The notes under the pieces: model-generated | What the model was told of the DNA's origin: nothing | Databases searched by the model: none | Seen by the model: the letters and a program-made list of their open reading frames with translations, nothing else | Part shown: one piece after another, positions 1-64,000 of the stretch | Layout of the letters: every line of letters starts with the position of its first letter | Position numbering within the stretch: the stretch's first letter is position 1 | NCBI GenBank assembly: GCA_950295325.1 | Contig: OX485805.1 | Span: forward strand, 8,186,501-8,250,500 | Length of the DNA stretch: 64,000 nt | Reading direction: 5' to 3' | From: Polytrichum commune | Taxonomy: Eukaryota; Streptophyta; Polytrichopsida; Polytrichales; Polytrichaceae | Translations under genes and position numbers: made by a program

Positions 1-55
1 CCTGCTCCCCGCGCTCCCCACTACCCGCCTTCCATACCCGGGCGCTACAACCCCG
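1..55. repeat. GC-rich repeat, partial copy at window edge
   Basis: The first ~50 bases closely resemble the reverse complement of 20930-20985: both contain a CTCCCC...CTCCCCACT...CCCGCCTTCCATACC stretch. The copy is cut by the window edge. The nature of the repeat is unknown. Confidence 0.5.
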
Positions 56-1639
56 ATACCCGCCCAGCGTGACTTGATAGGATGACGAGCAAAGATTGTC
101 CACCGTTGGTGCTGAGAGTTTGTTGTGTCAAAGTTTCTGTTGCATTTCTTTCTTGCTTTTTCCCGACCTGCTCACACCCTTAGTTGATAGCACCTCGAAG
201 CTACCACTGTCAACGATTTTTGGAGACTTCTTGAGTTGATAGGTTGGTGAGGTCTCCTGCAGGCGGAAGACCGCAACTGGAGGATTCTTGCTTCAGAGAT
301 TTCTGTTCTTGTTTCATCAATTTCATTCAGCCGGTGACTTTGTTTGTAAGTTTGCCTCATCAGCTGGATTCTTGGACCTTCAGAGAATTTGCAAAGCTCG
401 GATCCTGCAAACCGAATTCCTGTGAAGTGTAGTATTGAGAGTTCTCATCCACCAGACGGGTTTTTTTTGGGGGGGGGGGGGGGGGGGGAAAGGTAAGCAA
501 TTGAACTTTACGCATGAGTAGAACTGGATACATTCTTGCATGGTTTCTGGTGTACATTAATAAGTCATCATAAATATTATTTCTTGCATCTTGGGAAAGG
601 TGACTTGAATCTTGGCCTGGTTTCATCGCTACTGCTCATGTCTGCAACGTCAGTAGATGCTTTTGTCCACAGAATCGGCTTGGGTACACCATTAATTTAG
701 CGCCATTCTTTGAGAGTAGAATTAATGCTGTCAAGATTGTCATGGAAATAAGGGTGTCTTGATTCAATGACTCATTTTGGCACAGTTTGCATTGCTTTTG
801 TCTTCTGTCAAGACGAAAGACTTTATCTTTTAATTGTTGCTGGGAAAAAGAGAGGAGGCTGATGATATAGTGAATGCCATAATTAGAGATCCAGCATCTG
901 GATGCACTTGACCTTGACTGAACTACGTTTAAAATTTGGGGGTAACTTCCTTCAGTTATTTTTCCCTTCAATCGGTAAAGATTATAACTATAACTTAGCT
1001 GATCTTCAAGCTTCCCCGGCATTGTCCTTGTATGCATGTGAGCCAAATTTTTGGTCACTTCGTAAACTATAGGCTTATAGTTCAAATTTGGATGAAGTCA
1101 TCCAATAGGATGAATATAGTTAAACCATAGGCTAGGAAGTTATAACTATTTTCATGGCCTTAGGAGGCCCTAGTTGGTTATGACAACTATCGTCTTCTCT
1201 CGGGCTCTGTAAGAGGGCTGGCGCGGGTGAGGTAGGCAGGCATTCCCTGATTACTTTTGAGCGAATAGTTAAACTATAGGCTTGTCTCCCTCATCACAGA
1301 ATTGTGTGAGGTTTATTGTGAACGATTTGTTATGTAAATTCAGTGACCATCACAGTGATTGCGGGCACTAATTGCTATTGAAGTATATTGTTAATTGAGT
1401 TTTGAGTTTATTGAAGGACCGAAATGAGTCGAACTATTTTCTGGTTTGGATGAAGTGAAGTCTGAACTATTGGCCATTGTTGAAGTCATTATCAACTGAG
1501 AGGATAACAATGAGCGTAGATAGTTGTTGTTGAGTAATTTAGATCGAGGGTGTGAGTAAGAATTAAGTAATCTGATAAGCAAAAGAATTGAGGGGTGTAA
1601 GGCCAAACCCACCACCTTTAAGCGTCCTAGTCCGGGTGA
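56..1639. other. No gene seen; T8-G20 homopolymer junction
   Basis: No convincing coding segment on either strand: short open frames lack recognisable motifs or good composition. A run of 8 T followed by 20 G sits at 461-488, a place where sequencing errors are likely. The right part (about 1100-1600) carries CTATNGTC/CAATNG-like words similar to those in the long repeat blocks further along. Confidence 0.5.
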
Positions 1640-1989
1640 TGGTTTTGAGAATCACATGTGTCATACCAAAGCTCGTGGTAACATGGAATGTACTTCCATC
1701 TCAACAAGCTCCCAACTCACTTGAAATCATGATGCTTTATTAATGCTAGTATCTTGAATAGGTAGAGCGTTGGCCTTCTCAAGGGTCGACCAACTACTAC
1801 ACTTAACCTTACTAAGTCCCCTACAAGTCTCTATGAATTCTACTAATTCCACTAATGCTTCTACTAATTCCCACACAACTCTAATTCTAAAATTCAATTC
1901 TATGAGAGGAACAACAAGAAGGAGAGAGAGAGAAGGAGAGGGGAAGGGAGAGGGTAAGGGGGCCTTGTATGAACCTCTCCCCTTTACCC

Positions 1990-2550
1990 ACACTCCCCTC
2001 TCAATACAACATGCTCATGTGCCCACACACACGTGTGCACCCACACGTGCAAGATGGAAGAGCGCGAAGGAAGAGAGAGTGAATAGGAACACAAGTGAAT
2101 GAAGAAGGTGAGAGAAAGGAATATATAGGGGAAGGGAAGGGGTGAGCACCCCTCAAAGCTCAAGATAAGCCCCTCGATCCTCTCCTACTTCATAGACTCT
2201 TATCCTATCCGCTAAGTAAGCCCCTCGATCCTCTTTTACTTCGTAGGCTCTTATCCTATCCGCTAAGCCTTCAACTCCTAAACCAACAAGTTGGATCCCA
2301 ATTCAAATATTTAAACTCAAGGAGCTCCCATTGGTACACCACATGCTACACTCATCTAACCAAAGAACTTCCTTCATGCCGCTAAGCTTCTAATTAACTA
2401 CACCACATAAGTCTAAGGCCTAAACATAACTTCACACCAAGCCTCACTCTTTTTATATTTTTGAGAATAATCATAAAACATCAAAATGTAACTCCTAATG
2501 GTTTCAAAGGGTTAATAACACATATGGGCACCATTTTGGGCTCACAAGGG
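1990..2550. repeat. Dispersed repeat family R1, copy 1
   Basis: This copy shares ordered similarity with 14340-14810: a CA-rich CACACACACGTG area, a GGTGAGCACCC...CAAGATAAGCCC block with TAGGCTCTTATCCTATC, and at the end CTCACTCTTTTTATATTTTTG followed by an ATAATCATAAA stretch and a TTTTGGGCTCACA or TTTTGGACTCACA terminus. A repeat ending in CA could be an LTR, but I found no matching TG start or target duplication. A purine-rich GAGAGAG tract lies just upstream at 1918-1965. Confidence 0.55.
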
Positions 2551-4583
2551 GAATGAAGAATTGGCAGCGAGCAAGCAATGAGAAATCGTAAAACATATGA
2601 GAGTCAGATGAGTTAAACCAAGAATGAGAATGATTGTTATAACGCTCTAAGAATTGTGTAACTATAGTCTGAGCGTGAACAATTGAATATGGTTGAGCGA
2701 AGGGGAATAGTGAGTCAAACAATGTGAGGAATTGATGGATGGGAGAAGACACACTAACGTTTGATGTTGTGACTAACACTGATCCTATCCGCGATAGTAA
2801 GTGGGAGAGCGAACAAGAATTATGAGATTTGATAGAACAGAAGAGTTGGGAAGGGGAGAGAAATTGAGAAAACTATGGGCGATTATAATGGAATAATGTG
2901 CCACCATCGCCCCAGTGTGTAGCCTTGAACATAGTTGAACAATACAGTGAGCGAGTGCACATGTTGACTACAAGAGCGAATCGTTGTCAGAGATTGGAGT
3001 TTCTCAGTCTGAGAGATGGAATTGAAGTGCTAATATCCACACCTGTGAATAGTTGAGAGAACTATGGGCGTAAAGAACTCCCGGAGGGAGAAATAGAGAG
3101 AGAGAAGGCTCAGTCGAGAGAGAGGAGTTGAAGGGCCAGTTGAACGTAGCCGAGTGAAGAGTAACTATTGGCTATCGTTAAGTTCTACCATAGGTTGTGA
3201 GAAGCCGAGAGGCCAAGGGTCTAGCCATTGTGTGAAATGATTATTGTTGAGCCTGTGAGAGGCAGAGAGTGAAGCTAAATGAACATAGTTCAGCCACAAG
3301 AGATTATAGTCGAATCTTGAGTGTAGGTTGTTAGTGTTATAATAGGGAAGAATGGAATTTAAGAAGGAATCTCAATCAACTCAAGTGATGAGAAATCACT
3401 TCTGATCAGTTGATTAGAGGAGAAAGTGAGGATTGTAAGAGGGATTAAAAGCAAGTAAGTTATAATTAACTTTGGATTATCAAGAAGACCTAGGCATAAG
3501 TTAATTTATTTTCAATTGGAGTCATAATTGTTAATTAGTCAAGAGACTTGATCTTTGAGTATGGAATGTGAATTAACACCATCAACTATTGTCTTGTGTG
3601 TTACCCTGGTTGTTGTTGTTGCAGGTTGTGCAGGGCGACCAAGATTATAGCTTGAGTCGTTAAGTGTTAATTGCATAAGTTGTGAGTAATGATTGAATCT
3701 GGAGTTAAGGAATAAACAATTGTCTTGCATTGGAATTAACATTGACCAAGTAATGAAGGAGTTGTTTTGAATTGAAGATGCATTGGCCAATGGTTATCGA
3801 AAGACAATTGTGTTACTCAAAGACTATTGTTCTCTCTTGACTATTGTTATACAAAATCTCATGACGAGATGGTTACTACTGTGACAGACACACATACCCT
3901 ACTGACTAAGAAAGATTGAGAGGGAAACCAAGAGAGAGAAGGAGAGTAAAAGACATACTAGTCATGTTTTAGAGTGAAGATAGCAACCCTTTGGTCTAAT
4001 TAATGAACTATGAAGTGACAAATGCCTGTAATAGACACCAATTACGTCTTCCTTGAGAGTATGTACCCTAGGTTTTGGTTGTTAAGAGAAAGCAAAAACC
4101 TACTACAATGCATTAATTTATTCTTAAAAAATGCGGGTCTTCTATAATACCATGTTGTAATAATAGAGTTCTTTAATTATGATCTCACGTGAATGAACTT
4201 CGGCAAAAGTGAGTTTGAGCAGCTGTGGGATCATGCACCTCCATTAGGTTTTTAGTTTTCTGCAAGTATTCCAAATAATTTTTTCGAGTATTAGAAGACA
4301 TTGTGCAGGCTTTTGACGTTTCTTGTCAGGTATGTGTGTGTGCGCCTTTAAGAGTAAAATATGGAAGGTGATAGTGGTGTGATCTTGTAATGTTGCAGGG
4401 CGGTGATGAACTTTAGGGCACTAAGTTTGTGAGTGAGCTCAAGAACACATTAATAAATCTGGTATTGATCACAAGACATACAGTGCACCTGATCCATGCA
4501 GTAGTGATATTGCAAAATTGGGTGTGTCAGAAATCATCATTTCTACATAAATAAATATACAATCGTCTTTCATCCTTCGCGTT
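2551..4583. other. No gene; CAATNG-type motif-rich block
   Basis: No coding segment recognised. From about 2600 to 3850 the words AACTATNGTC, ACAATTGTC, CTATTGTT and their complements recur every few tens of bases, for example near 3585, 3715, 3805 and 3830. The same word class fills the solo LTR at 10912-13287 and the block near 50-52 kb, so this may be related LTR sequence; no termini were identified. Confidence 0.4.
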
Positions 4584-7500
4584 TTGGCGTCAAGGATGGA
4601 GGATGATGGAGACTATATAAATGATAATAATTTCTATCCTTCTGATTTTGAGGATGACTTAAATGAGTTGGTGGGGGTGGAGGAATTTCTCCAAGGTGTG
4701 CATGAAAAAAATAACATAAATATTGAAAGTTCAACATTTCAAAAAACTTACTTCTTATCATTGAATGGGGAGTCGGATATGGATGAGGAGGAAGGAGTTG
4801 AGGAGATTTTGGAGCCTTGGGAGGACTTGTTGGTAGAAGGTGTTAAGCACATGAGCACATGAACATTGGAACTCCAACACCTTATGAGATCTTCTCATCA
4901 TCTTTTGAGGACATTCCCATTAAAACGTTTCTAAAGTATGTACATGTCACTGCCAATCCATCACACTTATAATTGATGCATAAAAGAGGGATATTTTCCT
5001 TCATTTCACCAAATTTATGAAACAAACCCTATTTTTTATCCCCTCTCAAACTTTCATGAACGTTCTACAATTAACAACATAGAAACCCATACAATTGAAA
5101 GGTGAAAAAAAATTCAAAGAAAATTAAAAGTTGTACAAGTTTTTGGTGTCTTTGCATTGTCTCCATTGAAAGACACAAAAGATAGACAAATTCCAGCAAT
5201 CGAATATTGACGTTCGATTATGCACAAAGAACATGTCGATAAAAATTGAAAATATTTATCAATTTCTTTGACAACAAATGTCATTCGTATTCAATGGAGT
5301 ACGGATATGAATGTGGGAGGTATTAATTCCTTATTCATATAAGATTGTATTAATTCTTGGGAAGTATATCAAGAAAAGAAAATTTGGGATGAAGTAGTAA
5401 CGGTTCCATTAGAAGACCTAAGTGCAACCGTTGATGCATTTTGCACAAAATACATTGTAATAAGAAGTCGTTATCAATGCCGTGTGTGAGAAACGAAAAC
5501 GGTGACTTATTATCATTGTCATCGGGGTGGAAACAAAGAGCGACCTCATAGAAAAATGGTGATGTGAAATCCATAGATAAAAAAGAATCTAGAAGAGATA
5601 AAACTTCTAGGTTATGTGATTGTGAGTCCTAAATAAAAGTAGTGAAACTTAAAATATCGAAATGTTCAAATAGTTTGGTCCATATCACTATATATATTCA
5701 TAACAAACATAATGGTCACAAACCGGGATCCGATGAGGATTTTTTTGTATACCGGTTTACCTTTATGTAATTGCATGGGTCATGGAAAATTTAAAATACA
5801 TGCATTCGTCACAAATCGTGGAAGCGGCATCGGAGAGGACGCAAGATTTATTTTCCAAAATGGTGACGGATTTAGACCGTGCTACATATAGGTTATTCAT
5901 CATAAAAAATATATATTCTTGCATATTTCTTGAGAATTAATAGTATGTTATTTCATCATATGACTTTATTTTTTCCTTGTGATTATAATGATCATTTTAA
6001 ATATAATTTTTTTTTCTAAAATAACTCATTTTATATAAGTTTTTTCATAATATATACTTTTAGGTATAATAATATCTTTTGAAAATTTTAATTTGTAATG
6101 ATTGTACATGTTTTTTAAATATTTAAAATAGATAAAAAATATTAAATTATGACATTTTATTTTAAGATGTACCAAAATATTAAATGATATTACCATTGTA
6201 ATTGGTGTTGTTTTTTATTTCATAAATCTATAAGTTTTTTATCTTCTAATATGCACATGATTGTTATTTTTATTTATGTAGGTGCACTTCATAAAGACAA
6301 TTGGAATGCGGCCCAAATTGAAATTATTAGATTCGAAGCCTAAAAAAAGTTATTTACTACTAACCATATGCACCTACGGACAAAGATCCACAAAAAATGC
6401 CATTTGTGGTTGTCATTTAAGATGAGTTCATGAAAAATTTAGCTCAAAGATTTTCCGCTAACAACTTTTGGGCCTTGGACTCTTCTTTCAAAACTAATCA
6501 ATATATATTGCAGTTTTATGCGGCAATTATACCGAATCAAGATGGAATAAAAATTATGGTCTTTAATATATTTTGTAGCAATGATATGAAACAAGGGCAT
6601 GATGATATTGCTATAGAAATAACTTTAATTCATATTTTTGAGTCGTTGGAAAAAATTAAGCCTTCTGCCATAGTTATTGATAAACACAAGACATCATTGA
6701 ATCCAGTTTAAAATATTATAAACAATGATGTCTATTGTTGGATTTATGAGGGGAGTACAAAAATAAAAACCAAGGAAAGGGTGTTTTTGTGTCACTTCCA
6801 TGTCATGAAAACATGGAGTGAGAATAACTCAGCCGGATCCCTAACGAGGACAAAAACCATGTTTGGAGATACATCTTGATGTTTTGTCTTAATAAAACTC
6901 ACTTTGATAAAAAAAACTTGAAACGATTTTGTGTTGAACTTCAACACATTTCGGCATTTGCTACATACATTAATTCCAAGTAGCACGGAATTAATGTACT
7001 TTGGAGAATATTATGACCTCGATTTGGGAGGTTTTTTTTTCCATATGGTGGAATGAACACAACGAACCATATTAAACAATGTTGGGAGTTGATAAAGTAT
7101 ATTCTCCTCCAATGGAAGGTCAACTAGTCTCTTAGAGATCTAAATGTAGCAATTATCGGAAGTGCCAAAGAGTGCTAAAGATGACATCTGTTTTGGCCAA
7201 CCCACATTGTTGAGACAAATCAAAATGACTCAACGAATAAGTAAGTTCCTTAATTTTTTTTTTTTTAAGTTCTCATAATTTACAAATGTATGTCGTATGT
7301 GATATTAATTTGAATCTTACTTGTTTAACGTGTAGGTGGTTCGGAGCGATTCATAAGAAGAGGAAATGACAAAGTTCATCGACATCGATTAAAAGGAGGA
7401 GGGAGGATTTTTAAAGCTTATTAATCATTTCCAATGGATGTTTTGGAGGCGATGCATCAAGAGACATACGTCCGATCACAACCTTATGCTCAGCCTCTTC

Positions 7501-7710
7501 TTCTGCTGGGTAGAAAGTAGCAGAACAATCGACAAACCAAGGATATTATCGGAGAACATGAAAATCCTAAAGTTTCAATTGTGCGGGAGTGTAAATGCAA
7601 TTTTTGTGGGTTTTGTCTATGCAAGTTTTTAAAGAAAACATGTGAAGAGAGAAATTCTATTGTTTTTTTTGCAAGCAACTTTCTTCGCAGATACATGTAT
7701 TAAACAATCA
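4584..7710 (+). pseudogene. Decayed MULE-like transposase gene
   Basis: This is a broken plus-strand gene in several pieces. The start (4584-4862) encodes an acidic 92-residue stretch. At 5355-5570 the plus frame reads like the N-terminal zinc-binding part of MULE/FAR1-type transposases (TVTYYHCHRGG), with a stop inside. The core at 6430-6711 contains FWALDSSFKTNQ and a second aspartate in VIDKHKTS, matching the first two catalytic positions expected of a MULE DDE domain. The same frame continues past one TAA (6709-6711) into LCHFHVMKTWSEN, and 7040-7190 still encodes TTNHIKQCWELIKY. Frameshifts and stops throughout make it inactive. The MULE assignment rests on motif recognition; no terminal inverted repeats were located. 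Confidence 0.6.
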
Positions 7711-7839
7711 CACATACTTAGTCTTTGCGTTGCAACTAGCAAAATTGTAATAAATATATTTAAACATTTAAATGCGGTATTAAAGTTCAAATTATTTGTA
7801 TAAATTTTTTTTCATAGCTATTTCTCCGAAAAGAAAGTC

Positions 7840-9898
7840 TAAAAGTTTGGTGCCCTAAAAGAATGGAGATACTACACGTATTATAGTGAAGAATATTTTA
7901 TCCCAAAGCATAATACGCCATTCTTTGACATAATCAGAACCCTTAAGTATATTATTCTTCTAATTGACTGTATCCAACTCTTTTTTAATATTCTCGAATT
8001 CTTTTACAACCTCCTCCTCCAACTACATAATGAAAGAAAATATAAATATACATAAAATCAATATATAAAAATGAAAATCACATTAAGTAAGTAATCATCT
8101 ACATGTAACATGAAATTCAAATATTATGAATTAACTTCGTCCACACAGATGTTCGAGCAAGAAATGAATCCAATTTTTTTTAATTATTGGAGAAGGTGGG
8201 AAATGATAAGCTGTACGCAACATTGGGCTAGAATTTCACCACCTCAACCACTGCATCTTGTATGTGCCATGAACTACTGATATAGCAATTTTCTACAAAT
8301 TTTCTAATGTCATCTCCGGTTCTGGATTGGAGCTCCAATGGGTATTGACTTGGATAAATACTCAAATGATGAATATGTATGAAATTTACAAGCTTAATGT
8401 ATGTAATAATAAAAGTATGGAAAAATCAAATATTTAATCATACAAGAATTTAAGTACAAATGAATTCAAGTATCTAAGAATTTAAGTATGTATAAAATCA
8501 AGCATGCAAAGTTCAAGTATGCAAGACCTAAATATGCAAACATTAAGTATGTTACAATCTAACAATACAACAACCAAGAGTCAAATTTTCAAACATTTAA
8601 GTATGTCATATATTCAAACATGCAAGAAATTAAGTATGCAAATATTATAATAAATAACTCATAATGAAAGACAATATAAATTAAAATTTACCTCCTCCAA
8701 AAATTTCATTCCGTTTCTTGGATCTACAACTGCGAGCAATTTCTCAAATTCTCTGGTTCTGATACTTTTGATGATTTTTGTATGTGTCTTTGATATTACC
8801 TCTCTTAATCCTTGTTCTGATCTTTCCACGGAAGGTGTAGTCTCATTATAAATTCTACATGCCTCGTCAATAGCCACAACAACTTCACGCTGCATCCACA
8901 AATACATAAGTAGTCCTTAATTTTCAAAACAAATATAAGAACAAATATACAAAAATAAAATGGGGGTTCGAAATTGGATCTTATATAAGAATCCCTCAAA
9001 GGCATCAATTGTTAAAGCGTACCAAGTCGAATTAACATCCATTTTCTCACTTTTTTTGTAATTGATAGCTGAAATCAATGATTTGAAATCCTCAAAAGGT
9101 AGAAGACCAAAATGATAAATGCGATGAAGTTTGTGGACAAGGTTGGTCTTCACATGGTCACTTTCAGTGGACCTAGGAAAATATATATATATATATATAT
9201 ATTAGTCAAAATTAAAAAATCTCGAAGACCAAAACAACTTGCAAAAAATGAATAAGCATTTTGCATCCCTTCAAGAAGAACTCTAACATTGCCAAATGCA
9301 TTCAAGCATATGCAATCAACTACATAATGCCATTTTAGATCCTTTGTATGAAAACAATCTATATGCCGTCGCCATGCAATCACACGATGATTTCCTTCCC
9401 AAACAAAAAACTTTTTTTTTTTTGCAAACTAACATAGTCATCATTTGCATTAAGTTTTTCTTCAAATGAGGCATTAGCTGCACGCCAATGAACATTCCAA
9501 GTTGCTTCCATTTCAACATTCAATTCAGATTGATTGCCCTTTTGATCATAAATTGATACATAGAGAACCCTATCGCCTTTTCTATAGCCATTGATGAATT
9601 CACTCTCTAATAATTGCACGTCAACCTCAAGCATAGGTCGAACAACAGCCAATGAAACCAAACGACATATAAGAATGGAAATCCAAGACTTCCTTGATGG
9701 TTTAATGCGCAAGTTGTTAATTACAGAATTGAAGTCAGTTTTTTGTGGTTTTTGCATATCATTGACAATCTTTTCAACATCTTCCAACGATTCAACATTT
9801 ATATCATCATCATCGTGATCACTGGCACTACAACCTGAATCCATAAACAATTGCAAATTATTAATAACATATGCATTCTCATTTATAATCTCACACAT
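7840..9898 (-). pseudogene. Multi-exon gene of unknown function with ParB-like GNHR motif
   Basis: A minus-strand gene reconstructed from exon-like segments. The first, from 9898, has a D-rich stretch and NVHWRAANASFEEKL. After a run of 12 T on the plus strand (9412-9423) the frame must shift, continuing as VWEGNHRVIAWRRHIDCF. A second exon (about 9170 to 9010) follows an intron containing an AT microsatellite (9182-9203). A third (about 8896-8690) ends at a good EEG|GTAAAT-type donor, and a fourth (about 8030-7845) starts after ATGTAG and carries an in-frame TAG. GNHRVIAW resembles the ParB/sulfiredoxin box (G-x-x-R-x-x-A). That is inference from one motif. Next to a MULE relic it may be a transposon accessory gene. 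I do not recognise it further. Confidence 0.45.
8390..8650. repeat. Degenerate short tandem repeat (AATTTAAGTATGCAA-like)
   Basis: Words such as TTTAAGTATG, TCAAGTATGCAAG and TTAAGTATGCAAA recur roughly every 20 bases with drift. It lies in the last intron or 3' part of the minus-strand broken gene. Confidence 0.6.
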
Positions 9899-9899
9899 T

Positions 9900-10345
9900 C
9901 ATGCGCACACATTCTCATTCTTATCCCATATATACACTCTCACACATAGACACTCACATACACACATACATATTATCACTCACATTCACATAAACACTAT
10001 CACACATACACATATTATCACTCACACTCACATACACACTTAACTAAACATGCACATACATACATATTATACACACACTATCACTTACATTCATATATAC
10101 TCACAACCACATTCTCACTCCTATCCACATACACATCTTACTCACATTCTTACACTCACACACACATTATCACATATTCTCATTCACACTCTCACACTCT
10201 CATACTCACACATACATTGTCATTTACACTCTCAAACACATTCTCATTCATACTTTCACATACTCACTTACACTCACACACTCATACGCACTCATACACA
10301 CTCATACTCACACACACATTCTCACTCTCACACTCAAACACTTAT
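9900..10345. repeat. CA-rich low-complexity tract
   Basis: About 440 bases built almost only from ACACAC, CTCACAC, CATTCTCAC and similar words. An open frame across it encodes only H/T/S/Y-rich low complexity and is not a gene. Confidence 0.85.
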
Positions 10346-10357
10346 AAAAAAAAACCC

Positions 10358-10911
10358 AAGAACTATTGATATATTGTATGAACACAAATTTTAGAATTTT
10401 TTAGAATTTTTGGACATTAGTTATGAAACTTTATGGGAAGGGGGGATCAATATATTTTTTAAAGTGGCATCTCGGATCTGAGATGCTACTTTCAAAAGGA
10501 TAATCGATTTCCCTTGCCCATAAAGTTTCATAACCAATTAAAAAAATCCATAATTATTTAGTTGATGTGGAAGGACAAATTTCTGAATTTTGTGGAATTG
10601 TTTTGAACAAACTATGAGACTTTCCGGGCAATGGAGATCATTTATCCTTTTGAAAGGGGCATCTCATATCCGAGATGCCACATGAAGAAAAAACATCTAC
10701 CTCCCATACAATTTTACAAACAATTCGAAGAAATTTCAAAAAAATCACACAAATTGAATCCAAAACTATTGATATATTGTATGAACACAAATTATGGATT
10801 TTTTTGGAACTTTTTAGAATTTTTTGGAATTTTCGGGCATTAGCTATGAAATTTTCTGGGAAGGGGGGATCAATATATTTTCTAAAGTGCCATCTTGGAT
10901 TTGAGATGCCA
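10358..10911. repeat. ~400-bp tandem module, left part (A-B-A)
   Basis: The order is A (10358-10485), B (10486-10757), A (10758-10911). Module A runs from AACTATTGATATATTGTATG to a degenerate palindrome around GGCATCTCGGATCTGAGATG. Module B runs from AAGGATAATCGATTTCCCTTG through TTTTGAAAGGGGCATCTC...GAGATGCCAC. The array continues at 13288-13715 after the solo LTR. Confidence 0.75.
10907..10911. repeat. 5-bp target-site duplication, left (TGCCA)
   Basis: TGCCA directly precedes the TG start of the solo LTR and is repeated exactly at 13288-13292 after its CA end. Confidence 0.7.
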
Positions 10912-13287
10912 TGTAGTTAGCTTTTTGGTTAGGAACAAACCCAGGGAAACAATAAGGGAAGACTTAAAAGGTGACTTGTACAACATCTAGGTGTTTTAGA
11001 TAAGGATTATTAGGGAAAACACAAGGTTATTTCACTTCATTTTGGATTATGGCTGACAATTGGTTTACTGGTAAGGGATAAAAATTCTAAAAGCCTCTCC
11101 ATATCAGTATATGCAAAGGTGACAGTCTCTCACCTCACTTTAATCTCCCAGGCAATTGTCTGGCAGTGAGTTCATCTTAATTGGACCAAGTGCGGTGCAC
11201 AAGCATAGGCCCAGCCATAGTCAATGGTCTTGCAATAGTATCCCATTTTTGTCTCTTTACCGAAGCCAAGGGCACTTCGGCGTAAACAATAGTCTTTCAT
11301 TCATTAAACCCTTTTTAATGTAACTTGGAAAAGTCAGTGCAGTGATCCTTTTAGGATAGTCAGTCTTCTTTAGTTAGATTCCATCTTAATTTCACATTCC
11401 GACGATTGTCTTTTTACCTGACTTGAATCAAAGTAAACATGCTTTCTTTCATTGCGTCAATAGGTCATCACCACGTATGCGCGTTAACATATTCTCACAT
11501 CTCTCATAAACTCATTTAGTTCATTCAAAGTTCCAATGTCATATACTCAACTCTCAAGACAATTGACTTAACAACTCCTTTCAGTATTACAAATAATGTT
11601 TAAATGATTCATCTCTTGAAGATGGTAAAGGTTCCAATTAACCTTAGTTCTTTTAAGGTTTTAGACAATAATCAAATCTTACCAATAGGATAAACGACAC
11701 GTCCTTTTTTCTTCTCCGCATCAAGTTAACCTCTCACAATCAATGGTCTCAACATGTTGTCCTTTCAACCTCCATCAGAAACTTTAAGGAAACAGTTTCT
11801 CCATTTACACAAATAAGACAATGGTCTTGTTCCTTGACCAATTTGATTGTATCCGGAAATCCGGTGCTACAACTCTTTAATCTTTTCACATATTACAACG
11901 ACACAACTTCCGTTACCCGAATTAATTTAGAGAATGAAATCACATTAATGACAATCGACTGGAGTATTTGCTCAAGTAAACAATTTCATACAACGGCAAA
12001 TTCACCCTCTTTGCTTCCTAAGACTCTTTGAGATTTCGTACTTTTCTTAAGCAGGCTGTCAAATTATCTAATTTAATCGTAACTCGCACACGACAATAGC
12101 CTGAATCCGAACACGAGTCTCAGTTGACATTTATTTTAGTCAATAACATCATCATACTGGATATAACTTCGGAATTACCACAGACAATTGACTTCGATAT
12201 CCCTTAGACCTGGCTACAATCTATGCAATTATGGTCAAAATCCAAAGCTAATTTTCGCAGGGATTTCTCTCACAGACAATGGTCGTAAAAACAATGATCA
12301 TTAATAATCTGTAGCGGGTGACAGACGAACCGATTCAATTACAAGGCTACAGGAAAATTACCCATCATTCTGGTTGAATTTATGTAGTATCTCTCAACCC
12401 AATACAAGGAAACCAAAAAACTACAACAGGGAATTGGCTGGAACTGCAAACACTAGGATCTCAGCAAATTATGCCCACAGATTATGCGTCATACACTCGA
12501 TACTCTCATGTGATTATAGAACACACTATAATTGAGGAGAACAACTTCCAAGTAAATTAAACAACACTTCCCTTAATGCCCTGTTCAATATCTTACTCAA
12601 TATTCCATTAGCATAATCTCCAACAGACCATTGTCATGACCTACCTTTCTGTGCGCGTATCAAGGTAGATAATATGTAGATTAGACCATGGCCTGAATTG
12701 GAAGCTTTATAATTAATCCATACACAACTTTTCACTCAGAATTCACACAATAGTTAAATACTGATATACATCCTTTCTTTACTGAAATTATATAGCAAAG
12801 CGTATTACAATATCCAACACGCAATCCGTGCAATTCCACAACTTCATATTAGTTCTCAAAGACAATATAGTTCAATCTTGCTCACACAAACAACACCAAC
12901 AGACTATAGTCCGGCTCTGGGGGAATCTCTCCCCTTTGGCCACAGCGAATCCCTCGCTGAATAGTCTAAAAATAGTAATCTCATACAAAAACAAAACTTC
13001 AAAAATTGAATACTTCCTCCCCTATGGCTCTCGTCCTTTTCTTTTTCTCTCTCCCACTTCTGAGATCGAGTTCAAAGTTTACAACTACCTGAGGAGTCCC
13101 GAGAACCAGCCAAGGCCTGTTAACTACCTCAACTACCACAAACTATTGTCCTTACTACTATCTACTTCCAATCTCCCAAGACAATTGTTTGTTCCTACTA
13201 ATCAATTTAGATAATAACTGGATAAGTAAAAGCTTCAATTACACTTAATCTAGAATTGAACCAAAAAATTTGAAATTTTGTTCCACA
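10912..13287. mobile_element. Solo LTR, 2,376 bp
   Basis: The segment starts TGTAGTTAGC and ends GTTCCACA, is flanked by the 5-bp duplication TGCCA, and interrupts an otherwise continuous ~400-bp tandem module. This is the signature of a single LTR left by LTR-LTR recombination; no internal gag-pol is present. Inside, CAATNG/GACAATTGNC words recur (for example near 11155, 11220, 11290, 11405, 11815, 12190, 12275, 12625, 13190). Open frames at 11834-12031 and 12828-13214 show no known domain and are probably chance. Which superfamily it belongs to cannot be told without the internal region. Confidence 0.65.
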
Positions 13288-13715
13288 TGCCACTTTCAAA
13301 ATGATAATCGATCCCCCTTGCCCATAAGATTTCATAACCAATTAAAAAAATCCATAATTATTGAGCTGATGTGGGAGGACAAATTTATGAATTTTGTGGA
13401 ATTGTTTTGAACAAACTATGAAACTTTCCGAGCAAGGGAGATCATTTATCCTTTTGAAAGGGGCATCTCGGATCCGAGATGCCACATTAAAAAAAAACAT
13501 CTAGCCCCTATAAACTTTTACAAACAATTCAAAGAAATTTCAAAAACATCCAAATTTTTTTCGAAAAAATCACACAATCCAAAACTATTGATATATCGTA
13601 TGAACACAAATTTTGATTTTTTTTGTTTTTGTTTTTGTTTTTGAATTTTTGGGCATTAGTTATGAAACTTTATGGGAAGGGGAATCGATGTGATCCGAGA
13701 TATCACTTAGAAATT
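13288..13715. repeat. ~400-bp tandem module, right part (B-A)
   Basis: The array resumes with module B (from the ACTTTCAAAATGATAATCG region) followed by module A. Around 13463-13484 it contains a perfect 22-bp palindrome GGCATCTCGGATCCGAGATGCC. The first five bases are the right copy of the TGCCA duplication. Confidence 0.75.
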
Positions 13716-14340
13716 AAACATCCATTCCCTTGTCACCAAAAAGCCTCCACCCTTCAATTTCGTCCTAGCCCGAATGGAGAAGTTTATAATGACATGTAGA
13801 GATTTCTCTCTTTGTAACACAATGTATGATTCCAATCTATCGTTGGAATATACGCAACTTAGCCAAGTCTATACTATGTCTTCTTACACTCCTTAATCTC
13901 GAAGTTTGGAAGTTTGGAAGTTTGGACATAGTCTCGGTTTTTTGGCTCTCAAAAATTCATATGAAGTCCAAAAAATGAGTTCTTGGTATCCATGGATAGG
14001 TAATGAAGTCCTTTACATGAATATGCAATAATATTTATACTGCCACAAAGTATATGGTTGCAATTCTACGCTGTTCCCTTTGAACCTACACTTTTTCACT
14101 AGTTTTTGGAAGTTTGGACATAGTCTCGGTTTTTTGGCTCTCAAAAATTCATATGAAGTCCAACAAAACTAAATGCTCCAATAAGAGACTTTGCACATCC
14201 GCATAAGTATAAGGCTAATCAATGTAAATCCAAGTATTCAAACAAAGCCATAAATTGAACTTTAAATCATTCACGCCCAACTATTACTAACAAGAGGTCA
14301 AGCCCTCTTCAAGGCCAACTAGCCTTGGCTCCTAACCTTA
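13716..14340. repeat. No gene; 59-bp direct repeat pair
   Basis: No coding segment seen. A 59-bp sequence beginning TTTGGAAGTTTGGACATAG occurs identically at 13913-13971 and 14105-14163, 192 bp apart. Confidence 0.8.
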
Positions 14341-14810
14341 CATCCATGCACACACACGTGCTCCTATCTTACTTCCCACGCACCCACACTTATGACACGT
14401 GGAGTGCCAAGGAGCACGAAGAAAAGAGAGGATAAGTGAGGGAAGAATGAGGGATTATATAGTGAGTTTGAGGGGGTGAGCACCCTCAAGGCTCACGATA
14501 AGCCCTCGAGATTTCTTCTTACTTTGTAGGCTCTTATCCTATCTCATAAGCCTTCCTCCCTCAAATGATCAACAAGGATCCTAATTCAAACATTTAACTA
14601 ACCTTGGCTTTCTACCTACCACACTTTACCAAGGTTTGTCCTTCTCCTATTTAAATCCACTCCACAAAAGCCTAATGATTCAAACTAAGCTTTCTTCAAG
14701 CTTCACTCTTTTTATATTTTTGTAAATAATCATAAATCACCAAAACACCACTTGTAATGTTTTACAAGTGTTAACAATCAATGTGGACATCAATTTTGGA
14801 CTCACACCCC
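14340..14810. repeat. Dispersed repeat family R1, copy 2
   Basis: Colinear with 1990-2550 in the same orientation: CACACACACGTG area, GGTGAGCACCCTCAAGG block, TAGGCTCTTATCCTATC, and the CTTCACTCTTTTTATATTTTTG end. Confidence 0.55.
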
Positions 14811-14970
14811 TTGATATAAATGTTTACAGAGAATTCAAGTGAATTAGGTGAAAATTTCAAATATTCAATAATATGTTACATTAACATACACTGACGCAAG
14901 ATCTCAAAAAATGGACATCGAGATTCATACACACCGACATTTCAAACTTCCAAAATATGCATACACATGC

Positions 14971-15306
14971 TCAAGGTTGTATGAATGTGAGTGTGTGTGT
15001 GTGTGTGTGAGATTTATTATTGAATCTAACTTCTATCATACATGCGCACACATGTACACACAATCTTTCCAACACATACAAACATAAACATACCTTGGTC
15101 ACTAGATTTGGTGGATACATTGGGTTGTTCACTCCAAGTTCTTCGCTTTTGGCTCCTATTTTATCGCTCATCTCCTTTTCGGATTGAGTATGCAATTCGG
15201 GGTTTTGGGTCTCTGCTTCAAGCTCCTGGTTTGTTGCCTCTATTATTTGCTCCTTGGTTTTCCTTCCTCTCCTGCCTCCCTTCCCCCGTCCTCTTCCTCG
15301 CACCAT
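14971..15306 (-). CDS. Hypothetical basic ORF with RG/AT-hook-like start
   Basis: A 111-residue minus-strand open frame beginning MVRGRGRGKGGRRGRK, then an acidic, Q/E-rich stretch up to about residue 67. The C-terminal third is translated CA/TG low complexity (a TG microsatellite lies at about 14990-15009) and is probably not real coding. The basic start resembles DNA-binding tails of transposon proteins and could be the first exon of a longer gene. No partner exon was identified. Confidence 0.25.
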   Translation of the reverse strand: MVRGRGRGKGGRRGRKTKEQIIEATNQELEAETQNPELHTQSEKEMSDKIGAKSEELGVNNPMYPPNLVTKVCLCLYVLERLCVHVCACMIEVRFNNKSHTHTHTLTFIQP

Positions 15307-15733
15307 CGCGCCTAGCCTTTGTTGTTCTCCTTCCGCCCAATGTCCAGGGCTCGCAGTTCTCTGTTCACATTTACTGGCTTGTGGTTATTGGCTCGTAGCT
15401 TGCATTTGGATGTTGCAACCTACGGAGGCTCTCTTTCCTCCCTCTTACCTTCTACCCCCAACATTTGTCCTTCAAACTCGCTTCTGGTTAGGGTTTAGAT
15501 GGGCGTTAGAGTGTAGGATCAATTAGGTGGGTTGGTTGTGCTAGCTGGGGTCAATTAGAAGGCTTTCCTATGCAATTTTCCATAGATCCTTCTTAATGAT
15601 TTTTTTGTTAAATTATCTGCTTTGAACAAACTAAAGCGTTTTCTCAACCATCTGGTTGACTATTGCTCTCATCGAATTGCAACTCCAATAGCATTTGCGT
15701 TATCTCAAATATTTGTTATTTTCTATGTGATGC

Positions 15734-16105
15734 TCAAAAGATAACTAATATAAGATCAATACTTATGTAATAAATTTTGTCTCCGGCTTCATCTTCTTCG
15801 TTTTCGTGCGGGAAGTTGTTCTCATCTTCTTCATACATCTTGATGTGTTTGTTTTCTTCTTCATTATCATCATCTTGAACTTCAATCTGATCCGCAATAT
15901 TGTTGTATATATCCCTATCAATCTCGTCTCTTGCCTCCTCACTTTCTTCGTCCAAATCATTCAAATCTATACTCTTTGGTGTTTCTGCTAAATCGTCTAT
16001 ATATTTCTGCACTACAATGTTAGATTTTTTCTTTATATTGTTTGCTCGTTCTCGAACTTTTTGTTGTTGTAAAATACAATCATTTTCGTTTTTTCCTTCT
16101 TTCAC
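15734..16105 (-). CDS. Hypothetical acidic ORF
   Basis: A 123-residue minus-strand frame: a basic, coil-like start (about residues 1-35) followed by a very acidic region with repeated DEE/EEDE runs, and a short hydrophobic end that is probably readthrough. No known domain. Possibly a leftover first exon of the neighbouring transposon material. The region 14811-16514 has no other support for genes. Confidence 0.25.
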   Translation of the reverse strand: MKEGKNENDCILQQQKVRERANNIKKKSNIVVQKYIDDLAETPKSIDLNDLDEESEEARDEIDRDIYNNIADQIEVQDDDNEEENKHIKMYEEDENNFPHENEEDEAGDKIYYISIDLILVIF

Positions 16106-16514
16106 TCAATTGTGTACTAGTCTCATGCTGATCTACCTCTTGCATCTGTGATAGTAAATTCTAAACGCTATACAATCCACTCTCTATAACACTCACAGGA
16201 AGTTTGGTGCATAAGCCTACGTATATATATTGAATCTTATCAACGCGTGGTTTTATTACATTGATTATAATACTTATTCCAAAATATACTGACAACATAC
16301 ACTTTCTTTGTTATTTTTTTCACGCGGAAACTTGCTTATTGCTTTCTATTTTATTATTTGAATGTGGTCACCTTCATATTTGTTGGATATTAGGGTTTCT
16401 TCATGTTTTTTTTTTCATTTAAGAATTGTTATGAAGGTCCAAAACTGCAAATATAACTAGTCTCTCATCTACACATTCCAATGTCTCTTATTTTTCAATG
16501 TCCCTTACTTCAAA

Positions 16515-19500
16515 ATGATTACCATTAAAGCATCTGGATCATTTATGCCTTTCATTTTGCCTCTTGAGGATGATCATCATGTGAAGGTCTTAAAAGATTT
16601 ACTTAGTTTGACGTTCAATCTCCAGATAGGATCCATGTACGTAGAGCAAGAGATGTATTCCACGAACGGCGATATCTTAGAGACAATTTTGATTCCGAAA
16701 TACATGTGTCAAAATGGTTATGTTTGGATTTTGGGTCCAGGATCATCTAGAGTTATAGGGCTTCCTGATTCCCAGATGCAAACGTCCACTGTTTTGTTGA
16801 CACATGAGTCTGGCGCATTTACTGTCAATGTGCCTAGTATGGCTACTGTCAAGATAGATGTGCGACGGACATCCTTGGTACAGAGCAAAAACAAAAAATA
16901 TCCAAAATGATTTTGGACTCTCTTTCAGGCGTTCTTCGTGTGCCGGTCATTTACAATGTACAAATACATTTTGTGATTATATATATCGCAATAGAGGTCT
17001 TTACAACTGCAACGAATGGATTGGATCGACTCCTATCCCATTTTCTATGGGAGATGTTGCCCCCAAAAAATCAAGATTGGAATGTAAGGTATGTCATTCA
17101 ACGCTAGTGTGTATTGTGTTGTGTCATACTTGCATAATATATGTTCACTCCACATCCCCAGGAATGTGAAGAGCTTGTATACATCTAGGTGTTCATAAAC
17201 ACCCTGTATCAAATGATACATGTCGTGAATCATTTGACATGACTTACCAATGCGTTGCCACTGAGGTTATGAAAACATCCAATGCCAAACACTCTGCAAT
17301 AGTTATGGCAACAAACAAAAAATTCCTAGCAGACTACCTCCTAAAATCTTCATCAAATGGTAAAGGACATCATCTAGCACGTTCGTCATTGGAGGTCGTC
17401 ATGGATAAATTCAATACTCTTGCTTCTCCAAATTGTCGTAACTTTATATCAGGCTCAACGCGCTTTGTTCGTAGTAGAATGGATATGATGGATAGTATCA
17501 TGACGCTTAAAGATCATTCAGACTTCAAGTACGTTCATGGTAGTAGATTCTTGGGACAATTCAAAGACAAAGTATTTGTCTTCAAAATGTTAGTAGATCT
17601 TCCGGGAAGTGGTGTGGATCTTATTAAACGTATGTAGGTGGGAGGAGATATGGAAAATTCATGGATAATGTTTGACCGCGTCAAACGTCTGAAGGACTGG
17701 ACCACCCTTGCGTGTCATGTATACGATAGCAAGTACTGTAAGGTGCTGACCATTGCGTGTTGTGACATGCAATCTGAAGATGGCGTAGCTCAAACGCTCT
17801 TATGGGAAAACTTGAACTCCGTCATATTGGAGAATGGAGTGTCGAAAGTGAATTTCAAGGGTTTCATGGCGGACAATGCTCATACTAATTGAAATGCGGT
17901 CAGAAAGATATATGGTGTAGGTGACCCAAGTTTGCCAATGGTGGGTCGTGAGCGTACTTGTTTTTTCATTGGTCACAGAGTTTGGATAAGGTGACGTAAA
18001 AGTATATCAAGACATCTTTGCAATTTCAACACAAATAACTATGCAAGGATTATAAAGACGTCAAAACAATTGATGAAGCTGAAACTAAATATCATGTCAT
18101 TCGTTCATGGTGGTTATCATCCGGAGCTACCACAAAAGAAGGCATTATCGGCTTGTCCGAGTGGTTGGGGTTCTGGCACTTTCGTTATAGGCAATGGGAT
18201 GGTCACATGATTCTTATAAGTCCTTCGTCACTATGTATTTCAGATGTTATTTTATTTTCGAATATCCATGATATATATTTATATATACCATCTATTATAA
18301 TTTGTGTAATGTTTGCAGGATATGATAATGGATGAACGTGCAGAAATGCCAACGTGTAATCTTGCAGAAACAATACACAACAAATGGTTCCAGCAGTTTG
18401 GAAACAAGATGACTTGTTTGTATAAAACAACAGTGGACGATTTGATCCGTGCATTCATGCAAATTGCAAATTACAGATCGTGGTTGAGAGGTGGTTCTAC
18501 TGGTAAAGGGCCTGATTCTGCGTCCTTGAAATTGAAAGTTGTTGTCAGGTGCAGATATCCGAAACTACTGGCAGATGTCATGAAGTCCTATCCGGGGTTG
18601 GAAGATCTCAATACTAGGGATTGTGCTTTGGAGGGGTATGAGTTGTTTGGATCCACCAAACAAAAGCTTGATCTGCCACCGGGTGTGGATTGTGACTCAC
18701 ATCGACCTAATAAAGTAAACTACTCCATACCTCGCCCTAACACTAGGGTTAGAAGGGCATTCAGAGGGTTCTTTGGTTTTTGCAGAGCATGGTGTGGCAC
18801 ATACCACATCAATGTTAGAGACTGATTGTTCTTCTTCCCATTGGCATATTGTAAGATTGTCAGCGAACTCTGCCAAAAGATGTTGGGCAATGCAAGCCAA
18901 TACATGGACTTTGTGCAATGCCAAAGTCGGAACTGGCAAACATGGCACATTAGCTCCCATATACAAAGGATTGAAGAAGGAATACCACTCCACCAACAAT
19001 GTGGAATACGAGTTTTGGTTTTGCCATGATGACATCAAATGTTGTGTAAGTGGGAACAAGAAGAAGTATGAGCTAGACTGGCATGTAGTTCCCAGCATAT
19101 GGCCTGTGAAGATAGGTACCAATCTTTCAAGGTAGGAAGTATTGGCATTCGAAGATGTTGGGTTCCAATTGCAGCAAAGGGAGGCTTTCTCTCCTCGCCG
19201 TAGGCTTTCGACGATTGCGATGCTCCCAATCCCTCGGACGGATGCCCACCCAACTTCCAGGTTTGGCAAGTCAGTGCGCCGCAATCTAGCAGCACCGACA
19301 GTAGATCATAAAAACAAATGGGAGAGCGCCGGGTTTATGGACGGTTATTATGTGGTTGGAATATCTGTCATTCCATATCCAGGATTTGGAGTGTTAATCA
19401 ACATTGTCTCCAAGGAGGATATCACATATCGTGTCATAATTGGTGACATGCCGCATTGCACATGCCCTGACTTCACCAAAATGTCATCTAAGTCTTTGGG

Positions 19501-19671
19501 AAAAAAAAAAAAAAGGTGTATTGCAAACATCTTTATTATGTGTTTAGATTTTTGTGCAAAGTGGATTATGATAGTGACAAATTCATTCATGCTCCAACGT
19601 ACTCCTACAACGAGGTCATGCGGCTACTTGAACTTGCAGGTGTTGTAGAATGTGAGTAATATTTCAAGTGT
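16515..19671 (+). pseudogene. MULE-like transposase with SWIM zinc finger, broken
   Basis: A plus-strand transposase relic covering about 3.1 kb. In order: an N-terminal domain (16515-16905), a C-rich segment (16858-17169, CTNTFCDYIY and ECKVCHSTLVC), a DDE-type core (17239-18200) with DSKYCKVLTIACCD and FMADNAHTN as candidate catalytic aspartates, a long C-terminal region (18319-19135), and a SWIM finger. The finger's C-x-C (19457-19465) and C-x-H (19522-19530) lie in different frames because of a run of 14 A at 19501-19514. In-frame stops: TAG 17635-17637, TGA 17890-17892, TAA 17997-17999, TAG 19133-19135. A frameshift lies near 17960 (T run) and another near 18765. An intron probably ends at 18318 (TTTGCAG). 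No terminal repeats located. Assignment to MULE rests on the D...D and SWIM arrangement. Confidence 0.65.
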
Positions 19672-21990
19672 TGTATTCAACCGCATGTTTGAGAATTTGA
19701 GTAAGTGATATGTATTAGTGTGGATTTCTTTAATAAAAAAAAACAATGAAATAATTATCCATGGTAATAAGTTCCTTTCATTCTTCTTCAATCAGAATGC
19801 GAATACTGGCAAGAGACGCCAAAATGAGTTTGGTACCCAATGAACTAATATGGAAGGTTCTTCGTTCAAACCTCCACATTGACTCCAAGCATGCACCCAC
19901 AACTTACCGAACATGGAAAGTTATGCATGCGAAACAACAGCTCCCTACTAAAACTCCGGTTGAGTTAAAGGATAACTCTAATACGTAGCGCTTAAAGTGA
20001 TAGTAGTTAGCACATCATCTACCTTGTTGTGGCGTTTCCAAGTAAATAAGTCATTTTGGCCATTGGATTGGACCAAAATATGGCTTATCCGAAAAGTGAT
20101 TGAGAATCACGATGTCCAATCGTCATTTCAAGTTTCATAACCAAAGTTAAGGTGCAAAACTTGTGGAAGGTCAAAGTGAAGATTATTTTTCTCCCCCCCC
20201 CCCCCCCCCTTCCCCCAATTATCGACTATTGAGCTTGGAATGATGTCTAGATTTTGAGTACGTAATTTAATCTCATCAAGAGTTGTATCGTGTGTCTTTG
20301 ACACTTCATTGAATGGACACTAGAATCTACTTTAAATCTAGTGGCCATTCTTGACTACCGCTCACTAGGGTCATGTAATGATGACATAGATGAGATCTAT
20401 ACTTTTTAGGTGAATGAAAGTAAGGCTTATATGGTGGCAGCTTGTGATTGGTTACCCTCATAAAAGTTTTGATAATTGTCATAGCCAAGCATTAGCATTT
20501 AGATGAGCGGTTATGGGTTAACTTATAAATCGGTTATGTGTTATCCTAACTTTACCACTTCAAAATTTATAACAATTTCAGTATAGAGATTCTTTTTCTT
20601 TTTCATTTTGCATTCTCCTTAGGGTTCATTTCCCTTCGCTATATAAATAATTACCCGCTATTACTCCTCCTCAACGGATGCAAGCTCTATTGTTTGATCG
20701 GTTATAGGTGCCCCAACCTTACATAATCTAGTCGGAGGAAGAAGTAACCATTTAAGACCTGTATGTATATCATTTACCGCACCTCGAGTCACCATTTACC
20801 ATTTACCAATTGGCTTTCATATGGTTGGTCAAGCGAGAGCTTTTGAAATGATTGTCGAGTTGTGCAGTGTGAAAATGACGATTTCAAGGGCATGCGGTGA
20901 ACGAAGAGCGAACGAGAGCGAGCAGGCATGCCTCGCCCAGGTATGGAAGGCGGGCAGTGGGGAGCGGGGGAGCGGTGGGCAGTGAGGCACATGTCCCTCA
21001 TTGTCCCGCCCTTAGAGGCGAGGATGGAACCTCGCCCTAAGTCATGTGAAGTGATCTATACTGCAAGGACTTATACTATGATTACATTATATTTATTGTT
21101 GACCATTGTCATTTTCTTTTTTCATAGAGCACAAATTCAATGACAATTTTTGCACCCGTCATATACTTGTCAAATGTGCATCTTGTATACATTTGAGGTT
21201 GTGATTTCAAACATTTGGGGTTTGTGACGGGTGCAAAAATCAAGCTTGCACGATGTGGCGATGCTAAAAGCAGGTACACATAAAGTGTTTCCTGAGGATT
21301 AATATTATGAATCATGAATGGATGGATGGATAATCATACAAACTCCGAAAATTTTGAGGAAAAATGGTTACAACATTAATTGCGTGTTCATACCCCAAGG
21401 AGTGCACTGTTCAAGTATTGTAAATATACATGTGCGTGCACAAAAGGGGTATTATTTAGAACAAGCATGTACAAAATGTATGTACAAGAGACATGTTGCT
21501 ATTAAGCAGGAGGTAGATATACATGAGGCTAGAGATAAGGCTATAGAAAAATATATGTAAAGTATGGGTTTACGCGTTCAAGTCAGACCTGGACCAAGAA
21601 TCATGCGTTTTTTCATCCACTAAGTAACGACCTCATTTGGATGTACAATAGGGGGTGAGGGTCCATGCTCGGGTAGGGTTTTAGACGCTTATTTCTGCCT
21701 TTGTTCTCTGCGTTTCTTCTTTTTTGCTTGTGCGTGCGCTTGGGCTCACCTTTGCTTTTTGCTCATCTTCTATGACAAAGTTCTCTTGGCGGAGCAACTT
21801 TGCTTGCACACTTGCAGCTTGGGAACCGATTAGCTTGGGTGTTTATTGCCATGAATGGCAATGTTTATTGTTTCCACACTTGAGCTTGTTGTGAGCTTGA
21901 CAAGCTATGTGCGGAATAATCCTTCACATGAATTGGAATAATCAGCTCCGTCACCATCTTGAAAACACTCAAAAAACCAAGGGGTTCTCA
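19672..21990. other. No gene seen; C17 run and GC-rich repeat
   Basis: A run of 17 C lies at 20193-20209. A GC-rich segment at about 20905-21010 is the reverse-strand relative of window bases 1-55. Short open frames here show no recognisable domain. Confidence 0.5.
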
Positions 21991-22067
21991 CAAATAAATT
22001 GCAAATCCAGCGTTGCCGTACTCCAATCAGAGCATCTCGCCGGGCTTATCCGTCAAGGTACCTTAAG

Positions 22068-22560
22068 ATGAGGATCTTTATATTGTGGTGGTTGTTCTGT
22101 GCATGCGCCTGGTCACTTAATAATGTTGTTCTCGGCTTTGCAAAACCGTTTGCAGGTGTTATTTTTCATTGCAACAATTTGCAAAATTTTGGCAAGATCT
22201 ATATTGTTTCTGCATTTCGTTGTATCTTATATCCAAGCAAATCGTGTTACTGCGAGTAGGGTACTCGTTGTTGAAATTCTTGACTGCGGGACTGTTTGAT
22301 GTTGTCTATAATTAATTAGTCATGCGACACATGATCGGATTGCTGGACTTGAATACTCAATACATGTTGGTTGTATTAGTTGTGCTGAGATCCAACTTTA
22401 ATTGCAGGATGATGGGGCTCTCACTACAAGACTTACCGACGGCGAGGCGGTTGAGATGGATATCCACAACAACTTTGATCGTCGTGATGTTGTTGCTATT
22501 GGGTGAATTCTCCACCTGCAGCGGATGAGCACGATCTACACAACCATTTGGGGTGGTCCG
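22068..22560 (+). pseudogene. EXORDIUM-like gene, 5' part (broken)
   Basis: An ATG at 22068 opens a hydrophobic signal-peptide-like stretch (MRIFILWWLFCACAWSL). An exon then begins after the acceptor TTTAATTGCAG at 22408 and reads to GGT-GGT-CCG at 22560, directly before a GTCAGT donor. An in-frame TGA sits at 22504-22506. The exon end joins in phase 0 to 29101 to give GGPVLTKPIHINIVW, which matches my recollection of the conserved start of EXORDIUM/PHI-1 cell-wall growth proteins (GPVLT-x-PI-x-I-x-x-x-WYG). How the signal-peptide exon joins 22408 is unclear. Identity is motif-based inference; the gene is dead as it stands. Confidence 0.45.
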
Positions 22561-22566
22561 GTCAGT

Positions 22567-22569
<3 letters not shown>

Positions 22570-22597
<28 letters not shown>

Positions 22598-23738
22598 TTC
22601 TAGTTTTGGATTATAGCCAAGTGTTCAATCTAAGCTCATGAACCTTCACTTTATACACCTTGCAAATACGGATTTGTTTGTTATAAATATAATAATCAAA
22701 AAGACGAACGTGGAATCATGAAATTTATCTTACATACATGGAATGCAAATGCAATTACCATGTGAAGACATTTTTCATGGGTGTGGATGAATGGAGCAAA
22801 GTAACCCGGGTTAAGGAAGGGGAACGCGTCTTTAACCCATGGTAAACTTAGGGTTTGACAGAACTTACCACGGGTAAGATCTTCAATATAAACCCTCAAA
22901 CCCTAATGGAAGCTCTTTTTTACCATTCACACAAGAGCTTGGTGCGGTAACTTAGTACACACTTACTGGGATACTAGATACGTGTGTTAAGTAAAGGATT
23001 CTAGAGCTATTTACCAAGCGGAGTATCCTACTTGTGGTGTTACACACATGGCTAAGGCACAGGTTTGAGCACTCATTTGATGTTGTGTAATGAGTGTTAT
23101 TATTTGAAGTACTATTGTGCATTTGATGTAAGTTTATGTGTGCGACATGGATAACAACTGGGTTATGCTGCTATTTACCTCGTGTACGTAACTAATCCTC
23201 AATTATTTGTTGGTTGGTTGCATGGGCACAGGTGAGGCAGACCCTTCACACTCTCAATACAATGGTGTATTGTGACTATGACATATTATGCATTTCATTT
23301 GGTTAAGACTACTAGGCGCATACCCTGGTATGTATTCCATATGTATAGTAGTTAGGTTACTTATATGTTGGAGCAAGGCATGAAGATAGGTGGTTAAATC
23401 TACCAAGGTATGGAATAGTCAGCTACAATTTGTTAAATGGTACTTGTGAACAATATATGAATACCTTGAGTATAATGCACATACTTTTGAAGCACAGTAT
23501 GACATAACATAGCACATTTATGTGGTTTACATACAATCAGACATGGACACAAATACTGTACATTGTGCATTCATAGCATTAAGGTATAGTATAGGAAGGT
23601 TATGGTTTGAAGGACTTAGTTGTGAGAGGGTTCCCACCCACCCACCCTTGCAAAGCAATGAGGAAGATATTGAAGGATTAGGCCTCTGAAAGGAGGAAGT
23701 TCATGCTTTGCATAAAGCATTGAAAAGTCAACTCTCTC
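22570..23738 (+). repeat. Left terminal direct repeat (pseudo-LTR) of the Penelope-like element
   Basis: Same sequence as 27846-29014. It opens with a CT dinucleotide run, unlike the TG start of ordinary LTRs. It contains an inverted pair TTAGGGTTTGA / TCAAACCCTAA (near 22848 and 22893), which is also telomere-like in wording, and GGGTTAA / TTAACCC nearby. A 67-residue open frame on the minus strand appears in both repeats but has no support as a gene. I looked for the hammerhead ribozyme core CTGATGA...GAAA known from some Penelope-like repeats and did not see it. Confidence 0.8.
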
Positions 23739-23873
23739 TGGATTATCCTTTAGTGGTGTGGAAACCACTACCTAGTCCTTCATATTCTTCTAACATTGCT
23801 TTACATTCTCTGTGACTGACTAACATCGCAGAACAATAGCAAGGAACCGGCATGGAACAGCGAACTCGTAGCT

Positions 23874-25409
23874 ATGGGGTACGGCCCACCGCTACCTGCG
23901 CCCATTCCTGCGGTGCAAACCACACTGTCCGCCATAGATCTCCCGGAGTTACACAGATTCATCCAAGAGAATGACAACACAGCACTTACGAACTGCGAGG
24001 ACGAAGGTGGGCATACACCGCTTCTCCTCGACTCACTTGATCTCGCTTTATGGACATCCCTGTTTGTCACAGCAACTACAGACGCAGGCAAAACCTTGGC
24101 CAACATCAAGTCTGCACACAGCAGACTAGGTGACTTGCTAGTACAAGATGAGCTCGAAAACACGCGATCCATAGGAGTATGTTCGATGATAGAAGAAACA
24201 CTCAAACTGGCGAACTGCGACGCATTGGAGGCTAACTCGTCGCATGCCGTGGTAGTATCGGTCGGGGAGGGAACTGGGGCCAGCAGCACAGCTCACCCTC
24301 TGCTGGCTAAGCTCAAGATCTCTTCCGTGGAAATGTCTGCACTTGAAGACTTCACAGAGGACATCAACTCATCGCAAGCAGAGAAGGAGAAACACACAAT
24401 GGTCAATACTAAGGGACCCCTGGTTCCGGTAAAACCACCGCGATGCGTTGAGTTACTGGTAGCAGACCAGCAACACCGAATGTGGGCGATCGGCAACACA
24501 AACTTGCTCGCACCCATTTCTGTATTGATGTGGAAGACGTGGGCTGGGCTCTCGGATTCAGATGTAGAACAATGCACGAAGCAGGCACTCAATAACATTG
24601 GGGTACTAAGAGCCCCAGTAGATCTACTGCCTGCATTCTCACTCAATATGTTCGAGCATTCAAAATGCACGACCACAGAGGTGAAGCTGCACACTAAACA
24701 AGATCTACCCACAGGCTACAACAGGAAGGAGTCTCACTTAGCGGAGCTCTGGAATGTTCAACGCCCTTACATGAGATGCTTATGCAATCCAAGAGCTGTC
24801 AGTGGGTGTAAAGGATCTATAATCTGGTTTGACCATGCTGTATGGACAATGGTCAACAAACTGGACATGTTCTTTCCGAATCAACCCACCAACAACACTA
24901 GGTTTGCTGCATTCATGCTATGGCTTAGCAGTGCAGCAAAAATTGCAGTGAAGGCTGCAATAGTGTTCCACATTGGGAGGGAATACATGGTGATGGCGGC
25001 TACACAGCTTGCTGAAAACTCTACTCAAAAACTACTACCAGATCTGAACGATGCTCCACTTGCAGTCAAGATTGAGCGACTCCTAAAAGGACCGAAGTTC
25101 TCTTTATTACACCCTGGATCCCCTAGCCCTGCACCTTCGCCATTCAAGAGACAGCGCTTGAACCTGAACACGCCACCTTCGCAGCAAGGTGCGCAAGGTG
25201 CACAAGGAGGGAGAAGGCGACCCACAGGTGCTCGAGGGTATACTCCACGCGGTGGCAGGTTTCGGGGACGCGGCATTGGCCACTACCTCCAGCCTCAGGA
25301 AAATTTCAATGGCACGCCACCCAGCCAAGCCAGGGTAGCGAACGCCGGAAATATACAAACTACAGATGGCCATTCCCCGCTTAAAGGGAAGGTTCTGCTG
25401 TGGGAGTGA
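23874..25409 (+). CDS. ORF1, gag-like protein of the Penelope-like element
   Basis: 511 residues, uninterrupted. No known domain in the first ~410 residues, which are largely soluble with several cysteines. The C-terminal ~90 residues are basic and low in complexity: SPSPAPSPFKRQRLN, then GARGYTPRGGRFRGRG, an RG-rich type of RNA-binding tail. Position directly upstream of the RT ORF inside the same terminal repeats suggests a nucleoprotein role like Gag or LINE ORF1p. That is inference. The codon use is more GC-rich than ORF2. A donor-like GTAAGT lies downstream at 25437-25442. Confidence 0.65.
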   Translation: MGYGPPLPAPIPAVQTTLSAIDLPELHRFIQENDNTALTNCEDEGGHTPLLLDSLDLALWTSLFVTATTDAGKTLANIKSAHSRLGDLLVQDELENTRSIGVCSMIEETLKLANCDALEANSSHAVVVSVGEGTGASSTAHPLLAKLKISSVEMSALEDFTEDINSSQAEKEKHTMVNTKGPLVPVKPPRCVELLVADQQHRMWAIGNTNLLAPISVLMWKTWAGLSDSDVEQCTKQALNNIGVLRAPVDLLPAFSLNMFEHSKCTTTEVKLHTKQDLPTGYNRKESHLAELWNVQRPYMRCLCNPRAVSGCKGSIIWFDHAVWTMVNKLDMFFPNQPTNNTRFAAFMLWLSSAAKIAVKAAIVFHIGREYMVMAATQLAENSTQKLLPDLNDAPLAVKIERLLKGPKFSLLHPGSPSPAPSPFKRQRLNLNTPPSQQGAQGAQGGRRRPTGARGYTPRGGRFRGRGIGHYLQPQENFNGTPPSQARVANAGNIQTTDGHSPLKGKVLLWE

Positions 25410-25436
25410 GAATTAGTGAACTTGAGGTTTATTTAA

Positions 25437-25501
25437 GTAAGTTTTGGATAGCTTTTAGGATTCATCCTAACAGCTACTTCCTCAAAATTTTGAACCTGCA
25501 G
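25437..25501 (+). other. Candidate small intron between ORF1 and ORF2
   Basis: A strong donor GTAAGT (25437) is followed by a branch-point-like TCCTAAC (25465-25471), a pyrimidine-leaning stretch and CTGCAG ending at 25501. The ORF2 frame is open from about 25474. ORF1 already stops at 25409, so with this donor splicing would not fuse the two proteins; another donor inside ORF1 would be needed. Penelope-like elements are known to retain introns. Confidence 0.35.
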
Positions 25502-25545
25502 ATACAGGTCGCACATTACGCCACAACACTCTTGGCCGTTATTAT

Positions 25546-27648
25546 GTGGCACGTGACAAGAACACGGATAGAACCGGGATAGTACACGTAAACTACTGTA
25601 GTAGAGCACTTGAGTGGGTAAATATGAAACAATTATTCTCCGAAGTGTTCAATCATTTTTCGGTACCACATCTTATACCTCTGCTGCTTAACATTATGTT
25701 CGCATGGAATTTTTTACCTAATGTCTCCAGATTTTGCTACAAACCTGCTATGGTGTTCAAAGATTTTCATGTGAGTTCACTCATGAATGATTCATACGAG
25801 TGTATTTGTAACAGTTCTAAGAGACTGGTACAATTTTTAGACCCGGATACTAGGAATGAAAACAATATCGATCCAAGGGCGCATGTACGCACCATGGATA
25901 CGAATATAATCCACCATCGTGAATTAAGGGAAGCAATGGCCTTAGGATTGAATCATATACCATTGAAAAATACTAACATACGTGAGGCTATCCAAGTGAT
26001 AGCGGATACTTTTGGACAGGTTTGTCAACTTTTACAAGTGGACGAATACTTTAACGTGGAAGGTGCATCTAGGATGGTTCGTACGATGTCAAGAGACAAA
26101 TTATTATCAGCCATGAGGGAAAACCTATTTGGTTTCAGGTATTCCAAACCATATCTTTTCTCTGACAAGGCAGTTGATAATGAATTGTCTTGGCTATTGA
26201 AGCATGTTTTCATATCCGGACTAGATAAAGCATCTAGTAATGCTTGTTTCATATGTATACATCACATAAGACACCAAGCATTACTTAGACTTAATAGTCT
26301 TGACTTTGAACCATGTAGGCATAATAATTTGTGGGACTCCATAGAGAATGTTACGGACAAGATTAAGAAGGAACTAAAATCCCTCTTACCGGAGTTACCC
26401 ATACATGAGGAAGAACTTCCTTATATTATGGCAATATACAAATTCCACAAAAAGAAGTATAGATGGATTTCCAATGCATTTGGAACAATCTATGTAAACA
26501 TTGCCACACTCCTTACCATTTCAACTATGGCATTACTTGAAGAGGTCAAGGAATGGGCAAATACCACGATTAAAGGATATAATAATTTCCTTGGTATAGA
26601 TACATCAATATACTGGATTATTGATGCAATTACAGATTTCACCCTAAATATCCCTGAAAGAATCAACAACATATATGTTGCTGATATCACTAGATGCTTT
26701 GAGTCTATTCCAATTTCGGGTAAAGACACACTTTATGACGCTATGGAATTTATCACTCACATTGGTATAACCAATATGAGACGAAAACATCCTAGGTCGG
26801 AACAATTCCTTTGGATCAAGATTAATGACAAAGGAATTACCACTAAAGCAGTATGGGCATCCACATGCCCTAGACATGGTGAATGGTTCCCAATACCAAT
26901 CACTAAGTTCTTGCAAATCCATAAATGGTTGACGACAAACTGTTATGTACGACTGGGTGACCAAGTATGGAAGCAAGTACTTGGCATACCCATGGGGTTT
27001 TCTTGTTCACCACTTTGGTGTAACCTTTATCTCTTATCATACGAGATAAAATTCATCCAAAGACTAGCTAGACTTGGACAAATTGAAATCATGTCCAAAT
27101 TCAAACATGCGTATCGGTATATTGATGATTTGTGTTGGCTTAATGTTGGGAACGCTAACATATTCCTCGATCCTACACAACCTAGACACATGGATAATCC
27201 GTTTTGGATATACCCATTGGATATTATTGAAATCAAAACCGAGGTCTCTCAGTTTTCCGAAAACCATCCACAGTCTGGCATCAAGGCACATTTTATGAAT
27301 GTCCTCATTACCGTTACAAATGAGAACTCTGGTATGTTTATCATGCAGAAGTTCGATAAACGACGTGAATTACCCTTTAAGTACTCGCAGTTTATAAAAT
27401 TCAAATCGAACAGACCAGTTAAACAGGCTTACAATGTGGTAATTTCTCAAACGGTGCCCATACTGTACCTGTCAAGTAACCCTGGGGTAGCTCTGTACGA
27501 AATACAGGCCCTGTTTACTGTACTCTCAAATAATGGCTTCCGCAGTACCAAACTACAACAAATCGTGATTAAGTTCCTGACTAACAACCATTTTCCTGCC
27601 TTGAGGTTTGATAAGAGCCATCTTCTGCAACTGCTACAAGGTATGTAA
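25546..27648 (+). CDS. ORF2, Penelope-type reverse transcriptase without endonuclease domain
   Basis: 700 residues from the GTG at 25546. The first in-frame ATG is at 25624, and the frame is open from about 25474, so the true start is uncertain. Residues 86-120 have ECICN...HVRTMDTNIIHHRELR, the Penelope-type N-terminal segment. About 228-245 has DKASSNACFICIHHI. RT motifs: YKFHKKKYRWISN (about 297-310), motif A VADITRCF with Asp at 380, motif B GIPMGFSCSP (480-489), motif C YRYIDDLCW with the Asp pair at 527-528. The thumb-like region HFMNVLITVTN (about 582) to NNGFRSTKLQQIV closes the domain. No GIY-YIG, RNase H, integrase or tyrosine recombinase follows. It likely primes on free 3' ends, as proposed for endonuclease-deficient Penelope-like elements at telomeres. 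Confidence 0.85.
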   Translation: MARDKNTDRTGIVHVNYCSRALEWVNMKQLFSEVFNHFSVPHLIPLLLNIMFAWNFLPNVSRFCYKPAMVFKDFHVSSLMNDSYECICNSSKRLVQFLDPDTRNENNIDPRAHVRTMDTNIIHHRELREAMALGLNHIPLKNTNIREAIQVIADTFGQVCQLLQVDEYFNVEGASRMVRTMSRDKLLSAMRENLFGFRYSKPYLFSDKAVDNELSWLLKHVFISGLDKASSNACFICIHHIRHQALLRLNSLDFEPCRHNNLWDSIENVTDKIKKELKSLLPELPIHEEELPYIMAIYKFHKKKYRWISNAFGTIYVNIATLLTISTMALLEEVKEWANTTIKGYNNFLGIDTSIYWIIDAITDFTLNIPERINNIYVADITRCFESIPISGKDTLYDAMEFITHIGITNMRRKHPRSEQFLWIKINDKGITTKAVWASTCPRHGEWFPIPITKFLQIHKWLTTNCYVRLGDQVWKQVLGIPMGFSCSPLWCNLYLLSYEIKFIQRLARLGQIEIMSKFKHAYRYIDDLCWLNVGNANIFLDPTQPRHMDNPFWIYPLDIIEIKTEVSQFSENHPQSGIKAHFMNVLITVTNENSGMFIMQKFDKRRELPFKYSQFIKFKSNRPVKQAYNVVISQTVPILYLSSNPGVALYEIQALFTVLSNNGFRSTKLQQIVIKFLTNNHFPALRFDKSHLLQLLQGM

Positions 27649-27845
27649 CTACTACTACTATTATTTACAGTACTTCATAAAGGGAGTAGTTACAGTTGTA
27701 TAATACAAATAGGCATATACAATTCTCACGAGAGTGAGGGAGAAAATAAATAGGGGGACTGGTATGCATACCGTGAGTGGATGCATAACCAGCATCCACT
27801 CCTAAAGACTACGAGTTATGACCTACCAGGGGTATGGTGGAGGGA

Positions 27846-29014
27846 CTCTCTCTCTCTCTCTCTCTCTCTCCCTTTCTAGTTTTGGATTATAGCCAAGTGT
27901 TCAATCTAAGCTCATGAACCTTCACTTTATACACCTTGCAAATACGGATTTGTTTGTTATAAATATAATAATCAAAAAGACGAACGTGGAATCATGAAAT
28001 TTATCTTACATACATGGAATGCAAATGCAATTACCATGTGAAGACATTTTTCATGGGTGTGGATGAATGGAGCAAAGTAACCCGGGTTAAGGAAGGGGAA
28101 CGCGTCTTTAACCCATGGTAAACTTAGGGTTTGACAGAACTTACCACGGGTAAGATCTTCAATATAAACCCTCAAACCCTAATGGAAGCTCTTTTTTACC
28201 ATTCACACAAGAGCTTGGTGCGGTAACTTAGTACACACTTACTGGGATACTAGATACGTGTGTTAAGTAAAGGATTCTAGAGCTATTTACCAAGCGGAGT
28301 ATCCTACTTGTGGTGTTACACACATGGCTAAGGCACAGGTTTGAGCACTCATTTGATGTTGTGTAATGAGTGTTATTATTTGAAGTACTATTGTGCATTT
28401 GATGTAAGTTTATGTGTGCGACATGGATAACAACTGGGTTATGCTGCTATTTACCTCGTGTACGTAACTAATCCTCAATTATTTGTTGGTTGGTTGCATG
28501 GGCACAGGTGAGGCAGACCCTTCACACTCTCAATACAATGGTGTATTGTGACTATGACATATTATGCATTTCATTTGGTTAAGACTACTAGGCGCATACC
28601 CTGGTATGTATTCCATATGTATAGTAGTTAGGTTACTTATATGTTGGAGCAAGGCATGAAGATAGGTGGTTAAATCTACCAAGGTATGGAATAGTCAGCT
28701 ACAATTTGTTAAATGGTACTTGTGAACAATATATGAATACCTTGAGTATAATGCACATACTTTTGAAGCACAGTATGACATAACATAGCACATTTATGTG
28801 GTTTACATACAATCAGACATGGACACAAATACTGTACATTGTGCATTCATAGCATTAAGGTATAGTATAGGAAGGTTATGGTTTGAAGGACTTAGTTGTG
28901 AGAGGGTTCCCACCCACCCACCCTTGCAAAGCAATGAGGAAGATATTGAAGGATTAGGCCTCTGAAAGGAGGAAGTTCATGCTTTGCATAAAGCATTGAA
29001 AAGTCAACTCTCTC
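27846..29014 (+). repeat. Right terminal direct repeat of the Penelope-like element
   Basis: Copy of 22570-23738 at offset 5,276. It is preceded by GTATGGTGGAGGGA and followed by ATGATGGGATAAATT. No clear target duplication outside the CT tracts; insertion into a CT microsatellite would hide one. Confidence 0.8.
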
Positions 29015-29100
29015 ATGATGGGATAAATTCATGCACGATCCACTAGCTATGTGTCACAAAAAACTAACTAAACAGTTGTGATGGTGCAAACTTTGTGCAG

Positions 29101-30215
29101 GTTCTGACGAAACCTATCCATATCAACATTGTGTGGTAAGGTACCTAGGCCGCGAATGAGAAGAATGTGACCAAAATTGCTCTCTCGTCGCTCACACCAG
29201 ATGCAGGGTTGTCTATCGCGACGTCATGACGGTGTCGTGCCGTCATGTCGTGTCGTGTCGTGACGGACCCCTCCGTCACGACACAATAGGGTCCACGTAG
29301 GGTCAACATAGGGTGGGTAAAATACTTACCTTCTTGCCAAGGTGGCGTCCTATGTGGCAGAAAACGCCGACGTGGTCGTGGATATGCCTAGCGCCAAGTA
29401 AATCATTTTGCCATTTTGTTTACCATTTTGTTAAAATCAAAGTAGTAAAAAACGACTAAGGAGGGTGTGGGGCGGACGGGGGACGAGGGTGGGGCGGACG
29501 GGGGTGGGGGGGGGAACGGAGCGGACGGGGTCGGGAACGGGGGCGGGAACGGAGCGGACGGGGTCGGGAACAGGGGCGGACGGGGGGGCGGACGGGCTCT
29601 AGTAAATTTTTCCCCACTTTACCTTTACTTTGCTGACATGTCATCACACGTGGACATTGTAAATCCTACGTGTCTGAATTGGGTTAATGTATTTACACAA
29701 AAAAATCGGTAAAATTCAAGTCCGCCAGGATAAAGACAGCATCCGGCATAATGTCGTGACGGATACGTGTCGTGACGGCACGACATTATGCCGGGATTAC
29801 CCTCCGTCACGACACAATAGACAACCCTGACCAGATGTGAAGATCACTCAGTCCCCGAATTTGAGCAATCTCTGGAAGTTGATGACAAAGCACTACCAGG
29901 ACCTGCTTGGACAGGCTCACACATTCGTCACCAACAAGGACAGGGTTACGAAGGAAATGGGTTCTCTCAAGAGGTCACCAACAGGGATTAGGACCCAAAG
30001 AAGATGATTTTGAAACACATCAAGACTGGCAATCTGCCTGCTGATTACGAACTGGGGATTTACTTTAATTGCCCTGACAGTCGCAGCCCGTATCCCCTCT
30101 CGGCTGGCTTCATGATGTGCTACACAACTATTTGTGCGTATGTCATCCTTACCCTCGCTTGCGAAAGCCGTAATCGCTTGTACACTTTAGCTCCATTTTT
30201 TCTTCATGCGAACTG
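29101..30215 (+). pseudogene. EXORDIUM-like gene, 3' part, split by a hAT MITE
   Basis: The exon starts after CTTTGTGCAG at 29101 and reads VLTKPIHINIVW, then in-frame TAA (29137-29139) and TAG (29146-29148), then NEKNVTKIALSSLTPD up to 29203. After the MITE (29204-29829) and its 8-bp duplication the same frame resumes as VKITQSPNLSNLWKLMTKHYQDLLG, which fits the family's conserved W-x-L...Y region. A frameshift near 29995 leads to GNLPADYELGIYF, like the family's LP-x-x-x-x-GIY segment. The remaining codons to 30215 are unassigned. Stops plus two insertions make it a pseudogene. Confidence 0.5.
29204..29829. mobile_element. hAT-type MITE, copy 1 (626 bp)
   Basis: Termini CAGGGTTGTCTAT...ATAGACAACCCTG with an exact 8-bp duplication ACCAGATG on both sides (29196-29203 and 29830-29837): the hAT hallmark. 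Subterminal regions are packed with GTCGTGACGG-type palindromic words. A perfect 16-bp stem CCGGCATAATGTCGTG pairs 29743-29758 with 29779-29794. The middle (about 29464-29600) is a GC-rich GGGGCGGACGGGG array. No coding capacity. A second copy in the opposite orientation is at 62570-63338. Confidence 0.9.
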
Positions 30216-30410
30216 AAGCTCTTCCAAGAGAGTCTAGAGTTGTATTGTAAGAGATTATAGAATGGAAGAAGATTTAGAGTTCAAAATTGTGTATGTAGAG
30301 TGCAATGAGCAGCAAAACCGGATAGGGTCGGTGTTTTCAACATTAGGTGCTACTTATAGCAAGATTAGAGCAGCAATCCGAGAAGATGAAATCACCAGTG
30401 CAGTTTTCCA

Positions 30411-31259
30411 ATGCTCACCAGTGGAGGGAGTGTTTTGTCAGCCAAGCAGGAAGAGAAAATGAAGGTGAAAGGAGATGTTCTATACATAAGGTTTGTCAAT
30501 CAAAACGTTGGTTTCGGTGGAAAGAGGTCCATATCGTCTGTGGAGTCTAGTATGTCAGCAGATGATCAAGTTGGTAATGGCGAGGACCTGCCTATGACTG
30601 AGCAACAGAAAGATCAAGTCATTGCTACAAAAGATGATTGCCCTTTGTCGCCTCCAAGTGGAATGGAGGCAGTTGGTACCGGAGAACAAGTGCCGTCAAG
30701 AGCAACCCGCCTCCGAAGTAAAATTGCATTCTTGAAAGATGTCCAGCGGTGGCAGAGGGAGATCGATAACACAAGGCGCAAATTGAAGAAGCTTGGGCGG
30801 TACGATATCTTTGAGTTGGAGACAAGAGATGTTGGTAAGAAGGCCATGTTCCATATTTGGTGTGAAGAATGTAATGACAAGTACCATCGTTCAGGTACTA
30901 ACAAACCATCCGAGGCATGTGCCAATTACTTGCGATCTCACATCAATAATGATGGGCACATCAAGGCTTATGAAGGCCGAAATGGTTTAAATTCATCCTT
31001 AGAAAATCAGCCCATTGTGAGTGTTGAGGAAACATTGGCTGAAAACAAGGGTAGAGTTGAAAAAACGTTGGACCGAATCAAACAATTTGCTCTGGATTTC
31101 CCCACAAGTAGCTTTGAGATTGTTGAAGGCACTGTTGGAAACTACTCACGATTGGGGGCTCTAAAAATTTGTTGCACCCTAGATTTGAAGTGGTTGAATT
31201 TGTTTCCAAAAACATCGTCGTTGGAGTCAAATCTTCGTGAGCATGTGAATGGCTCATAA
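30411..31259 (+). CDS. BED-like zinc-finger segment of the transposase-like block
   Basis: 282 residues; the ATG at 30459 is a better start by context, and a separate short frame at 30262-30462 may be an upstream exon. Residues about 100-130 are basic and coil-like (RWQREIDNTRRKLKKL). A finger is visible as C151-x2-C154, then H177-x5-H183 (WCEECNDKY...SHINNDGH), the spacing of BED/C2H2 fingers common at the N-terminus of hAT and related transposases. The last ~70 residues resemble no family I know. The frame overlaps the next one (31249-31443) by 11 bases, pointing to a frameshift or splice near 31240. Confidence 0.5.
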   Translation: MLTSGGSVLSAKQEEKMKVKGDVLYIRFVNQNVGFGGKRSISSVESSMSADDQVGNGEDLPMTEQQKDQVIATKDDCPLSPPSGMEAVGTGEQVPSRATRLRSKIAFLKDVQRWQREIDNTRRKLKKLGRYDIFELETRDVGKKAMFHIWCEECNDKYHRSGTNKPSEACANYLRSHINNDGHIKAYEGRNGLNSSLENQPIVSVEETLAENKGRVEKTLDRIKQFALDFPTSSFEIVEGTVGNYSRLGALKICCTLDLKWLNLFPKTSSLESNLREHVNGS

Positions 31260-31552
31260 TGTTGTAGTTGGAGCTTCTATTGGAGCTGCACAGCTCTACA
31301 CCTCCGACCCAAAACCAAAAGGACGACCACCGAAGCCGCCTTCAGGGAAGGACCATGCTCAACGAGATTTGAGTTCTTTCCTTGTCCATGTCAATGAGCT
31401 CCATCATGTTGGATCGAGTTCTAATTCTTGTGATCATTCATGACAATCACAGAATGTATTGTCTATGTTTGGACGTGTGTGTTGGGGCTTATGGGATAAC
31501 AGGTGGGAGTACAATGGTATGCCGAATCACACATGAAGTGTACGATACAAGA
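31249..31552 (+). pseudogene. AT-hook-like linker segment
   Basis: Begins MAHNVVVGASIGAAQLYTS and carries KPKGRPPKPPSGK, an AT-hook-like basic motif. An in-frame TGA at 31441-31443 is followed in the same frame by QSQNVLSMFGRVCWGLWDN up to a stop near 31552, where coding shifts to the next frame. It bridges the BED-like segment and the main region. Confidence 0.4.
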
Positions 31553-33848
31553 GGGCAGCCAAGAAATTTTTGTAAGTGGCACATTCCGTCATGTTAATTG
31601 CATCCGGGTATCTTCATCACCTCAAGGATTTCCAAACTTTAGATGTGAAGCATGCTCATCCATTCCAAAAGAACGTGATTTATGTATGAGAGTCTATAGG
31701 TCTAAAATTTCAAAGTTTAAGCAAGGTAATCGAAATAGTGGAGGGGGCAGGCGTCTAGGTTACTTTGGAGTTTCCGAAATCATGAGGGTGGCTCAAACTT
31801 CAAAACTAGATGTTAGAGCTTTGAGGTTTGAATTATGGAGGGTAAAGGCTAGAGTGGCCACCCTCTCTGTTAGGGTTAAGTGTTTGCGTGAGTCTTTTGT
31901 AGAATTCTGCAACAGAGGAGATTTGAAGTCTTTATGTAGAAATATTGTGCATGCTCATAAGATGAGTAAGTTTGAGGGTAAGGAGTCTCTTTGGGACTTT
32001 TTAATTGACATTGTAAAGAATGTTGGAAAGGAAGACCCCAGGGTTAAACTTTATAGTGAAGCCACAAAAGTTATGTTTGAAACTATCAAACTTTGGGGTG
32101 GACCTAGGTTACATCATTTTTTATCTTTGAATATGGGTGGTCCATCGCTAGATACAACAAAGAGGGATACTAGGAAAGCCATGAAGTATAAAGTCGGTGA
32201 GAATGAAGGAGTCTTCCAGCACCTTGCTGTTGTTTACAAATCTGCTATGAATCTTGCATCAATGCCATTGGGCACTATTCTTGCTATGCTAGCAGAAGAT
32301 GAAACAGTGGTGAAACGATCGGTTAGATGGGTAGCAAGGGATGATGTGCTAATGGGGTTTTGTGGTCCAATTGACAATCATAATTGTATTTCAGATTATA
32401 TTGTCGAAGTGGGATTTGGAGTCACAGGTTACGAAAGTATTGTGAATTCGTTCAAATCTAATGTGCGTGCTCATTATGCGAGGATTTTGATTGTTAATCC
32501 TTTGCATGCACGTCTGCCCAGATTAGTTGCAGTAATCCAACTTACATGTAATAGGTTTGATAGCAAAGATGTGCGAAACCAGTGGGAGAAAGTTAGGGTT
32601 CTTTGGGGTAAACATCTTTTTGCTGTTCTTGGGCCATTGATTGGGCATTCTTTAGATGGAGACGCTAGACGAAGAAAACTTATGCTTGAAGATTTCACGA
32701 GTTCAGGAGGCAACCGGTTTAGAGTACCATGGGATGGTTGGTATTTCAGTGCCCGTTTCCTACACAATAATGACGTATATGGCCTTCATGATCAGGATTT
32801 TGTCCACAACGGAAAAAAACTTGTGAATCCTTTAGATTTGCCAAGCCGTCATCTCATCGTTGGCAATGAGAATGCTACTTTGAATCACATTTATTTAGTG
32901 TATCACTCGTTTTCAGTTGATAGGCATGGGCTACATGAAGGAGGCATAAAGCGTGAAGATCGTCAAAATTGGACAGCTGCACAGAGGTTAACATCTCGCA
33001 AAGTACAATTATGTTTGCAGCAGCTGCAACAGAATCCAAACCATCGGAAGGAGAGAACTAAAGGTACAGAGTTGTATTTACAAATTCTTGCGTTGTATAT
33101 AGATATATTCTTATCACCTCATATGTCTTTATTCGAAAGAGTGAAGGCAGCGGCAAAAATATCGTTCTTTTTCTGCTTGTGGAAATTGTGGTTCCATCTC
33201 GGGGTACATACGTACAATTTAGCAACTAACTTTATTAGTAGACAGGCATATTTGGATATACAATTATCACGTCACTACAGTGTTCTATTAATTAAGTTGT
33301 TTCGAGACCGACACAACCATTTAGAAATACCTCTGAGCCTTACGAGTTCGGACGCATGCGAGATTTTCTTTAGCAAAGTCGGAGGAATGATTCAGAATGA
33401 GCGAAATTATGATGGATGTGATCTAGTTGAGAGCGCTGGAGCAATTGCTCGCATTGCAGAGTTTGAGGCGAATCCTAAAGGGCCGCAGTTTGCTCGGGCT
33501 CATAAAAATCAAACTCATATTTGGACAGAGTTAGAGAAGAACTCTACTTTACCGTTGGCTAACTTAGGCGATTATGCAGGGTTAGAATGAGATGATCAAA
33601 TCATTTCAGCGTTGAAGCTAGGCTTTATTGAGGCTCCAATGTTATGTGCCGAGTTAGGTATGAAACCTGCGAAAGTTCCAATGAACAGCTGGTGGGAACA
33701 ACCTTGGGTCCATGAAAGGAAGCTAGAGAAGGAACTTTTTAGTAGCATGGAAGAAGAAGAGTGTGATGCATGGGGAGGTCACTTCATTGTCAAGTTGACA
33801 CCACGTGCGGACAAAGTTTGCTACCCCTATATTACATGCCATACATAA
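31503..33848 (+). pseudogene. Candidate DDE-type transposase core (family unassigned)
   Basis: 695 residues to a TGA at 33588-33590; the same frame continues to 33848 (DDQIISALKLGFIEAPM onward), so the stop is probably a point mutation. Near the start, FRCEACSSIPKERDLCMRVYR is a small C-x2-C motif. Candidate catalytic acids: D266 in LAEDET, D385 in GHSLDGDARRR, and E620 in SDACEIFFSKVGG, with GFCGPIDNHNC between. The D/D/E order and the final E-x-F-F-S are reminiscent of P-element/hAT-type RNase H-fold transposases. This is my proposal, not a database assignment. The C-terminus holds LGVHTYNLATNFISRQAY and a downstream acidic stretch. Confidence 0.5.
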
Positions 33849-34098
33849 TTTTTAAATTTATGATATTTTTTCTACATATACATAACCATTGACAGTATCT
33901 TTTGTATATTTTTTTGAAATTTTTAGTCATCTTTATTTTTTTTAGTAATTGTTTTAGTTCAATTTTGTGTCATTCTAGTTAGAAATTGTATGTTTTATGA
34001 AAAAAACAAATCATCAAATTTAGTTACCACTTTTGACTATGTCATAGGTACTGTGTATATCTACTCATGAAAAAAAATTGATAAAATTTTGACCCATT

Positions 34099-34962
34099 TT
34101 GGTGGTGCAACTTACCAAAAGAAGATTTTTTTTGGTCGCACGTGGTGTTCAACTTGACAATGGAGTGATCTACCCGTGGTGTGATGTTGATCACATACAT
34201 GATGCTACAGGTGAGGAAGGAGACATTTGTGGCAAAGGGCAAGCTGTAACAGGTGCAAGTTCATCATCTACAGAGGCTGAAAGAGGTGAAGTCTCTGAAC
34301 TTATGAACGACGAAGTGGAGGTAGCTGGACTTTAGAGTGAGTTGAGGCATGTTCTTGATGATGTGCTTGATGAGCATGAAAGTTGTCAAGTTGTTTCAAA
34401 GTCAGTCTTGCCGTATGTAGAATTTGAAGGAGCTAAGATTTATAAGAGTACTCTTGTTAGTCAATTAAATGGAAATCCGACTTTGTCAAAAGATAGATTG
34501 ACTAGGATTAAGAGTGGCATAATTTATACAGAAGAGAAGGTCAAGACTCTAGCAAACCATGATACTTTGTTGAAACTTGGTTGTGACTGCGCGGTTGTAT
34601 TTCTTAATACACCTGAAGTTCAAACCATGAAGAAGCGAGGCAGACCAAGACTTTCAGCTCCTACTAAAATGTGGTTTTTAGGTAGAGTGTATAAGATGCG
34701 TCGGAAAATAATCAACCATTGGGTAGAATACAAAGATCCTATAGACTTGTTGGACCGCCCCAACAATGTAGAAGTTGGTTTATGTTGGTATCAAAAGTCT
34801 GCAGGGTTGAAGTGGAGTTATGATCTCACAGATCATATTATGGTAGAATTGGATACGGTTATTGCTTTGGCCAATTTGACGTATGATGCTGAAACAGGCA
34901 CGTACGAACTTCATCCAAGTGATGAAAAAGTCTTTAACGATTTTATAACTAAAAATCCATGA
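34099..34962 (+). pseudogene. C-terminal segment of the transposase-like block
   Basis: One frame interrupted by a single TAG at 34333-34335. The first part reads VARGVQLDNGVIYPWCDVDHIHD. The second carries KKRGRPRLSAPTKMW, an AT-hook-like motif, then WVEYKDPIDLLDRP and LCWYQKSAGLKW. No known domain. Same orientation and decay pattern as the upstream segments, hence assigned to the same block; the gap 33849-34098 is AT-rich and intron-like. Confidence 0.4.
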
Positions 34963-37700
34963 TTTGATATTATACATATAATAGGGCCATATTTTTGCAT
35001 TTCCAAACATTTGTACACATGTTATATACAATTTCTGTATTTGTTTTTGGACCCTTGTGTAAGTATGGAAATGTATTTTGAAGCAATGAGATTTGTAAGT
35101 ATATTGCTTGATTTTAGAAAAAATAAAATGTATACAGGGGTGTTTAAATAAGGGGCATGCACGCACGTGATTTTTGGTTTTAATGAATAGTGCACTCCCT
35201 GAGGTTCATACCCTAGCAGAAGTTCCCTAATGCTCAACATTCCTAGTTGAAGTGTGGAACTGGATAATTTGGTTCTGGAATTGTTAAAACAGAACTGAAG
35301 ATAAGTAATTGATGTCTCCAATTTCATACCTGCTTTTTTTCTTCCGTTTCTGTCTACATGGTTGTGCAGTGTATTATAAATCTGTTTGTTTTTCATTCAT
35401 TCTAGTCATCGTAGGCTATTTGTGAGATTTTGAAATGAGTGGAACAAGCTCTGTGAGGGAGTTGTGAAGATAGTTCGTTATGCTGGAAGCATGCGATTGA
35501 ACCTCCGAAATGATTGTTTGTTTGTACAGTCCATTTACGTTACATTTCTTTGAGAGTTTGTCGAATACATATCCTTTTTTCTTTTTCTTTTTCTTTTTCT
35601 TTTTCCCTGCATCACAGATTTGTTAAATATTATCACCTCGTTTGGAGCTTAATGTCAAAGAGCTGGGCAATTGGTTGCGGCTGATTCTATCTCTTGAAAA
35701 CTCTGCTTACAAATAGCACAAGGAACTGTTAAGTAGGGTTGAATTGTCCTTGAGGAAGTTAGCGGTAGGATATCATGGTTGTTAGGTATGGTAATCTAGA
35801 AGGTGTCCACCTCCTGTCAGGATTGAAGAAGGGGTTTAGGGTTTAGGGCAGATTGTTAGGTGTAATTTGAGCAACCTGAGTTAGTGAAAGGGTTGCCCTT
35901 CACGGTGATTGTGTTGGTCTGAGACAGTTTCAGATCATTCTTGAATATTCTGGTTACACATAGATTGATAAAACAGATAGTTATGAGTACTAACAATGCG
36001 TGTTCTTGTGAGCTTTGTTTTTACAATGACATTAATATTGAATCAAATAGAAGAAAAACCTAAATTAACGAAAGATAAAAGTAACCATTACTGCTCTCAC
36101 CAAAACGTTCATAGGTTGGCAATTCGAAGGGTCTTCCAGTTTTGAGTCCTACCAGCTTCCCTGTTGCCTACTTGAGGGATAGCACCTGAGCCTTATTACG
36201 AAGGGCAGAGTGTTTTAGTGTATGTTGGCATTACAAGTGGTGTTCCAAGGCTTGTTGCCGATGTTCTTGTCTCTGATCGGTCACGTGTTATAATTGGAAC
36301 ACAGGATTTAAGGGTAAGTGTCTCAAGAAGGGAAGCCTTCTTAGCAGCATTGGTGGCGGGCAGTACCTACTGGCATCTTTACCAGCTCCAAAGAATCTCT
36401 CAAGCTATTGATGTCAAGAATGTGAACTGGCTTTGTATTGCAACATTTTCACCTAACTGTCCTTTATTATGTTGTGTAGTCTTGTTATCCAAGTTTGTTG
36501 TGCTTCGTTAATCCAGGTTGCCTGAATGCCTAATTTAAGAGAGCTTGCTCACATATTTAACATGGTCAGTCCAAGGTCTGGGCAGCTTATGATTCTTCAA
36601 GGGATTAAGTTGAAACTAAATTGACACTGGTGATTCTTTGCAGTCTTGAGATAGATGTCGAAACACACGAGAATGCTGCATGGTATCAACATAGTTGTAT
36701 TCCAGAGGAGCACAAACCCTAAACCCTACACCCTGATAAACTGTTACTAGGAGCGATTCTGTATCTATTTCCAGAATCATATTGTGTGGTCTTTTGGGGA
36801 CATCGATCATCTCCATATCTGTTGGTTTTGCCAGCAATGAGGCAACGAATGTGCAGCTTATTTGGTATGTGTTGAAGTAGGCGTTGTGGAAGGGAAAGCT
36901 ATTAAAGTTCTATGCCACATTTTTCTACGATGCCAGAACATTCCACAGCTCATTCAATCCAGGTACATCAAGGACGTTCAGTAATTTTCTTCATCTAGAG
37001 ATTACCGCTATAGCCTACAGTGACAATATGAAATGATAATTCACATTCAATTACACTCTATCAAATGGTTCACATATCAAGGTTAAGATAGATGGTAAAA
37101 CATTCAAGTATACTCTATTAGGTTGTTGACAATATCAAGGCTAACATGAATGACACGCACAATAAAATTTATTCACAATTAAATTTGTCAGCATAATCTG
37201 TCTTGGGATGTGACACGCACAATGTTTGAATGTAACTTTCAATTTGTGATACCGTTGTTTGAGTTCGGACTCGATTTACAGCTGCTCCTTCCAAGATCAT
37301 GTACGTTATTATTCTACTTACTTATCATCTTTCATAATTTAGGATTTCTGCCAGTGGCAGCAATTGTTTGTCCACATCGAGTTTATCTGCAGTGTAATTT
37401 ATAGATTGGTGTGAGCTTGGGTGCGTGGAAGCAAAAAGCAAGGGAAACCTAAAGAAGTTGGCCAAAAGGCCAGTGATCTCACTTCAAGTTGATCATATTC
37501 TTTAGTGTCCAGTGTTTATTTGAAAGTAGGCAGCATTGTCTTTGGCTCTGGTTATTGCTCCTGCCACATGAGTAGATCATCGTTTGTGGGCATTAATTGT
37601 TACAATTGTCAATTCTCGTTCAGAACGTGAGGTTTGGGAGTTCTTTGGCAGATTGTCTAGAAGTTATAAGTTAACTGCTCATTATGTGTTCTTGTAGTTT
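34963..37700 (+). other. Exon-like fragments of an unrecognised gene, otherwise noncoding
   Basis: One segment looks like a true exon: about 36187-36316 reads APEPYYEGQSVLVYVG...VLVSDRSRVIIGTQDLR and ends at a textbook AGG|GTAAGT donor. Further plus-strand pieces (about 36515-36600, MPNLRELAHIFNMVSPRSG, and 36640-36720) may be later exons, but stops interrupt them. I do not recognise the protein. A CTTTTT-type pyrimidine repeat lies at 35577-35605. The rest shows no gene. Confidence 0.3.
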
Positions 37701-39259
37701 CCTTCTCATAATGTTAAGTAGCAATGCTAGGTGAGTACCCTTTGAGTACCCGTAATATTACCTCAACAAGAAGGGAAAAGCTTGCAAAGTAAGAGTGAAT
37801 GAATGGATAATCAATCAAATATAGTAGCTTCATAAAAAAGGTATCAAAGAAGTTTTCAATGCCGTTGTTGGGAGACATTTTTAAAATGTGCAACTACCTT
37901 CTTGACCTCACTAGCTTTCCCATTGCTTTCTAGCTATTTAGATTTGTTTAGGTTGTAATTTAGCCCAAATTAGAACCTTTACCACCACTTGGCATTAGCT
38001 TTCTCCTAGAAACCAACATAATTAATTTCAAGCATTGAAAGTAACTACCCAAATAGATTAAAAATAGCCTAAGTAAAACTCAAAAGTAGCACTACCATTG
38101 CTCTTGAAAGAGCATCAACTGGCACACGCCGGTTTGATGCTATCTTGAGAAGGTTTTTTCCGGGCTTGCTACTTAATGTTATGCTTGCCTGAGGATCACT
38201 CTTAGAAAGATATTTAGAACCACGTGCAAAAAAACATACAGTGGAACAAATATTGAACAAGTTAATGTTTGTAAAAACATCAACCTAAACATGGGGTATT
38301 CTACTATTATTTTGAGAATATGTTTAACCCAAAAACACTAATCGAATGCATGGAATATTCCATGATTATGTGCATCACTTCATAGCCCCTTGAAAAAAAT
38401 AAAATGATCACAATTGGTTTATAATCCTACAAGAAAGTTACCCTCCAGGTCTTTTTGTAAGCTTGAGCTATGGGAATTGTGTATTGCTCAACATACAAAG
38501 TGATGTTTTAACTTGCTCCATCAATTCACTTCGGTTTTACATGAATTTACAGTTATGATCAAGGGTGAAGTGCCCCTCATTCATGCCAACACAAGGTTGG
38601 CGTCGTCTCTCTCTCATACCTCATCACATCTTCAAGTTCTATTTGTTAGAGCTTTATTTGAGCCACATGCAAATAGCAAAGACTCAGGCAAAGTATTGTT
38701 GCAATCACGTTCTTTTTATCACTTTGGTAGCAGACATTGACTGCTTTCCATGGGCTGTTGGGCATAGAAACCAAAGATGGATTCATGGGATTTTTCGACC
38801 CTTGAGGTTTTGAACAATTTTTGGTATTTGTGTGGATGGAGGCATACACTTGAAATAAGATAGATGTTCCTAATTTGGTTATTTATCTTAATTGGGCGTT
38901 CATATTTGATTTGGTATGTGATTATGTGTGGCTCCAAGAATAGATATTAAAATGACATTTGATCAAAAGAGATTGGATTACATGCTCAAAAATATGATAA
39001 CCATCCTAGGTTCAATAGTCAACATAATTTTGGGGGCTTGTATAACCATTTGATGAACACAAGAATCTTCACTTTGATAATGAATAAGATATTCATATAG
39101 GCTCCATAATTTATGTAGAAACTGGGTATGACCTCAATCATAACATTATTCAGCTGAGTGACCAAGTTGGGTGGGGTTGGGAATATGTTATGTAAGGTGT
39201 TGGAATTATACCTTACAGTTGCTTGTCAGTAAGTACATTTAGCTTTAAAATTAGGTCAT

Positions 39260-40460
39260 TCGAGACCCATGTGTCTACATATGCGTGTTTAGCTTTTGCG
39301 AGTGTGAGTTCAATTTTGAGTAGGGGAGGTATGAATTGAGGTGGTGTGATCTTGGTGGCTCTCGGGGTGTTTTCCAATTTTTTGTGGACGTGAGTTTGTG
39401 CTCTATGAAAGTTCCTTCTATGTGGTTAGTTTTTGTGTGTACATTGTAGAGTTCGAGTACGGTGGTTGTGAGCATGTTTAAAGTTTGTTGGTTGCCTTGA
39501 TGGGTCCTTTGATTGTGGATACATAGGATGGTTGTGTAGTTGGATTCATGTGTGTGTAAATATTGTGGCCATTCGGACATGGGGTTGTATTCCACGGTGT
39601 TTGGCAGGATAGTGAGGATTGTGTGTATGTCCTTGTGTAATTAAATGGAGGGGTTAGTCTTTGTGATTAATTATGACTATAGTTGTGGTTATATTGTCTT
39701 CCCATGCAGTCATCCTTGCCTAGGGAATTGTTTACATGGCAAGGTTCATAGTTGGTGGGTGGGCCAGTCTGTTACCTTCCCATTTTGATGATTGTGCAAG
39801 TCCAGATGAACTGAAAATTTTGTTGTCCGGAATTGTATTGTGTTAGGTTCATTGAGCATGTAATAGGTGAGGAATAATATGAGTGGGTGATCTTGTAAGT
39901 GTCAATTAGGGTGTTAAGAACTGTTGGGTGATTCTTATTGGGGTTGTGTTTTTTTCGTTTCTTTCTGGCTTGGAGGATAGTGACGTATCTTTAATTTAGC
40001 CATAGGATTTATGTGTTAAAGTCTTGTGGCGGGGTTTTTAGAAAGTTAGCCATGGGGTGTGTGTTGTTTTGGTTGTATCTCTCCCATAGCCATTGAAGTA
40101 TGTTTGTGAAGATGGTTGTGAAGTGGGTTCCTATTTGGTTAAATTTATTGGATTGTGATTTTTGAATGGTAGGTGCATTTGTGACAATATCTTTGTCGGG
40201 GTTGCATTCTTTAATAGATAATGTCAGGTTACGGGTGTCAATTGATGGTCCAATGAATCTTTGGTCTTTGGAATGTGAGAAGTTAATGCATGAGTTGTAT
40301 GTTTTGATGGTGGTGTCAATGTGTGTGTTTTGTATGAATTTGTTTAATGAGAGTAGGTTGTGGTCAAAGGCTATGTTATCGGGGTGTAGGAGTTGGGATT
40401 CTTCTATCCATCTAGTGGTGGTGTGTGACTTGTGTACTCCATTGGCATAGGTATTTTTTC
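39260..40460 (-). pseudogene. A/C-rich coding remnant, possibly LINE-derived
   Basis: The minus strand reads as low-GC, A/C-rich codons with stretches free of stops, for example NLLSLNKFIQNTHID...RFIGPSIDTRNLTLSIKE (about 40390-40160) and an ORF at 39595-39275. FDHNLLSL is reminiscent of the end of a LINE endonuclease domain, but no certain motif is present. It sits inside the long-TIR element. Confidence 0.2.
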
Positions 40461-40808
40461 TTGATGGCTTGGGCCCCCCATTTGTCTTTTTGTGTAGAGT
40501 TTTTGGTGTTAATGATGGATTAAATGTGCTTCCTGTTAGTTTGATTGTGGTTATTAGTGGTTTGCTTTTTGTAACTTTACCCTCAAGCTAATTCTCCCTA
40601 AAATTTTTTTAATCTATTTGGGTTAATTACTTTCACTACTTTGAATTAATTATGGCGGTTTCTAGGACAAAACTAATGCCCAATGGCAGTAAGGGTTCTA
40701 ATCTAGGCTAAAGTACAACCTACAAAAATCTAAATAGATATCAAGCAATGGAAAAAAGCTGGTGATGTTGAAAAGGTAGTTGTACTTTTTGAAAAAGACT
40801 CCCGGTGC

Positions 40809-41011
40809 AATGATCAGGGAGATTCTTGGGCATAACCGGTTGAGATCCTAGTGTTTGCAAGTCCAACCGGTCACATGTTGACATCCTCCAGTTCTCCTTT
40901 ATTAAATTGGGTATATTTCATAGATTCCTCTAAAACAATCGGAAAATTTCCTGCAATCTTGAACTTCAACCGGTTCACCTGTAACTAACTACCGGTACTC
41001 CCCGATCATAG
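40809..41011 (-). mobile_element. ~205-bp MITE nested in the long-TIR element, copy 1
   Basis: Inverted ends ATGATCAGGGAG / CTCCCCGATCAT. Flanked by similar 9-mers TCCCGGTGC and TCCCGGCAC (7 of 9 match), a possible old duplication. It accounts for the length difference between the two arms of the host element. Internal signature: AACCGGTTGA/TCAACCGGTT and CAACATGTGACCGGTTGG words. Related copies: 57918-58125 (good), 45400-45610 and 12305-12495 (divergent). Confidence 0.6.
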
Positions 41012-41172
41012 TCCCGGCACTTGCATAGGAAACCTTTTCAACACCTTTTTGAAGCTAGTAGTTTTTTTTTAATATTGATTCCCCATTCATTCATCCTTGC
41101 TTTGCAAGCTTTTCCCTTCTTGTTGAGGTGATAGTATGGGTACCCAAAGGGTACCCTGCTAGCATTGCTACT

Positions 41173-41859
41173 TAATGTTACGCATCTTTCATGAACTTGG
41201 TAACACATAAGATGAGATACTTTTGTCAGTATCTAATGGATTGGTATGTAAAAGCATGGAGTATGTATCAAAATGTCAAGTGATTGCCCCTGGATCAACG
41301 ATTCTTATTCTCCAAAGCTAATTCCAATCTTCAATCAACTAGAATAATTAGGGCGAGGTTCCATGTACCAGTCATGGTCCGCTTGTTGACAATGAACTAC
41401 AGTGAACTCATGAGAACGTCTGTCTCATGATGTTTTCAAGAATTTGGATCTTAATAACAAAAAATACATATATAAAATGTAATGTGATAGTAACTTCCAC
41501 GTTTAATATAAATCAATCAATCAATCAAAGACTACGCAAATGTATCAAAAATCACTTATGAACAACATACAATCACAATTTCAACTTAAGGTAAAAAATA
41601 TTTATTTATATTTATATATTTATATATTTATATTTATATATTTCCATAGATGGCATCCATACCATCTATGGACACCAAGAACACATACTTTGATTCATTC
41701 AATAAATGTATAGAAATTATTGTGCAAATCAAATATGAAATGTTTAATGACAATGACCTTCATTACCGGTCACCTTCATAAAATGTGACATTTTATTACT
41801 CACCAAATTTGGTGAGAAAGTAGAAAATTGGAATAAACCGGCACCCCACATAGAAGTAC
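41173..41859. other. No gene seen; TATTTA microsatellite
   Basis: Intergenic segment with a TATTTATATTTA-type repeat at about 41596-41645. Its end (41851-41859, TAGAAGTAC) is the left target duplication of the next element. Confidence 0.6.
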
Positions 41860-43166
41860 AGAGGACGATATCCTACCCTCTACAAGCTTTTCGGGGGAGG
41901 TATATTTGGGCAGGGGCAGCTGCCTCACAAAGAAACCATGATTTTTTGGACCCACCCAAAAACTTTTGCCCGCCCCGCCTAACTTTCAAAAAAACCATCG
42001 CCCTTGCATTCTTGAAGGCCACTTCTCCACAAATCCCATATTGAGTGCATTTCATCTTCAAGGTCCAAAATCCAATATATATGTTCACTTCCATTGAGTA
42101 AATAAGCAATTGATTGGGATTTCATTTTTGAAGTGAAACCGACAATCAAGCATGTAATTAACTTGGAAGTAAAAAAATTTACACAACTCTCATTAGCACT
42201 GATATTATAACTTTGTGACTTACCATTGAAAGGGTCTTTGTCATTCTAAAGTGGAACTAAAATTAGGTTTAATAAAATTTTAGTATGTTTATTTTATAAT
42301 ATTTTAGTTGATACCTTCTACTTTCACAAAGTATTCATACACACTCAAACTAATCAAGTGTGATTATGTGTAATTAAGTCTAAATAACCGTATTAGAAGG
42401 TAATTTTGTGGAAGGCCTAGGTTTCTACAAGTATTCATACACATTTCAACTAATTGAGCCTGATTAAGTGCAAGTAAGTGCATTCAGCCCAATTAAGTGT
42501 AATGAAGCCTAAACAAGTGTAATTAAGCATATCATTCCTCCTATCTGGATTAAATAATGATTAAGTGCATTTTATAATTAATTAGGCTTATTTAATTTGA
42601 TAAGCATACTTTCTGATTTAATTGGGCTTAATTAGGATTAATTGGGATTTTTAGACTTAGTTACACATAATCACACTTAATTAGTTTGAGAGTGTATGAA
42701 TATTTTGTGAAAGTAGAAGGTAATAACTAAAATTTTATAAAATACACATACTAAAATTTTATTCAACCTAATTTTAGTTCCACTTTAGAATGACAAAAAC
42801 CCTTTCAATGGTAAGTCACAAAATTATAATCTCAATGCTAATAAGGGTTTTGTAATATTTTCTACTTCCAAGTCAATTACATGCTTGATTGTCGGTTTCA
42901 CTTCAAAAATGAAATCCCAGTGAATTGCTTATTTACTCAATGGAAGTGATCATATATTTTGGTTTTTGGACCTTGGAGATGAAATGCACTCAATATGGGA
43001 TTTGTGGCCTTCAAGAATGCAAGGGCGATGGTTTTTTTGAAAGTCGGGCGGGGCAAGCAGAAGTTTACAGACGGGTCTAGAAAATCCCGGTTTCTTTGTG
43101 GGGCAGTTGCCCCTGCCCGAATTTGCCTCCCCCGAAAGGCTCGTAGGGGGTAGGATATCGTCCTCC
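41860..43166. mobile_element. Foldback MULE-type MITE (1,307 bp)
   Basis: Two arms of roughly 550-600 bp each are near-complete reverse complements around an AT-rich centre near 42500. Termini AGAGGACGATATCCTACCC / GGGTAGGATATCGTCCTCC. An exact 9-bp duplication TAGAAGTAC flanks it (41851-41859 and 43167-43175), the MULE-type length. No coding capacity: open frames here are arms read through. Part of the right arm recurs alone at 52338-52721. Confidence 0.85.
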
Positions 43167-43175
43167 TAGAAGTAC

Positions 43176-44870
43176 CCCTTCATTAAATGAGTGACATCAC
43201 CCATTTTTTGGATGATGTCACCCATTTCTCACCCACTTAAAAAATGGATTGGCACCGGCACATGGAACTTGGCCCTTAACAACCTCCAAATTGCAAGTTA
43301 TTTCAAGGCACATTTGTTGGATGAATGAGAGATGCCTTCATATGCAGTAATTCATCGTGAGTTTTGCTTGCTTACACTGTGCTTATGACCTGAGCTAGAT
43401 AGTGTCAAAACTAAAACTCTAGAATCTATGCGATAAGTACATAGTGATCTGAAAAATGTCCACCACCTACACATTGATAAGCTCCCGTGTTGTTTCTATA
43501 TCGTATACCAATATATTAAAACCCTTGTAACTTGTGCATATGGAACTCCATCAAGAAAGGTTTTGGTGTGTTGGAATTCCTTGTCATCTGCCAAACAAAA
43601 TTCATTAAGCTTTATACCTAATAATAGTGTATAATATGCTTAGTGCTTGAAGTGACTATTTTAGCACCATCCACTCTAGTATGAGTGTTTTCTCTACAAT
43701 CCCTTACCACTAGAACATGGCTTGAGAAAACTATTGCATACGAACAAACTTCTCATTCATCCAACATAAAACATTGATCTTCTATATTTTGTGGTTAATT
43801 CATCTCAAATGACTTGGACTAGACTTACTTGGAGTATTTGAAATTCATCCGGAGTCAAAATCGACTAAAGAAAGCAACACCCAGGTTGCATACTATGTTA
43901 CGGACTTATATGTTAGACTGAAATTGATTTGCAAGTCTCGGATCCAAAATGAGAGGTATGCTCATATGCAATAATTCCCTCTCACCCTATAACACATAAT
44001 CCTCATGGGGCCTACAACTTAAATTGCTTGAAACTCTCTATCATGATAACATGGTATCCCGTATGTAAATGCTACACCCAATGTATGCAATTCAGTCACC
44101 CCACACTATTATTCCAAACTATGTTTTGAATCTTTGTTGTCACTACAATATCAAAACACATGAACGTTTTATTCATTTAATCGAGGTTGCTATACAGATC
44201 GAGAAACGAAGTTACAAGTTTGTATGATTCAATATTGACTCATGCCCCGATCACACCAAACATTCCGTCCGGTTCCAACTGTGAAATCGTTGAGGATTAT
44301 GTTCAAAATTAGATGTTGGCCCACCGCTTTTCACACTATTACAGCCGGAGATGCCAACAGATGATGTCAAAACTAGCCGGTGTGATCAGCCCCTCAAGGG
44401 CTAGGGCGAAACAACCGGTACACTAGTTCCTTGGAGACAAAGGTTTAGGCATCCAACAAAGAACGAGTGTATGGGTTGGTTCGCCCAATTTCCCCTCAAG
44501 GTAGATAGAAACTCCGGTCCCTTTTTAGCAAGGGGCCGGCGTGAATAAAGTGTCTGTTCGTAATGCCAATGACCCGATGCCCACTGGACAAGGGGACATT
44601 GGGACAATACTACTTTCCCCTTTTGAGGATGGACACTATAGTGACACACTATACTAGTTCCTAGCTAGCCACTAGTGCCTTGAAGATACCGGACATGGTA
44701 TCCCCCCAAAGGGCTTTGAGGTACCCATACAACAACAAGGTCCAAGGACCCCCTACCATAGTTGGGTGGACTAAGGTGGTGAGCCCTCAAGGTACATTAA
44801 TTGCAAGGGTAAAGAGGCAACCTACTTGCAAAGGCGCAACTTCATTGCACATACCAATGTAGATTTGTCA
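43176..44870. other. No gene seen; repeat related to 58860-59040
   Basis: No coding support. 44505-44680 is colinear with 58865-59030 (AACTCCGGTC...GTGAATA(A/G)AGTGTCTGTTCGTA...AATACTACTT), so this is dispersed repeat DNA. Confidence 0.5.
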
Positions 44871-44879
44871 ATCAAAGCC

Positions 44880-44989
44880 TTCGTACTCTCCATTTGACCA
44901 ACTAGTATCAAGTAACAACACTATTTAAGCACACGGTACTCTCCATTTGACCAACTAGTGTCAAGTATCAACACTATTTAAGAACACGA
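44880..44989. repeat. Tandem duplication, ~55-bp unit x2
   Basis: The unit GGTACTCTCCATTTGACCAA... with CAACACTATTTAAG at its end occurs twice back to back, with a few differences. Confidence 0.85.
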
Positions 44990-45049
44990 TGGCCTCCGAT
45001 GACTCGTACAAGAATATTTCTATATGCTCAATAGAACCCCCAAACTTAC

Positions 45050-45325
45050 CATATATTTTGGTGGTTGATGCTTTTGAGTTACTGCCTCCCTTCCTTCCGG
45101 TAGGGAACGTTGTGCACTAAATATAACAATGGACATGGTGAGGGCATATTTAGCCACGCACTTAGTAAATTTTGTGGCTAAATTTGTGCCTTATTTTTCG
45201 GTGGTCGATACTTATGAGTTACAGTCTCCCTTCCGGTAAGCAATGTTACACACTAAATATAAACGATGGGAATTGTGAGGGATTGTTTACCCATGTACTT
45301 AGTAAGTTTTGTGGGTCTCACGGTG
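45050..45325. repeat. Tandem duplication, ~135-bp unit x2, diverged
   Basis: Two colinear units: TTTTGGTGGTTGATGCTTTTG...TTAGTAAATTTTGTGG (about 45055-45178) and TTTTTCGGTGGTCGATACTTA...TTAGTAAGTTTTGTGG (about 45190-45322). Confidence 0.8.
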
Positions 45326-45399
45326 TCCGCCTCCATTTTTAGTCGTGTTAATCTATGAATTTCCATGCATTGGTGGATCCCTAGTCTGAACATAATATG

Positions 45400-45610
45400 C
45401 TGCATTAGCGTGTGGAACAATGAATGGGGAGAACTGACTTGCTAGTTACAAATGAACCGGTTGAGTTTGAGTCCAAGAAAATTACCAATTATTCAAGAGG
45501 AATATAGAAAATATGCCCTCTGTTAATAAAGATGTCAACATGTAATTGGTTGGACTTTAATATATTAGGATCTCGATTGGTTAATTTTTGCGGACATTAG
45601 AGTTGTTTAT
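45400..45610 (+). repeat. Divergent copy of the ~205-bp MITE
   Basis: Shares GAACCGGTTGAG, CAAGAGGAATAT, AATAAAGATGTCAACATGTAA and the TAGGATCTC words in the order seen at 57918-58125, but with a degraded left end. Confidence 0.5.
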
Positions 45611-45861
45611 AAAGTTGATCAGATGAAAACTATGGGTTTAGTCCAAAATCTTGAGTTTATGAGATGTATCACAAAGTCATCCAAGTTTTCTTAATGCTTG
45701 AATCATCATACACAAAAGTGGTGTTGGGCTATTAAAAAATGGCTTATTAAATTGCCCTACTAGGATGGTGGGCCAAGCTAACCTTGCATAGGCCAATACG
45801 TGATTAAAAATAACGGGTCCCATGCATATACCCTATTTTGATACTAAAATTCTCTCAAGGT

Positions 45862-46275
45862 TTGAAGATGGAGGTCCCAAGAGTTTCAATAAGAAGAGAA
45901 AAGTTTGCAAAGCAAGCGTGAATGAATGAAGAATCGATCAAAAATAGTAGCTTCAAAAAAGTATCGAAGAGGTTTTCAATGCGGGTGTCGGGAGACTTTT
46001 GGAAAAGTGCAACTACCTTTTTGACCTCATCAACTTTCCCATTGCTTTATAGCTATTTAGATTTGTTTAGATCATAATTTAGCCTAGATTTAAACCTTTA
46101 CCACCACTTGGCATTAGTTTTGTTCTAGAAACCAACATAATTAATTCAAAGCATTGAAAGCAACTTACCACATAGATTAAAAAAAAAAACCTAAGAAAAT
46201 CTCAAAAGTAGCACAAAAGTTGGGACTTTGCCTCCATGCGCCGATTTGATGCCCTTTTGAGAAGGTCATTTTGGT
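45862..46275 (+). repeat. Arm copy of the long-TIR element family
   Basis: Colinear with the left arm at 37765-38155: TTGCAAAG(C/T)AA, TAGTAGCTTCA, GTGCAACTACCTTTTTGACCTCA, TAGCTATTTAGATTTGTTTAG, CCTTTACCACCACTTGGCAT and GATTTGATGCCCTTTTGAG. No matching opposite arm nearby, so it is a fragment. Confidence 0.7.
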
Positions 46276-46839
46276 CTTGTTAATTAATATTATGGACTCT
46301 TACATTGATCATTGTAATGAAATTTTTATAACATCCTATAATTTAATATGTATAATTACCAAAGACCTAGACTTTTGTAGATGTGCGTTGTGGAGGCCTT
46401 TATTAAAACGTTGGTTCACATGGGGTCCCAAGTCTCAAATCCCAAGTCCCAAGTCCCACTATTGGCGGCAAGTGTCAACATGGAGGCGAAGTCCCAACTT
46501 TTGAGCCTCAAGAAACCATTCAAGTATAGTTTATATCCATTAAAGCCACATCTTGATTACTTTATGTAAAAATCTCGGGACTTGCGTTGGGAGTTGTGTC
46601 CAAATTTTCGCTCGCCTCATCACCTCCAGAAAGTGCTATTTAGAGTCTTTGACCTTGATGTAGGGTTTGAATTTAGCTTAAAACAAAAACCTCCACGCTT
46701 TATAATAGTAATCATCATTTTCACCTTCCCCTCCCACGGGTTGTCATCCCCCTTGGTAAGTTGGTAGGTGTTGTGAACATTCACCCAGCCAAAACTGCAT
46801 TTAGCTTGTGTTATATTAGAAAGCGGTGAAGTTTGGACA
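46276..46839. other. No gene seen
   Basis: No coding support. Short iterations AATCCCAAGTCCCAAGTCCC lie near 46437-46457. Confidence 0.5.
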
Positions 46840-48082
46840 CAGTGTTCAAGATTGAAGTCTTCAATGCCCTTCAAACGCGATTTGGCCCTTCAAAATATAC
46901 CTCTCTCAAAACAACCCTTCAAAATGCAACCCCAAACTCAAAATGAAAACTTCACTTGACGTCCTCAAAAATTTTACACCCGTCAACACTGTAGCGCTAC
47001 AGTGACGAGGAGGTCGCTACAGTGACAACCTCAACACCTAGCAAATGATTCATTCAACATCGATCTGACTTGGAAATCAACTTTTTAGGTCTTGCAAAAG
47101 ATTGGAATCCAACCCAATCAGCTTGTTTCGTAGACACTATCTGGGTGTAAGTTTTGGCCTGACAACCAAACACCTAGGAAAGTTTCTCCGCGAGGTGGTA
47201 CCCAATGGGCAGATATTGTATGTTGATAGTTTTGGGTGTGAAAAAATGCATATCTTGCATTATGATTCCATGCCCGAGTGTGACGTAGGAGGCTCATTGG
47301 AGGCATGCATCATGTTGGGGAGGCAGTATGTGCAGAAGATCATCGATTCACTCAATGATCGATTTCTTGACTTGTCCATTTTCAATGCGGCCCGGCTTTT
47401 TAGCCCGAAGCACTATCCCGTAGATGAATTGGACAGAGGGACATTAACGGAACAATGGTTGAACCGGTTGGTGACACATTTCCGTTGGAGCGATGACCTT
47501 GTCAATGCAATGCGGAATTGCTAGAATTCGTGGAGATGTTATGTTCCGTTTGTGAACGCCGAAGTATGCAAGAAGCTTGGGTTTTTTGTGGCAATGACCG
47601 GGAGTTCATGATTAATTGGCCAACTATGATGTCGCTATGGCAAGCCATACTTGTGATCCCAACTAGCACTGCTGTTTGTGAGCGTGGTTTTTCAAAGCAA
47701 AATTGGGTTAAGAGTGAAAGGAGAACTAGACTCAACCTTGACACACTAGATGCTTTAATGAGGGTTAGTCTAAATGGGTTAGGAGTTGAATTCATGGATT
47801 GGGATAGTATTTTTGAATCTTGGAAAATTGGCACAAGAACCAACAAGCGTAGGGCATTATCACTAGAAGAGGTGGAGTTAGATGGTTGATTCTTAATTCT
47901 TCACATTGTATTGGAAGCATGCACCATATAAATCATGCATAAATTTAATATGAGTTTTTTATATTTTATTTCTATATTACTGAATTGACGTCTTGAATTT
48001 GAACTAGCCCTTCAACCGAAGGGCTCAAATTTTAGAGCCCTTCAAAATGAAACTCATATGAGGGCTTCAATCTTGAACACTG
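46840..48082 (+). mobile_element. Deletion-derived hAT element (1,243 bp)
   Basis: Perfect 18-bp terminal inverted repeats CAGTGTTCAAGATTGAAG (46840-46857 and complement 48065-48082), with the CAGTG start typical of hAT. Subterminal regions hold repeated CCCTTCAA words: three on the left (about 46868-46930), three or four on the right (about 48007-48068, both orientations). The flanking 8-mers (TTTGGACA, CACACCAC) do not match, so the duplication has decayed or was lost. Internal coding covers only the C-terminal transposase half (47102-47889). Confidence 0.8.
47102..47889 (+). pseudogene. hAT transposase C-terminal half with dimerisation region, frameshifted
   Basis: The first frame (47102-47524) has a helical region with ERFL-like NDRFLDLSIFNAARLFSP, as in the hAT core insertion. 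The second (47518-47889) holds the hAT dimerisation signature WPTMMSLWQAILVIPTSTAVCERGFSKQNWVK...NLDTLDALMRVSL. The two differ in frame. A tandem 5-bp duplication, AATGC-AATGC at 47504-47513, lies at the switch and removal of one copy would restore a single frame, so it is the likely cause. The N-terminal BED finger and the catalytic aspartates expected upstream are missing. It is a non-autonomous remnant. Confidence 0.7.
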
Positions 48083-49940
48083 CACACCACCCCTTGAGAG
48101 TAACTTACTAAAGATCTTAAGCATGGTCAACTATGCCAACATGGGGCACTCTAGTGTTCCAATCCATTATTCTAGTGTTGGTCTTATAATAGAGGAGTTT
48201 GTTAGCCCCTCATCTAGAAGCAAAGTTAGTAAGAACATTGTCATAAATGGCCACCCTCACTACCTTCTTGAGGGCTTTTGCCCATTCAATACACGCATAA
48301 TTGAGAACTCCTTGGCACTTGCTAGATTGTTTCTTCCACCTTCCCAACCTCCCACATGTTTTGTTAAAGGTTAAGTCAATCTTGTCCACCTAGATGGTCC
48401 ATTATTGTGATCCCTCTTAGAAGTAGCCAAATTCTCAAGAGAGACATGGAATCCCCCCCCCCCGACCAAAGATCCCATGTTGCTAATTAAAGGGTTGCCA
48501 TGGCCCTTTTTGACATGCTTAGCCTTTTAAGAGTTAATAATCTAAATTGAGCCTAGTGAATAGTCCCAAGCTCTTCTTGTCATCTGTAATCCCAAAAATG
48601 GTGTGGCAATCATGGTGTCAAAGATATAAGTCCATGATTTAGGATGCATAGATTATGTATTGAAATCCCTAAAATGTCTTCACTTTCCGGTGGATAAACT
48701 CATGCCCGCCCCTAAACCCTAGTCATTTAGAGGGCCAAGATCTCCTTCAAACACAAGGTTACTTGAAAGATAGCTCTAAAGTTGTGCAAACTCATAAGGG
48801 TTACACTACCATTAGCTTTGAAGTTTGGGCTAGGTGGGTAGTCCCAATGTGAATGTTTGTAAACCAATTCTTTCAAGGGACATGCATATGTGTGATTTTG
48901 TGCAAGCAAGCGTGGGGCCAAATCTGCAATTGATGTCGTGGTTGGACCTATGGTAAGACAATCCTTAAGTTTATACCAACCAACACGCAGAGTGGCAACA
49001 ATTGGGATTGTAATACATAATTATTAAATTGTCTATCACTTTATAATGATATAAATAATATTATAATCTTAGCATTTCTTTATATGTTGATAAAGAGAGT
49101 CAAGATGAATCCAATGGTATCAAAATTATGTAAATAAACAAGTTATAATATATAATACAATGATTCAAAGATGTATAATAATGTATTTTTATATTACATG
49201 GTTCCTAGTCCAGATCATGGGATTTATTTCCATCTCACTAATATTTATGATAAGATCTTATAATAAAAATTAAGTATTATAGATTAATACACAAGCATTA
49301 TAGTATTTTCAATATGGCTCATGTTTTGTAGTCTTCTATAATAACAAACATTTAAGTATATTTGGACAACCTCATGCCCAAAAATAATAAGGGATGTGCA
49401 CTTGTGGGGACAAAAACATCAAACGACAACAACAAAAGCAACAACACAACAACCACAACTTTTCACGTTAACTTTATATTCCATGTTTGTCAACCATCAT
49501 TTTGTGTAGTGTTGCAATCTAGTGTATGTCATGTTGGCAGTTGGAATTGTCCAAAATTCATGCATGAATCCAAATATACTTTGATCCTAGTTTAATAAAT
49601 TTATAATACATTATTCTAGAGCCATTATCAACTCTTGAATGGTCTTATTATTCAAGGACTCCTACAGTATATCCTAGTTGTTGCCACCCCGGGAACCAAA
49701 ATTCATGAGAAAATGAAGTCAACAAGTATTTTGCTTGTTTGTGCCATGAAGTCTAGGCTTTGATGTTTGTCATGTAATTTTTTGGGTGCGAATTGAATTT
49801 TTTTGAACTTTGATTGAATTGCTAGCTAAGAATTTCTTTCAAGACTCTAAATTAGTGAGAAAATGTTGAATTTTGACTTAATTAGTGAAAGAAGATTAGT
49901 GGCTAAGTAGTTGAACACTTATGATCACTGGCGAGGGTCA
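48083..49940. other. No gene seen
   Basis: Intergenic. Open frames at 48123-48374 and 49362-49595 have no recognisable domain and no exon signals. A C-run occurs near 48451. AT-rich from 49020 to 49350. Confidence 0.45.
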
Positions 49941-52150
49941 GAACAATTTTAGTGAGGCTACAATAGACATGTGGAAAATTAGGAGAAGTTTTGAAGTATG
50001 GCTATGGGTTGACGTACCTTTTGGGGCAATAGTCTCTGGTCGCCACCTTCATATATAACTCTTCTAGGCCACACTCGTAATCAATCATCGAAGACTCAAC
50101 AAGTTTTTCAGATAGTTATCAATTCCCTCTCGTGAAGAGAGTAGATATTATGTGATTGTCAAATTGCACAGTGTGATAGTCTTAGTGTGGTGATTGGGTG
50201 TGAAACCCTTGTTCTTTGTGACATCATTAATTTTCTTGGTGCAATATATGACGGTGATCATTTTCCCCATGTAATTTGTTGACAATTGTTTTGCCTATTG
50301 GGAGGAAAGCACATTGAATGAATTGGGAATATGAGTATCACCATTGTTTGATGTTGAGTATTGGGTGTGAAGCCCTTGGTAATGTGAAGATTATTACACA
50401 TGAGTTTACAGATGTGGCAATTTGTGATGTCTGATTGTTGATGCAAAGGTCTAAATTGGTTCCGGGGGGTAAACCCTTTGTTGATACTTAGAGTTCTCAG
50501 TTAGGTCTTGAATATGTCATGTAGTCTTGTATGTGGGCCATGATCTAAAGTCAAGAAAGACACAAGAAGAGAGGAAGTCTCTTTTGATGGTCAAATTTGT
50601 TGTATGCCAAAATCTGATTAGAGTAAAGTAACGATATTTCCAAGTGAGGTTTAAGTGGACCAATTATCTTGGAAAAGTAATGGTTTCGGCGAATCAACAT
50701 GGGATTAAATTGTTCAAGCAATAGTCTTGACTCTCAAGAGGAGAGTAGTTTAAATATGGAAGAATTTAATGTTAACACCATTATAGCCTTACCAAATCGG
50801 GGTGTGAAGCCCTATGCTATGGATATTTGTCAGATGAAAGCACAATTGTATGAGTAATTGTCCATTTGATAGACTATCAGAAGGGACAAAGTAAATCTTG
50901 ATGCATAGTAGTATTGTGTAAAGCTATAACTTACAAATAAGTGAGAGGTCTTGAAATTCATGTTATTATTTTTTAAGTAAAGCTTGCGCATGGAATTTGG
51001 TTGCCGCAACTTGCTCTAAATAAATTGGATTCTTCAAACATTGGCTCTTGAGAAGAGAGTAGCCGACATCATGAAGAATTTATTTGTTAAACACAAGAAT
51101 CAGGGTAAGCATCTTTGAAGATATGTGCAAATCGTCAAGTGAGATCACCATGGTTTATGAGAAATAGGCCATTAGCTTCTTGTGCATTTACCTGCGAAAG
51201 ATTAAGAGAAGGAGATTACTTAAGCAGTTGGGATTATCCCATAATTAATGGAAATCAGAGACAAAGTTCCCATAAAGGAGGAGCTGTGATGGTCCATAAG
51301 TAAGTAACACCTTACAAAGACTTGACAATTACACAACACATCTTGACCATAATCTACTATTGACTCATTGAAAGTCCACAAATTAGGACTCATGAGAGAT
51401 GGTTACAATGACTTTAAGTGCTTAGTATTAAAGACTCTAGTGGTCAAATAAATGGGCCATTGTCTTTGTATTTGTCCTGAATAACTTTATTTCAATCATA
51501 AACTTTATAATGGTATAATTCATGAAATGGAGGAATTTATCTTGCAGATATAAGATGGATTTCATAAACTATCATAGTGAAATATTTATTATAACAAGGA
51601 TATTGGGGATTAATATATGAATTATCTAGGAACCAAATAACCACATGAAGCATAATAAAATCAAACCAAGATAAATGATGAATGAACCATGGTATAGTTG
51701 TATGTATAAAATTGTTATGGCTCATGGTTCTAGAAACTTAAAGGATATTATCCTTTAGTGGGTCTAGGTAAGAATAATTGTTTTACTGCTTCATCAACAT
51801 TCAAACAAATTAATGAATGCCGTAACCCATAGGGTTGTTATTATAGTATTTCATGACTCGTTGAATTGTCAAGTAATTAAGGAGAGACTATTGGTTCATA
51901 TCGGGGCACCCTTGGCCCTGATTACATGTGGTTACTAGTTATTCAAAAAGATTATTGATGAGCCGAGACTCCCTGCATTGAAAATTCATGGTATAGCGAG
52001 TCGTGACTATTGGACTATGGGTGGTTGCAAATGAGAGACTGCACAATTACATGTATTGCACTAAGTGACCCTCATAATTCACTCTTTAATCTCATAATTT
52101 CCTAAAACTTACAAATAAAAAAGTCTTATCTAGGTTTGGTATCCAAATCT
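49941..52150. repeat. CAATNG-type motif-rich block, LTR-like, no gene
   Basis: The words CAATAGTCT, GACAATTGT, GTGAAGCCCTT and GAGAAGAGAGTAG recur: TGGGTGTGAAACCCTTG (50187), GGGTGTGAAGCCCTTGG (50358), GGGTAAACCCTTTG (50467), GGGGTGTGAAGCCCTA (50798), and AGAGAGTAG/AGGAGAGTAG (about 50127, 50738, 51053). These internal iterations resemble the word pattern of the solo LTR at 10912-13287, probably in the opposite orientation. Borders not found. Confidence 0.4.
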
Positions 52151-52337
52151 CATTCTAAAGCCATTGTCACTTATCAATTAGCCTAATAGTAACACTTAGA
52201 GTTCAGTCCGACACTTATTTAGTCTTCCTTATGTGGTTTTTTTGAACGGAACCCAATTGAAAAACCTATCCATAATGATTGACATGGCCGAAGTGTCATA
52301 TCATAAAGCCTCATGTTGAGAAATTTCTAAGACATTG

Positions 52338-52721
52338 ACTTAATTACATTTAATCACACTGACTTAACTAGTTCGATTGTGTATGAATACTTTGTGAAAG
52401 TAGAAGGTATTAACTAAAATATTATGAAATAAAAATTATTACAAATAAAACACTAATTTTAGCCCCATTTTAGACTGACAAAGACCCTTTGAATGGTAAG
52501 TCACAAAAATTATAACCTCAGTGCTAATGAGGATTTTGCAATGTTTTTGACTTCCAAATTAATTACATGCTTTATTGATGGTTTCACTTCGAAAAGGAAA
52601 TCCCAATCAATTGCTTATTTACTCAATGGAAGTGAACATGTATATTGGATTTTGAACCTTGAAAATGAAGTGCAATCAATATGGGTTATATGGACAAGCG
52701 GCCTTCAAGAATGCAAGGGTG
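52338..52721 (+). repeat. Half copy of the foldback element
   Basis: Colinear with 42655-43027 (right arm of the foldback element): TGTGTATGAATA(C/T)TTTGTGAAAG, GAATGGTAAGTCACAAA, TTGCTTATTTACTCAATGG, GGCCTTCAAGAATGCAAGGG. It stops where the arm would continue to its terminus. The 82-residue open frame inside it is spurious. Confidence 0.75.
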
Positions 52722-54105
52722 AGGCCAGGCTCGGGGGTTAGGCTAGGATCGGAGGACCGAGGCTTTGGCATTTTTGGTGTTGCCCTAGCCAACTGCCCTG
52801 ACGCGTGCAACACTCATGGGGGTATTTAGAGACACTGGGCCAACGGGCTCACATTCATGCCGGTATGTAGATACGGGCATTGTTTTTTCCTTTTTCATTT
52901 CTTTTCTACAAGTGAAACCGACCATGAGCTTGACTAACTAACCTAGAAAACAATTCCTAATTAAATGCCCACTTAAGGTGAGTGGCTAACATTAATCATC
53001 CTAATAGAATCTCCTATGTGCCTATTGACTGTCAGAAATAGTGCAGACTGTGCCACGTAAATTGCGATTGTACAGGAAGCACGTACCACATAAAAATTGG
53101 AGGGTAAATTCAGGGTTTCAGGCATCCGTGGTAATCTTACCGTGATCATCTCCGAAATAGAAACATGCGTAACTGGAGGCTGGGGGCCGCCGATTTGTGG
53201 TTCGAAAATTTATTATTCACTACCCTCCACGAGGTTTGCCTGATCAACGATTATGTAAGTGACTGCTGTTCATGGGACTGATTCACAACCTGCCAGACTT
53301 TTATGGTGTTGTGACCGCTGGCTGTGCCTGGAATACTCGAGGGGACGGACAGTAGCTAGTTTGTATCGAATATCGCAAGACTGAAGTTTGTCATGTGTGG
53401 TGTGTGGTGTGTTTGCTTTAGTAGTCGTCTTGCTGGATCTTCGTCACAAACGGCCCTTCCAAATTGCAAAAACTTATGTGAAGACACCTGATGAAATGTG
53501 TGTGAGGTGGTCCATTTCTTCGGTGGGCGCTTTGAAGCTGGCATGGTAGTCGAGAAACCCTCAGCGAGCATCCAGCGGTCATTTTGCCTTGAGATTTTCT
53601 CAGCAGCAGATCCAGGTGGCTCAGATCCTTCAGGGACTGCCAAAGAGGTTTCGAGTTTTCGGCTGCAGCATTGACGTCGGCTGCTGCCTCTAGGCAATAA
53701 TACCATATGATCATGTGTCTATTTGACACAATTATGGGAACTTCTGTAAGGTAGACAGAGGTCGACTAAGAAATCAGTTCTAACTTGTGGCCCACGGTTG
53801 TTGATCTCCAGAAGAGTTACAGTTTACCTGCACATCTTTACGACGATGGCCATGCCTCGGGGTTCAAATGAAGGTATGATCATGTTTGATGCAGAATATC
53901 AGATTCTTTTCTCATGAAAATCCACAGCAGCATCATCACATGACCTACCCGCTGCAACGAACTGGTCCATGGTCGCTCTTGCTCAAGGTTGCGCTCATGA
54001 CTGCGAGAGTGGAGTAGTGTCGACAGACTTGTAACTCCCGAGTAGCTGAGCCGGCCGATTTTTTTTCTTTTTTCTTTTCCTCCAGGTGCTTCATTTGAAT
54101 ATATC
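52722..54105. other. Upstream region of the glycosyltransferase gene; no second gene seen
   Basis: GC content rises toward the gene. A TTTTTTTTCTTTTTTC pyrimidine stretch at about 54060-54078 precedes CTCCAGG close to the start codon and would suit either 5'UTR or a 3' splice site. No TATA box can be assigned with confidence. Minus-strand open frames here (for example 53356-53706) lack domains. Confidence 0.4.
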
Positions 54106-55782
54106 ATGCAGAGGGCTAGGCTAACAGAGCAGCTACTGAACGGGTCCACATTGAACAAGGACTCGGTGCAATCCATGAGCGTTGCATCCAACAGAGAGTC
54201 GCCCACTGCGATTTGCAACCGATGTCGAGGAGGAGGCAAAGTTCTCGGACCTCACGCGATCATCAACTGGACGTGGGTGCTCTTGGTCGCAGCGTTTGTG
54301 TGGGCCACTGTCGTCGCCTTTCAAGTAGGTCGGAACGGCCGATCGGGTAACCCTCAGGCCCTCGCTCTTGCAGGAATTCAAAGCAGTTCATCATGGTGGG
54401 TGCAGAGAGACATTAAAACATGGGGGACAAATGAGGTTGAATTGGGGAATCACTGGTCTGGAGATTTGCGGGAGCTTCAAGGTGCATGGAATCGTCTGTG
54501 TTTCGGCAAGACAGAGGAGACCATGCGAATGGCCTGTTTCGTAAAGAAGTGGCCGACGGGCGGGGCACCAGGTGGGATGGAACGGCATGCCATGACGCTG
54601 TACCGAGACCTAGCGAAGCGAGGCCATGAAATTCATGTCTTCACCTTGAACACCAACAATGACAACGTGAGCGAGGTGGAGGAGGGAAACCTCCATGTGC
54701 ATTTTTTCCAAACTACTGCGTTGGGAGCGGCAGCAGAAACATTGTGGGAAACTTTCATCATCATGAACACAACCAGCCCCTTTGACATCGTGCACACGGA
54801 GAGTGTGGCACTGGCGCCGCGTAGGGCACTTGACATTCCTCAACTCGCAGCTTCTTGGCACGGGATCGCAGCGGAAGCAATTCACAGCGACATCGTGAAC
54901 GACCTCCTGCGCAAGCCAGGGGAGCTTCGGAGCGACGAATTGCAGCAGAATCTGTTCGGGCGAATGTCACGGATCGTTGAGGAAATCAAGTTCTTCCGAA
55001 GCTACAAGCACCATGTGGCCATCAGTGACTACGTGGCGGATGTGCTCCGCACCATATACGAGATTCCAATGCGCAACGTGCACACCATCTATAACGGCGT
55101 CGACCCCAATTTCCAGCCTAATCCTGACAAGGGCAACAGGTTTCGAACCAAATACCAAGTACCGGTCACTGCAAAGCTCGTGTTCGGAACCGCTGGCAGG
55201 CTCGTGCGTGACAAAGGACATCCTCTGCTCTTCGAAGCTTTCTCAGAGGTTATCAAATCCCATCCAGATGTTTACCTTCTGGTTGCTGGCAGCGGACCTT
55301 GGCTAGACCGGTACAAGAAACTCGCCCCGAACGTCATCTGCCTTGGCCCCATGCCACCTTCGGAGCTCACCGATTTCTACAATGCCATCGATGTCTTCAT
55401 GAACCCCACACTCAGGTCGCAGGGATTGGACACCACGCTCCTGGAAGCCATGCAATGTGGGAAGCCTGTGCTCGCCACCAGATTCTCAAGCATCACGTGG
55501 AGCGTCATCATCAACTCGGACTTTGGTTACTCTTTCTCCCCCAACGTCGAAGCCATGGTTGCAGCGATGGAGGACGTGATCAGCCAAGGAAGGACATCTT
55601 TGGAAGCCAAGGCTTCCACACGCCAGGAGTACGCCAACCTCATGTTCACTGCGAGCAAGATGGGGTCTGCTTATGAGCGTCTTTTCTTGTGCATGAAGGA
55701 TGACAAGTATTGCATGTACCCATTGCCACAGGACTCATGCGCGGACATTAAGCACTCTCTCCCTTCTAATCCTGCAAGATAG
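54106..55782 (+). CDS. GT4-family glycosyltransferase, type II membrane protein
   Basis: 558 residues in a single exon, the one clearly intact host gene here. A short cytosolic part is followed by a signal anchor at about 52-74 (INWTWVLLVAAFVWATVVAF), pointing to the Golgi/ER lumen. The N-terminal GT-B half starts near 140 (MRMACFVKKWPTGG...GGMERHAMTLYRDLAKRGHEIHVFT) and includes FDIVHTESVAL and SWHGIAAEAIHSD. The C-terminal half starts near 358 (VFGTAGRLVRDKGHPLLFEAF) with LVAGSGPW and FMNPTLRSQGLDTTLLEAMQCGKPVLATR. The second Glu of the GT4 E-x7-E motif is E447; the first position is not Glu. From memory this matches the plant group that includes Arabidopsis AT1G19710/AT1G75420. Substrate unknown. 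The ATG at 54106 is the first in frame and fits the membrane topology. Confidence 0.88.
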   Translation: MQRARLTEQLLNGSTLNKDSVQSMSVASNRESPTAICNRCRGGGKVLGPHAIINWTWVLLVAAFVWATVVAFQVGRNGRSGNPQALALAGIQSSSSWWVQRDIKTWGTNEVELGNHWSGDLRELQGAWNRLCFGKTEETMRMACFVKKWPTGGAPGGMERHAMTLYRDLAKRGHEIHVFTLNTNNDNVSEVEEGNLHVHFFQTTALGAAAETLWETFIIMNTTSPFDIVHTESVALAPRRALDIPQLAASWHGIAAEAIHSDIVNDLLRKPGELRSDELQQNLFGRMSRIVEEIKFFRSYKHHVAISDYVADVLRTIYEIPMRNVHTIYNGVDPNFQPNPDKGNRFRTKYQVPVTAKLVFGTAGRLVRDKGHPLLFEAFSEVIKSHPDVYLLVAGSGPWLDRYKKLAPNVICLGPMPPSELTDFYNAIDVFMNPTLRSQGLDTTLLEAMQCGKPVLATRFSSITWSVIINSDFGYSFSPNVEAMVAAMEDVISQGRTSLEAKASTRQEYANLMFTASKMGSAYERLFLCMKDDKYCMYPLPQDSCADIKHSLPSNPAR

Positions 55783-57917
55783 CACGATGCAGAGACTAAG
55801 TTCGGCCACAACAGAGCTAAGTTCGGAGTCGGCATTTCTCATGCACAACATTTTAGGCCGGTATGGTGACTAGAAGAATTGTGCAACAATTTCTGGACGG
55901 AACCAGCACCGATTAGATCTATACATCGTCGTGGTGATGAATTTGTACATGTCATGAAGAAGTCTCGAGCTTTCATGAGATTGTAGCTACTGTAGCTAGC
56001 TGTATACCAGGGTAAACTGCACTCTCGGGCCGAGCATTGACGACGCTAGTCACCATGACTTAAGAGGTCATATAGAAATGCAGACGGTACTCATGTACAA
56101 GTCTTCAGATCATCGAAAACATTGAGAACGTGCAAAGCACGTCAGAATCATGGTCAGTGAGCACTTGTCTTCAACCTTCAAAACAGGGGCTTAAGGTCAT
56201 CATGTATATTACATATATGGTTTTCTGGAGTTCTGAATGGTCGAGGTTTGATTGACACTGTGACCTGAAATTTCTTTGTATTGGTGATTTCGGTAACTTT
56301 ATTTAGGTCATCACAAAAATATGCAGGATTTGTCGATGATGATGAAGCAATCCATCACCTCTGTCCCATTAGATTCGAGGATGTTGGTAGATGTACCACT
56401 TTCAACAATGGTACCAAATACCTGATTCCTATAAAGATACTAGACAGAGGTGATGAACTTGAGGCCCGCCTTTGTTTAACCAGAAGCACTCATGGCAAGA
56501 GACACCAGTTCATTTCTTCCTGATCAGGATTCGGTCCATCAATTCCTTCTTCCAATTGTAGCTCAACAATGTTCCATGTCAGTATGTTCTTTCTCAATAT
56601 CACCGATGCTACTAGACAGTGACTTCTTGAATCGTTGAGTTTTGGGTTCACTCACGATCACGCATGTTTAATTATTCTTTTCCATCTCGAACCAGCTTAT
56701 TAAAAGTTGTCACATTTGGAATAAAAGTGCAAGAATCCGCGTATAACGACGCGCAAGAGGATGAAAACATGTGAATAGGTTAGTTAACGTTGAATAGGAA
56801 GGATTGACTTACAATCCTTTCAATTGAACTCATCATTATTGATTCAAATATTTCTATGTACATATACATATGAAGTCTGTTGTTGTTCTATCGCCGAATC
56901 TCTACTAGATAGTGAGTTCTGCATTCTAGGCTCGTGATCATCACGCATGTTTCATTCATTTCCATCTTGAACCAGCTTTGAGTTGTCACATTTGGAATTA
57001 CAGTGCACCTGCCGTCTATCCGTGACCTATTCAATATGATTTGATAGAATCATGTCGTAGTTCAGTAGTGCTTTCAGACACACTTCTCGGCAGCCTTGGA
57101 TCCAATCATATAAATATTGTAATCGGTACTTGGCGCTTACTTAGGTGATGAGGTGCTTATGGTAGAGCTAGATCGCACCCTTCATGCGCTCCACGTGGCA
57201 GGCCTCATCAGATTATTAAACTGTTGGGGGAATGCACCTTTGACTATGAATTACTGTGACCTTCTTAAAGAATGATATGATGTATTATAGTGGACCATTT
57301 GGAAAAAACATACAGGATTCACACTACTATCGGAACGTTGTGTCTGTTAAGGTATGTGGCCATATTGCACCTTTGTACAATCCTTGTTATGTTGACCAGC
57401 AATTGTGTCAAGGTATGCAGCCATATTGTGGGCACTTCCAACTCCACATACAAGTAAAATCGTTGTTGAATTAGAGTAGGAATTGCCTCATCCACATAGC
57501 AATTGCAAATCACACATATGATTTTCATTTATGTTTCATATTGGTACGCAATGCCATAACATCTTACTTGGGAGTGCAATTCTTACTAACAAAAGTTTAG
57601 TACTGGGTTGTTCAGACAATATAAAACATAAATAACTCTTCTTGGTATAGTATTACATTCTCACTAAACAGTTAAAGCACTGCATAAATTTGAACAGTGA
57701 TACACACGAATTGGGGACAATCAATGTATCTAGTCCACAACTTATAATATAATCATCTGCCAGAAGAAGGATCGATCGATCCTTGCATTTTTATCAGAAT
57801 CATCATAACATAATCAAACTTAGGAAGCACTGCTGCTAGGCTAAGTATCCCAAGTCAATCTGATATCGTCAAAAGAAAATCCTGGCACCCACAAAATCAT
57901 ACAGCGGCGACAGGATC
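55783..57917. other. Downstream region; one coding-like fragment
   Basis: 3' flank of the glycosyltransferase. A plus-strand open frame at 56281-56523 ends FVDDDEAIHHLCPIRFEDVGRCTTF...LEARLCLTRSTHGKRHQFISS with coding-like composition, possibly the last exon of a lost gene; not recognised. No other gene seen. Confidence 0.3.
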
Positions 57918-58125
57918 CATGATCGGGATGAACCGGTTGAGCTTGAGAATATAACCGGTTGAAGCTCAAGACTGCAGGAAAATTACTGATCATTTTAGAG
58001 GAATTTACAGAATATACCCCAATTTAATAAAGGAAAACCGAAGGGTGTCAACATGTGACCGGTTGGACTTGCAAAAACTAGGATCTCAATTGATTAGTAT
58101 GCCCAAACAATCTCCCTGATCACTG
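57918..58125 (+). mobile_element. ~205-bp MITE, copy 2
   Basis: Ends ATGATCGGGATG / CTCCCTGATCACTG, with AACCGGTTGAGCTTGAG, ATAACCGGTTGAAGC and CAACATGTGACCGGTTGG in the order seen (reverse complement) at 40809-41011. Confidence 0.6.
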
Positions 58126-59098
58126 TAAAGAACAAGAGAAATCCTCACTCGCTTGGAAAGATCTGTCATTCACAAGAAAGTAAACTGGGGCGTGAGGAGT
58201 GGCACAACCCCTGCCAGATCCGGCGGATTTCGTTGGGCTAAAGGATTGTGATTGTTGGCAGGTCTTTTTTGTAGAGGAATTTAGAGATTCTACATGGAGT
58301 GTTGTATTGCAAAAGGATGCATGCGGGCGAGGGATAAGGTAGAGCTCAGGGTGCTAAAACCAACACCCCATCCAAAACCAACACTTATAAACGCCTCCCA
58401 ATTGTCAACACTCTACGATCTTGAACTATACCCGGCAGTGTAGGAGGGTCTAGGCCCACGGAGTGACGGTTTTAGGTGTCATTAGTGGTGCCACCTCATA
58501 GTGGCCTCCACTACCTCCATGTAGGGTAGGTAACATGCTCCACTCTATCTCGGGTTGGTTCAAGGTGGGATCAGGGTGGCTTGTCAATGCCTATTCCAGC
58601 CATTCTATTCACAACGCCAAGGAGGTAGGCCCACAAAGCACAACATGGCCATTTCCCGGGATGCAAGAGTGTTGGTTTCTAGGATGCAAGGGGGTCGGTT
58701 TCCAGGATGCAAGGTGATGGTTTTGCAAGCGAACCGGGTGGGATCATGGAGGTAGCCGTGTGGCTTTGCATACCATTACTACTTGGGGTTTGATGTAGTT
58801 TGGGTCTAGTACCCAACTATGTTGTGTTGGTTCTAGGCAATGAAGGTGGGGGTCCTCATCAGAAGAAGAAGAACTCCGGTCTCTCTAGGGAGGGGCCAGA
58901 GTGAATAGAGTGTCTGTTCGTAGGACATCCTTGGCCATACCCCAGGGTAATGGTTTTGGATGTAATACTACTTCACCCTTTGCAGAGAGTACGTAGACAC
59001 TATTTGAGTAACTAGTGGTTCTTTACCGGTTAGCCGGTAATCATGGACTAGGGGAGGGGGGGGGGTGAGTGTGTTGGGTGTAGGATGTATTTTATATA
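58126..59098. repeat. No gene; dispersed repeat related to 44505-44680
   Basis: 58865-59030 is colinear with 44505-44680. Also a GGATGCAAG iteration (about 58660-58712) and a G-run at 59051-59068. Overlapping short open frames are not genes. Confidence 0.5.
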
Positions 59099-59450
59099 TT
59101 GTGTTGAAGGTCGGTGATGGATTGTTTATTTTCTATCCTCCTTTTATGGATTAGTATTGAATGTGCATATTGTGTGGCGATTATGTTAATTTGTCTAAAT
59201 GTGTTCCTGATTTGTGATGTAGGAAGTTTAAGTTTTGTCTCTAGTTCTGCCATTGAAGGAATATATGTTGTGGCTCTGGCACCTGATGCTAGTACTATAA
59301 GCGGGGCTACGTTCCATCCTTTTTCTTTGATGTTGTTGATGAGCGGTTGATATTTGGTGATTTTCTTTCTAGTGATTCTGTGGAGAACCTATCGTTACAG
59401 TACGTGAATTCTATGAATTGGACTGTAAGTTCCGGTGGGTCCTCATCTTA
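59099..59450 (-). pseudogene. LINE reverse transcriptase C-terminal fragment
   Basis: Minus strand, two frames joined near 59370: PPELTVQFIEFTYCNDRFSTESLERK, then KYQPLINNIKEKGWNVAPLI...TTYIPSM...QYAHSILIHKRRIENKQ. The E-F-T-Y-x-x-D-R-F and KYQ-PL-x-x-x-x-x-x-GW pattern is the region following the RT domain in LINE ORF2 proteins. No RT core or 5' part is present, so it is a truncated 3' end. Confidence 0.6.
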
Positions 59451-62314
59451 TGCAAGGTTGCCATACACAAGGCCTATGGATTGATTTAAGGAAGCTAGTA
59501 GTTTGGACTTTGAATATTCGTCAAATATTCAATTGAGACTAAAAATAAAATTTCTTTCTTAATACCTATGTTTGGCCCAAAGGCTAATATGAATATATGT
59601 ATTTTAAATCAACCACATAGCCATATGTATGTGCAATAGCTTAAAGTGTTGGTTCAAGCACCCTCTACCTTAATAGTTGAGACTTCAAACTCATTGATAG
59701 GCCTGGAGGAGTCTAAAATTGAACGAAGTGTTCTGAATAGCCACGATTGCAAATGTTGTTGTGTGAATGACACATGCAATGTGGATGGGGAGGAGGTTGA
59801 GAAGGCGTTGGTGGATGCTCTGCCAAGTATTATACCAAGACAACAGCAATAAAGAGTAGGAGTTCTTCGATTGGATGAATAAATTCTTGGATAGAGGAGC
59901 AGACTAATATTTGATTTACCGATGATTAACCTATGTATCACTCAGAAAATAGTGTACCCCAAATGTTTATTTCAATGCACTTTCCAAAGCAAAATAAATA
60001 TCTCTTGGAGCGTTGTATTATGGAATCATGATATCTTGATATACATACTTTTTATTTAAGAAACCATTAGCGTTTTTGTTTCATAAAACTTATTAAATCT
60101 CAATAATGTTTTTTAATTTTGTTATATTAAATTTTTATGAGGTAGGGTTGATAATGTATATTAAAAAAACTCACTTAATTCTAATAAGGGTTCCTTATTT
60201 GGCTATATTTGTTTTCATAATATAAGTTTGTTAATGTAAAAAACCTACCCAATTTCAACAAAGGCTTTTTAAGTTGGCTATGTTAGTTTTTATGAAGTTT
60301 GATAACATTTTCAAGATCCCCCTTTAACCAGGAGTTACACAAGGTGGAAGCAAATTACTATATGGTTGGATATATATATATCCATGTAATATGTGGGTTT
60401 AGAGCAAAAGGCGAGTAGGCCTGCCAATGATTATTTTTGCTTTGCAAAGACCCTAAATTTTGGGGCTTCTACTTGCTGACGGAACTAGCCGAGACTTATT
60501 ATGGTCACTAGAATAATAATTTAATAAGAGAGAGAGAGAGAGAAAATGGTAAATAAGCATGTTTGGGAGTGTTAGGAGGAACTATTCATGGGTGACCCAT
60601 TTGACATGAGTGAAATGAGGAAGACCAAGGAGCTCAGGGCGTCCCAATTTCCATGGAGACACCCAAATGACACATCTAGTTTGAGCCACCCCACATTCGT
60701 GTCAGTTGGCCCAATTTGAAATAATTGTGAAAACAACCCCTCATCTATACTAGTGGGAGCGGGCCTTGTTCTACTACGGGAGTGGCACTTGCTTTACATG
60801 CAACAAATTTGTTGATGCTCAAATGTGTGAACACAGCGTAACAAAGAGAGAACGCCACTTAGAAGTTGTCATCACAAAAGCAACTATAGAAGGATGTCCA
60901 GCTTGTGTGGGAGGTAATCAACAAGTCGTATGCTGCAACAGTTCCTCACCTTATTTAAATCATGACAACAACAACTATAGAAGCATGTTTCAGCTTGGGT
61001 GGAAGTCTTTCCTTACGAATACACTTTCAACTCCGTAGTATCACACCTGTGGCAACCAAAGTGCATGTGATATTACGGAGTTTTGTAGGGGTAACATGGA
61101 TGATATTATAGAATTAGTGTAGCATGTGACATTATGGAATACTACAAAGGAGATGTGAGGACAATTTGAATTCATCCCCATCACCTATGCTAGTGTGGTC
61201 CACTCCACTTGGTTTTCCTGGATGATGTATTGGAAATATGCACCAACATTCAACAAGTGGCATAAGAAGAAGAAAAATAATAAGAAGGTGACACTCCACA
61301 TGTTGACACATGGCGTTATGTGAGGGTGTGGGTAAGGTTGACTTCTTTGGTGGTTTGCATTAATGACAAATTTCATAATATAAGGGAGAGAAATGTGACA
61401 ATAAGGAGTGAGATTTGAACATCCGTTCCCTAGGGTTTAGGATATTAGAGAGTGTGTGACATTATGGGGGTTGATATTACAGAGTTTAGTAGGCTAAAGT
61501 TTTCAAGTTTTCCAACTGCTAAGGACTACAAAACCCACAAGTCAACAATACATGTGTATATGTAAACGCAGGGAGATTTCTCAACTTCCGTGTTGCCAAA
61601 ATTTTATGTTATGGCGTTGTAGATGCTTCAGTGGGCTTATGTGATTTGTTCCTTTAATATCTTATAATAAATCACAATCTAATAGGCCTTCTAAAACTCA
61701 CAAGTTGCACTAGAAGTTCTCAATCATGATTCAAGAGAATTCCTTCTGCAACATGATGATAATGATAGTCATTCAACGTAACTTGCTCAAAATTTGGTGA
61801 TAGATTCCTCTCAGCTGGTAGAGTGAGGCCTGACAACCAGGCGACCACAACGATTCTTGGTTGATCACACCAGCCACTTCTGATGAATTCGTCAGCACCT
61901 CCAGCTGTAATAGTGTGAAAAGTATCCCAGCAATTTCACGGCTGGAAACCGGTCGGAAAGTTTGGTGTGATGGGGGCATGAAAGCAGTATCGAGGATGTC
62001 AAACGTCACAAAGACAACCTATTTGACACCATCAGCATGGAAAAGGGAAAGTGCTCTCTTTCTTCAAGTTGGGTAAAACTCTATAAATAGAAAAGAAACC
62101 CTATTTCCACTCTTGTAGCTCTCCACAATCCACACACGATGCGACATACAATATTCTTGATCTAATAAAGCTTACCTGGTGCTGTAAACTTCTGTGCACA
62201 TACAATATTCCAGAGGCCGAGGATGGCTACACCTGTGAAAATCAAGGGCGATGAAACAGCCGCCTAAAGCAATTAATGCTGCATGCAAATCCAAGAAAAT
62301 CTACCACTGTTCAA
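59451..62314. other. No gene seen
   Basis: AT-rich intergenic DNA with a GAGAGA microsatellite (60529-60543) and an ATATATATA tract near 60370. Short open frames at 59646-59852, 60766-61038 and 61773-62076 have no domains or splice context. The copia gag ends at about 62315 by a stop and I could not follow pol below it. Confidence 0.45.
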
Positions 62315-63573
62315 CTAGTGATGTGGCAGTGATTGGGAGAGCTTGTTTTGCTGCTCAGAAAATTTCTCTCCTAGACCTTCTAGTGAAATTGCGATAGACT
62401 CAAGTTGTGCAACGTGTTTTGCAATAGAATCTCCTGCTTGATACTCACAGTTGAAGAACTGTTGCATGAGTAGAAATAATGACTCTTCAGAAACTTGTTC
62501 GTAGATCAATGTTAACCGATTCCACATAACCTGGGCGGTTTTGCACGTGACAAGCATATGCAAATGCTCCAGGGTTGTCTATTGTGTCGTGACAGAGGCT
62601 AATCTCGGCATAATGTCGTGCCGTCACGACACGTATCCGTCACGACATTATGCCGGATGCTGTCTTTATCCTGACGGACTTGAATTTTACCGAATGTTGT
62701 GTGTAATTACATTACCCCATTTCGGACACGTAGGATGTAAGATGTCCACGTGTGATGACATGTCAGCAAAGTAGAGGTAAAGTGGGGAAAAAATTACTAG
62801 CCCCCGATCCAACCCCCGTCCGCCCCCCCCCCCCCCGTCCGCCCCCGTTCCCAACCCCCATTCCCCCCCGTTCCCACACCCGGTCCCCCCCCCCCCCCCC
62901 CCCCGTCCGCTCCCTTGTCCACCCCTGCGTTCCCCCCGTCTGCCCCCGTTCCCACCCGTCCGCCCCCGCGTTCCCCCCGTCCGCCCCCGTTCCCACCCGT
63001 CCGCCCCCGCGTCCCACCCGTCCGCCCCCACGTTCCCACCCGTCCGCCCCGTCCGCCCCACACCCTCCTTAGTCGTTTTTTACTACTTTGATTTTAACAA
63101 AATGGTAAACAAAATGGCAAAATGGTTTACCTGGCGCTAGGCATATCCACGTCCACGTCGGCGTTTTCTGCCACATAGGACGCCACCTTGGCAAGAAGGT
63201 AAGTATTTTACCCACCCTACTCCGTTCCCCCTATGTTGACCCTACGTGGACCCTATTGTGTCATGACGGAGGGGTCCGTCACGACACGACACGTCATGAC
63301 GGCACGACACTGTCATAACGGCGGGATAGACAACCCTGAAATGCTCCATGTCAACCGAAGTGGCTATTATAGCACGTGCTGCACTGTTTTCTTCTTCCAA
63401 GCATTGATCAATGCCGGATCACCATCTATTGGACATAACTCAGTGCCATCAACAATCTTGAAAAACTCTTTGCCCTCTAGCACAATCTGGAGCTGATACT
63501 TGTAAAGCGGAAAATTCTGACCCGTGAATCTAAACAGTTGAGTACTTGACTCTACCTTGACGTCCATGATCAC
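62315..63573 (-). pseudogene. Ty1/copia gag fragment split by a hAT MITE
   Basis: Minus strand. From the ATG at 63573: MIMDVKVESSTQLFRFTGQNFPLYKYQLQ...VDGTELCP, a typical copia gag start (tail-to-head with the primer site). A frameshift in a K-rich stretch near 63395 is followed by AARAIIATSVDMEH. The frame is then cut at 63346 by the MITE and resumes beyond it as EHLHMLVTCKTAQVMWNRLTLIYEQ...KHVAQLESIAISL, the UBN2-type gag domain, to a stop at 62315. Pol is absent from the visible part. Confidence 0.75.
62570..63338. mobile_element. hAT-type MITE, copy 2 (769 bp), inverted relative to copy 1
   Basis: Termini CAGGGTTGTCTAT...ATAGACAACCCTG, exact 8-bp duplication AAATGCTC (62562-62569 and 63339-63346). 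Same subterminal GTCGTGACGG palindromes, ATTATGCCGG stem, and GC-rich core as copy 1, read in the opposite direction. The core array (62810-63060, CCGTCCGCCCC words) is longer than in copy 1. The open frames inside it are G/R/P low complexity, not proteins. Confidence 0.92.
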
Positions 63574-63609
63574 TAGAACATGTTACCAATTCAAAATTCT
63601 ACTGCCGGT

Positions 63610-63623
63610 GTGGGCCCATAACC
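63610..63623 (-). promoter_or_regulatory. Copia primer-binding site, half-tRNA type (initiator Met)
   Basis: Minus strand reads GGTTATGGGCCCAC directly after the LTR end (CCAACA). This is complementary to the anticodon-arm segment GTGGGCCCATAACC of initiator methionine tRNA. Drosophila copia and yeast Ty5 use such an internal tRNA half rather than the tRNA 3' end. Confidence 0.7.
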
Positions 63624-64000
63624 TGTTGGAATACATAACAAGATAGACAAGAATTGTAACTACATGAAACTTGCAGTGCTTTATTGATTCACTTGTATTG
63701 AATGCTACAAGCACGCTATCAGTGCAATCAACGAAACCTAGCTGTCTGAGCTGCAACTGCAACTACAAGAATGCTTACTAACCGAGGTGGTGAAGCGTAT
63801 CTACCTGAGAGAGATGGACAAAAGGCGGGAAAAACTAGTTCAATACAGGTGTCACTAATTCAAACTAAACTACTGAGTTGGCATCTCAAATACTGGACGT
63901 GGTAATGAACAGGTCATAGTAGACCAGTCATCAACACTCCCACTTATACAGACAATACGGACTTTTTTCAACCTGAATGTCCCGATAATGTCACATATGA
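63624..64000 (-). mobile_element. Copia 5' LTR, cut by the window edge
   Basis: On the plus strand it begins TGTTGGAATACATAAC, i.e. the minus-strand LTR ends ...GTATTCCAACA next to the primer site. The TGTTGG...CCAACA form is typical of copia LTRs. The other end is not inside the window, so the LTR is at least 377 bp. Confidence 0.7.

Follow-up and report, generated by a model that had tools for sequence, protein, structure and literature searches.

The window, a stretch of 64,000 nucleotides from Polytrichum commune, contains a full-length 6.4-kb element at positions 22570-29014, which comprises on the forward strand a 5′ pseudo-LTR (pLTR; 22570-23738), ORF1, the reverse transcriptase (RT) encoded by ORF2, and a 3′ pLTR (27846-29014). 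The pLTRs are 1,169 bp in length and 100% identical over their full length. Both start with a CT tract, the junction CT run at the 5′ pLTR spanning positions 22567-22594, and the 3′ pLTR ends with CAACTCTCTC. A purine-rich stretch (27823-27845; ...TGGTGGAGGGA in the window copy) adjoins the CT tract of the 3′ pLTR and is similar among the copies whose junctions were printed; by eye, a short hairpin is possible within it. The ORF1 exon (23832-25409) carries a conserved CxC motif and an RG-rich tail; it encodes 511 aa from its first ATG (23874-25409) and 530 aa with predicted start exon 1, and its conservation between families extends upstream of the first ATG. The ORF2 exon (25502-27648) is open over 725 codons, giving 700 aa from a mechanically assigned GTG start (25546-27648) and 718 aa with predicted start exon 2. 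An earlier note on this DNA had described an intact copy with two identical 1,169-bp direct repeats, an uninterrupted 511-aa ORF with an RG-rich tail, an uninterrupted RT ORF with the Penelope-type motifs HVRTMDTNII, GIPMGFSCSP and YIDD, and the combination of LTR-like repeats with ORF1, all of which are found here. Its designation of ORF1 as gag-like has the RG-rich tail as its sole basis, and no known family matched ORF1 in family searches that included the window ORF1 and eight ORF1 proteins.

Genome-wide, there were 67 RT matches, and an 18-nt pLTR core was found in 458 exact copies as compared to none for the reversed control pattern; the element is therefore more than a chance arrangement. 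Direct repeats, the pLTR arrangement of Penelope-like elements, accompany 14 of 16 RT-bearing sequences. The RT profile matched a host telomerase exon (hhalign E 1.9e-5, probability 78%, approximately 84 columns), whereas a second telomerase exon covering earlier motifs yielded an E-value of 0.24 only, and the five other host RTs, two Gypsy-like and three LINE-like by motif-based labels assigned in this analysis, gave no match (E 0.09-0.96). Because the profile matches the host telomerase and none of these five RTs, the sequence comparison supports the assignment of ORF2 as Penelope-like. ORF2 has a dN/dS of 0.11-0.17 in four pairs, a set that includes L012/L013 and window/L010 and leaves out window/L013. 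RT relatives were absent from the viral contigs and prokaryote genomes searched, and the RT profile had zero matches among PDB sequences. The window RT sequence alone retrieved only GAPDH chains from the PDB (E 1.4e-5, residues 65-157), which we take as chance, and a weak NCBIfam match of ORF2 to group II intron RTs (E 1.3e-4, 21 of 300 bits) was likewise set aside.

The pLTR pairs are near-identical throughout, and in 8 of the 12 elements tested not one mismatch separates the two pLTRs. When lineages are compared, 21-121 pLTR differences are common to both pLTRs of each element and 0-5 are not; where lineages are 112 or 65-67 pLTR sites apart, every difference is shared. Since the pLTRs of each element thus change in concert, one pLTR appears to template both, and each cycle probably regenerates the pair from a single unit. 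Recombination and conversion act generally on direct repeats, and solo pLTRs are numerous in the genome. It is thus conceivable, if rather doubtful, that the likeness of the pLTRs reflects gene conversion after insertion and that solo pLTRs arise only from recombination between pLTRs, without reuse of a circular or tandem template. However, conversion would then have to be complete each time to account for the mismatch-free elements and the fully shared differences. Moreover, the first pLTR bases were lost in 23 of 34 solo pLTRs as compared to 2 of 9 full copies of the same types (Fisher p 0.023; classes counted by eye, with subfamily as a possible confounder).

Two tiny start exons are predicted inside the pLTR, one for ORF1 and one for the RT. 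Start exon 1 (23048-23062; ATG GCT AAG GCA CAG, encoding MAKAQ) is followed by a GT donor at 23063 and stands in phase 0 to ORF1; its motif is present in 11 of 13 copies tested and missing from L014 and L015. Start exon 2 (23222-23231; ATGGGCACAG) is followed by the donor GTGAGG at 23232 and stands in phase 1 to ORF2, and its 15-nt motif ATGGGCACAGGTGAG is identical in all 13 copies. Both are predicted to be spliced to the respective ORF; the acceptors alone are weak evidence for splicing, because in-frame AGs near ORFs are common. Start exon 2 and its donor are enclosed by a structured RNA of 125 nt (23134-23258), the second copy of which lies in the 3′ pLTR (28410-28534), each matching the model with 135 bits. 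The covariation of this fold amounts to 0.467 versus 0.197 in shuffles, none of 500 shuffles being as high, and the fold matches nothing in Rfam. A second RNA region at the boundary between pLTR and internal sequence, with double changes in 5 of 16 pairs, was weaker and is not claimed, and judged by eye the conserved AACAA strand does not pair consistently with the apical loop. The hammerhead ribozyme, which is common though not universal in the pLTRs of Penelope-like elements, was not detected with the Rfam models in the window element (E up to 5), in L001-L015 at gathering scores, or in L010, L012, L014 and L015 at E up to 3. The hammerhead core CTGANGA is absent from the window element; such strings in some other copies were rejected as hammerheads, given no Rfam match.

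The window element sits inside a (CT)n microsatellite that existed before the insertion. In two empty paralogues of the site (L098 and L099), a CT tract is bordered by the same flanks on both sides: the upstream host flank (22290-22566) is colinear with them, and the downstream flank (29015-29203, beginning with ATGATGGGATAAATTC) follows the CT tract. These empty sites bear out the CT-rich target proposed earlier. Nothing outside the CT tract was duplicated or lost, while a duplication within CT would be invisible. A host intron as the setting, also put forward in the earlier note, was not established, as the upstream flank is low-copy with three matches in the genome and no host gene was identified. 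The 5′ CT run reached 12 nt or more in 47 of 48 collected insertions, a count biased by the CT-starting query used to find solo pLTRs. This bias is smaller for 20 copies drawn from the pLTR-core list, of which 19 have such a run and one, L088, has no CT run. In addition, a host repeat bearing a CT tract is occupied by the element in L013, L017 and L023; among 18 further copies of this repeat, 15 contain the CT tract and three a pLTR end at the site. The 3′ end of the element is fixed, reading CAGCTCTCTC in most copies, and is found in 31 of 34 solo pLTRs. At its 5′ end the element abuts CT, and many copies have lost a little of the element sequence there. Truncation of the 5′ end on insertion is frequent in Penelope-like elements (PMC8969392, in part); it was not frequent here, as the 34 solo pLTRs start at the pLTR start or no more than approximately 40 nt from it, although the pLTR query favoured such copies.

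Taken together, sequence comparison makes it fairly probable that the element is a recently active Penelope-like retrotransposon lacking an endonuclease (EN-minus) that lives in CT/GA microsatellites along the chromosomes and is primed there without a cut of its own. Where a CT/GA tract is nicked, broken or unpaired, its GA strand would pair with the CUCUCU at the 3′ end of the RNA and prime reverse transcription, the element itself making no cut. After copying of the (CU)n at the pLTR start, the cDNA ending in GA could pair with the CT strand on the far side and thereby close the 5′ junction. Closure at the second (CU)n would yield a full element, and closure at the first could yield a solo pLTR. 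One template pLTR would give rise to both pLTRs of the new copy, as happens when the RNA template is circular or tandem. The pLTR would further provide alternative start exons for ORF1 and the RT via splicing, while the RNA fold would bury the RT start codon and donor and may prevent the splicing of genomic RNA or act as a binding site for the RT.

By EN-minus we mean that an endonuclease is not detectable, and ORF1 may contain a diverged one. In line with the earlier note, neither ORF of the window element matched GIY-YIG in the HMM search, even with E allowed up to 10, and 10 RT and 8 ORF1 proteins searched with E limited to 1 gave no match either. Nuclease, integrase, RNase H and protease families likewise had no match in either ORF of the window or in these proteins. 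It nevertheless deserves consideration, though we regard it as rather unlikely, that a nuclease does cut the CT target, be it a host nuclease drawn to CT/GA tracts or a domain of ORF1 that has escaped recognition, followed by ordinary target-primed reverse transcription. ORF1 is strongly conserved (dN/dS 0.04-0.09 in four pairs) and contains invariant Cys, His, Arg and Asp residues while belonging to no known family, and the microsatellite-targeting retrotransposons known from part of PMC4640811 have endonucleases. What speaks against a nuclease, apart from the lack of a match in both ORFs, is that the GIY-YIG gene closest to any RT copy lies 207 kb away (10 GIY-YIG versus 50 RT places on the large contigs). 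Single-sequence structure predictions, with a mean pLDDT of 34 and 37, were set aside.

Priming at CT/GA tracts along the chromosomes is consistent with the distribution of the copies. Only 3 of 50 RT places lie within 2 Mb of a chromosome end versus 3.45 expected, and their spread relative to the ends is chance-like (KS p 0.73), as is that of the pLTR core copies on contig 1 among the matches listed, which extend to 74.3 Mb (KS p 0.38). TTTAGGG repeats at the start of one contig, together with 13 matches to LOB-domain genes, mark the host as a land plant. The copies L002 and L003, located on different chromosomes, differ at two of 4,089 internal sites and therefore indicate recent movement. 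The telomere association that the earlier note gave as usual for EN-minus elements was thus not seen. An Athena-type telomere-associated element with internal copies as remnants would agree with the absence of an endonuclease, the two ORFs, the telomerase-related RT, and the citation of plant EN-minus elements as telomere-associated (PMC12477314, in part), but it is very improbable given the lack of RT enrichment at the ends, junctions consisting of CT instead of TTTAGGG, and a window copy that is internal and intact. It is just as hard to credit that the element is a LINE or an LTR retrotransposon whose RT is unusual. Its direct repeats are long and also occur as solo copies, and a purine-rich stretch precedes the 3′ one, all of which recalls LTR elements, but searches for endonuclease, integrase, protease and RNase H gave no match, the window site shows no fixed-length duplication, 5′ ends are variable, and the RT sides with telomerase.

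Of the interpretation in the earlier note, the RT affinity, the absence of an endonuclease, the repeats, ORF1, the intactness and the CT target thus hold. On a more speculative and tentative level, a telomerase-related clade may have left the chromosome ends, with a dinucleotide microsatellite taking over from telomere repeats the roles of primer and landing site, so that no endonuclease would be required; one pLTR unit would be copied twice, possibly from circular RNA, and a new structured RNA over the RT start codon and splice donor, possibly a catalytic one, would have taken the place of the hammerhead. Recent activity at internal CT tracts with no detectable nuclease would suggest that break-prone or unpaired microsatellites can act as ready-made primers, and would connect telomerase-like priming on short repeats with ordinary transposition. 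With several young copies, empty sites and pLTR pairs that are identical, this can be tested in a plant, and research on ribozymes and splicing gains a new object in the covarying RNA fold.

Among known systems, the Naiad/Chlamys elements reportedly show a microsatellite insertion bias, pLTRs and no canonical hammerhead, as Craig et al. are said to have described in 2021. They carry an N-terminal GIY-YIG that is linked to the RT via a CxC-motif domain, whereas we detected no GIY-YIG, and the CxC of ORF1 lies in a frame separate from the RT. EN-minus Penelope-like elements have been published for the plants Selaginella, Pinus taeda and Picea abies (PMC9033089, for Selaginella also PMC12477314, each in part), and EN-lacking elements of 4-6 kb with two ORFs have been described (PMC6431247, in part). 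Internal CT microsatellite targeting and the RNA fold are new features of such an element; among the matches listed in the literature surveyed, with subscription papers mostly outside, no EN-minus Penelope-like element targets CT microsatellites. Like the window element, the EN-deficient elements of bdelloid rotifers (Athena), fungi, protists, Selaginella and conifers combine a telomerase-related RT with the lack of GIY-YIG. They are considered to be mostly confined to chromosome ends through their inability to cut DNA, with telomeric repeats following a truncated 5′ end (PMC3846280, in part), whereas the present copies have no detected hammerhead, nearly complete 5′ ends, and internal CT tracts. 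Microsatellite-targeting non-LTR retrotransposons insert into simple repeats as well, but bear an endonuclease (PMC4640811, in part), in contrast to the present element with its pLTRs, its telomerase-like RT and no endonuclease found. Finally, Poseidon of Anolis carolinensis, a Penelope/Poseidon element, shares the pLTRs and a structured RNA overlapping the RT ORF start, which in that case is a hammerhead, but differs by its GIY-YIG endonuclease and preference for AT-rich sites; its reverse transcription starts where there is no homology to the cut DNA (PMC11167929, in part), whereas here the junction repeat matches the target.

The two direct repeats (pseudo-LTRs, pLTRs) bounding the element at window positions 22570-23738 and 27846-29014 are identical over their 1,169 bp, and both the ORF1 frame and the reverse transcriptase (RT) frame, ORF2, are open in this copy, as the earlier note had described. 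In Pfam, the RT frame yielded a weak RVT_1 match alone and ORF1 yielded none. Individual scans of ten RTs and eight ORF1s of the same genome added no endonuclease, integrase or RNase H; together with the domain search of the window ORFs, they bear out the claim of an RT lacking a recognisable GIY-YIG domain. Elsewhere in the assembly, the small contig C9, which may be an organelle genome containing mobile introns, carries three GIY-YIG open frames (25682-25933, 52353-52604 and 54650-54904). A profile of the ten RTs matched a host telomerase exon (E 1.9e-5, probability 78%, 84 columns) in an alignment centred on the GIPxG...SPLxC block, as opposed to E values of 0.09-0.96 for five other RTs encoded in this genome, two Gypsy-like and three LINE-like; the telomerase exon bearing the earlier motifs gave E 0.24. 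The comparison supports a Penelope-like identity of the element.

A CT-rich target had likewise been proposed, and empty sites settle this question. The flanks of the window insertion occur twice more on the same contig: in one empty paralogue (L098), GGTCCGGTCAGTTTTT is followed by a long CT tract and then ATGATGGG, and the other (L099) has a short CT tract at the insertion point. Compared with these sites, the window copy shows no duplication or loss outside CT. The element inserted into a CT tract. Among 14 full copies and 34 solo pLTRs, the 5′ end abuts CT, with the first pLTR bases often missing, and the 3′ end is fixed near CAGCTCTC in 31 of the 34 solos (exceptions L033, L047 and L048). 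At the 5′ end, 47/48 insertions have a CT run of 12 nt or longer (9 nt in L037), a count biased by the CT-starting query used to retrieve the solos; at the 3′ end, a run of 6 or longer was observed in 42/48. Because of this query, we sampled 20 of 100 listed copies of an 18-nt pLTR core, about every fifth place, with one copy already in the set being substituted; in all but one (L088), a CT run lies 477-752 nt upstream, corresponding to the distance of the pLTR start. L013, L017 and L023 are inserted in the CT tract of the dispersed host repeat GGTGTTGGCAAGCTT(CT)nTTTGTTGTAGTAGCTCC; at the corresponding position, 18 further copies of this repeat (L051-L068) contain a CT tract in 15 cases and a pLTR end in three. 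This tract has been struck repeatedly, by different Penelope-like copies. One copy (L007) sits directly behind the CT end of another pLTR, forming a tandem.

Within 12 of the 14 elements, the two pLTRs show no mismatch in eight, one in three (L004, L011 and L012) and four in one (L008). Between clearly diverged lineages, the two pLTRs of each element have 21-121 differences in common, with 0-5 not shared (112 and 0 for the window copy versus L009); the closer pair L011/L012 has 10 in common. As separate RNA copying of both parental pLTRs would let them diverge, both pLTRs of a new copy would derive from one pLTR, or conversion would have to be highly efficient. The best fit would be an RNA template, circular or tandem, that is read beyond one unit. 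Closure at the first CT tract could produce solo pLTRs. Alternatively, solos could arise by recombination, which yields identical products. In 23/34 solos, the bases immediately following the CT tract are missing (e.g. CCCTTTCT; L018, L020, L021, L024, L026, L027, L030-L038, L040-L043, L045-L047 and L049) versus 2/9 full-length copies of the corresponding types (Fisher p 0.023, classes assigned by eye), which may reflect a subfamily effect or a different mode of solo formation.

The mechanically called starts, GTG for ORF2 and ATG for ORF1, are not likely the true ones, because conservation begins upstream of both. We predict start exons within the pLTR that would be spliced to the two frames. 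In the 13 of 16 copies scored, the motif ATGGCNAARGNACAG/GT is present in 11 (not in L014 and L015) and ATGGGCACAG/GTGAG in all. In the window, the predicted splices would join the first start exon in frame with ORF1 (MAKAQ-NNSKEPAWNS..., 530 aa) and the second with ORF2 (MGTD-TGRTLRHN..., 718 aa). Acceptors that preserve the frame are present for ORF2 in 13/13 copies and, among the 11 copies bearing ATGGCNAARGNACAG/GT, for ORF1 in ten, that of L010 being unconvincing; since in-frame AGs are common, the weight rests on motif conservation. The pLTR also contains ATATAAACCCTCAAACCCTAATGG (22885-22909), a TATA-like sequence with the telo-box-like AAACCCTAA, which we take to be a possible promoter. 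About 100 nt ahead of the pLTR end, a CCCACCCACCCACCC stretch (23630-23652 and 28910-28930) is conserved across families; its cDNA strand would read GGGTGGGTGGGTGGG, a G-quadruplex motif.

A common fold of the region surrounding the second start exon, with 97.3% of cells paired, is shared by 12 selected sequences, which form about three diverged groups and are not independent of each other. The covariation score of this fold was 0.467 versus 0.197 ± 0.017 in shuffles (0/500 as high), and at most 0.131 once pairing partners were slid. Both-sided changes occur at 12 of 31 pairs, of which ten belong to helices 1 and 2, and the nearly invariant helix 3 contains the splice donor. Neither the number of double-change pairs (62/500 shuffles as high) nor that of further pair types (173/500) was outstanding, and no Rfam family matched. 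The fold may represent a replaced ribozyme, an RT-binding site or a splicing switch.

In the 408-Mb assembly (406 Mb in seven large contigs), there are 67 RT matches (identity 40-100%), 14 of them near full length without a stop, a lower bound since scoring was confined to the best candidates. Long direct repeats of 0.98-1.95 kb were found in 14 of 16 RT-bearing sequences examined, those of L010 being split in two pieces. The pLTR core occurs exactly 458 times, versus 0 for the reversed control pattern; the 100 places listed, all on contig 1, are compatible with an even distribution as far as the last one (KS p 0.38). Fifty RT places showed no enrichment near chromosome ends, with 1, 2, 3 and 9 within 0.5, 1, 2 and 5 Mb versus 0.86, 1.72, 3.45 and 8.62 expected. 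Two copies on different contigs (L002, contig 4; L003, contig 7) differ at only 1/1,073 pLTR and 2/4,089 internal sites, indicating recent movement. The dN/dS was 0.04-0.09 in four ORF1 pairs and 0.11-0.17 in four ORF2 pairs, with a fifth pair being saturated in each case.

The window also contains a hAT transposase dimerisation domain (47518-47886; PF05699, E 2.9e-7) adjoining an ORF at 47102-47524, and a single-exon glycosyltransferase gene of 558 aa (54106-55782; PF13692, PF00534 and PF13439). Three consecutive ORFs of 282, 695 and 206 aa (30411-34962), with no convincing Pfam match, are perhaps another mobile element. GC-rich tandem arrays at 29222-29820 and 62687-63322, on opposite strands, have related units and similar predicted ORFs and are apparently copies of a single repeat.

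Endonuclease-lacking Penelope-like elements are already known in plants (PMC9033089, PMC12477314), and known microsatellite-targeting retrotransposons bear an endonuclease (PMC4640811). A hammerhead that overlaps the beginning of the ORF is described for an Anolis element (PMC11167929), and the present fold is similarly positioned. Endonuclease-lacking Penelope-like elements are described as largely restricted to chromosome ends (PMC3846280); an element of this kind in internal CT microsatellites runs counter to that view.
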